Shown: positions 1 to 35,769 of the stretch, in pieces
Numbering within the stretch: position 1 is the stretch's first letter
How the letters are laid out: the number at the start of each line of letters is the position of its first letter
Assembly: GCA_022360445.1 (NCBI GenBank)
Contig: JAKSCV010000032.1
Coordinates: forward strand, 1 to 35,769
Direction: 5' to 3'
DNA length: 35,769 bases
Origin: Gammaproteobacteria bacterium
Lineage (GTDB): Bacteria > Pseudomonadota > Gammaproteobacteria > UBA5861
Translations under genes and position numbers: made by a program
The notes under the pieces: generated by a model
The model's database searches: none
Seen by the model: the letters and a program-made list of their open reading frames with translations, nothing else
Told to the model about the DNA's origin: nothing

Positions 1-570
1 ATCTACCGATCCAACGATCAAGTGATCTAACGATATAGCGATCTAAAGATCCATTGATCTAGCGATCTAACGATCTAGCGATCTAGCGATCTGACGATCT
101 AACGATCTAGCGATCTAACAATCTAGCGATCCATGGATCTAGCGATATAACGATCTAGCCATCTAACGATCAATCAGTCCATCGATCCAGCGATCTAAGC
201 AACTAAGATTCCATTGAAGTAGCGATCTAACGATCTAACGATCCATCAATCTAGGGATCTAACGAGGGAGCGATCTAACGATCTGACGATCCAAGGATCT
301 AGCGATGTAACGATATACCGATCTAAAGATCTAACGATCCATCGATCTAACGATCTTGCGATCTAACGATCTAACGATCTAGTCATCTAACAATCTAGCG
401 ATCCATCGATCTAGGGATATAACGATCTAGCGATCTAACGATCAATTAGTCCATCGATCCAGCGATCTATCGATCTAGCCATCTAACGATCTAACATTCC
501 ATCGATCTAGGGATCTAACGAGGGAGCGATCTAACGATCTAACGATCCAAGGATCTAGCGATGTAACGAT
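1..570. repeat. 8-bp tandem array with higher-order repeat
   Basis: Degenerate 8-bp units of the type CGATCTAA/CGATCTAG run from the first base to about 570. Units start at positions equal to 7 modulo 8 throughout (checked at 7, 167, 263, 439, 519 and 567), so no indel breaks the phase. Variant units recur in the same order: the run with CGATCAAT then a xAGTCCAT unit is at 167 and 439 (272 apart). The run with CGAGGGAG is at 263 and 519 (256 apart). This gives a higher-order repeat of 32-34 units. Most units contain GATC. Stop codons occur throughout and the period is not a multiple of three, so it is non-coding. The left edge is cut by the window. Confidence 0.95.
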
Positions 571-818
571 AAGCCGTAGCAGGACTTGTACGTACCTTGC
601 CGGTTGTACACGTTAACCAGCGTGAATTTGTTCTTGTCGCGGGATTTAGGCTCAATATTCGTGAACCAGATGGTGCCGTCTCTTTCTTTATAGACATAGG
701 TTTCATTGGCTGAGAGCGAAACGGGTATAAGGCTGGATAGGGCGATCAATATCAGCCGTAAGCCTATTTTTTTGCCAATTTGAGACGCTGTCGTATTCAT
801 TTTTCTGGTATCGGCCAT
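555..818 (-). pseudogene. Truncated secreted DUF4124-like protein, possibly the N-terminus of a lytic transglycosylase
   Basis: This 87-residue reading frame has a hydrophobic signal-peptide-like stretch (about residues 19-36, ending SLSANE). A segment with ETYVYKERDGTIWFTN follows, the pattern of DUF4124-like N-terminal domains in secreted proteins and some lytic transglycosylases. The frame runs into the 8-bp array: its last residues (LSLHR) and the TAG stop are repeat-encoded. Only the N-terminus is therefore native, and the catalytic part expected after the SCYG motif is missing. Met at 800 is an alternative start. The family link is from memory of the motif; truncation by the repeat boundary is seen directly. 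Confidence 0.55.
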
Positions 819-992
819 ACTTTCAGAAAAGTTAATGATGCCGACTTCTTGCTTCGTGGACTTAGTGGCTCCCGTTTGAGCTCCCGTGAGTTTGCATAAG
901 AAGGCGCTCCTATCTATAAATTAAGTATTATTTAGAGAATGAACATATAGAGGTTATCGCGGCTGTCAGGAAGGCCGGTCGTTTAGTGATTT

Positions 993-1949
993 ATGGAAAA
1001 CCGAATTCAGTGGAGTAAATTCTGGCAGGCAGAGAGTCTGCTTGCGACGTCAAATTCAGTTGAGCAATTAACTCGAGTGTTGGGGCAGGAGTATCGTGAA
1101 GCCTTAGGTCTTGAGGTTATTAAACTATTAGTGTTTGCGGAGAATGCTGAACATTTTTTCAGTGAAGCCCAAGAGGGTGAAGCGATGATTCAGCAGACCA
1201 TCAGCCTTGCCCCTTATCAGGCTGAGCTTCACTACCATTCTTTGGGACGTGACCTGACGGGAGGCTCTGTCGCCAGTATTCCTCTTGTTCATGGAGGCCA
1301 ACCCATTGGCTTGTTGTTGATGGGGCACGCAGAGGTGTGGCCAGACAGTGATTTGACGCAGGCATTTTTATCGCGGACGGGGGATATCGTTGTGCTGTGC
1401 TTAAGTTCTCTTCGAGGCCGTCGAGCATTTGAAGATGTTCTGATTCGCGATCCATTAACCCAGCTGTACAATCGTCGGTACTTCAACGACCGCATCAATC
1501 AAGAGCTGTCGAAGGCCAGCCGCAGTGACTGGTCTGTCTGCTGCATTGTATTTGATATTGATTTTTTTAAGCATGTTAATGACACCTTCGGCTATGCTGC
1601 AGGCGACAGCTTACTCTTTCAAGTTGGACAGCGAGCGGAGGATTTACTACGGTCGGGTGAGTTGCTTGCACGCACCGGAGGTGAAGAGTTTAGTGTGCTG
1701 CTTTCGGATGCGCCCATGAAAGTTGGTAAAGTGGTGGCTGAACGTATCCGTCGCTCGGTGGAGAAGGAACCGTTTGAATTACCAGAGGGTGAGTCAATTC
1801 AGGTGACCATTTCTTGTGGTGTGGCCCAAGCAAGAAAACAAGTTGGTTATACTAAAAGTGCAGCCGATGACTTGATTGACCGCAGTGCTAAAGCTTTATC
1901 TGATGCAAAGGCGCTTGGGCGGAATCGAGTGGTTGCTGCTTCGTTGTAA
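993..1949 (+). CDS. Diguanylate cyclase (GGDEF) with N-terminal GAF-like region
   Basis: The 318-residue protein is predicted to make cyclic di-GMP from two GTP. Residues 1-145 look like a GAF-type sensory domain (the VASIPLVHGGQPIGLLLMG segment is typical) with no membrane segment, so it should be cytoplasmic. The GGDEF domain starts at RDPLTQLYNRRYF (about 152). It continues with the FDIDFFKHVNDTFGYAAGD metal/nucleotide segment (187-205) and the active-site GGEEF (229-233), so it should be catalytically competent. The usual inhibitory I-site RxxD five residues upstream is RSGE (220-223) here, which may weaken product inhibition. The next gene starts about 70 bp downstream on the same strand. 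The ligand of the sensory part cannot be told. Confidence 0.9.
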   Translation: MENRIQWSKFWQAESLLATSNSVEQLTRVLGQEYREALGLEVIKLLVFAENAEHFFSEAQEGEAMIQQTISLAPYQAELHYHSLGRDLTGGSVASIPLVHGGQPIGLLLMGHAEVWPDSDLTQAFLSRTGDIVVLCLSSLRGRRAFEDVLIRDPLTQLYNRRYFNDRINQELSKASRSDWSVCCIVFDIDFFKHVNDTFGYAAGDSLLFQVGQRAEDLLRSGELLARTGGEEFSVLLSDAPMKVGKVVAERIRRSVEKEPFELPEGESIQVTISCGVAQARKQVGYTKSAADDLIDRSAKALSDAKALGRNRVVAASL

Positions 1950-2021
1950 CGGCGAGCGTCTCTCCGTCAGATATTTCAGACAGAGTGATCGTGAGCTGAT
2001 GGAATCAGTAGGGTGTTATCG

Positions 2022-3809
2022 GTGAAAAACGTTCATTATCGAATTGCGGCGGCATCGCCAGAAGCGCATATCTTTCATGTCACATGTACCATTCTTCAGC
2101 CGGATGCGAACGGACAAACGTTCACGTTGCCCAATTGGATCCCAGGAAGCTACATGATTCGAGATTTTGCGAAGAACCTTGTAGAAGTTCATGCTTACAG
2201 TAATGACCAAGCGGTCCCGATCGAAAAGGTAGATAAAAGTACCTGGATGTGCCGCCCTGTAAGCGGGGTACTTCGTCTTGAATATGATGTCTATGCGTGG
2301 GATTTGTCTGTCCGCTCGGCGCATCTGGATACCACCCATGGTTTTTTTAATGGTACCAGTGTGTTCGTCTGTGTGAATGGTCAGGAAAAAGAAGCCTGCT
2401 CCGTTGAAATTTGTGCCCCTGCTGCCCCCCTGGATGACTGGCAAGTGGCCACTGCCATGCGCGGCACAGAAACAAATGCCCAAGGTTTTGGCCACTACGT
2501 GGCAGACAATTACGACGAGCTCATTGATCATCCCGTTGAAATGGGGCGCTTTACCCGTCATGTTTTTGAAGCGGGAGGTGTGCCCCATGAACTGATTTTA
2601 ACCGGTCAGTTTTCAACGGATGTTGCACGTATTTGTGCCGATCTCAAGGTGATCTGTGAGCACCACCTTCGATTTTTTGGGGGTGAGGCACCGTTTGACC
2701 GCTACCTTTTTCTAGTCATGGTCGTGGGCGAAGGTTATGGCGGGCTTGAGCACCGGTCTTCTACAAGTTTGATTACATCCCGTGAAAGTTTACCGATTGA
2801 AGGCGATATCGCCATTTCGGAGACATACCTTGACTTTCTGGGGCTGTGTAGCCACGAGTATTTTCACAACTGGAATGTCAAACGCATTAAGCCGGCAGTA
2901 TTTGTCCCCTATCAATTGGAAAAAGAAAGCCACACACGCCTACTTTGGGCTTTTGAGGGCATCACCTCTTATTACGATGATCTGGCTTTGGTGCGCAGCG
3001 GGTTGATCGATCATGAGCGTTATCTGGGGTTATTGGCCAAAACACTCAGTCGCGTTTATCAGGGTACGGGGCGCCATAAGCAGAGTGTCAGTGATTCCAG
3101 TTTTGATGCGTGGACAAAATTTTATAAACAAGATGAAAATGCGCCCAATGCGATCGTCAGCTACTACACCAAAGGTGCGCTCATAGCGTTGGCGCTAGAC
3201 TTGACGATCCGGTTTAAAACCGAAGGGAGATGCGCTTTGGATGATGTGATGCTGGCGTTGTGGGAAGAGTTTGGCATTCATCAACAAGGGGTAGGTGAAA
3301 AGGTGCTCGAGGAAAAAATTGCCGAGTACTCCGGCCTTAACTTAAGCGCCTTTTTCGATACCGCCTTGCGCGGTACAGAGGATATTGCGCTGGTCCCGTT
3401 ACTCAAACACGTGGGTGTTGAACTAACATGGGGATACGCCCCCGAGGCATTGCCAAATAGCCGTGAAGAGCGCCATCTGTCTGCACCACTGGCCTTGGGC
3501 CTAAAGATGTCGGGTTCGGATAGCGTGAAAGTCACTCATGTGTTCGATGGGGGGGCTGCGCAAAAGGCCGGTATTTCTGCAGGTGATGAGTTGCTGGCTT
3601 TTAATGGCTTGCGCGTAACACCCAGAAAGCTGGATCAGCTTTTGAAGCGCTGTCAGCAGGGACAAAGTGTGGCCGTTACCGGTTTTCGTCGGGATGAGTT
3701 AATGACGTTTACCGTTGTCTTGCAGCAGGCAGAAAAGAATACACCCTTACTGAAAATAACTGGCCAGTCGCCGGAACGAGATGCGTGGTTAAGTCGCAAA
3801 GACACCTAG
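2022..3809 (+). CDS. M61 family metallopeptidase with PDZ domain (glycyl aminopeptidase-like)
   Basis: This zinc peptidase of about 595 residues belongs to the M61 family, whose members include glycyl aminopeptidases. Numbering from the GTG at 2013, the beta-sandwich N-terminal domain contains NWIPGSYMIRDF (41-52). The GYGGLEH motif is at 241-247, the zinc-binding HEYFH at 281-285, and the third zinc ligand is E315 in WAFEGITSYYDD. A PDZ domain follows at about 500-580 (GGAAQKAGISAGDELLAFNG). Length is normal for the family. I prefer the GTG at 2022 because GTAGGG lies a suitable distance upstream. The GTG at 2013 overlaps that sequence. No signal peptide is apparent, suggesting a cytoplasmic enzyme. 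Confidence 0.92.
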   Translation: MKNVHYRIAAASPEAHIFHVTCTILQPDANGQTFTLPNWIPGSYMIRDFAKNLVEVHAYSNDQAVPIEKVDKSTWMCRPVSGVLRLEYDVYAWDLSVRSAHLDTTHGFFNGTSVFVCVNGQEKEACSVEICAPAAPLDDWQVATAMRGTETNAQGFGHYVADNYDELIDHPVEMGRFTRHVFEAGGVPHELILTGQFSTDVARICADLKVICEHHLRFFGGEAPFDRYLFLVMVVGEGYGGLEHRSSTSLITSRESLPIEGDIAISETYLDFLGLCSHEYFHNWNVKRIKPAVFVPYQLEKESHTRLLWAFEGITSYYDDLALVRSGLIDHERYLGLLAKTLSRVYQGTGRHKQSVSDSSFDAWTKFYKQDENAPNAIVSYYTKGALIALALDLTIRFKTEGRCALDDVMLALWEEFGIHQQGVGEKVLEEKIAEYSGLNLSAFFDTALRGTEDIALVPLLKHVGVELTWGYAPEALPNSREERHLSAPLALGLKMSGSDSVKVTHVFDGGAAQKAGISAGDELLAFNGLRVTPRKLDQLLKRCQQGQSVAVTGFRRDELMTFTVVLQQAEKNTPLLKITGQSPERDAWLSRKDT

Positions 3810-3960
3810 GGCCTGTTCACACTCATTCATTTGCTCCTGTTGATCGCTAAAATCGCTTGTTCGTCGTCGCTCATTTAGCCTGCTAAATCACGCTCTTGCG
3901 TCTAGACTAGACGTTTTAAGCGCTCAACTCTTAGGGCTACAGGCTATTCTCTCGTTCTTG
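3808..3960. repeat. Candidate REP-like intergenic element
   Basis: The segment right after the peptidase stop begins GGGCCTGTTCACACTC. It contains a 15-bp palindrome at 3899-3913 and a 6-bp stem with 4-nt loop at 3873-3888. This arrangement resembles dispersed intergenic repeats of gammaproteobacterial genomes. Only one copy is in the window and no matching opposite end was found, so the element limits are guesses. Confidence 0.3.
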
Positions 3961-4185
3961 TCGTTACAGCTCCCTCATTTAGAGTAACGAAACTTCTCTC
4001 GTTGTGTCTAAAGAACAAAAAGTGGTGTATAGCAGGTGCCAATTGATAAGTGTGGGCAAGTTATAGATGATAACTATGTGATTTTATTCTGAATTCAGAT
4101 CGGTCGTTACAGTGAAGGCGGGTGGTCACCGGTTGAGATTATTTTTCCCTTCGAAAAGGGGGGCTTTCTTTTCGGTTTTGTCATT

Positions 4186-4206
4186 GAATGAAAAAAAATT
4201 TCATTC
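4186..4206. promoter_or_regulatory. Inverted repeat GAATGAAA-N5-TTTCATTC, possible operator
   Basis: A perfect 8-bp inverted repeat with an all-A 5-bp centre lies 220 bp upstream of the bufferin precursor start. The arms are 4186-4193 and 4199-4206. Its size fits a dimeric repressor or activator site, and it is also AT-rich enough to be chance or a remnant terminator. The cognate regulator is not identifiable, and no sigma, anti-sigma or metalloregulator gene adjoins the operon. Confidence 0.3.
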
Positions 4207-4359
4207 GTGGTGAACTTCTACCCACAGTGTGAGTCCTAGCTCACAGGTACCGGAAAGGTGCTCAGTTTCCAGCCAATGTTGAACAAAGTTGCAGCCGTGA
4301 ATGCGGTGAATTATGTATTTCAAAACCTTTGTGCGATATGAGCTGGTGGAATCGGTACT

Positions 4360-4367
4360 TGTATAAA
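4360..4367 (+). promoter_or_regulatory. Possible extended -10 for the bufferin operon
   Basis: TTGTATAAA resembles a sigma-70 extended -10 and lies about 60 bp upstream of the precursor start. No good -35 is seen at the usual 17-bp spacing. Related operons in other bacteria are driven by ECF sigma factors, and an ECF-type promoter cannot be excluded. Confidence 0.3.
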
Positions 4368-4425
4368 ACACACATTTCATTGCAAGTACACAAACCACAA
4401 TTGAACTAAAGTGAGGTATTTCAAC

Positions 4426-4689
4426 ATGAAGAAATCAAATATTGCTGTTGTTTCTGCATTGACAGGTCTTTTAGCGATGGGCACGACACTGGCGACCGCA
4501 CCGGCTGTCGCAGCTGACAAAGAGAAGTGCTACGGTGTTTCCAAAGCAGGTAAAAATGACTGCGCAACGTCAAACAGTTCTTGTGCGGGTACTGCTAAAA
4601 AAGACGGTCAGTCAGATGCTTTCGTGGCGGTTCCCAAAGGTCTTTGTGAAAAGCTTGTGGGTGGCAGCTTAACACCTAAGTCTTACTGA
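4426..4689 (+). CDS. bufA: Bufferin precursor peptide, DUF2282 family (BufA1/GigP type)
   Basis: This 87-residue secreted RiPP precursor has a lysine-containing N-terminus (MKKSN), a hydrophobic stretch to about residue 24 and a signal-peptidase-like AVAA site near 27-30. That leaves a mature peptide of about 57 residues. The mature part has four cysteines: C35 (CYGVSKAGKNDC), C46, C53 and C74, in the arrangement of DUF2282 proteins. Published bufferins are modified on cysteines to thiooxazoles by the adjacent MNIO enzyme and bind copper; gold-induced gig operons are related. The start is ATG 4426, because GTGAGG at 4411-4416 is the ribosome-binding site and not a GTG start. It is first in a four-gene operon with the classic gene order. 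Confidence 0.9.
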   Translation: MKKSNIAVVSALTGLLAMGTTLATAPAVAADKEKCYGVSKAGKNDCATSNSSCAGTAKKDGQSDAFVAVPKGLCEKLVGGSLTPKSY

Positions 4690-4705
4690 TTTTTTGAAGG
4701 TATTG

Positions 4706-4737
4706 CACTTATCCTGTCACAACGCACGGGATAAGTG
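4706..4737 (+). terminator. 12-bp intercistronic hairpin between bufferin precursor and enzyme genes
   Basis: CACTTATCCTGT (4706-4717) pairs with ACGGGATAAGTG (4726-4737) over 12 bp with one G-U, leaving the 8-nt loop CACAACGC. No T-tract follows, so it is not a classical full terminator. It may be a leaky attenuator or an RNA-stabilising 3' structure, giving more precursor than enzyme. The right arm includes the possible GTG start at 4735, which argues for the ATG at 4750. Confidence 0.6.
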
Positions 4738-4749
4738 TCCAAAAGTACA

Positions 4750-5604
4750 ATGGAAAAGAATCTAATTCCTGCCAAAGCTGTTGGTTTAGGGCTGCGAGCG
4801 CCTCATTATCAGGACGTCGTACAGAACAAACCCAACGTTCCCTGGTTTGAGGTACACAGCGAAAATTACTTTGATGAACACGGGCTTAACCGCCATTTTT
4901 TGCGGGAAATTGCGCCGCATTATCCACTCAGTTTCCACGGTGTCGGTTTGTCATTAGGCTCTTGTGATGAACTGAGTTCACATCACTTGAAGCAATTAAA
5001 AGCCTTGATCAATGAATTTCAACCCGAGCTGATTTCAGAACATTTGAGTTGGACCGGGGTCAACGGGCAATTTTTTAATGACTTGTTACCACTGCCCTAC
5101 ACGGAAGAAGCACTCAATCTTTTTTGTCAGAAAGTTGATCGCGTGCAAACGGAACTTGGACAAAAAATACTGATTGAAAACCCAACGGCTTATCTCCAAT
5201 TTGCGGATTCTCATATGAAAGAATGGGAATTTCTTAATCAACTTCAGGCGCGTACGGGCTGTGGTTTACTGCTCGATCTGAACAATATTTACGTTAACGC
5301 CCGCAATCATGATGACTCGGCAGCCACTTATCTGGAATCGATTAACTGGTCTGCGGTTGAAGAAATTCATTTGGCCGGATTTACGGTGAATGAGTACGAG
5401 GATGGCGCTGTTTTGATCGACACACATGGCAGCCGTGTGCATGACGAAGTCTGGGCGCTTTATCGTCAAGCCACGATGCAAACAGAGGCACCTGTACTGA
5501 TCGAATGGGATACCGATATCCCTGACTTTACTGTATTGGAAGAAGAAGCCGCGAAAGCCCGTCAAATACATGCAACCATACAAAAGGTGGCAGCATGGGC
5601 TTGA
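4750..5604 (+). CDS. bufB: MNIO family enzyme (DUF692), bufferin-modifying (BufB/GigA type)
   Basis: This is a multinuclear non-heme iron-dependent oxidative enzyme of 284 residues (289 if started at GTG 4735). It is predicted to oxidise cysteines of the upstream precursor into thiooxazoles in the cytoplasm before export. Family features are visible in order: GLGLRAPHYQDV near the start, WFEVHSENYF, LSFHGVGLSLGS, LISEHLSW, LIENPTAYL, LLLDLNNIYVNARNH, EIHLAGF, IDTHGSRVHDEVW and LIEWDTDIPDF. The conserved His, Asp and Glu residues in these are the expected metal ligands of a TIM-barrel. The last codons overlap the next gene by 10 nt, so enzyme and partner are translationally coupled. The exact start is uncertain because both GTG 4735 and ATG 4750 lack a good Shine-Dalgarno. 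Confidence 0.92.
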   Translation: MEKNLIPAKAVGLGLRAPHYQDVVQNKPNVPWFEVHSENYFDEHGLNRHFLREIAPHYPLSFHGVGLSLGSCDELSSHHLKQLKALINEFQPELISEHLSWTGVNGQFFNDLLPLPYTEEALNLFCQKVDRVQTELGQKILIENPTAYLQFADSHMKEWEFLNQLQARTGCGLLLDLNNIYVNARNHDDSAATYLESINWSAVEEIHLAGFTVNEYEDGAVLIDTHGSRVHDEVWALYRQATMQTEAPVLIEWDTDIPDFTVLEEEAAKARQIHATIQKVAAWA

Positions 5605-6341
5605 AAGAGATTCAGGAACAGTTTTCATCGGCTTTGCTGGACACGAGCGAAACCCATTCCTTACCGATTTTGCCAGGCACGCTTCAGGCGGATCAACGGA
5701 TACAGATCTACAGAAACAATTTTTACATCAGCTTATCCGAGGTCCTGTCCGGTGTATTTCCGGTTACCCATGCACTGGTGGGGGAGACGTTTTTTGCACA
5801 GTTATGCAAAGCATTTATCCGCCAACATCCGCCAGCAGAAGGCTCTGTGACACATTACGGAGCAGATCTACCGGGCTTTATTGCTCGCCTTTCGCAGGCC
5901 GAAAGCACGCCCTACTTGGCCGATGTTGCCCGTCTTGAATGGGCTTATGCAAAGGTCAACGAATATTGGAAAGTGGGAACGCCTTTCCCTTTTGAAAAGC
6001 TGGCGCTGGTTGCCCCGGAAGAGTGGCCCAATATCCTTTTTAAGTTAGCCAAGAATGTACACCTGATCTGCTCAGACTTTTCCGTACTGGATATTGTCAA
6101 CGGTGTGCGGAATGACTGTCTGGAAGACGTGGTGGTGACAGCTCCGCAGCAGATCGTCATCTCTGGAGGGGCTAATCAAGAGGTTCAGTGTGAAGCTGTT
6201 TCGTCACCCGAATATGCTTTTTTAGAGACCATTACCCGAGGCATTGCTTTAGGAGAAACCAGCCCACCGCCTGATTTTGAAGCATTTCTGAAGAACATGA
6301 TCATCACAGGTGTGATTGATGATTTTGAAATGCTGGATTAA
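5595..6341 (+). CDS. bufC: DUF2063 domain protein, partner of the MNIO enzyme (BufC/GigB type)
   Basis: This 248-residue protein has an N-terminal DUF2063 domain (roughly residues 1-110). The segments RIQIYRNNFYISLSEVL and GVFPVTHALVGETFFAQL and the helix LADVARLEWAYAKV are typical. In MNIO-dependent RiPP clusters this protein is thought to bind the precursor and deliver it to the enzyme. Some databases call it DNA-binding, which the context does not support. AGGTGG lies just ahead of the ATG, inside the 3' end of the preceding gene, and the two genes overlap by 10 nt. The C-terminal half (about 120-248) is less conserved to my eye. No membrane segment is seen. Confidence 0.88.
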   Translation: MGLKEIQEQFSSALLDTSETHSLPILPGTLQADQRIQIYRNNFYISLSEVLSGVFPVTHALVGETFFAQLCKAFIRQHPPAEGSVTHYGADLPGFIARLSQAESTPYLADVARLEWAYAKVNEYWKVGTPFPFEKLALVAPEEWPNILFKLAKNVHLICSDFSVLDIVNGVRNDCLEDVVVTAPQQIVISGGANQEVQCEAVSSPEYAFLETITRGIALGETSPPPDFEAFLKNMIITGVIDDFEMLD

Positions 6342-6351
6342 GGAGATAACA

Positions 6352-6798
6352 ATGATAACAACACTGATTAAAAGTTATGATCGCCTAGTCGAGACACTGG
6401 TGGCGTACACAACTCCCGTTATTCTACTCGCCATGCGGCTGCTGGTTGCGGAGGCCTTTTTTCGGGCAGGACAAACAAAAATTGCTAACTGGGGCAGCAC
6501 ACTCTACCTGTTTGAAGAAGAGTACAGCGTTCCGCTTTTACCTTATGAACTGGCGGCTTACCTGGCGACTGCGACAGAATTAATCATTCCTGTGCTCCTG
6601 GTGTTCGGGTTCTTGGCGCGCCCGGCCGCAGCGGTGCTGTTTGTTTTTAACATCGTTGCTGTTATTTCCTATCCCGTATTATGGGAACAGGGCTTCTATG
6701 ACCACCGTTACTGGGGTGCAATGTTATTGACTCTTTGCTTACTGGGTGCGGGTAAAATTTCGATTGATCATTGGTTGAGAAGCCGCCTGTCTGGCTGA
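6352..6798 (+). CDS. DoxX family membrane protein (BufD/GigT type)
   Basis: This 148-residue integral membrane protein has four predicted hydrophobic segments: near PVILLAMRLLVAEAFF, LAAYLATATELIIPVLLVFGFL, AAAVLFVFNIVAVISYPVLW and WGAMLLTLCLLGAGKISI. DoxX proteins are frequently the last gene of bufferin or gig operons, where a redox or membrane role is suspected but not settled. AAGGAG at 6340-6345 overlaps the stop of the upstream gene and places the start at ATG 6352. The gap to the upstream gene is 10 nt, so it is co-transcribed. An imperfect hairpin (6783-6792 with 6801-6810) spans its stop codon. Confidence 0.88.
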   Translation: MITTLIKSYDRLVETLVAYTTPVILLAMRLLVAEAFFRAGQTKIANWGSTLYLFEEEYSVPLLPYELAAYLATATELIIPVLLVFGFLARPAAAVLFVFNIVAVISYPVLWEQGFYDHRYWGAMLLTLCLLGAGKISIDHWLRSRLSG

Positions 6799-6810
6799 CG
6801 AGACAAGCGG
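6783..6810. terminator. Imperfect hairpin at the end of the bufferin operon
   Basis: CCGCCTGTCT and AGACAAGCGG form a 10-bp stem with one mismatch and an 8-nt loop across the DoxX stop codon. It is followed by AAAATTGG and not a T-run, so termination is doubtful. It may act only as a 3' stabilising structure. Confidence 0.3.
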
Positions 6811-6893
6811 AAAATTGGCGCAGATCGTTCGCCTTCTGAGAGCAAAGTAAACTGTGAAGTGGCCGTATAGCGTGACTGGAGCATGTTAGCCCT

Positions 6894-7166
6894 ATGCAAA
6901 ACAGACGATTAACCGATCTTAGAAACATTGGCAAAAAGATTGCGAGTCGGCTGAACGAAATCGGTATTTTCACAGAGGACGATTTACGTGGGTTAGGACC
7001 TGCTCTCACTCACCAGAAACTTAAAGCACGGTATCCGGATGAGACGCTGCCTGTTTGTTACTACCTCTACGCCTTTGAAGGCGCGCTCTGTGACCGACAC
7101 TGGAAAGAAATCGGCGATTCGAGAAAACAAGTGTTACTTGCCGAAACAGGTCAAATAAACACATAA
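6894..7166 (+). CDS. TfoX/Sxy C-terminal domain protein
   Basis: This 90-residue protein matches the stand-alone C-terminal (helix-hairpin-helix-like) domain of TfoX/Sxy. The pattern is LTDLRNIGKKIASRLNEIGIFTEDDLRGLG, broken here by segments, and then the CYYLYAFEGALCDRHW segment characteristic of that domain. Full TfoX is a competence regulator. Proteins with only this domain are common and their function is not established. It follows the bufferin operon by about 95 bp on the same strand. No strong ribosome-binding site is visible, so the start is by length and homology. Two cysteines lie in the conserved CYYLY and ALCDRHW motifs. Confidence 0.8.
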   Translation: MQNRRLTDLRNIGKKIASRLNEIGIFTEDDLRGLGPALTHQKLKARYPDETLPVCYYLYAFEGALCDRHWKEIGDSRKQVLLAETGQINT

Positions 7167-7319
7167 ACAGACGGCGACTTGCAAGCAAACACTCAATGCC
7201 TGGCTGAAATGTTAACGGGTTTGTCTGTGTCAAAGATTGCGTACGTTTTGAGTGGCTTTTGCGCTCTCTTCTTTGCTGTTGAACCAAGAGCCTAGACAAA
7301 TCAGGAAAAAACAGGAATG

Positions 7320-7342
7320 CTTAGTCGTTTTATACGACTGAG
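7320..7342 (+). other. Hairpin immediately before the biotin ligase start
   Basis: CTTAGTCGT and ACGACTGAG pair over 9 bp (one G-U) around the loop TTTAT, ending on the first base of the GTG at 7342. It could influence translation start choice for birA or be the end of an upstream transcript. No T-run follows. Confidence 0.35.
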
Positions 7343-8154
7343 TGGACACCGCCTTTGTGGAACCAATAAATAAACTCAACCGGACAGTTATTCTGGATGA
7401 GATCGGGCGCATTGCGCCAAACCTTCGTGTAGATTTGGAGCTTCTGGATCTGGTGGACTCCACAAATACCCGCTTAATGAATGCTCAGAGGCATGACTTT
7501 ATTCCCACAGTTTGCGTGGCCGAGCAACAAACAGCAGGCCGAGGGCGTCGAGGACGCGAGTGGATTTCTCCAAGAGGGTCCATTTTGTTTTCAATACGCC
7601 GCCGGTTTCGCCAGCCACCTGATCAGATGATGGGGCTCAGCTTAGCGGCCGGTGTTGCGGTTGCTGAGGCATTGCGTCAGTTTGGCGCAAAGGATATCGG
7701 GCTCAAGTGGCCAAACGACCTGTTATGGCGCAATCGCAAGTTGGCGGGCTTGCTGGTTGAGATGAGCTCCCACGGCCGTGATTTGCGTGCGGTTACTGGC
7801 GTGGGAATGAATTACACCATGCCCGAAAAGCAAGCCGATAACATTGGGCAGCCGTGGGCCAATCTGACAGATGTGTTTGACATCGTGCCGGAGCGGAACC
7901 GAATCATTGGTGCGCTGATAGGGCATTTATTGAATGCGCTTAACACCTTTGAACAAATGGGTTTAAGCGCTTTTTCTGAACGGTGGGAGCCGTTTGATCT
8001 ACTGCGTGGTAAGACGGTGGATATCTTTTCAAACGAAACAGTTGAAAGCGGTGTAGTAACCGGTATTGATTCCAGCGGAGCCTTGTGTGTTGATATGCAA
8101 GGTCATGTGAAGCGCTTCTATGCGGGGGAAGTCAGTGTCAGGCGGAAAAACTAA
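7342..8154 (+). CDS. birA: Biotin--[acetyl-CoA-carboxylase] ligase without the DNA-binding domain
   Basis: This ligase attaches biotin via biotinyl-AMP to the carboxylase carrier protein. The 270 residues begin at what corresponds to the linker of BirA (EPINKLN, where E. coli has EPIQLLN). They continue with the VDSTNTRLM motif, the AEQQTAGRGRRGREW biotinyl-AMP loop, LKWPNDLLWRNRKLAGLLVEM and the C-terminal SH3-like domain. The N-terminal winged helix of about 60 residues found in bifunctional BirA is absent. A TGA stands directly before the GTG, and upstream frames show no helix-turn-helix remnant. It is therefore predicted to be a catalytic-only ligase. GTG 7357 is an alternative start. The stop is 3 nt ahead of coaX. 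Confidence 0.93.
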   Translation: MDTAFVEPINKLNRTVILDEIGRIAPNLRVDLELLDLVDSTNTRLMNAQRHDFIPTVCVAEQQTAGRGRRGREWISPRGSILFSIRRRFRQPPDQMMGLSLAAGVAVAEALRQFGAKDIGLKWPNDLLWRNRKLAGLLVEMSSHGRDLRAVTGVGMNYTMPEKQADNIGQPWANLTDVFDIVPERNRIIGALIGHLLNALNTFEQMGLSAFSERWEPFDLLRGKTVDIFSNETVESGVVTGIDSSGALCVDMQGHVKRFYAGEVSVRRKN

Positions 8155-8157
8155 ATC

Positions 8158-8880
8158 ATGCGCTTGCTGGTAGATTTAGGGAACACGCGGTTAAAGTGGG
8201 GGCTCTGGTCTGAAGGAAGACTTGTTGAGCAGCAGGCTTTGGTGTGGTTTCGCGAAAAACTGGCTTCACAGCTCGATCATGTGTGGCGGGATTACCAGCC
8301 TGACAAAGTTATTGTCTGTAGCGTGGCGGACACCCAACTGAATGATGTTATTGCCGCCTGGACGCAACGTGCTTGGGGACTCGTACCTGTTTTTGCGGAA
8401 TCATCTCGTCTGTATAAAACACTGGTCAGTGCATATGAGATGCCAGAACAGCTTGGGAATGACCGGTGGGCTGCCATGCTGGGTGGGCAATTATTGTGCG
8501 AAACGGGTTTCACTGTGATTGATTGCGGCACGGCCGTTACCGTTGATTTGGTCTCGTCACAAGGCCGACACTTAGGCGGTTGTATTTTCCCGGGGCTGCA
8601 GACCATGCGTGAGTCACTGGGAAGGCGCGCTCACAATTTACCCGTTGCATCGGGGCAAACAAATGTGTTCGCCAGTAACACAGAAGATGCGATTTCAGGA
8701 GGCACCTTGTACACTATTGCCGGTGGTATTGATCGGATGCTCGAATTAGCGACTGCCGAAGCCAATGAGCCTTTGGCTCACTTCATCACGGGAGGCGATG
8801 CACAGCAGGTTCAGTTATGCTTACACATGGAAACGTGCTTCGTTGAATCACTGGTATTAATGGGTCTATCCCTTTACTGA
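8158..8880 (+). CDS. coaX: Type III pantothenate kinase
   Basis: This enzyme phosphorylates pantothenate in the first step of coenzyme A synthesis. The 240 residues carry the ASKHA-fold phosphate loop LLVDLGNTRLKWGLW at the N-terminus. The substrate segment ELGNDRW-like LGNDRWAAMLGG follows, with IDCGTAVTVDLV and GGCIFPGLQTM, and the late IAGGIDRM and ITGGDA motifs. Type III enzymes need a monovalent cation and are not inhibited by CoA. The gene sits 3 nt after birA and 8 nt before the SPOR gene, the conserved birA-coaX-SPOR arrangement of many gammaproteobacteria. Length is normal. Confidence 0.95.
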   Translation: MRLLVDLGNTRLKWGLWSEGRLVEQQALVWFREKLASQLDHVWRDYQPDKVIVCSVADTQLNDVIAAWTQRAWGLVPVFAESSRLYKTLVSAYEMPEQLGNDRWAAMLGGQLLCETGFTVIDCGTAVTVDLVSSQGRHLGGCIFPGLQTMRESLGRRAHNLPVASGQTNVFASNTEDAISGGTLYTIAGGIDRMLELATAEANEPLAHFITGGDAQQVQLCLHMETCFVESLVLMGLSLY

Positions 8881-8888
8881 ACATAATT

Positions 8889-9812
8889 ATGCGACCTTTT
8901 GTTCTGCTTTTTATCTTGCTTAATATTCTGTTTTTTCTTTGGGGAAAATATATTCATACCGAGTCTGACTCGGACACAACTCGTAAACATTCTACGCAAG
9001 TAGAACAGCTGGTTTTACAATCAGAAGTGCATGAGTCATTGCCTAAAACAGAGTTGGAGCCTGAAATTCCTGCCCAGGTTGAACCTTCTTCTGAGCAGGA
9101 TGAGGCCAAAGATCAGCCTCAAGTCATGGAACAGGAAAAAGAAGATGAAGAAGATATTCAAGTCACTGGCCAGACCAATGAGGAAACTCCTGAACAAGAG
9201 GAACAAACGTCAGAGTTGAAGCCGGAGTTACCGCCAGTAATGTCTTTACTTCCTTCTGAATCTGCAGAGGCTGAAGAGAAAGCGTCTGATGAGTTGAATG
9301 AAAAAGAGTTGGCGCTGCAACAGATTGTGGAAAATACGGTATCCGCGAATGACTTATGCTTTACTGTAGGACCTTTTGAAACAGAAGCAGACACGGCCGA
9401 TGCTGTTGTTAAATTAGTGGATGTTGGCCTTAGCCCCAGTGAGCGTATTTTGACAGAAAAAGAAATTGCGTATTACCGTGTGTATATTGCGCCACCAAAC
9501 AGCCAAACGGTGAGCCTTACGACAAAAGCGCTGAAAGATAAAGGAATTCGAGAATTTTATGTCATGACGGAAGCCGGGATGGAAAATATGATTTCCTTGG
9601 GCTTGTTCAAAGAACGGCGCAATGCATTGAAAAAAGAGAAAGAGTTGAAGAAAAAGGGCTTTGATGCTCGTTTGAAAACGCGCTATCGAGAGAAAGAACT
9701 GCATTGGCTTGATTACAAAGATAATGAGACAGTAGTGACTTCCGAACAGTTAAAGCGATGGTTTCCTAATGATGTACTGCATCGCCTGGAAAGAGAGTGT
9801 CACTCATTGTAG
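8889..9812 (+). CDS. SPOR domain membrane-anchored protein
   Basis: This 307-residue protein has an N-terminal membrane anchor (FVLLFILLNILFFLWG, about residues 4-19). A long acidic, glutamate- and glutamine-rich linker (about 25-145) follows, and then a SPOR-like domain starting near CFTVGPFETEADTADAV. A positively charged C-terminal tail rich in Lys/Glu completes it. SPOR domains bind denuded septal peptidoglycan, so a periplasmic role at the cell envelope is likely, but its exact job is unknown. Proteins of this kind commonly follow coaX. It lies 8 nt downstream of coaX and 12 nt upstream of the acyl-CoA ligase gene. In Pseudomonas this position is followed by tRNA genes and tuf, which are not here. 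Confidence 0.82.
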   Translation: MRPFVLLFILLNILFFLWGKYIHTESDSDTTRKHSTQVEQLVLQSEVHESLPKTELEPEIPAQVEPSSEQDEAKDQPQVMEQEKEDEEDIQVTGQTNEETPEQEEQTSELKPELPPVMSLLPSESAEAEEKASDELNEKELALQQIVENTVSANDLCFTVGPFETEADTADAVVKLVDVGLSPSERILTEKEIAYYRVYIAPPNSQTVSLTTKALKDKGIREFYVMTEAGMENMISLGLFKERRNALKKEKELKKKGFDARLKTRYREKELHWLDYKDNETVVTSEQLKRWFPNDVLHRLERECHSL

Positions 9813-9824
9813 CGAGCAAGTAGC

Positions 9825-11402
9825 ATGACAGGTGACGGGCTTGTATTCAGCGACCATTCATCTCAGCTTTGGGGCATTGGAGATATTGTCCGCAAGCGTG
9901 CCCAGCTCACGCCGGATGTAACGGCCTTCGTGTTTGAAGACGTCCCGATCACTTATCGCGCACTTAATGCGCGGGTTAACCAAGTTGCTCACGCACTGAA
10001 AAAATCGGGCCTAAAAAAAGGCGACCGGGTGGCCACGTTGCTTTTCAATGGCCCTGCTTTTATTGAGACCTATTTTGCAGCCGCCAAGTTAGGTGCAATT
10101 TTTGTCCCGCTCAACTTTCGGCTGGTTGCACCAGAAATCCAATATCAGCTAAACAACAGTGGTGCTTGTTTATTCATTTTTGACGACCAGATGACCGCAG
10201 AGGTTGCAAAGATCCGGAGTGCTACTTCTATTAAATCCGGAGGCTTTGTTGTCGTCACGGAAACGCCGGGGCTGCCTGAAGGCGATCCGCAGTGGATGAA
10301 TCAGTTTGAAAGTTGGATCAAAGCTGAGCCGAACACAGAGCCTCTACCGGATGCCCCGGTCGCGCTCATGGACCCGCTTGCGATTATTCACACTTCCGGT
10401 GTGACTGGAAATCCCAAAGGTGCGGTCGTCTCACATTTACAAACCTATTTTAAGTGTATGCAAGTTATGATGTATACGGATATGCGCTCAGATGATGTCT
10501 TTCTGGCGCAAATTCCACTTTTCCACTCAGCCGGGCTTTCAGTTGTTCTCACCCCTGTCCTTTTTCGGGGAGCAGCTTTCTTATTGCGCAAACACTTTGA
10601 TGCCAGCGTGTTTGCCAGAGATATTGAAAAATACAAGCCCTCAATTATTCTGGCACTGACCACAATGTGGCGATTTGTGTTAGATACGGGTGAGCTGGAT
10701 CGCATGGACTTATCTTGTGTGCGGCAAGTGCTAGGGGGGGGTGAGCGTACGCCGACATCCCTTCTCGAAATGTTGGCCGATCGCGGGATTCATTTACAGC
10801 AAGTTTTTGGGCAAACCGAAAACTCTGCCATGATGCTGCTGCCTGAACAATATGTTCATCGTAAAGCCGGATCAGTCGGCATACCCGGTATGTGTAATGA
10901 CGCATGGATCGCGGACGAAACTGGCCAAGCTGTGCAACCCGGGATACAGGGGCGAATTCTGGCGAGAGGGCCAACGGTCATGAATGGTTACTGGGGTATG
11001 CCGGAAAAAACAGCAGAAAGTTTAAGCCAGGAAGGCGTGCTGGATACCGGTGACATTGGCTTTATGGATGAGGACGGGTACTTTTATATTGTTGATCGTG
11101 CTAAAGATATGTATCGATCAGGTGGGGAGAATGTGTACCCTGCCGAAGTGGAAAAAGTCCTCATGCAGCACGCTGGCATTGCACATGCCGCAGTGGTGGG
11201 GGTGAATGATGAGATATGGGGGGAGGCCGGTAAAGCCTTTGTGGTATTGCAAAAGGGCGCTAGTTTGAGCCTGGAAGACCTCCATCGTTTTCTTGAAGGA
11301 AAGCTGGCGCGTTACAAATATCCCCACCACCTCGAAATTTTGGACGCGCTACCACTCACAGCCTCGGGCAAGGTACATAAAGCACAGCTGAAAACGAGGT
11401 AG
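9825..11402 (+). CDS. Acyl-CoA synthetase (AMP-dependent ligase)
   Basis: This 525-residue member of the ANL superfamily activates a carboxylic acid to its CoA thioester via an acyl-adenylate. The P-loop-like motif is HTSGVTGNPKG (189-199), with Val where Thr is usual. Other hallmarks are FGQTENSAM (the A5-type motif), GVLDTGDIGFMDEDGYFYIVDRAKDMYRSGG (A7-A8 region), ENVYPAEVEKVL and the catalytic lysine in LTASGKVHKAQL near the C-terminus. It follows the SPOR gene by 12 nt. The next gene, MmgE/PrpD, is about 80 bp downstream on the same strand, so the two may share a pathway. The substrate cannot be read from the sequence; medium- or long-chain or a dicarboxylic acid are all possible. Confidence 0.9.
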   Translation: MTGDGLVFSDHSSQLWGIGDIVRKRAQLTPDVTAFVFEDVPITYRALNARVNQVAHALKKSGLKKGDRVATLLFNGPAFIETYFAAAKLGAIFVPLNFRLVAPEIQYQLNNSGACLFIFDDQMTAEVAKIRSATSIKSGGFVVVTETPGLPEGDPQWMNQFESWIKAEPNTEPLPDAPVALMDPLAIIHTSGVTGNPKGAVVSHLQTYFKCMQVMMYTDMRSDDVFLAQIPLFHSAGLSVVLTPVLFRGAAFLLRKHFDASVFARDIEKYKPSIILALTTMWRFVLDTGELDRMDLSCVRQVLGGGERTPTSLLEMLADRGIHLQQVFGQTENSAMMLLPEQYVHRKAGSVGIPGMCNDAWIADETGQAVQPGIQGRILARGPTVMNGYWGMPEKTAESLSQEGVLDTGDIGFMDEDGYFYIVDRAKDMYRSGGENVYPAEVEKVLMQHAGIAHAAVVGVNDEIWGEAGKAFVVLQKGASLSLEDLHRFLEGKLARYKYPHHLEILDALPLTASGKVHKAQLKTR

Positions 11403-11481
11403 TACGGCGACGGTAGCCACTTGTAGTCGTGAATGCTTCACCTAAGCGGCCCACACGAATAAAAAATAACAACAGACCAAT

Positions 11482-12834
11482 ATGGGGAAGGCTATGGTTG
11501 ATCGTAAACTCACAGAAGAGCTCGCCACATTCATTGTTGACACAAACACTGACAGTATTCCTGAAGACGTGCATGGGCACGCGAAAGTGTGTTTCCAGGA
11601 TTGGCTGGGTGTTGCCGTGGCGGGTGCCAATGAACCTTTGGTTGAAAAATTGAGGGCGCACTCAGATCGGATGGGGAGTTATGAGCAGGCCTCCCTGATC
11701 GGTCACCGGCAGCAAAAAAGCGTGGAGCAGGCCGCGATGATTAATGGCGCGGCTTCGCATGCGTTGGATTACGATGACTCCATCATGAGCATGATTGGTC
11801 ATCCTTCGGTCGTTTTATTTCCCGGAACACTGGCACTGGCTGAATGGCGGTCATACAGTGGTCGTGATTTTCTCACGGCTTTTATTGTAGGGCTTCAGGT
11901 TGCCTCAACCTTGGGTGAGTGCGTGGGTAAATCGCATTACATGAAAGGCTGGCATGCCACCTCAACACTGGGACATGTCGGTGCGGCAGCGGCCGCTGCA
12001 CGCTTGCTTGGACTCAACCGTGAACAAACATTGAATGCCTTGGGTATCGCGGCCACCCAAGCCGGTGGCCTCAAGCGCGTTTTCGGTACCATGTGTAAAC
12101 CTTTTCATGCGGGCAATGCGGCTGCGAATGCGGTTTCTTCCGTCTTGCTGGCCGAAGACGGGTTCACCAGTGCAAATAATATCATTGAAGGGCCTTTTGG
12201 CTTTTTAAGTGTGATGGCCAGTGAAAACAATGCCAGTGCGTTTGATCACTTGGGGAAACAGTGGGATATTGATCGCGTGGCGCAAAAATACCATGCGTCT
12301 TGTCATGGAACTCATGCACCCATCGAAGCGGCTCTTGAGGTTGTCAAAACGAACGGTTTAGCCATTGAGGATATTCAGTCAATCCATGTGTCTTGCTCCA
12401 ACCTGGCTGTTGACGCCGCGAGCATCTTCGCGCCTCAAACAGGGTTAGAAGGCAAGTTCAGCATTAACTATTGTGTTGCAAATGCGCTGTTGCGGGGTAA
12501 TACCGGGATGCAGGCCTTTACGGATGAAAGAGTCCATGAGCAGAAAGTGAAGGCGCTGTACGAAAACATCACAGTGATTCGCGATGATCGACTCGGTGAG
12601 CTGGAAAGTCGCGTGGTGATTGATACCCAGTCAGGGCAGACTTTGAACGGCCGTGTCGATGTGATGACCCATATTCCACCGCTGCCCGTTAAGGCAGAGA
12701 AAATTCACAATAAAGTTCGGGATATTCTGGAGCCTGTCTGGGGGTGCTCAAAAGCTTCGACGGTATTGCAAACGCTATCCAAGCTGGAGACTGTGGATAC
12801 GATGGCCGTCTTGATGAGACAACTCAAAGATTAA
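11482..12834 (+). CDS. MmgE/PrpD family protein
   Basis: This 450-residue protein is of the family that includes 2-methylcitrate dehydratase and cis-aconitate decarboxylase, both acting on tricarboxylic or related acids. Family features are the early CFQDWLGVAVAGANEPLVEKL segment (in parts), MINGAASHALDYDDS, GHPSVVLFPGTLALAE, MKGWHATSTLGHVGAAAAAARLLGL, CKPFHAGNAAANA and YHASCHGTHAPIEAAL. Real substrates in this family are varied and often unknown. It is convergent with the TrhP gene; the two coding regions overlap tail to tail by 11 nt. ATG 11494 is an alternative start, because GGGGAAGG sits between the two ATGs. It is possibly linked to the preceding ligase and the citryl-CoA-lyase-like gene. 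Confidence 0.85.
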   Translation: MGKAMVDRKLTEELATFIVDTNTDSIPEDVHGHAKVCFQDWLGVAVAGANEPLVEKLRAHSDRMGSYEQASLIGHRQQKSVEQAAMINGAASHALDYDDSIMSMIGHPSVVLFPGTLALAEWRSYSGRDFLTAFIVGLQVASTLGECVGKSHYMKGWHATSTLGHVGAAAAAARLLGLNREQTLNALGIAATQAGGLKRVFGTMCKPFHAGNAAANAVSSVLLAEDGFTSANNIIEGPFGFLSVMASENNASAFDHLGKQWDIDRVAQKYHASCHGTHAPIEAALEVVKTNGLAIEDIQSIHVSCSNLAVDAASIFAPQTGLEGKFSINYCVANALLRGNTGMQAFTDERVHEQKVKALYENITVIRDDRLGELESRVVIDTQSGQTLNGRVDVMTHIPPLPVKAEKIHNKVRDILEPVWGCSKASTVLQTLSKLETVDTMAVLMRQLKD

Positions 12835-14143
12835 CAGCCAATAAGCCGAACTTTACGTCTTCTGCGCAGGGATTTTGTAACCGGACGACATGCCCGGAGC
12901 CGGGTGCCACCTCGACTGGCTCGTTTTGCAGATTGGTCATGTGAGTGAGCTGGAAGTTGTAGTTGCCTGAGGGAGTCATCAATTGCAAGTGCTCGCCGAC
13001 GGCGAATCGGTTTTTGACATCGATGTCAATCACTCCGTTCTGGGAATCAACTTCGATGATTTCGCCAACAAACTTTTGTGCGTTGTTTTGTGACGCGCCT
13101 TGCTCGTAGTTTTGGTAGTCCTGTGGAACGTGGCGGCGGAAAAAGCCTTCCGTGTAACCCCGGTTGGCGAGACCGTCAAGCGCGACCATGTGATCTTTGC
13201 TCCGGTCGACCCCGACCAAGGCATCTTGTATGGCCTCTTTGTACGTTTGAGCTGTTTTGGCAACATAGTAGTGTGATTTTGTCCGGCCTTCTATTTTTAG
13301 AGAGTCGATGCCCATTTTCGTCAAACGGTTGATGTGTTGTACCGCGCGCAAGTCTTTCGAGTTCATGATGTAGGTGCCGTGCTCATCTTCAAAGATAGGC
13401 ATCTTCTCACCGGGTCGGTTTTGCTCTTCCAACAAAAAGACTTTTCCCTTGGGGTCAAAGGTTTGTACGCCGTTGACCGGTGTCTCGACAATATCGCCTG
13501 TTTCATTTTCACTGGCTCCGGTCACGTCATATTTCCACCGGCAGGCGTTGGTGCAAGTGCCCTGGTTGGGGTCTCTGTGATTCATGTAACCTGACAGCAA
13601 GCAACGGCCCGAGTAGGCGATACACAAGGCGCCATGAACAAATACCTCAAGCTCCATGTCTGGGCAGCTTTGGCGGATATATTCGACTTCATCGAGAGAG
13701 AGTTCTCGGGATAAGATAATGCGTTTCACACCAACGGACTGCCAGAATTTAACGGCGGCAGAATTGGTGGTGTTTGCCTGTACGGAGAGATGGACAGGTA
13801 TCTCCGGCCAGCGCTCCCTGACCATCATGATGAGTCCGGGGTCTGACATAATCAGTGCGTCGGGCCCAAGATCAATCACGGGCGCCATGTCTTTCAGATA
13901 GGTTTTAACTTTACTATCATGTGGCAACAGGTTGCTGGCGACAAAGAATTTTTTCCCCAGCTTATGCGTGTAATCTATACCGGTTTTTAAGTTTTCCAGT
14001 GAAAAGTCATTGTTCCGGGCGCGCAGGCTATAACGAGGTTGGCCGGCGTAGACGGCATCGGCGCCGTAAGCCAGGGCAAATTTCATATTCCTGAGGGTCC
14101 CCGCCGGGGATAGCAGTTCGGGCGCTTTTAATGCTGTTGTCAT
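12824..14143 (-). CDS. trhP: Peptidase U32 family tRNA hydroxylation protein TrhP (YegQ)
   Basis: This 439-residue protein is the U32-like factor needed for the prephenate-dependent pathway to 5-hydroxyuridine in tRNA at position 34, in E. coli TrhP. It starts with LKAPELLSPAGTLRNM and has the AYGADAVYAGQPRYSLRAR segment. The U32 cysteine cluster follows: C174 and C181 in GALCIAYSGRCLLSGYMNHR, then C197 and C201 in GTCTNACRWKYDV, probable iron-sulfur or metal ligands. Length is close to the E. coli protein. Despite the peptidase name, proteolysis is doubtful for this subgroup. It is transcribed against its left neighbour (11-nt 3' overlap) and starts 57 bp after the stop of the citryl-CoA-lyase-like gene. 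Confidence 0.92.
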   Translation of the reverse strand: MTTALKAPELLSPAGTLRNMKFALAYGADAVYAGQPRYSLRARNNDFSLENLKTGIDYTHKLGKKFFVASNLLPHDSKVKTYLKDMAPVIDLGPDALIMSDPGLIMMVRERWPEIPVHLSVQANTTNSAAVKFWQSVGVKRIILSRELSLDEVEYIRQSCPDMELEVFVHGALCIAYSGRCLLSGYMNHRDPNQGTCTNACRWKYDVTGASENETGDIVETPVNGVQTFDPKGKVFLLEEQNRPGEKMPIFEDEHGTYIMNSKDLRAVQHINRLTKMGIDSLKIEGRTKSHYYVAKTAQTYKEAIQDALVGVDRSKDHMVALDGLANRGYTEGFFRRHVPQDYQNYEQGASQNNAQKFVGEIIEVDSQNGVIDIDVKNRFAVGEHLQLMTPSGNYNFQLTHMTNLQNEPVEVAPGSGHVVRLQNPCAEDVKFGLLAVNL

Positions 14144-14199
14144 GGTTTCTCAAAATCGGGTTGTTGGGGTGGGTACTTTGAGTGCACCCACCTGGGAAT

Positions 14200-14976
14200 T
14201 TACTCACCCAGTTTGCGTTCCCCTGTGTAGGGGATCTGCTCCTCAATGGTATTCCACATGTAATTGCCGGAGGGCATGGCTTTTTCTTCAGCAAAGTGTC
14301 CCACTAAGCCGGCTGCTCTGGAAATCACAGCAACTCCTCGCATGATATCCCAAGGTATGCCAATTTCACAGAGCACGGCACCAATGGCACCTGTTGCGTT
14401 AATAGTGAGGTGGCGACCCCAGGCTTCGTCCACTTTGCTTGACAGGACTTTCATGGCGTCAATGTATTTGCCATCCACGCCAGCTTCCAGGGCGACTTCA
14501 AATAGCTTTGGGGAGCGGGGGTCGTCCGGGATGTGGATCGGGTGTCCAAAACCCGGAATAGGTTTCTTGGCGGCGCGGTATTCCTGGGCAATTTTTTCGG
14601 CCGCCGCTTCTGTGTCTAAGTCAGATTCGAGGATGGTGTAGAGGTTTTTGGCGGCACCTTCCATCGTTCCTACAAAAGTGCCGGCTACGCCTAAAAGACC
14701 TGCGGCGACAGCACTCTGGATTGCGGTTGGGTCACTCATGGCAATCATTCTTGAAGCAATGGCACTGGGTGTAAAGCCATGTTCCATGAGTGTGACGAGC
14801 ACGGAATCCAGTACTTTTGTCTCGGTTTTTGTTGGCATCCGATTGAGTATGTGAAAGTAGATCATATCGGTAAAACTGATTTTGCCGATCAAATCTTCGA
14901 CCAGATCTTTGTCTCTTACGAGAATTTGATCGGCATTACAGGTGGCAAGTTTCGTTTCAGGCTGACGTTTGGCCAT
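14200..14976 (-). CDS. Citrate-synthase-fold protein, citryl-CoA lyase-like
   Basis: At 258 residues this is shorter than citrate synthase and close to stand-alone citryl-CoA lyases and the C-terminal lyase part of ATP-citrate lyase. The conserved PGFGHPIHIPDDPRSPKLF motif (141-159) carries H145, equivalent to the catalytic His of the GFGH motif. The other two positions differ: the LHGGA histidine is replaced by E106 in GTMEGAA (103-109). The lyase NVDG aspartate position reads NATG, T195. The family may use a different chemistry or CoA ester. It lies upstream of trhP on the minus strand and is divergent from the alpha/beta hydrolase, with a palindrome between them. The substrate is not known. 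Confidence 0.8.
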   Translation of the reverse strand: MAKRQPETKLATCNADQILVRDKDLVEDLIGKISFTDMIYFHILNRMPTKTETKVLDSVLVTLMEHGFTPSAIASRMIAMSDPTAIQSAVAAGLLGVAGTFVGTMEGAAKNLYTILESDLDTEAAAEKIAQEYRAAKKPIPGFGHPIHIPDDPRSPKLFEVALEAGVDGKYIDAMKVLSSKVDEAWGRHLTINATGAIGAVLCEIGIPWDIMRGVAVISRAAGLVGHFAEEKAMPSGNYMWNTIEEQIPYTGERKLGE

Positions 14977-15027
14977 GATTCCCCCAATTTTTGGTCTGGT
15001 TTATTGATGTGATTACATGGCGCGTAT

Positions 15028-15043
15028 TTTACATCAACGTAAA
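15028..15043. promoter_or_regulatory. Palindrome resembling acyl-CoA-metabolism regulator boxes
   Basis: TTTACATCAACGTAAA is an imperfect 16-bp palindrome between the divergent citryl-CoA-lyase-like and hydrolase genes. Its form is close to MerR-family LiuR-type boxes (TTTACGT..ACGTAAA style) known from branched-chain amino acid catabolism genes. The resemblance is from memory and the regulator is not in the window. Confidence 0.35.
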
Positions 15044-15134
15044 TGAGCCTGCTGACGTAAGTGAGATAAAGGTCTTGTGAGGGGGCTGTTAAGGTGACTA
15101 GAATGCTTCATTCAAAATAGAAATGGGGGGATTC

Positions 15135-15917
15135 ATGGAGCAATTTATACAAGCTGCGGGACATCGGATAAATACCTTGCAGATCGGCGAAGTCAGTGCC
15201 GATAAACCTACACTTGTTTTTATTCATGGCGGGCTTGATTGTATTGCCATGTGGCGGGACTTTCCCTCTCAGGTGATGGACGCGACCGGTTTAGCTGCGA
15301 TTGTCTACGAGCGCTGGGGGCATGGAAAGTCTGATCCTCTGATTGTGCCACGAGAGGGGGACCCGAGAGAAGACGAAGCAGGAGCTCCGTTGAGCGATAT
15401 TTTCACACACTTTGGGCTTAAAGATGTTGTGCTCATTGGCCACAGTTTTGGGGGGGCTGTCGCTTTACTGGCGGCCGCGAAGCACCCCGATGTGGCCCGG
15501 GGCGTGGTTGCCATGGCGCCACAATTAGTGATGCACCCACAGTGTATTGATGGGGTTGACCTTGCTGAGGCCGCATACAAATCGGGTAAGTTGCGAGAAA
15601 AACTTGTTCCTTTTCACGGTGATAATACTGACACACTTTTTTCCGATTGGGCCGGCCGGTCAAAAACCCGGGCTTTTCAGGAAAAAAGCTATGCCCGTGA
15701 GTTGGAACAGGTCCGCTGCCCGGTATTGGAAATTTTTGGTGAAAAAGACAACTATGGGTACAGGCCGAATCTGGAGCTTTCTCGGGAGTGCATCACCCGC
15801 GGCCTGTCTGTTTTGGAAATACCCGAAGCCGCCCATTACCCTCATTTGGAAACACCGCCACAAGTTTTGAAAGCCATCGAAACTTTTGTCGATGCCTTGC
15901 CTGTAGTATCAACCTAA
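15135..15917 (+). CDS. Alpha/beta hydrolase
   Basis: This hydrolase is of about 260 residues. Numbering from the ATG at 15123 (264 residues), the oxyanion-hole HGG is at 35-37 and the nucleophile S108 lies in GHSFGG (106-111). The catalytic His is in IPEAAHYPHLETP close to the C-terminus, and the acid is probably the Asp in FGEKDNYG. It is likely an esterase, thioesterase or lactonase; the substrate is unknown. A run of G residues just before the second ATG suggests the start at 15135, although 15123 is possible. It is divergent from the citryl-CoA-lyase-like gene and convergent with the chemoreceptor gene, where a bidirectional terminator lies. Confidence 0.85.
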   Translation: MEQFIQAAGHRINTLQIGEVSADKPTLVFIHGGLDCIAMWRDFPSQVMDATGLAAIVYERWGHGKSDPLIVPREGDPREDEAGAPLSDIFTHFGLKDVVLIGHSFGGAVALLAAAKHPDVARGVVAMAPQLVMHPQCIDGVDLAEAAYKSGKLREKLVPFHGDNTDTLFSDWAGRSKTRAFQEKSYARELEQVRCPVLEIFGEKDNYGYRPNLELSRECITRGLSVLEIPEAAHYPHLETPPQVLKAIETFVDALPVVST

Positions 15918-15931
15918 GATCTCGATAAAAG

Positions 15932-15956
15932 CTGGCTGGTCAATATGATCAGCCAG
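15932..15956. terminator. Bidirectional rho-independent-type terminator between convergent genes
   Basis: CTGGCTGGTCA (15932-15942) pairs with TGATCAGCCAG (15946-15956) over 11 bp with one G-U pair and a 3-nt loop. T-containing tails occur on both sides (TTAATAAC on plus, CTTTTATC on minus). It sits between the hydrolase stop and the chemoreceptor stop. Confidence 0.8.
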
Positions 15957-15984
15957 TTAATAACGTAATGTGCGGAGTTTATGA

Positions 15985-17622
15985 TTAGATTCTAAACTGG
16001 ACAATCAGCTGTTTTAGTGCATCACCTTGCTGTGCCAGTTTTTCCGCCTCCAATGAGAGGGCTTCCTGGGTTTGGGAATCGTTTTCTGTTTGCTCGGTAA
16101 CCTGGATAATTCGTGTATTGGCTTCTTGCACTGCGCTAAATTGCGTGGCGACCAGCTCAGATATCTGTTGGTTCATACTACTAATGCTTTCAATGGCATT
16201 GGAGATGTTTTGTAACGAATCACTGGTTTGCGCTGCTTGAGATAAGGTGTTTTCAGTATCGGAATGGCTGTTTTCCATGACAGCGGTTGCTTCTTTGGCG
16301 CCACTTTGTAACCGTTCAATCATTTGATTAATCTCTTGTGTCGATTCTTGTGTACGACTGGCCAGTGTGCGGACCTCATCGGCGACGACCGCGAAGCCAC
16401 GGCCCTGTTCGCCTGCTCGGGCCGCTTCAATTGCTGCGTTAAGTGCAAGCAGATTTGTTTGCTCGGCGATGCTGCCAATGACATCGATGACCGAACCAAT
16501 ACTTTCGCTTTCCTGTTGAAGCCGGTTGACAACATCGTGGGCCGCGTTAAAGTTTTTTGTCATGCTGTCAATGGCGCTGATGGTTTTCTGAATATTATGG
16601 TGATTTTGGTGAGTCTCTTTTTGTGCAGCAGTGGCCATGTCAGCGGCTTGTTTGGCATTGTCCGCGACATGCTCGGCCCGCTCGTTGATGCCGTCGATGA
16701 TATGCGCAACCTGAGACAGAGACGTTTTTTGTTTTGAAAACCCTGCCGACGAACTTGCCACAATGGCATTCAGGCTCTCTGAGCTGGTTGTTAGCGTGTG
16801 ACTGGAGTGGCTGACTTCAGCGATAGTATCTTGATTCTTTTCTATAAACTTGTTGAAGGCGCAAGATAGCTTGGAAATTTCATCATTGCCACCGGTGGAC
16901 AACCGTTGCGTTAAGTCTCCATTCCCTTCTGCGATTTGTGCCATAGCCTGAGAAACGTGATTAACAGGCTGAGTAATGCTACGAGAGATCAGGATCAGTG
17001 GGATACTCAAAAGCCCCCCTGCGATGAGCATGACGCCGACAATTGCAAATAGGTAGCTGGCATGTTGTGCGTTTAAATCATCAACCCAAACGCCTGACAT
17101 AACCGCCCAGTTTTTGTAACCCATCGTTTCGGCATAGGACAGTTTTTCCGAATGTTTTTTACTCCCCGGCTTCTGCCAGAAATAGTCGACGACCGCTTGG
17201 CCTTCCTGAGACAGCTGCCCAACAATGTCTTTAACAAACAATTTGCCGTTAATATCTTTTAGTTGCGTGAGTGATTGGCCAACTAATGCGGGTTGATGAG
17301 GGTGTTGCAGAACGAGGCCATCCACTGTTAGAACGGTCAGGTAGGCATCCTGGTTACCACGGATGCTATTGAGTATGGCTAGTGTACGAGTTTCTGCTTC
17401 TTCGCGGGTGAGTTTACCTGTTTGGACCTGTTTTTCATGATATTTGACCGTGCTTTTAGCCGCGTTAATCAGTTCAGCCAATTGGTGTTTCTTATTCTCA
17501 AGTTGGCGTGCTTTTATATCGTATGCCATGTAGATCGAGACAGCCAGTAAAGCTGTCAGCGTTAAAACCAGCATGGACCATAAGCGAAAATTGATCGGTA
17601 CTTTGCGCAATAAAGTGATCAC
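15985..17622 (-). CDS. Methyl-accepting chemotaxis protein with Cache sensor
   Basis: This 545-residue membrane chemoreceptor has a first membrane segment at about residues 14-32. A periplasmic single-Cache-type domain (about 35-185, with [19 protein letters not shown] and [15 protein letters not shown]) follows. The second membrane segment is at about 190-212, then HAMP ([26 protein letters not shown]) and a cytoplasmic signalling coiled coil. The conserved hairpin tip, [20 protein letters not shown] and [17 protein letters not shown], is intact. These Cache receptors often sense small organic acids, but the ligand is not deducible. It stands alone on the minus strand between the hydrolase terminator and the waaF gene. 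Confidence 0.93.
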
Positions 17623-17740
17623 GGTAAATTAACTCCCTATTATTAAGCCGCGTTAAGTGATGGCTAACACGCATTCCTGTGTTATGTCTGCCCGGCTGAA
17701 ACTCATGCGTTCCAGATGGCATGGAACCGTTAGCGGCAGG

Positions 17741-18769
17741 TCATGAGTTTTCTTTTACCGGTATTAACTGGCTGAGTTTGAAAACAGCTTCGGGAGAGAT
17801 TTTTTTGAGGCAGTCTGTATGTCCCAGTGGGCAGATGCGTTTAAAGCATGGGCTACAGTTCAAATTCAAATAAGCAAGACTGGCCTGGGTTGTGAGCGGG
17901 GGCGTCATTTGAGGGCTGGACGACCCGTAAATGGCAACAAGTGGGGTGTTGACGGCTGCTGCGATGTGCATCAAGCCAGAGTCATTGCAGATGGCCTGTT
18001 GGCAGCCCGCCAGCAAATCAATGACATCGGTGAGAGATGTTTGTCCGCACAAATTATGAATGTGCGGACTTTCGACATGCCGACGGATTTGTTCGCCTGT
18101 CGGCGCATCTTTTTTGGAGCCTAAAATCCAAACACTGTGTCCTGATGCTAGTAACTTGCGAGCGAGCTGAGCGAAGTACTCGGCAGGCCATTGCTTGGCC
18201 GGGCCATATTCTGCACCGGGCATAAACGCAACAGCGGGGTGGTCTGTTCGTAACTTGAGCCGGTCACATTGCTTTTTTTGATTGGCCCGGTCAACCTTGA
18301 GTTGAGGGCAGGGCGTTTCCGGTGCCTGAGTTTGAGCTTTGGAGTGGGCCAGCGCCACGAACTTTTGTACGGTTTGTGACAGGCGGTTTTTATCCAGTGA
18401 ATAAATGTTATTGAGCAAGCCGTAGCGGAATTCGCCTCGATACCCCGTGCGTTGCTTGGCATTGGCGAAAAAAGGCACTAACGCAGATTTCATTGATCGG
18501 GGCAAAACGATTGCTTCATCATAGTGATGCTGTTTTAGACGCCGACCAATTTTATACCGTTCACACAGCCCCAGTTTGCCGTGATCAATGGGCAGTGCAA
18601 TACCCTGGTTCACTTCGGGCATGCGGGCAATTACGGGTAAAGACCAGGGCGGTGCCAGCACGTCAATAGTGGCGCTTGGAGCTTGCCGTTTGAGTGTCAT
18701 AAACAGGCTTTGAGCCATGACCATGTCACCCACCCATGAGGGGCCCGCAACTAGTATTTTACGTGGCAT
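17741..18769 (-). CDS. waaF: ADP-heptose:LPS heptosyltransferase II
   Basis: This 342-residue GT-B glycosyltransferase of family GT9 adds the second heptose of the LPS inner core at the cytoplasmic face of the inner membrane. Recognisable segments are the start ILVAGPSWVGDMVMAQSLF, AVAFMPGAEYGPAKQWPAEYFAQLA, VWILGSKKDAPTGEQI, and the ADP-heptose site CNDSGLMHIAAAVNTPLVAIYGSSSPQMTPPL (in parts). Length is typical of WaaF. It is the last gene of the minus-strand LPS block, separated from hldD by a 264-bp MITE. The start is the ATG at 18769; the MITE target site lies 7 nt upstream of it. Confidence 0.93.
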   Translation of the reverse strand: MPRKILVAGPSWVGDMVMAQSLFMTLKRQAPSATIDVLAPPWSLPVIARMPEVNQGIALPIDHGKLGLCERYKIGRRLKQHHYDEAIVLPRSMKSALVPFFANAKQRTGYRGEFRYGLLNNIYSLDKNRLSQTVQKFVALAHSKAQTQAPETPCPQLKVDRANQKKQCDRLKLRTDHPAVAFMPGAEYGPAKQWPAEYFAQLARKLLASGHSVWILGSKKDAPTGEQIRRHVESPHIHNLCGQTSLTDVIDLLAGCQQAICNDSGLMHIAAAVNTPLVAIYGSSSPQMTPPLTTQASLAYLNLNCSPCFKRICPLGHTDCLKKISPEAVFKLSQLIPVKENS

Positions 18770-18775
18770 CCGGAT

Positions 18776-18779
18776 CTAG
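18776..18779. repeat. Left target site duplication of the MITE
   Basis: CTAG directly abuts the left inverted repeat and matches CTAG at 19044-19047 next to the right one. Confidence 0.7.
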
Positions 18780-19043
18780 GGAATCTCTGATTAAGTCCAT
18801 ACTGTTTCTGCGTGACCTGGAGTATGGAGTTGCAAGGCGCAAAACGAAGGCAATGGCCTGAGTGCTTGGCGAGATTTGCAATGCAGAAAATGGCTCTTCA
18901 GCAGGCCTCGCCCTTCGAAGCTTGCGGGCTTTCTCGTGTTCTTTATTTTGGCTTTCTACAAGGTCGAGACATGGTTCTAAATCCATGTCTCGATCACGAA
19001 AAAACCGGTCAGCCAGAAATATCATGGACTTAATCAAGGTTCC
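18780..19043. mobile_element. 264-bp MITE with terminal inverted repeats
   Basis: The left end reads GGAATCTCTGATTAAGTCCA (18780-18799). The right end, reverse-complemented, reads GGAACCTTGATTAAGTCCA (19025-19043), so the ends are imperfect inverted repeats of about 20 bp. Both are flanked by CTAG (18776-18779 and 19044-19047), a 4-bp target duplication of the YTAR type used by part of the IS5 family. No transposase is encoded; short reading frames inside lack family features. A perfect 10-bp hairpin CGAGACATGG/CCATGTCTCG is at 18965-18992. The right CTAG supplies the TAG stop of hldD, so insertion kept the gene intact. Confidence 0.85.
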
Positions 19044-19994
19044 CTAGTCCGGAGTGTTCAGTATCGAGAGATACCGTTGGACCCCTTGCTCCAGTGATGT
19101 GAATTCGTGGCTGTATCCAGCGCTTCGCAGCGCTGACATATCCGCTTGCGTGAAGCTTTGATAGCTGCCTTTGAGGTGGGAAGGAAAGGGAATGTACTCA
19201 ATGCTTCCCCGTCCGTGAAACTTTAGAACCGCCTCTGCGACGGCATTGAATGAGCGTGCTTGTCCGGTACCGAGATTAAAAATGCCGCGGGTCTGGGGGT
19301 TCTGCATAAACCAGAGGTTCACGGTGGCGATATCTTCTACGTAGATAAAGTCGCGGACCTGCTCGCCATCACCGTAGTGATCACACCCTTCAAAAAGGCG
19401 CACGGTATTGCCCTCAAGCATCTGGTTGTTCAGGTGAAATGCCACACTGGCCATGCTGCCTTTATGCTGCTCTCGGGGGCCGTAGACGTTAAAGTACCGC
19501 AGACCTACGACCTGGGTTTTTAACTGGTCTATCCGTCGGCGCAGGTACTGATCAAACAGGAATTTTGAGTAGCCATACACATTGATGGGCGTTTCGTAAA
19601 GACGCTGCTCTTTAAATGTGTTGCTTTTGCCGTACACGGCGGCGGAGGAGGCATAGATAAATGGAATGTTGCCAGCTTCGCAAAAGTTCAAGAGGTCTTT
19701 TGAGTAGTCGTAATTGATCTTCATCATGTACCGGCCGTCCCACTCGGTTGTGGTGGAGCAGGCACCCTGATGGAACAAGGCTTTGATACTCTCCCCCTTA
19801 AAGGTGCCGGAGCGGACACGTTGTTGAAAGTCTTCGTAGTCCAGGTAGTCAGCAATTTCGAGGTCGGCGAGATTGTGGAATTTGTGACCATTCGTTAAAT
19901 CATCCACAGCGAGTATATTGTCAAAACCCTGCTGGTTTAAGGCCTGGATGATGTTGCTGCCGATGAACCCGGCACCACCTGTAACAATGATCAT
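19044..19994 (-). CDS. hldD: ADP-L-glycero-D-manno-heptose-6-epimerase
   Basis: This enzyme converts ADP-D-glycero- to ADP-L-glycero-D-manno-heptose, the donor used by WaaF and related transferases. The 316 residues start with the NADP-binding [15 protein letters not shown]. They carry the short-chain-dehydrogenase-type SSAAVYG and [13 protein letters not shown] (Tyr/Lys catalytic pair), then the ADP-heptose segment [23 protein letters not shown] (in parts) and [16 protein letters not shown]. The start codon overlaps the hldE stop as ATGA, so the two are translationally coupled. Its TAG stop lies in the right CTAG target duplication of the MITE. Confidence 0.96.
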
Positions 19995-21424
19995 ACGTTT
20001 CCTTCTTTAATCCGGTTAATGATGCGTGTGGTTGAACAACCTTCTCGCAAGTCGATAATAGCAATATTACCACCGGCTCGCGTGACCTGTTGAGCACCAG
20101 CAATCTGATCTGCCGTATAGTCACCGCCTTTTACCAGTGTGTCCGGTAGTACCGTTGCAATGAGTTGTTCCGGTGTTTCCTCGTTGAAGGGGACGACCCA
20201 GTCAATACTCGATAAACCTGAGAGCACGCTCATGCGCTCTTCAAGGCGGTTGACCGGGCGACTGGGACCTTTGAGCTGTTTTACGGAGTGGTCGCTGTTG
20301 ACGGCGACAATCAACCGGTCACCGAGCTCCCTGGCCTTTTTTAGATACTCTACGTGCCCGGCGTGCAAAATATCAAAACAACCATTGGTCATGACGATAC
20401 GTTCACCGCTTTGACGAGCTTTGGCAACCAGATCAAGCAAGGTTGGTTTGTCGACAACACCTCGGTCCAGGGGGGCTAAAGACAGTGTTGCCGCTTGCAA
20501 TTCTTGTGGAGCGACGGTGGCCGTGCCAAGCTTACCTACAGCAACGCCGGCAGCCAGGTTGGCCAGTTCAATGGCATGCATATAATCACGCCCAGTCGCC
20601 AGTGCCGTGGCAACCGTGGCGATGACCGTATCACCCGCGCCGGTGACATCAAAGACTTCACGGGCGTGTGTAGGGAGGTGAACCGGAGCCTGGTTTTTAC
20701 GCAAGAGACTCATACCTTTTTCACTGCGGGTGATCAGCAGTGCCTCCAAATGGAGTTCGTGGAGGAGTGTTAATCCCTTAGCCTCCAGAATACTGTTGTT
20801 AGGGCAAGGACCAACGACGGCTTCAAACTCAGACATATTGGGGGTAATCAAGGTTGCGCCGTGGTAGCGAGAAAAGTCTGTCCCTTTAGGGTCGATTAAC
20901 ACAGGAACCTTGTGCTGATTGGCGAGTTTGATCAGCGGTTGGGGGTCGTTTAAAGCACCTTTGCCGTAGTCAGACAGAATTAATGCGTCGGCCTGGTTCA
21001 GGGCGGCTTGAGTTGTATTAACTATGGCGTTGCTATCCGCATGGATAAAACCATCTTCAAAGTCCAAGCGGATAAGCTGTTGTTGTCGGCTGATCACGCG
21101 CAATTTCGTAATGGTATCGCTGCCTTCAACGGTGATGAACTCGCAATGCACACCTTTTGGCTTAAAGATCGCTTCAAGCCGGGTGCAAGCATCGTCCTTG
21201 CCCGTCAAACCAATGACGGTGGCTTGTGCACCAAGGTCGGCAACATTGAGTGCGACATTGCCGGCACCGCCTGGCCTGTCTTCGCTGACGTTGATTTTGA
21301 CAACTGGCACAGGGGCTTCCGGCGAGATCCGAGTGGTGTTGCCATGCCAGAAGCGGTCGAGCATAAGGTCGCCGGCAATCAGCACGCGGGCATGAGAAAA
21401 GTCAGGAATGGTCAAATGGGACAT
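19991..21424 (-). CDS. hldE: Bifunctional heptose kinase/adenylyltransferase
   Basis: This two-domain enzyme phosphorylates D-glycero-D-manno-heptose 7-phosphate and, in the second domain, transfers AMP to the resulting 1-phosphate. Residues 1-320 form the ribokinase-like (PfkB) domain with [18 protein letters not shown] and the [11 protein letters not shown] anion hole. The C-terminal nucleotidyltransferase carries [20 protein letters not shown], including the HxGH. From the ATG at 21424 (MSHLTIPDF) it has 477 residues, the normal size. An upstream in-frame TTG at 21469 would add 15 residues and is less likely. It is followed by hldD with a 4-nt overlap. Confidence 0.96.
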
Positions 21425-21531
21425 GTGCTTTTGTATAACGGTTGATAAGCGGTTGATTATATCAGTCAATCTGTGCGGTGATGCGTTGAATCACGCCCAA
21501 CGGTCCGGGTTTTCACCGCAAACGTTCGCCT

Positions 21532-22479
21532 TTATTTCAGTCGATTGAAATTTTTGGAGGCAAATAAGTGCCGGCCGCCAAAGAGCGTGTTTTCAATCCA
21601 TGTCAGCAGTCGGTATTTGAATTTGTCATGCTTGTGTTTGACAGGTGGGTGCCCATCAGGGCGTTTTTCATAGAGGTGATCCTGCCAGTCCATGTTGGCG
21701 ATCGCTTTTTGCATGACCGCCGGATGGGTTTGATTAAAACGGGGAATATTCTCTAAAGGGCCATAGTCGAACTGGTTGGACTCTTTGGCCTGTTGCGCTT
21801 TTGCAGCATCAGCTCCCCGGTGATTGGTGCTGAAATAGATGCGTTTTTTCTGCATGGCTTGAGGAGGCCTGACCCATCCATAATGGAAAATACGCGCGCC
21901 AGAATGGACGCAGTTCAGCTTGTAGGCCCCTTCTTTTTTCCGGTAGGAGACACCATCAAAATTGGGTATGCGACGAAAACTTTGCGCGGAACGAAAGGAG
22001 TGTATGTCTGGCCGGTTTCTGATTAAACGGATTTCCTGCTTATACCAGGCATGCGAGTTATGAGCATGGGCGTAGTCACCCCAAAAGTGCAAGTAGTCAA
22101 ACAGCATACCTTCGACGCGCTCATCATTCAGGTAGCGTTCGCAATTATGATAGAGGGTGTCAAGGTCCTCTTCGTGGAGGACTTCATCACCTTGTAGATA
22201 GAGCAGCCAGTCGCCGCTACATCGGGCTTTGGCGAGATCGGTTTGGTGTGCATGTTCGGTGCCCTGCGGGTACTTTTCCAGGTCCCAAACGGTATCAAAT
22301 AAAACCAGCTTCGGTTCCTTCAGCGCTTCAAACTGTTCGCGCGTTGTGTCATCAGGATCAGAATTGCCCAGTGCGATGACAAATTCATCTACGAGTGGTA
22401 GGGCACTTTGAACAGACTCGACAATGGGATAATGAAGTTTGCTGCCATTGCGCAAAAAAGAAAAAGCGCTGATTTTCAT
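21532..22479 (-). CDS. Glycosyltransferase family 2
   Basis: This 315-residue GT-A fold enzyme begins MKISAFSFLRNGSKLHYPIVES. The nucleotide-binding region includes VIALGNSDPDDTTREQ, and an acidic metal-binding element is in LLYLQGDEVLHEEDL. It is probably an LPS core or O-chain decorating transferase given the neighbours; the sugar is unknown. It lies between the GT9 gene and hldE in the minus-strand LPS block, about 40 bp downstream of the GT9 stop. No membrane segment is obvious. Confidence 0.85.
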   Translation of the reverse strand: MKISAFSFLRNGSKLHYPIVESVQSALPLVDEFVIALGNSDPDDTTREQFEALKEPKLVLFDTVWDLEKYPQGTEHAHQTDLAKARCSGDWLLYLQGDEVLHEEDLDTLYHNCERYLNDERVEGMLFDYLHFWGDYAHAHNSHAWYKQEIRLIRNRPDIHSFRSAQSFRRIPNFDGVSYRKKEGAYKLNCVHSGARIFHYGWVRPPQAMQKKRIYFSTNHRGADAAKAQQAKESNQFDYGPLENIPRFNQTHPAVMQKAIANMDWQDHLYEKRPDGHPPVKHKHDKFKYRLLTWIENTLFGGRHLFASKNFNRLK

Positions 22480-22519
22480 GGAATGTGCCGATCCTGTGGT
22501 GGAGTACCTGGAGAGTGCG

Positions 22520-23527
22520 TCAGTTTAACGTATTTGCCGGTGGAATGCTGTTCTCGAGCAGTTCGAGCGCGAGGGTCTTTACCCTTTCTACCGGAATGGT
22601 TTGGATGCCCTCACCCGCGTGACTCGTGATCGTGCAGGCATGTTCGTGAGGGTTAAACCACTCGGCGATACGCGTATCCACATCACCATCTGTATTACTA
22701 AAAATACCAATAAACGGGCGCATGAGCATTTGTGCAATATGGGCAGGCCCACAGTCGTTGGCAATGCACAGATGAGCGCTTGCCATTGCCCGGCTGCAGT
22801 TTTCCACGCTTTCGTTCATATAAATATCGCAATGTGATGCCAGCGGTGATGCGTTGATTGTCGGCACATAGTTGGCCTCATCACTTCCCAGGATAAAGAT
22901 AAAACCGACATCATCGCAGTGTTGTTTGAGTGTGTGAGCCAACTGCAGGTAGTTTTCAATACCCCAGCGCTTGAATTCACCTGCTCCACCTCCCGGAAGC
23001 AAGCAGATGGTCGTGGGGAATTGTTGAGGTTGCCGCTCCGCTCGGTGTTGAGCGTGCAGGAAAACGTCTGGCAAAGGTAAGGGTGTTTGCAGTGTTTGTA
23101 TCAGGTTGAGATAGTTCAAACCCCGGTATACCTGGGTATTGCGCAGAGCAGTATGCGAATAAAAAAAGCGGCTGCCTGGTGACTGATACCCTAGGCGAAT
23201 CGGGGTTCCACTGATACCTATTGCCAGGTTCAACCAGCTGGACTGCGGGCGCAGAGAAACGATCACATCGGGACGGAGGGACCTGAGGGTTCGGACCATA
23301 CGGATGAGGCCGGTCTGATAGTATTCGATGTGATCAACGATTCCAGACTGCACAAAAGCGCGATTGAGCTTGAAAGGTGAAAAGAGAATAATCCTGTTGT
23401 CATGTGAGTGATCACTCCCCCATTTTTTTAAGTTGTGTAGCAGGGGCAGATGTAGCAGTTGTGTGCCGAAGAAGGCGCGATTTTGTGCAAAGACGACGAT
23501 TTTCAAGCGAGCTCCTCTTGATGTCAT
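22520..23527 (-). CDS. Glycosyltransferase family 9, heptosyltransferase-like
   Basis: This 335-residue GT9 protein has the ICLLPGGGAGEFKRWGIENYLQLA nucleotide-sugar segment (quoted in part: LLPGGGAGEFKRW) and the later AHLCIANDCGPAHIAQM motif. These are equivalent to the WaaC/WaaF acceptor-donor site. It could be a second heptosyltransferase or a transferase for another ADP- or NDP-sugar. It starts at 23527 with an ATGA overlap on the stop of the upstream GT4 gene. No separate waaC is present in the window, so this or a distant gene may fill that role. Confidence 0.82.
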   Translation of the reverse strand: MTSRGARLKIVVFAQNRAFFGTQLLHLPLLHNLKKWGSDHSHDNRIILFSPFKLNRAFVQSGIVDHIEYYQTGLIRMVRTLRSLRPDVIVSLRPQSSWLNLAIGISGTPIRLGYQSPGSRFFYSHTALRNTQVYRGLNYLNLIQTLQTPLPLPDVFLHAQHRAERQPQQFPTTICLLPGGGAGEFKRWGIENYLQLAHTLKQHCDDVGFIFILGSDEANYVPTINASPLASHCDIYMNESVENCSRAMASAHLCIANDCGPAHIAQMLMRPFIGIFSNTDGDVDTRIAEWFNPHEHACTITSHAGEGIQTIPVERVKTLALELLENSIPPANTLN

Positions 23528-24576
23528 CCCTGAGCCTGGGTCTTTTCGCGCAATTGGCAGTACAAATCAAAATACCGGGCTGCAATTTTATCCGGTTGGT
23601 AATCGGCCACCATTTCCAGCCCTTTCTGCGCCAGCGATAAACGTTTTTCCGGTGCGTTGTATAGCTGATACAAGGCATTGGCCAGTGCATCACTGTCACC
23701 GGGCGGGACTAATAAGCCATTGACATCGTGATGAACGATGTCTGGTATGCCATCGACTTGGCTGGCCACAATCGGTTTTCCCGCTTCCATTGCATCCAGC
23801 AAGGTAGAGCCAAGGCCCTCGTTCAAAGATGGGAAAGCAAAAAGGTCGAAAGCTGCAAGGTAATCAGCCACATTGTGTTGGAACCCTAGAAACTCAACAG
23901 AAGGGAGGTCTTTAGCCATTGCGCGTAATATGGCCTCGTCATTGCCTTTTCCGAGAAACAAAAAGTGCATCTCAGGAGCTTGTGAGGCGAGTTTTTTTGC
24001 CGCCTCAACCAGATACTGCTGTCCTTTATGCCGTGTAACCAAAGCACCAATGTGGCCCACCAGAAATTTCCCCTGATACCGGTCTTTGATCGCTTCGACG
24101 TGCTCAGGGCTGGCATGGAAGCCTGCTGCCATCGAGGGAATCGTGTCAGGCTTTAATGTTGTGTCGTAGGTTTCCAGTACCCCTCGAATCGCACTGGACA
24201 AGGCAACAAGTGCATGGGCCTGCCGGTAAACACCCCGAGTAAAAAAATTGTTTTTAGGCACCTGGGGAACCCGGCGAGTGATTAAATAGGGCGTGCCAAT
24301 AAATAAGTGCGCCAGAAAGGCAAATTGCCCGGCCTTGGCTTCATGGGCATGTAGCAGGCTGGTTTTGTCCAGCTCTCTTATTGTGAACAGATAGGGTTGG
24401 GGTGCGGTGATAAGCCTCAGACCGGGTAGGGTGCTTAATCGTTCGTTGAGAGGGCTGCCTGAGCGAACGACAGCCGTTTGATTAACACCCGCTCGCTGTA
24501 ATGCTCGAATCAGCAGCTCAGTTTGCCGTTCCCCACCACGAAAGCCCTTTGCCAGGTTGACGTGTGTAATGTTCAC
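23524..24576 (-). CDS. Glycosyltransferase family 4
   Basis: This 350-residue GT-B enzyme has an N-terminal acceptor domain starting MNITHVNLAKGFRGGERQ. The C-terminal donor domain has VGHIGALVTRHKGQQYLVEA and the retaining-GT signature EGLGSTLLDAMEAGKPIVAS, with ESLGxxxLEA-like positions. It is a likely LPS core/outer-core transferase. Start is the GTG at 24576, overlapping the previous stop as GTGA, which fits a tightly coupled operon. The sugar specificity is unknown. Confidence 0.9.
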   Translation of the reverse strand: MNITHVNLAKGFRGGERQTELLIRALQRAGVNQTAVVRSGSPLNERLSTLPGLRLITAPQPYLFTIRELDKTSLLHAHEAKAGQFAFLAHLFIGTPYLITRRVPQVPKNNFFTRGVYRQAHALVALSSAIRGVLETYDTTLKPDTIPSMAAGFHASPEHVEAIKDRYQGKFLVGHIGALVTRHKGQQYLVEAAKKLASQAPEMHFLFLGKGNDEAILRAMAKDLPSVEFLGFQHNVADYLAAFDLFAFPSLNEGLGSTLLDAMEAGKPIVASQVDGIPDIVHHDVNGLLVPPGDSDALANALYQLYNAPEKRLSLAQKGLEMVADYQPDKIAARYFDLYCQLREKTQAQG

Positions 24577-25874
24577 CTGTTTGTCGTTGTCTGTTGTGCT
24601 GAAAAGTAGTGATAGAGTAAGGCTAATACGAGGCTGAGTACACAGACAAAGAAGCTCAAGGATATACCACGTTCGAAAATATTATTTGGAATCCCGTGAA
24701 CAATGTAAGCCGCCATGAACAGGCTGCCTGCCAGTGCGATGCGTTTGGGTTGCTGATGTGCTGAAAATAGAAAAGCCTTGAAGAACAAATAAAAAGGCAG
24801 CCACAACAGGCCCAGTAAAACGACAAAACCGATGATTCCTCGGCTGACCAGGGTGGACAGGTATTCATTATGCGGGTGGTCCCAGTTTAGGATTCCCTTG
24901 CTGGCAAACCCTTCCTCAACATACGGTTCAGCGGCAGCCTTGTAACGGCCTAAGCCAATACCGGTTAGCGGATGTTGCTGGATAATTTGATATGATGTTC
25001 GCCAGTTCTCAAAGCGCAGTCCGATAGAGGACCAGGTTTTACCTGGCTGATACGTCTCAATATCTTTAACCGCTGTTTGGATACGTTGGTTGACGCCCGT
25101 CTGCGGGATTAGGTACATGTTAACGCACAGGCTGGCAAATAGTAGTGCCAGCGTGAATTTCAACGCGGGCGAGCCTTTTCTAATATAGGGTAAAACCAAA
25201 ATCAGAATCAGTATGGGCATGGCAATCCAGGCTCCCCGTGTACCGGACAACATGCTGGCAAATACACCGCAGCCAAATGCTGCAATTGGGATAAGTGGCC
25301 CCCACTTCAAGCGTTTGAAATAGGAGATGCCTGCCAGTGACATAAATCCCATAATCAACGTTAGGTTGCCGAAATGGATGAAGTTATTGGCGCCCGTGAC
25401 GCGATCAATATGCAGGATAAAGTGTTGATAAAGCGCTTGCCCCCCTGTGGCAAAGCAGCCCATAGCAATGCCCCACCAGAGTGTACCCTCGCTGGGTTTG
25501 CTTTGGCGAACAAGTAGGTAAATAGGAATAAAAGCCAGGATGCGGGCATGTTTTTCTAGTTTTTTCACGCCGGTATCCGACCAGTCGCCATAAGCGGTTG
25601 CAGCTAAACTGACTAAAAAATAAAGACCCGCAAACCAGAGTACACACTTTTCGGCTGTGGTTAGCCCCCGCCAGTTAGAGTATCTGATTGATGCGTAGAT
25701 GCCCATTAACAACAGCAGCGCCATGATGGTGCTTCCACCCCGGTCTACCGTGAGGACAAGGCTTGGGAGCAGAAACAGTAGGAACTGGGTTGTGATTGAG
25801 AGACTTGTTGGCACGTGAAAACCGGCTCTGAAGCGCGTGTCTAACAGCGTTAGCTGTCCACGCGAGATAGCCAC
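24573..25874 (-). CDS. O-antigen ligase/polymerase-like membrane protein
   Basis: This 433-residue polytopic membrane protein has roughly ten hydrophobic segments. A large periplasmic loop includes the QTAVKDIETYQPGKTWSSIGLRFENWR region. The Wzy_C/WaaL motif HPLTGIGLGRYKAAAEPY comes before NWDHPHNEYLSTLVSRG, typical of O-antigen ligases. It would join O-chain or outer core to lipid A-core in the periplasm, though a polymerase role is equally possible. The GTG start at 25874 lies inside the 3' end of ilvE (25-nt overlap). Confidence 0.85.
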   Translation of the reverse strand: MAISRGQLTLLDTRFRAGFHVPTSLSITTQFLLFLLPSLVLTVDRGGSTIMALLLLMGIYASIRYSNWRGLTTAEKCVLWFAGLYFLVSLAATAYGDWSDTGVKKLEKHARILAFIPIYLLVRQSKPSEGTLWWGIAMGCFATGGQALYQHFILHIDRVTGANNFIHFGNLTLIMGFMSLAGISYFKRLKWGPLIPIAAFGCGVFASMLSGTRGAWIAMPILILILVLPYIRKGSPALKFTLALLFASLCVNMYLIPQTGVNQRIQTAVKDIETYQPGKTWSSIGLRFENWRTSYQIIQQHPLTGIGLGRYKAAAEPYVEEGFASKGILNWDHPHNEYLSTLVSRGIIGFVVLLGLLWLPFYLFFKAFLFSAHQQPKRIALAGSLFMAAYIVHGIPNNIFERGISLSFFVCVLSLVLALLYHYFSAQQTTTNR

Positions 25875-26776
25875 TGCAAGTATTCAGGTTTGCGACCGTG
25901 CACTAAATCAAAAAACAGGCTTTGAAGCTGTGTTGTGATTGGGCCCCGACTGCCGTTTCCAATAGTACGGTTATCAACTTCGCGGATGGGCGTAACTTCA
26001 GCTGCGGTGCCGGTAAAGAAGACTTCATCTGCGATATATACCTCGTCCCGTGTAATGCGCCGTTCAATCACCTTGATGCCCAGGTCACTTGCCAGTGTGA
26101 TCAATGTTTGTCGAGTAATACCGTCCAATGCAGACGTCAGCTCAGGGGTGTAGATGGTACCGTCCCGGACGACGAAAATATTTTCGCCGCTGCCCTCTGC
26201 GACATAGCCATCAACATCCAGCAACATGGCTTCATCGTAACCGTCGTTCAGGGCTTCCTGTAGCGCGAGCATGGAGTTCATGTAACCGCCCACCGATTTT
26301 GCTTTACACATGGTGATATTAACGTGGTGGCGCGTGTATGAGGAGGTTTTGATCCGAATGCCTTTTTCCAGGTTTTCTGCACCGAGGTAAGCGCCCCAGT
26401 CCCAAGCAGCAATCATGACGTGAACGCTGAGGTTGTCTGCCCGCAGCCCCATACCCTCACTGCCGTAAAAGACCAGTGGCCGAATGTAGGCCGACTCAAG
26501 CTGATTCGCAAGTACAACTTTTTTTTGCGCTTCGTTGAGCGTTTCCGCATCAAATGTAACGGGCATTTGTAAGATTTTTGCGGAGTTTAAAAGCCGTTTG
26601 GTGTGTTCTTCTAGTCTGAAGATAGAAGTGCCTTGTTCTGCTTTATAAGCGCGGACGCCTTCAAAGGCGCCCATACCATAGTGCAGTGTGTGAGTGAGTA
26701 CATGGACTTTTGCTTCGCGCCAGGGAATCATCTCTCCGTCCATCCAGATAAGGCCATCTAATTCTGCCATTGACAT
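25850..26776 (-). CDS. ilvE: Branched-chain amino acid aminotransferase
   Basis: This 308-residue fold-type IV PLP enzyme catalyses the last transamination to Leu, Ile and Val. It shows IWMDGEMIPWREAKVHVLTHTLHYG, quoted here by parts: HTLHYGMGAFEGVRAY near the N-terminus. The PLP lysine is K160 in CKAKSVGGYMNSM, matching the E. coli position, and YVAEGSGENIFVV is the cofactor phosphate region. GGAG lies upstream of the ATG at 26776. It follows glnE by about 24 bp and overlaps the ligase gene downstream. The glnE-ilvE-LPS order is found in pseudomonads and relatives. Confidence 0.96.
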   Translation of the reverse strand: MSMAELDGLIWMDGEMIPWREAKVHVLTHTLHYGMGAFEGVRAYKAEQGTSIFRLEEHTKRLLNSAKILQMPVTFDAETLNEAQKKVVLANQLESAYIRPLVFYGSEGMGLRADNLSVHVMIAAWDWGAYLGAENLEKGIRIKTSSYTRHHVNITMCKAKSVGGYMNSMLALQEALNDGYDEAMLLDVDGYVAEGSGENIFVVRDGTIYTPELTSALDGITRQTLITLASDLGIKVIERRITRDEVYIADEVFFTGTAAEVTPIREVDNRTIGNGSRGPITTQLQSLFFDLVHGRKPEYLQWLSRVDS

Positions 26777-26800
26777 TGGCTATTCTCCGCTAAATATTTA

Positions 26801-29707
26801 CTAATGTTGATTACTCGAACTCATCAGGGACTGCCAGATGGTGCTGACCTGGTCGCGGAAACAGAATAACTCAGTATCCATTTCGACGATTGAGGGTGTC
26901 TCCTCCAGCGCCAGTTGATGCAATCGGTTGCGATAAAAGAGGTAAGCGGCTTTCAGCAGACCGGCGTCACCTTCTTTCATCACACCACTTTCTTGCAGTG
27001 CGTCGAGTAAACGGTAGTTATCCGTATACTCTAACAGCACCGGGTATCTGTTTCCCCACACAAGAACCGCGTATTGAACCATAAACTCAATATCGACGAT
27101 ACCTCCTTTGTCTTGTTTTATGTGGAATCCCTTGTCTTGGTGGCTTCCCAAAGCCTTGCGCATTTTTTCCCGCATACTCATAACGTCATTGAGCAGAGCA
27201 TCCGGACCTCGCTTTTTTTGAAGAACTCGGTTGCGAATGGTCTGGAATTTTTCTTCAAAATGTTTACTGCCAACGACGACTCGGGCGCGGACCATCGCCT
27301 GGTGCTCCCATGTCCATGCTTTGTCTTGCTGGTAGTTTTCGAACGCAGTGAGGCTACTGACCAGCAAGCCAGACGCTCCATTAGGGCGTAGCCGTGTATC
27401 AATATCATAAAGCTTGCCGGCAGCGGTTAAGGTTGTCAGAAAGTGTACGAGTTTTTGCGTGAGTTTTATAAAAAATTGTGTGTTTGAAATGGGCTTCGGA
27501 CCATCGGTTGTAGCGCTTTGGCTGTCGTTGTCATGCAGGAAAACAAGATCCAGATCTGACCCGTATCCTAACTCGATGCCACCGAGTTTACCGTAGGCGA
27601 TCACGGCAAGCTCGGCGTGTTGTGCATTCCCTTCACCGCTATGGGTTGGTGCACCATGAGTTTCGGTCAATTGAATCAGGACTTGCTCATAAGCGGCTCC
27701 AATCACGGCTTCCGCCAGCCATGTCAGTTGGTCGCTCACGTTCATCAGGGGCAGTTTCTGCTCAATGTCCAGGCAGACGATACGACAAATATGGGCTTGT
27801 CTGAAGCGTCGCAAAGCGTCCATTTGTTCACCCAGGTCTTCCCGATGAAGGCTAAGTGTCTGCTTGGCCTCACGGAGCAAATCGGCCTTGGATGGTAAAT
27901 GGAGTGAGAGTCGCTCATCGATCAATTCATCAATGACGATGGGATGTTGAATGATGAACTCAGCGACCCATGCACTGGCGCCGAAGAGGCGCACGAGGCG
28001 GTCCAGGGCGTGAGGTTGTTCGAAGAGCAGTGAGATGTATACGCTTCGGCCTGCGGTATGCTCAAGAAAAGGCAGTACACGGCCGAGCGTCTCATCAGGG
28101 TTGCTCAATTGCATCAGCGCCTGAAGTAGTCGCGGCATGAGTGCATCCAGGCGTTTTTGCGCGGTGTGACTCAGACGAGCTCTTTCAATAGAGCGCTTGA
28201 AAGCCCTTAAACGATCACAGGTTTCGGGTTGTTGAAAGCCGGCTTCTAGTACGGCGCTTTCAAAGTTTTCCAAGTGGACATCATTGCCCCACAGCGAGAG
28301 CCAGAGTTCAGCGGCCGCAGAATCACCGTGTTCGTCGGTATGGAAAATCGCGTCAAACTGTGTTTGTACCACCTGGCGGTGTGCTGAGAGTGTCTCGTAA
28401 AACGCTGCCCAATTGGGATAGTCCATGCTGTAAGCTAAACGTATCTGTTCTGTTTTCTGGGTGGGTAGATCATGGGTTTGCTGGTCGTCCACCATTTGCA
28501 AACGGTTCTCCGTGCGCCTGAGAAAGTCGTAAGCGGCGACCAGGTTTGCGCTGTCATCCGGGTGGATGTGGTTGGACTCAGCCAGTCTGTTCAGTGTGGT
28601 GATGATGCTGCGTGATTGCAGCTGCGGCTCATGCCCGCCGCGCACAAGTTGAAAAGCCTGGCCGATGAACTCAATTTCACGGATGCCGCCGGGGCCCAGT
28701 TTGATATTGTCTTGCAAGCCTTTGCGCTTGACTTCGGTGCTGATCATGCGCTTGAGTTCGCGCAGGGCGTCAAAAGCGCCATAGTCAAGGTACCGCCGAT
28801 AAATAAAGGGTTTCAGGTTCTTGAGGAGTTCATCGCTTTGAGGGCTCTGGCCGGCGACCACACGTGCCTTGATCATGGCATAGCGCTCCCATTCCCGTCC
28901 ATGGAGCAGGTAGTAATCCTCGATGGCCGGGAAACTGGCGGCCAGTGCGCCAGAGTCGCCAAAGGGACGTAAGCGCATATCCACCCGGTAGACAAAGCCG
29001 TCTGCCGTGGTTTCGTTGAGTAGTTTGATGAGTTGCTGGCCCACACGAATGAAAAACTGTTGGTTATCCAGGCTGGCTTGGCCGTCTGTCTGGCCGTGTT
29101 CGGGGAAGGCGAATATCAGGTCGATATCCGAAGAAAAATTCAGCTCGTGTCCACCGAGCTTGCCCATGCCAATTACGCTCATTTCTTGTGCTTCGCCTGT
29201 CGCGCTGCGAGGGACGCCATAGCGATCAGATAATGTTGCCTGAGCTCGGGCCAGGGCGGTTTGTATGCAGCTTTCAGCCAAGTGGGTGAGGTCGCGCAGC
29301 GTTTCTTCTGTCTCTGCCCAGCCGGCGAGGTCGCGCCAGGCGATTCGGATCATTTCTCGATGCCTGAAGTGGCGGAGTTGGCGCATAAATGTGTCATTGT
29401 CACTTGAGGGAGTTAGCGTGGCCTGCGCGTTTTTGCTGTACTGCTCCGCTGAATAAGTCGATAACAAGTCCCCCCTGTCGAGGAGCGATACGAGCAGGTC
29501 GGGTTGCGCTGCGCAGTGTTTGGCAATAAAAGGGCTTGCCGAAAAAATAGCATCCAGATGCCGTGAGAGGGTTTGCGGGTTTGGCGCTTCAATCAGTCCG
29601 CCTCTGAGATGGGATAAGACATTATCAAGCGCCTGCTCAGAGTGTTGCATAAGCTCTGGCGGTGGAGGTAGCGGCAGGGCGGGTTCAGGAAGTTGCGTTA
29701 ATGTCAT
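26801..29707 (-). CDS. glnE: Bifunctional glutamine synthetase adenylyltransferase/adenylyl-removing enzyme
   Basis: This 968-residue enzyme adenylylates glutamine synthetase to lower its activity and also removes AMP, depending on PII state. The two nucleotidyltransferase domains each keep the GKLGG motif and two acidic metal ligands. They are GMGKLGGHELNFSSDIDLIF in the N-terminal adenylyl-removase and AYGKLGGIELGYGSDLDLVF in the C-terminal adenylyltransferase. Length is close to the E. coli enzyme (946). It is divergent from the iron-uptake operon, with the 100-bp gap holding the Fur box. It is the first gene of the minus-strand glnE-ilvE-LPS block. Confidence 0.97.
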   Translation of the reverse strand: MTLTQLPEPALPLPPPPELMQHSEQALDNVLSHLRGGLIEAPNPQTLSRHLDAIFSASPFIAKHCAAQPDLLVSLLDRGDLLSTYSAEQYSKNAQATLTPSSDNDTFMRQLRHFRHREMIRIAWRDLAGWAETEETLRDLTHLAESCIQTALARAQATLSDRYGVPRSATGEAQEMSVIGMGKLGGHELNFSSDIDLIFAFPEHGQTDGQASLDNQQFFIRVGQQLIKLLNETTADGFVYRVDMRLRPFGDSGALAASFPAIEDYYLLHGREWERYAMIKARVVAGQSPQSDELLKNLKPFIYRRYLDYGAFDALRELKRMISTEVKRKGLQDNIKLGPGGIREIEFIGQAFQLVRGGHEPQLQSRSIITTLNRLAESNHIHPDDSANLVAAYDFLRRTENRLQMVDDQQTHDLPTQKTEQIRLAYSMDYPNWAAFYETLSAHRQVVQTQFDAIFHTDEHGDSAAAELWLSLWGNDVHLENFESAVLEAGFQQPETCDRLRAFKRSIERARLSHTAQKRLDALMPRLLQALMQLSNPDETLGRVLPFLEHTAGRSVYISLLFEQPHALDRLVRLFGASAWVAEFIIQHPIVIDELIDERLSLHLPSKADLLREAKQTLSLHREDLGEQMDALRRFRQAHICRIVCLDIEQKLPLMNVSDQLTWLAEAVIGAAYEQVLIQLTETHGAPTHSGEGNAQHAELAVIAYGKLGGIELGYGSDLDLVFLHDNDSQSATTDGPKPISNTQFFIKLTQKLVHFLTTLTAAGKLYDIDTRLRPNGASGLLVSSLTAFENYQQDKAWTWEHQAMVRARVVVGSKHFEEKFQTIRNRVLQKKRGPDALLNDVMSMREKMRKALGSHQDKGFHIKQDKGGIVDIEFMVQYAVLVWGNRYPVLLEYTDNYRLLDALQESGVMKEGDAGLLKAAYLFYRNRLHQLALEETPSIVEMDTELFCFRDQVSTIWQSLMSSSNQH

Positions 29708-29728
29708 CGGATCAGCACATAATATTTA

Positions 29729-29757
29729 TTGAAAGTGTTTTTGATAACCATTATCAT
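29729..29757 (+). promoter_or_regulatory. Sigma-70 promoter of the iron-uptake operon
   Basis: TTGAAA (29729-29734) and TATCAT (29752-29757) are separated by exactly 17 bp, each one mismatch from consensus. They precede the start codon at 29807 by about 50 bp. Confidence 0.7.
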
Positions 29758-29761
29758 TTTC
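29743..29761. promoter_or_regulatory. Fur box
   Basis: GATAACCATTATCATTTTC matches 15 of 19 positions of the Fur consensus (GATAATGATAATCATTATC). It covers the -10 of the promoter, so iron-loaded Fur would block transcription of the downstream transporter. Confidence 0.8.
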
Positions 29762-29806
29762 ATAAAGGTTTTGTGGTGCTTTTTCTTACAATTTTAAGGT
29801 GTGAAA

Positions 29807-30832
29807 ATGAAAATTTTAAAATCAATTGTCGTTGCTACGGTTGTTTTGTTGTTCTCCGTGCCAGCATGGTCGGCTGAAGAAGTCAACGTTTATTCTGCTC
29901 GAAAGGAAAACTTGATTAAACCATTACTTGACCAGTTTAGCCAAAGTACAGGGATACGCGTTAATTTGATTACCGCCGGCGCAGATGCGCTCATCAAGCG
30001 TTTGCAAACTGAGGGGCGGAATTCGCCGGCTGACATCTTATTAACCGTGGACGCTGGCCGCTTGCACGCCGCAGAGGCAGCGGGTTTGTTGCAAAGCGTG
30101 GAAAGTGACATTCTCAACCAGACTATTCCTGCTCATTTCCGTGACTTAGATAACCACTGGTTTGGCTTGTCTTTGCGCTCACGTGTCATTGTTTATAGTA
30201 AAGATCGTGTTTCTAAAAGTGAACTTTCAACTTATGAAGATTTGGCGGATGAGAAGTGGAAAGGTCGTATTTGTATTCGGTCTTCAGGCAATATTTATAA
30301 TCAATCACTGCTCGCCTCTTTGATTGCTCATCATGGCGTAGAAAAAGCAGAAGCCTGGGCTAAAGCGGTGGTGGCCAATATGGCGAGATCCCCCAAGGGT
30401 AATGATCGCGCGCAGGTCAAAGCCGTGGCGGTGGGCGAGTGTGATATCGCAGTGGTGAATACTTACTATATTGGCAAGATGCAAACATCAACAAAAGATG
30501 ATGGCCAGAAGGAAGCAGTTGCAAAAGTTGCGGTATTTTATCCGAATCAGGGTGACCGGGGCGCCCATATGAATGTCAGTGGAGCGGGTGTCGTGACGCA
30601 TTCAAAAAACCGAGATAATGCCGTTAAACTGTTAGAGTTTCTTGTGCAGGACGAATCCCAGCGCTGGTATGCTGAGAAGAACTTTGAATACCCTGTGAAA
30701 GCCGGTGTGGCGCCGAGTGGTATTGTCAAGTCCTGGGGTTATCCGTTTAAGCAGGATTCGCTCGATATCACAATGTTAGGAATTCATAATGCAGAGGCGG
30801 TTAAGGTGTTCGATCGGGCTGGCTGGAAGTAA
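29807..30832 (+). CDS. fbpA: Fe(III) ABC transporter substrate-binding protein
   Basis: This periplasmic ferric-ion-binding protein of 341 residues has a signal peptide ending PAWSA before EEVNVYSARKE. The adjacent tyrosines in VVNTYYIGKM (about Y220-Y221 from this start) match the FbpA/FutA iron-binding tyrosine pair. Its length and the repeated NVYSARKENLIKPLLD start are normal. ATG 29807 is preceded by AAGGTG at the right distance; GTG 29801 is part of that sequence. The gene is Fur-boxed and is followed by permease and ATPase genes. A two-part hairpin (30817-30850) spans its stop codon and may reduce read-through into the permease. Confidence 0.93.
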   Translation: MKILKSIVVATVVLLFSVPAWSAEEVNVYSARKENLIKPLLDQFSQSTGIRVNLITAGADALIKRLQTEGRNSPADILLTVDAGRLHAAEAAGLLQSVESDILNQTIPAHFRDLDNHWFGLSLRSRVIVYSKDRVSKSELSTYEDLADEKWKGRICIRSSGNIYNQSLLASLIAHHGVEKAEAWAKAVVANMARSPKGNDRAQVKAVAVGECDIAVVNTYYIGKMQTSTKDDGQKEAVAKVAVFYPNQGDRGAHMNVSGAGVVTHSKNRDNAVKLLEFLVQDESQRWYAEKNFEYPVKAGVAPSGIVKSWGYPFKQDSLDITMLGIHNAEAVKVFDRAGWK

Positions 30833-30850
30833 CCTTTCCAGTAGTCAGCC
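30817..30850 (+). terminator. Hairpin at the fbpA stop, possible attenuator
   Basis: GGCTG/CAGCC and CTGGAA/TTCCAG form a two-part stem around a 7-nt loop with an asymmetric internal loop, followed by AAGGTTTTCTTC. Such structures commonly favour expression of the binding-protein gene in ABC operons. Termination is probably partial. Confidence 0.4.
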
Positions 30851-30897
30851 AAGGTTTTCTTCAAGGCTGTTTTTAGAGGTGCTGAAAAAACAATAAC

Positions 30898-32613
30898 GTG
30901 AATTATCTTGTTCACAATGCCAGGCACCGGATGAGGGGCGTTGCCGTACGCGGCTATGCCCCTTTTCGGTTGTTATCGTCTTCCAGTTGGCTGTTGAGTG
31001 CTTTGTTATGCGCCGGGATCATTGCGGTTCCGGTGGCGACCATTGCCGTTTATGTCTTTGTACCGGCAGGCCCTGTGTGGTCTCACTTGGTTGATACGGT
31101 GTTGGCGGACTATGTTATTAATTCGCTGGTATTGATGGTCGGGGTTACTTTGGGTGCGGGTATCATTGGTGTATCCACAGCGTGGATAACCGCCATGTAT
31201 GCGTTCCCAGGGCGTCGTTTTTTTGAATGGGCGCTTTTATTACCCTTAGCAGTTCCGACCTATATCATTGCGTATATCTACACCGATTTATTAGAAGTTG
31301 CAGGGCCTGTTCAGCAAGGTATCCGCTCATCATTTAATCTCCAATATGGTGAGTATTATTTTCCAGATGTGCGGTCCCTCGGTGGGGCCATCCTGGTTTT
31401 CTCCCTGGTACTGTATCCTTACGTGTACTTGACGTCCCGCGCGGCTTTTCTTTCTCAATCTATTTGTGTGTTGGAGGTGAGTCGTACATTGGGGTGTTCT
31501 CCCTTTCGCAGCTTTTTCGTTGTTGCCCTTCCCCTGGCTCGACCTGCGATCATGGTAGGGCTGTCGCTGACCTTGATGGAAACCTTGGCGGATTTCGGGG
31601 CTGTTGACTATTTTGGTGTGAGTACCTTCACCACCGGGATTTATCGCACCTGGTTCGGTCTCAATAATGATGCAGCGGCGGCGCAACTTGCCGCAGTCAT
31701 GATGTTGTTTATTTTTGCTTTATTATTGCTTGAGCGTTGGTCGCGTTTTAAAGCAAAGTTTCACCATGCGAGTGGACGATATCAATCGATACCGGAGTTG
31801 CATTTGAGAGGAGGCAAAGGGTTATTAGCCTTCTTGGCTTGTAGTTTGCCGTTGGGGTTTGGTTTTCTGTTGCCGTTTGTGCAATTGTGCCGCTGGGCGG
31901 TATCCACATGGCGGGAGATGGTCGATAGTGCCTTTTGGAGCCTAGTAACAAACTCCCTCATGTTAGCGGCTGTTACAGCGCTGGTAGCACTTATTCCTGC
32001 GTTGTTGCTCGCGTATGCACAACGACTGTATCCGGTTCGGGTTTTGCGGTTTGCCGCGCGTTTTGCGGGAATGGGGTACGCGATCCCAGGCTCCGTGATT
32101 GCCGTGGGTGTTTTGATTCCTTTCGGGATGCTGGATAACTTTGTGGATGGCATAGTACAAAATCGCTTTGGGTTCTCAACCGGACTGATTTTCAGTGGTA
32201 CCGTGTTTATTTTGATCTTTGCTTATACTGTGCGCTTTTTGGCGGTATCTTTGCAATCGGTAGAATCGGGGCTTGGCGGTATTCATGCGTCAATGGATCA
32301 AGCCGCTTTATCAATGGGTAAAGCGCCCTTGGGCATTTTAAAAACTGTGCATTTGCCGATAATGAAGGGGACACTGCTGACGGCTGTTTTGTTGGTTTTT
32401 GTCGATGTTTTAAAGGAGCTTCCAGCAACCATGATTCTCAGGCCGTTTAATTTTAATACGCTGGCGGTGAGAGTGTATGAGCTTGCCTCTGATGAGCGCC
32501 TTGCCGACTCCTCCACAGCCGCGATTGCGATTGTTCTGGTGGGCCTTATTCCCGTGATCATGCTCAGTAAAACGATTGCTCGTTCCAGGCCTGGACAACA
32601 TGAACCAACTTGA
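30898..32613 (+). CDS. fbpB: Fe(III) ABC transporter permease (FbpB/SfuB type)
   Basis: This 571-residue inner-membrane protein fuses two permease domains, each with about six membrane segments. The first EAA-like loop is SRTLGCSPFRSFFVVALPLARPAI (in parts) and the second is AALSMGKAPLGILKTVHLPIMKGTL. This tandem arrangement is typical for ferric iron transporters. The GTG start at 30898 has only a distant AGAGGT. Met at about 30931 is a weaker alternative. It overlaps the start of the ATPase gene by 14 nt. Confidence 0.92.
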   Translation: MNYLVHNARHRMRGVAVRGYAPFRLLSSSSWLLSALLCAGIIAVPVATIAVYVFVPAGPVWSHLVDTVLADYVINSLVLMVGVTLGAGIIGVSTAWITAMYAFPGRRFFEWALLLPLAVPTYIIAYIYTDLLEVAGPVQQGIRSSFNLQYGEYYFPDVRSLGGAILVFSLVLYPYVYLTSRAAFLSQSICVLEVSRTLGCSPFRSFFVVALPLARPAIMVGLSLTLMETLADFGAVDYFGVSTFTTGIYRTWFGLNNDAAAAQLAAVMMLFIFALLLLERWSRFKAKFHHASGRYQSIPELHLRGGKGLLAFLACSLPLGFGFLLPFVQLCRWAVSTWREMVDSAFWSLVTNSLMLAAVTALVALIPALLLAYAQRLYPVRVLRFAARFAGMGYAIPGSVIAVGVLIPFGMLDNFVDGIVQNRFGFSTGLIFSGTVFILIFAYTVRFLAVSLQSVESGLGGIHASMDQAALSMGKAPLGILKTVHLPIMKGTLLTAVLLVFVDVLKELPATMILRPFNFNTLAVRVYELASDERLADSSTAAIAIVLVGLIPVIMLSKTIARSRPGQHEPT

Positions 32614-33643
32614 ACTCAGAGATATCACGTTGCAGCAAGGGGGCAAAACGATCGTCAGTGACGTGAATTTGTCGCTTGAGGCCGGGGAAATTGGCTGCTT
32701 ACTGGGGCCAAGTGGGTGCGGTAAAACAACACTTCTCAAATGCATAGCAGGCTTTTTGCCGCAGCAATCGGGGGAAGTCGTCATACGAAATCAAGTTATT
32801 CGACGAGGACATAGATTTCCGCCAGAAAAAAGACAAGTGGGCATGGTGTTTCAGGATTTAGCCTTGTTTCCGCATTTATCGGTGGCGGATAACATTGGGT
32901 TTGGGCTGAAGTCCTTGTCAAAATTGAAGCGCACCTATCGCATTGAACAACTATTGAGGCTAGTCGGTATGTCCAAGTATAAGGACGCTTTTCCGCACGA
33001 GCTTTCTGGCGGCGAGCAGCAGCGAATCGCTCTGATCCGGGCGATGGCGCCTGCCCCTGCCTTATTGTTGATGGATGAGCCTTTTAGCAGCCAGGATACG
33101 GATCGCCGAGAGCGGCTTTCTATGGAAGTACGTGATGTTCTCAAGAAAGAAGGTATGACGGCCTTACTGGTGACACATGATCAGACCGAGGCTTTTGCTA
33201 TATCTGATAAGATGGGCTTGCTGGCGCAAGGTGTATTGCATCAGTGGGGCTTAAGCTATGACTTGTATCATGAGCCCCACTCGCCTTTTGTTGCCAATTT
33301 TATTGGTAAGGGAGTGTTATTGCGGGGTCGAGTCGTCAATGAACGGACCTTACAAACCCCCTTAGGGTATGTCAGTGGCGAATTTTCCCGGCAGTACTCC
33401 GCCGGTTTTAACGTGCGCCTCTTGGTACGGCCTGATGACATCATCCATGATGATGAGGCGGCTAAAACCGCTAAAGTCGTCAAGAAAACATTCCAGGGGG
33501 CCACTTTTCTCTACACGCTGGCGCTTTTGGGAGGAGACCAAGTCTTGTGCTTGGCATCTAGCCATCATGATCATGAAGTGGGTGAAGAAATCGGTGTGCG
33601 CTTGGAAATGGACCATTTAGTGGTTTTTGACGCCGGCGGCTAA
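32600..33643 (+). CDS. fbpC: Fe(III) ABC transporter ATP-binding protein (FbpC type)
   Basis: This 347-residue ATPase powers the permease from the cytoplasm. It contains Walker A GPSGCGKTTLLK, the Q-loop region VGMVFQDLALFPHLSV, signature LSGGEQQRIALIRA, Walker B LLLMDEPFSSQD and the switch histidine in LVTHDQTEAFAI. A C-terminal TOBE-like domain (about 240-347) follows. The ATG at 32600 lies inside the permease gene, so translation is coupled. Confidence 0.94.
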   Translation: MNQLELRDITLQQGGKTIVSDVNLSLEAGEIGCLLGPSGCGKTTLLKCIAGFLPQQSGEVVIRNQVIRRGHRFPPEKRQVGMVFQDLALFPHLSVADNIGFGLKSLSKLKRTYRIEQLLRLVGMSKYKDAFPHELSGGEQQRIALIRAMAPAPALLLMDEPFSSQDTDRRERLSMEVRDVLKKEGMTALLVTHDQTEAFAISDKMGLLAQGVLHQWGLSYDLYHEPHSPFVANFIGKGVLLRGRVVNERTLQTPLGYVSGEFSRQYSAGFNVRLLVRPDDIIHDDEAAKTAKVVKKTFQGATFLYTLALLGGDQVLCLASSHHDHEVGEEIGVRLEMDHLVVFDAGG

Positions 33644-33732
33644 GCAAAAGCATCGTGTCAACAGTGCTTCTCTGAGGCGCCGTAATCATGCAAAATTAAT
33701 CACCTAATTATTTCTAAAGTAGATAAAGTGTT

Positions 33733-34797
33733 ATGAACCTGAAAAAAATTCCTGCCACCATCGTGACAGGCTTCCTCGGTAGTGGAAAAACAACATTGTT
33801 GTCCAATATCCTCAAAAATGCCCAGGGTAAGCGCATCGCTGTTATCGTTAACGAGTTTGGCGCGGTAGACATTGATGCGGCCTTGCTTAAAGGGTGCGCG
33901 CTCGGCTGCGAGGATGAACAACAGCTTGATGAAGGGATTTATGAACTGGCCAACGGCTGTATTTGTTGCACTGTTCAGGAAGAATTTCATCCCGTTATGC
34001 AAAAACTGGTTGAGAGAAGAAAGGATATTGACCACATTCTGATTGAAACATCAGGACTTGCGTTGCCGAAACCGCTGGTCCAAGCATTTAACTGGCCTGA
34101 TATTAAAAACTATTGCACGGTTGATGCCGTCGTTACCGTCGTGGATGGCCCAGCTTTAGCTGCAGGTACTTTTGCAATTGACCCAGAAGCTGTTGCTAAG
34201 CAGAGAGTCGCTGATGAAAACTTAGATCATGAGTCGAGCTTACAGGAGTTATTTGATGATCAGCTTTCTGCGGCGGACTTAGTTGTTGTCAGTAAAAGCG
34301 ATTTATTGAGCCAGTCTCAGAGTGTTGAGGTAGAGAGCATACTTCACGATCAATTACCGGACATTGTCAAGGTTATTTCCGTTACTGCGGGTAAGATTGA
34401 CTCTCGTATTCTGATGGGGCTTGATGCGGCAGCTGAAGATCGTATCGAACAGCTCACCACTCACCATGATCGTCATCATGAGCATGATGAGCGCCACGAG
34501 CATGCCCATGAAGCGTTTGATAGCGTCACTTTCGAAGCGAAGAATGTTGATAGTGAGCAGCTGCTTGAGGCATTAAAAACATTTGTTGCACAAAATACGG
34601 TCTACCGGGTGAAAGGCATTCTTTCCCTGAAGGGAAAGCCGTTTCGCCAGGTTGTTCAAGGTGTTGGAAATCGGTTTGAAGTCTATTTTGAAAACAGGTG
34701 GGAAGACGATGAAGAGCGAGGTACTAAGGTCGTTTTAATTGGCAAAAATTTGGATGAACGCGCAGTTAAGTCGCATTTAGAGGCATGTATTCCTTAA
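33733..34797 (+). CDS. CobW/COG0523 family GTPase, His-rich
   Basis: This 354-residue GTPase of the CobW/ZNG metallochaperone family has Walker A GFLGSGKTTLL near the N-terminus. The metal-binding NGCICCTVQ (GCxCC class) follows, then ETSGLALPKPLV and the base-recognition SKSD. A histidine-rich linker HHDRHHEHDERHEHAHE precedes the C-terminal CobW_C domain. It could deliver cobalt for cobalamin synthesis or zinc for stressed cells. No cobalamin genes, riboswitch or clear Zur box are seen nearby, so the metal is undecided. It starts 89 bp after the iron transporter operon; whether it shares regulation is unclear. Confidence 0.9.
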   Translation: MNLKKIPATIVTGFLGSGKTTLLSNILKNAQGKRIAVIVNEFGAVDIDAALLKGCALGCEDEQQLDEGIYELANGCICCTVQEEFHPVMQKLVERRKDIDHILIETSGLALPKPLVQAFNWPDIKNYCTVDAVVTVVDGPALAAGTFAIDPEAVAKQRVADENLDHESSLQELFDDQLSAADLVVVSKSDLLSQSQSVEVESILHDQLPDIVKVISVTAGKIDSRILMGLDAAAEDRIEQLTTHHDRHHEHDERHEHAHEAFDSVTFEAKNVDSEQLLEALKTFVAQNTVYRVKGILSLKGKPFRQVVQGVGNRFEVYFENRWEDDEERGTKVVLIGKNLDERAVKSHLEACIP

Positions 34798-35083
34798 TGC
34801 ATTTCGGGGTATATGGGTTGATATTTCTCCGCATGGACTCTATTTAGAGTAGTAAGGCAGGCCAAGGCAAGAATAGAGACTGTATGGTGCCCAGGGACGG
34901 ATACCAAATAGCTCTATTATTCAAAAAGTTAGAGCATTTTGTTCGTAATTTTTTCGTAACGACCCAGAAAAATGTCGGCAATTGCACGACCATTTCATTC
35001 TACGATGGGTAGGGATGAGCTGCAACTGATGCTGGTCTTCTTAACCCTGCGGAGTGATTTAGAACATCCACAAGATCGATGTG
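34798..35083. other. Intergenic region between convergent genes, no gene seen
   Basis: The 286 bp contain short inverted repeats only: ACTCTA-TT-TAGAGT at 34837-34850 and GCTCTA-N13-TAGAGC at 34911-34935, followed by ATTTTG. The second could be a weak terminator for the GTPase gene. No RNA gene or coding region is recognisable. Confidence 0.5.
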
Positions 35084-35611
35084 TTAGTGAGGGCCTCCCG
35101 GTTTTTTGAAGCCCATCGTCACGTCTGATTCATATTCCTTGCGAAACTCTTCCTGCAACGGGTCTTCAAACACCCCGCTATAGTCATCTTGAGGATACAC
35201 AACACTGTCATTCGTTTGTTGACGGTTCCTTGTGTGCCGCCTGACAGGGCCGGATGAGGAGTTGGTGAATAAAGTGATCATCACTACAAATGCAACGACA
35301 ATAAAGAAATACTTTAGTGACCCAGTACTGCCGATTGCACGGGCAAGATAATCATCACCGACAAAAACATAGATGCCGACTCCGATCAGGTAATAAATCG
35401 CAATCCATTTAACGGCGTGGACAGTTCCTTCAATGTCGTTGCGAGAGAGACCAAAGGCCCATTTGACTGCGCTCAGGCAAAGAATAAAAAGCGGAAAGCT
35501 CCACCAGTGAAACCCGATGTAGTAGATTTGTGCTGCCATTCCTGACCAGACAGCCAGGTAGCAGGGAGTTCTCCATAGCACGCCGGTTGCCCTCGCAATC
35601 GCGACATCCAC
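35084..35611 (-). CDS. Hypothetical membrane protein
   Basis: This 175-residue protein is of unrecognised family. It has about four hydrophobic segments: CYLAVWSGMAAQIYYIGF, WWSFPLFILCLSAVKWAFGL, AVKWIAIYYLIGVGIYVFVG and YFFIVVAFVVMITLF. A hydrophilic acidic C-terminal tail (about 118-175, PQDDYSGVFEDPLQEEFRKE) is probably cytoplasmic or periplasmic. The GTG start at 35611 is preceded by AACAG; Met at about residue 25 would be an alternative, shorter start. The gene is convergent with the CobW GTPase and lies beside the right end of the window. Confidence 0.6.
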   Translation of the reverse strand: MDVAIARATGVLWRTPCYLAVWSGMAAQIYYIGFHWWSFPLFILCLSAVKWAFGLSRNDIEGTVHAVKWIAIYYLIGVGIYVFVGDDYLARAIGSTGSLKYFFIVVAFVVMITLFTNSSSGPVRRHTRNRQQTNDSVVYPQDDYSGVFEDPLQEEFRKEYESDVTMGFKKPGGPH

Positions 35612-35741
35612 CTGTTAGACAGCGAGCCAGGCGAAGCCAGCACATTGTTATCTATGAAAATCATTGAGCCTCAATGGTAACAATTCCTGTCAAGGGGTGC
35701 GAGCAAAGGAGATTATGGCCCCTGTCTGAAATGTAAAAACC

Positions 35742-35769
35742 GAATCGCTAGTAATGGAATCGCTAGTAA
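35742..35769. repeat. Start of a 15-bp tandem repeat at the window edge
   Basis: GAATCGCTAGTAATG (35742-35756) is followed by GAATCGCTAGTAA, a second copy cut by the window end, giving a 15-bp period. The GAATCGCTAGTAAT core equals a conserved 16S rRNA stretch, but the flanks do not resemble rRNA. Confidence 0.6.

What the first reader, a model, noticed from the sequence alone, without database searches (positions are those of the whole stretch)
4426..6798. Complete bufferin-type metal-binding RiPP operon
A DUF2282 four-cysteine secreted precursor, MNIO/DUF692 enzyme, DUF2063 partner and DoxX protein lie in order with tight coupling (10-nt overlap and a 10-nt gap). By knowledge of Caulobacter bufferins and Cupriavidus gig genes, cysteines should be converted to thiooxazoles and the peptide should sequester copper or related metals in the periplasm. 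No adjacent ECF sigma/anti-sigma pair or metalloregulator is present, so regulation differs from several known loci. The mature peptide of about 57 residues with C35, C46, C53 and C74 is a defined candidate.
Basis: partly seen in the sequence, partly recalled or inferred. Interest (0 to 1): 0.75.

Follow-up and report, generated by a model that had tools for sequence, protein, structure and literature searches.

The report
Ordinary bufferin-1 copper-binding peptide operon
This is a complete, ordinary copy of a recently described bacterial gene set that makes a small secreted peptide with two chemically altered cysteines to soak up copper outside the inner membrane; it is a new member of a known family, not a new kind of system.

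Summary
Window 4426-6798 carries bufA1 (DUF2282, four Cys), bufB (MNIO), bufC (DUF2063) and a DoxX gene in that order, with a 10-nt B/C overlap and a 10-nt C/D gap, as stated. All four pass Pfam cut-offs, and the enzyme passes NCBIfam's "MNIO family bufferin maturase" cut-off (373 vs 310 bits). This is the canonical Buf1 core operon. The interpretation needs one correction: in characterised Buf1 bufferins only the two central cysteines (here C46, C53) become thiooxazoles, and the outer pair (C35, C74) forms a disulphide. The lack of an adjacent ECF sigma/NrsF pair is real, and NrsF is absent from the whole genome, but this is common: few neighbours of 45 related loci are sigma factors. The operon is the only DUF2282/MNIO locus in its genome and is conserved in place in a sister genome (Halothiobacillaceae UBA5861). 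Copper is the best-supported metal; function here is inferred, not shown.

The parts
4426..4689 (+). bufA1: DUF2282 (Buf1) precursor, 87 aa; predicted Sec signal about 1-30 (AVAA^D), mature 57 aa; C35/C74 predicted disulphide, C46/C53 predicted thiooxazoles
   Evidence: Pfam PF10048 E=8.4e-24; K34 C35 N44 C46 C53 G55 G72 C74 invariant in 37 sequences; mature size and Cys positions
4704..4738 (+). RNA hairpin in the bufA-bufB gap (about 13-bp stem GCACUUAUCCUGU/ACGGGAUAAGUGU, 8-nt loop, no T-run); overlaps the alternative GTG start of bufB
   Evidence: MFE -22.9, z -3.9; sister L004 -21.2, z -3.2; stem kept through G-C/G-U changes on the 3' arm; hairpins recur in relatives
4750..5604 (+). bufB: MNIO (MbnB_TglH_ChrH/DUF692) bufferin maturase, 284 aa (alternative GTG start at 4735)
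   Evidence: NCBIfam MNIO_BufB 373 bits, cut-off 310; invariant ligand-type residues H63 H98 E143 D176 H207 D224 H226 E252 and D254
5595..6341 (+). bufC: DUF2063 partner protein with C-terminal RRE-like domain, 248 aa; overlaps bufB by 10 nt
   Evidence: PF09836 E=3.9e-24; model pLDDT 90; Foldseek to TglHI 8hi7_A E=1.6e-8 and 3DEE E=1.3e-4
6352..6798 (+). bufD: DoxX-family membrane protein, 148 aa; 10 nt after bufC
   Evidence: PF07681 E=4.3e-16; NCBIfam HvfX family 61.7 bits, below its cut-off of 80
4355..4389 (+). 5' leader inverted repeat GTACTTGT...GCAAGTAC (arms 8-9 bp) 36-70 nt before the bufA start
   Evidence: z -4.0 (window) and -4.9 (sister) for the short stretch, but -0.3 and -1.2 for 111 nt; arms conserved with a G-U to G-C change

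Best explanation
A complete Buf1-type bufferin operon. BufC (DUF2063 plus RRE) presents the still-cytosolic BufA1 precursor to the multi-iron oxidase BufB, which turns the two central cysteines (C46, C53) into 5-thiooxazoles. The peptide is exported by Sec, the signal is cut near residue 30, and C35-C74 close a disulphide. The 57-residue product then binds Cu(I)/Cu(II) in the periplasm and buffers copper excess. DoxX is an accessory membrane protein of unclear role. A hairpin after bufA likely keeps precursor in excess over the enzymes. Shown here: genes, order, families, conserved residues, hairpin conservation. Inferred from characterised relatives: modification, export, disulphide, copper binding, phenotype. 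Inferred from structure alone: the stoichiometry role of the hairpin.
For: Pfam and NCBIfam matches, with BufB above the equivalog cut-off. The four Cys of BufA are invariant in 37 precursors. BufB keeps all ligand-type residues and the catalytic-base Asp (D254), and has A17 and T255 at the sites that hold Arg16 and Phe250 in Lys-Cys-type FonB, as expected for the DUF2282 class (PMC13097082). BufC models as DUF2063 plus RRE-like and matches the TglHI complex and 3DEE. The gene set is the published Buf1 core (PMC12452194). Same locus and order in sister genome UBA5861. Relatives with the same genes across Gamma-, Beta- and Alphaproteobacteria. The only DUF2282 and only MNIO in the genome.
Against: No experiment on this peptide. 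No copper regulator or recognisable copper-type operator lies next to it, so metal induction is unsupported. The precursor passes no NCBIfam model; its only hit is BufA2, below cut-off (29 vs 60 bits), as for other Buf1 precursors. DoxX falls below the HvfX cut-off.
Confidence: 0.9

Rival explanations
1. The same bufferin chemistry, but the physiological target is another soft metal (gold, silver, mercury, zinc) or general oxidative/sulphur stress rather than copper.
For: Gig operons respond to gold as well as copper in Legionella (PMC5413113); MerC-bufferin fusions suggest other metals, and DoxX relatives act in oxidative or sulphur stress (PMC12452194).
Against: The characterised Buf1 bufferin binds Cu(I)/Cu(II) and protects against copper, and other 5-thiooxazole peptides studied generally bind Cu (PMC12452194 and PMC13097082). 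No metal-specific gene lies beside this operon.
Confidence: 0.1
2. A decayed or silent operon: genes present but precursor not modified or not expressed.
For: No sigma-70-like promoter above chance and no regulator found nearby.
Against: All four reading frames intact, catalytic residues invariant, 91-99% protein identity (BufA 99, BufB 94, BufC 91) and the same gene order in the sister genome, with upstream DNA conserved.
Confidence: 0.04
3. All four cysteines are oxidised to thiooxazoles.
For: MNIO enzymes can modify many Cys in one peptide, e.g. seven in fontiphorin (PMC13097082).
Against: In Buf1 the outer two Cys form a disulphide and only the central two are modified (PMC12452194).
Confidence: 0.04

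Closest known systems
Caulobacter vibrioides bufferin 1 operon (Buf1/DUF2282)
   Same: DUF2282 four-Cys Sec-exported precursor, BufB MNIO, DUF2063-RRE partner, DoxX
   Different: The Caulobacter system is tied to ECF sigma-F/NrsF; here no NrsF exists in the genome and no sigma gene is adjacent
Gig operons of Cupriavidus metallidurans and Legionella pneumophila
   Same: DUF2282 + DUF692 + DUF2063 + DoxX type gene set; now counted as bufferin BGCs (PMC12452194)
   Different: Legionella has several such loci; here there is one. Gold response not tested here
Captophorins with Lys-Cys precursors (oxazolin/HvfA, gonophorin, fontiphorin)
   Same: MNIO plus PME1 (DUF2063-RRE) installing 5-thiooxazole, Cu binding
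   Different: Precursor has no EGKCG repeats; BufB lacks the Arg16/Phe250-type residues of that class; HvfB (221 vs 360 bits), HvfC and HvfX models all below cut-off
Buf2 bufferins (BufA2)
   Same: Secreted Cys-containing precursor, MNIO and DUF2063 partner
   Different: Buf2 precursors have 6 or 12 Cys; this one has 4 and scores below the BufA2 cut-off

Membership tests
Buf1 bufferin operon | DUF2282 precursor with four conserved Cys | tested here: met
   PF10048 83.8 bits, cut-off 22.4; all four Cys invariant
Buf1 bufferin operon | N-terminal Sec signal peptide on the precursor | tested here: met
   KK n-region, hydrophobic stretch, AVAA^D site seen in sequence and hydropathy; no SignalP run
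Buf1 bufferin operon | MNIO maturase of BufB type with intact active site | tested here: met
   NF050167 373 bits, cut-off 310; ligand-type residues invariant
Buf1 bufferin operon | DUF2063-RRE partner protein (PME type 1) | tested here: met
   PF09836; model with C-terminal alpha/beta domain, matches the TglHI complex and 3DEE
Buf1 bufferin operon | Central two Cys converted to thiooxazole, outer pair in a disulphide | not testable with these tools
   Needs mass spectrometry/NMR; AlphaFold core of moderate confidence only
Buf1 bufferin operon | Copper binding and protection from copper excess | not testable with these tools
   Literature on Caulobacter only
Buf1 bufferin operon | Adjacent ECF sigma/NrsF pair (optional, in part of Buf1 loci) | tested here: not met
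   Neighbours are M61 peptidase and TfoX_C; no NrsF in genome; not a required feature, and only a minority of relatives have it
Captophorin, Lys-Cys (oxazolin) class | EGKCG-type repeats and Arg/Phe specificity residues | tested here: not met
   No repeats in BufA; A17 and T255 at those sites
Buf2 bufferin | 6 or 12 Cys precursor passing the BufA2 model | tested here: not met
   4 Cys; 29.1 bits against a cut-off of 60

The most novel reading that the evidence does not exclude
Bufferin operons often carry an RNA hairpin between the precursor and maturase genes (here also over a possible bufB start) that sets the precursor:enzyme ratio, and in this lineage, which lacks NrsF, the leader inverted repeat is part of a still unknown metal-responsive control.
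Probability: 0.25. Interest if true: 0.3.

Novelty: new member of a known kind. Interest (0 to 1): 0.2.

Why it matters
It adds a clean, single-copy bufferin-1 operon from a gammaproteobacterium related to Halothiobacillaceae UBA5861. It would let one peptide and one maturase be tested without paralogues, and asks how bufferins are controlled where sigma-F/NrsF is missing. The biology itself is already described.

Tried and rejected
Searched for ECF, sigma-F, CueR, CusR and sigma-70 motifs upstream of bufA: none, and sigma-70-like sites in the region at chance level. Searched for 12-mers and MerR-type promoters shared with the stretches fetched around the genome's MerR-like genes and two of its three copper-ATPase loci: none shared; one relaxed sigma-70-like match in the window, not found in the sister. 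Rfam over 3800-7400: nothing. Fold search of the BufA model: no match (core pLDDT about 80, pTM 0.48). Family- and order-level searches hold only one other genome. Considered the palindrome TGTGAG-TCCTAG-CTCACA near 4228 as an operator; broken in the sister, so dropped. First literature query 'bufferin' matched 'buffering' and was useless. Sequence search of BufA and BufC against solved structures gave nothing.

Full report
OBSERVATION. bufA 4426-4689 (87 aa), bufB 4750-5604 (284 aa from ATG; a GTG at 4735 is possible), bufC 5595-6341 (248 aa), doxX 6352-6798 (148 aa). B and C overlap by 10 nt, and C and D are 10 nt apart. A and B are separated by 60 nt, so the 'tight coupling' is for B-C-D. 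Pfam puts all four above cut-off: DUF2282, MbnB_TglH_ChrH, DUF2063, DoxX. NCBIfam calls the enzyme 'MNIO family bufferin maturase' at 373 bits against a cut-off of 310. The HvfB, HvfC and HvfX (oxazolin-type) models and BufA2 are all below their cut-offs.

RELATIVES. One scan of named genomes with BufB gave 45 loci, in Gamma-, Beta- and Alphaproteobacteria, with one contig binned as a cyanobacterium. Most carry bufA-B-C, many with doxX, in the same order. The closest (94% in BufB) is Halothiobacillaceae bacterium UBA5861 (placed in Chromatiales by NCBI); the only other held genome of the window's genus, G001, has the same precursor. In L004 the operon follows the same M61 peptidase gene and is followed by an ORF of the same size (90 aa) and position as the window's TfoX_C gene. 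In the window's own genome there is exactly one DUF2282 gene and one MNIO gene.

CONSERVED CHEMISTRY. In 37 precursors K34, C35, N44, C46, C53, G55, G72 and C74 are invariant. In 30 MNIOs the ligand-type residues H63, H98, E143, D176, H207, D224, H226 and E252 and the catalytic-base position D254 are invariant. By comparison with FonB (PMC13097082), this enzyme has Ala and Thr at the sites that hold Arg16 and Phe250 in the Lys-Cys class, which fits a DUF2282-class enzyme; the site matching rests on my reading of the GLGxR and ExD motifs. BufC was modelled at mean pLDDT 90 and matches the TglHI complex (8hi7_A, E=1.6e-8) and the gonococcal PME1 3DEE (E=1.3e-4), so the RRE-bearing partner is present.

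The landscape paper states that in Buf1 the central Cys are the targets of modification whereas the first and last form a disulphide (PMC12452194). The prediction here is therefore C46/C53 thiooxazoles and a C35-C74 disulphide: total about -10.1 Da on a 57-residue mature peptide of 5801 Da (four-electron oxidation per ring is from general knowledge). The missing ECF/NrsF pair is a fact: NrsF is absent from the whole genome, although several sigma-70-family genes exist elsewhere. But in a scan of 119 neighbour genes of the related loci only 6 are sigma factors and 3 are NrsF, so its absence is the common state in this sample. The list keeps one to two genes per side, so a sigma gene further away would be missed.

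Between bufA and bufB lies a hairpin (GCACUUAUCCUGU...ACGGGAUAAGUGU; -22.9 kcal/mol, z -3.9). The sister keeps the stem, with two changes on the 3' arm that turn a G-C into G-U and a G-U into G-C. Hairpins are frequent in the same gap in other relatives: 14 of 31 gaps have z < -2 against 6 of 124 windows inside bufB (Mann-Whitney P = 7e-5); in at least two, L010 and L016, the hairpin is followed by a T-run like an intrinsic terminator. The controls are coding windows, so part of the excess may simply be intergenic versus coding, and the loci are not independent of one another. The likely role, keeping precursor above enzyme, is an inference from other RiPP operons. A leader inverted repeat at 4355-4389 is also kept in the sister; its significance depends on the stretch folded. 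No promoter or copper-type operator was found. The landscape paper does not mention hairpins, terminators or attenuation; other papers were not searched for this.

MECHANISM. Best account: BufB/BufC modify BufA in the cytosol, Sec exports it, and the product chelates copper in the periplasm. Genes and residues are shown; the chemistry, export and copper role are carried over from Caulobacter bufferin 1 and other thiooxazole peptides. The genome also has three P1B copper-ATPase genes and MerR-like genes elsewhere, so the bufferin would complement ordinary efflux.

VERDICT. Real, intact and correctly recognised; a new member of a known and already named family. Low interest, with a modest regulatory question attached.

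Noticed in passing
window 3808-4015: Dispersed intergenic repeat just upstream of the operon: 10 further partial matches (80-93% identity) elsewhere in the genome, on several contigs; absent at this place in the sister L004, where the intergenic stretch is shorter.
   Followed up: partly
L008:4570-5010, L010:1393-1833, L016:4548-4988: A rhodanese-like gene of 146 aa lies between bufA and bufB, overlapping the bufB start, in three loci, one titled Candidatus Thioglobus and two gammaproteobacterial MAGs. It suggests a sulphur-handling partner of bufferins in that lineage.
   Followed up: partly
L021:564-2279, L023:4956-6581, L024:4968-6641: BufB and BufC appear as one open reading frame (fused MNIO-DUF2063) in three Oxalobacteraceae/Burkholderiales loci.
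   Followed up: no
L009:4356-6957: Permuted gene order bufB-bufC-bufA-doxX in a betaproteobacterial MAG.
   Followed up: no
L005:4065-4714 and L033:4283-4957: Tandem bufA precursors before one bufB; in L033 the second starts with a lipoprotein-like signal (LLAAC).
   Followed up: no
L014:4170-5819: Bufferin precursor and MNIO in a contig binned as the cyanobacterium Symploca; possibly a binning error or transfer.
   Followed up: no
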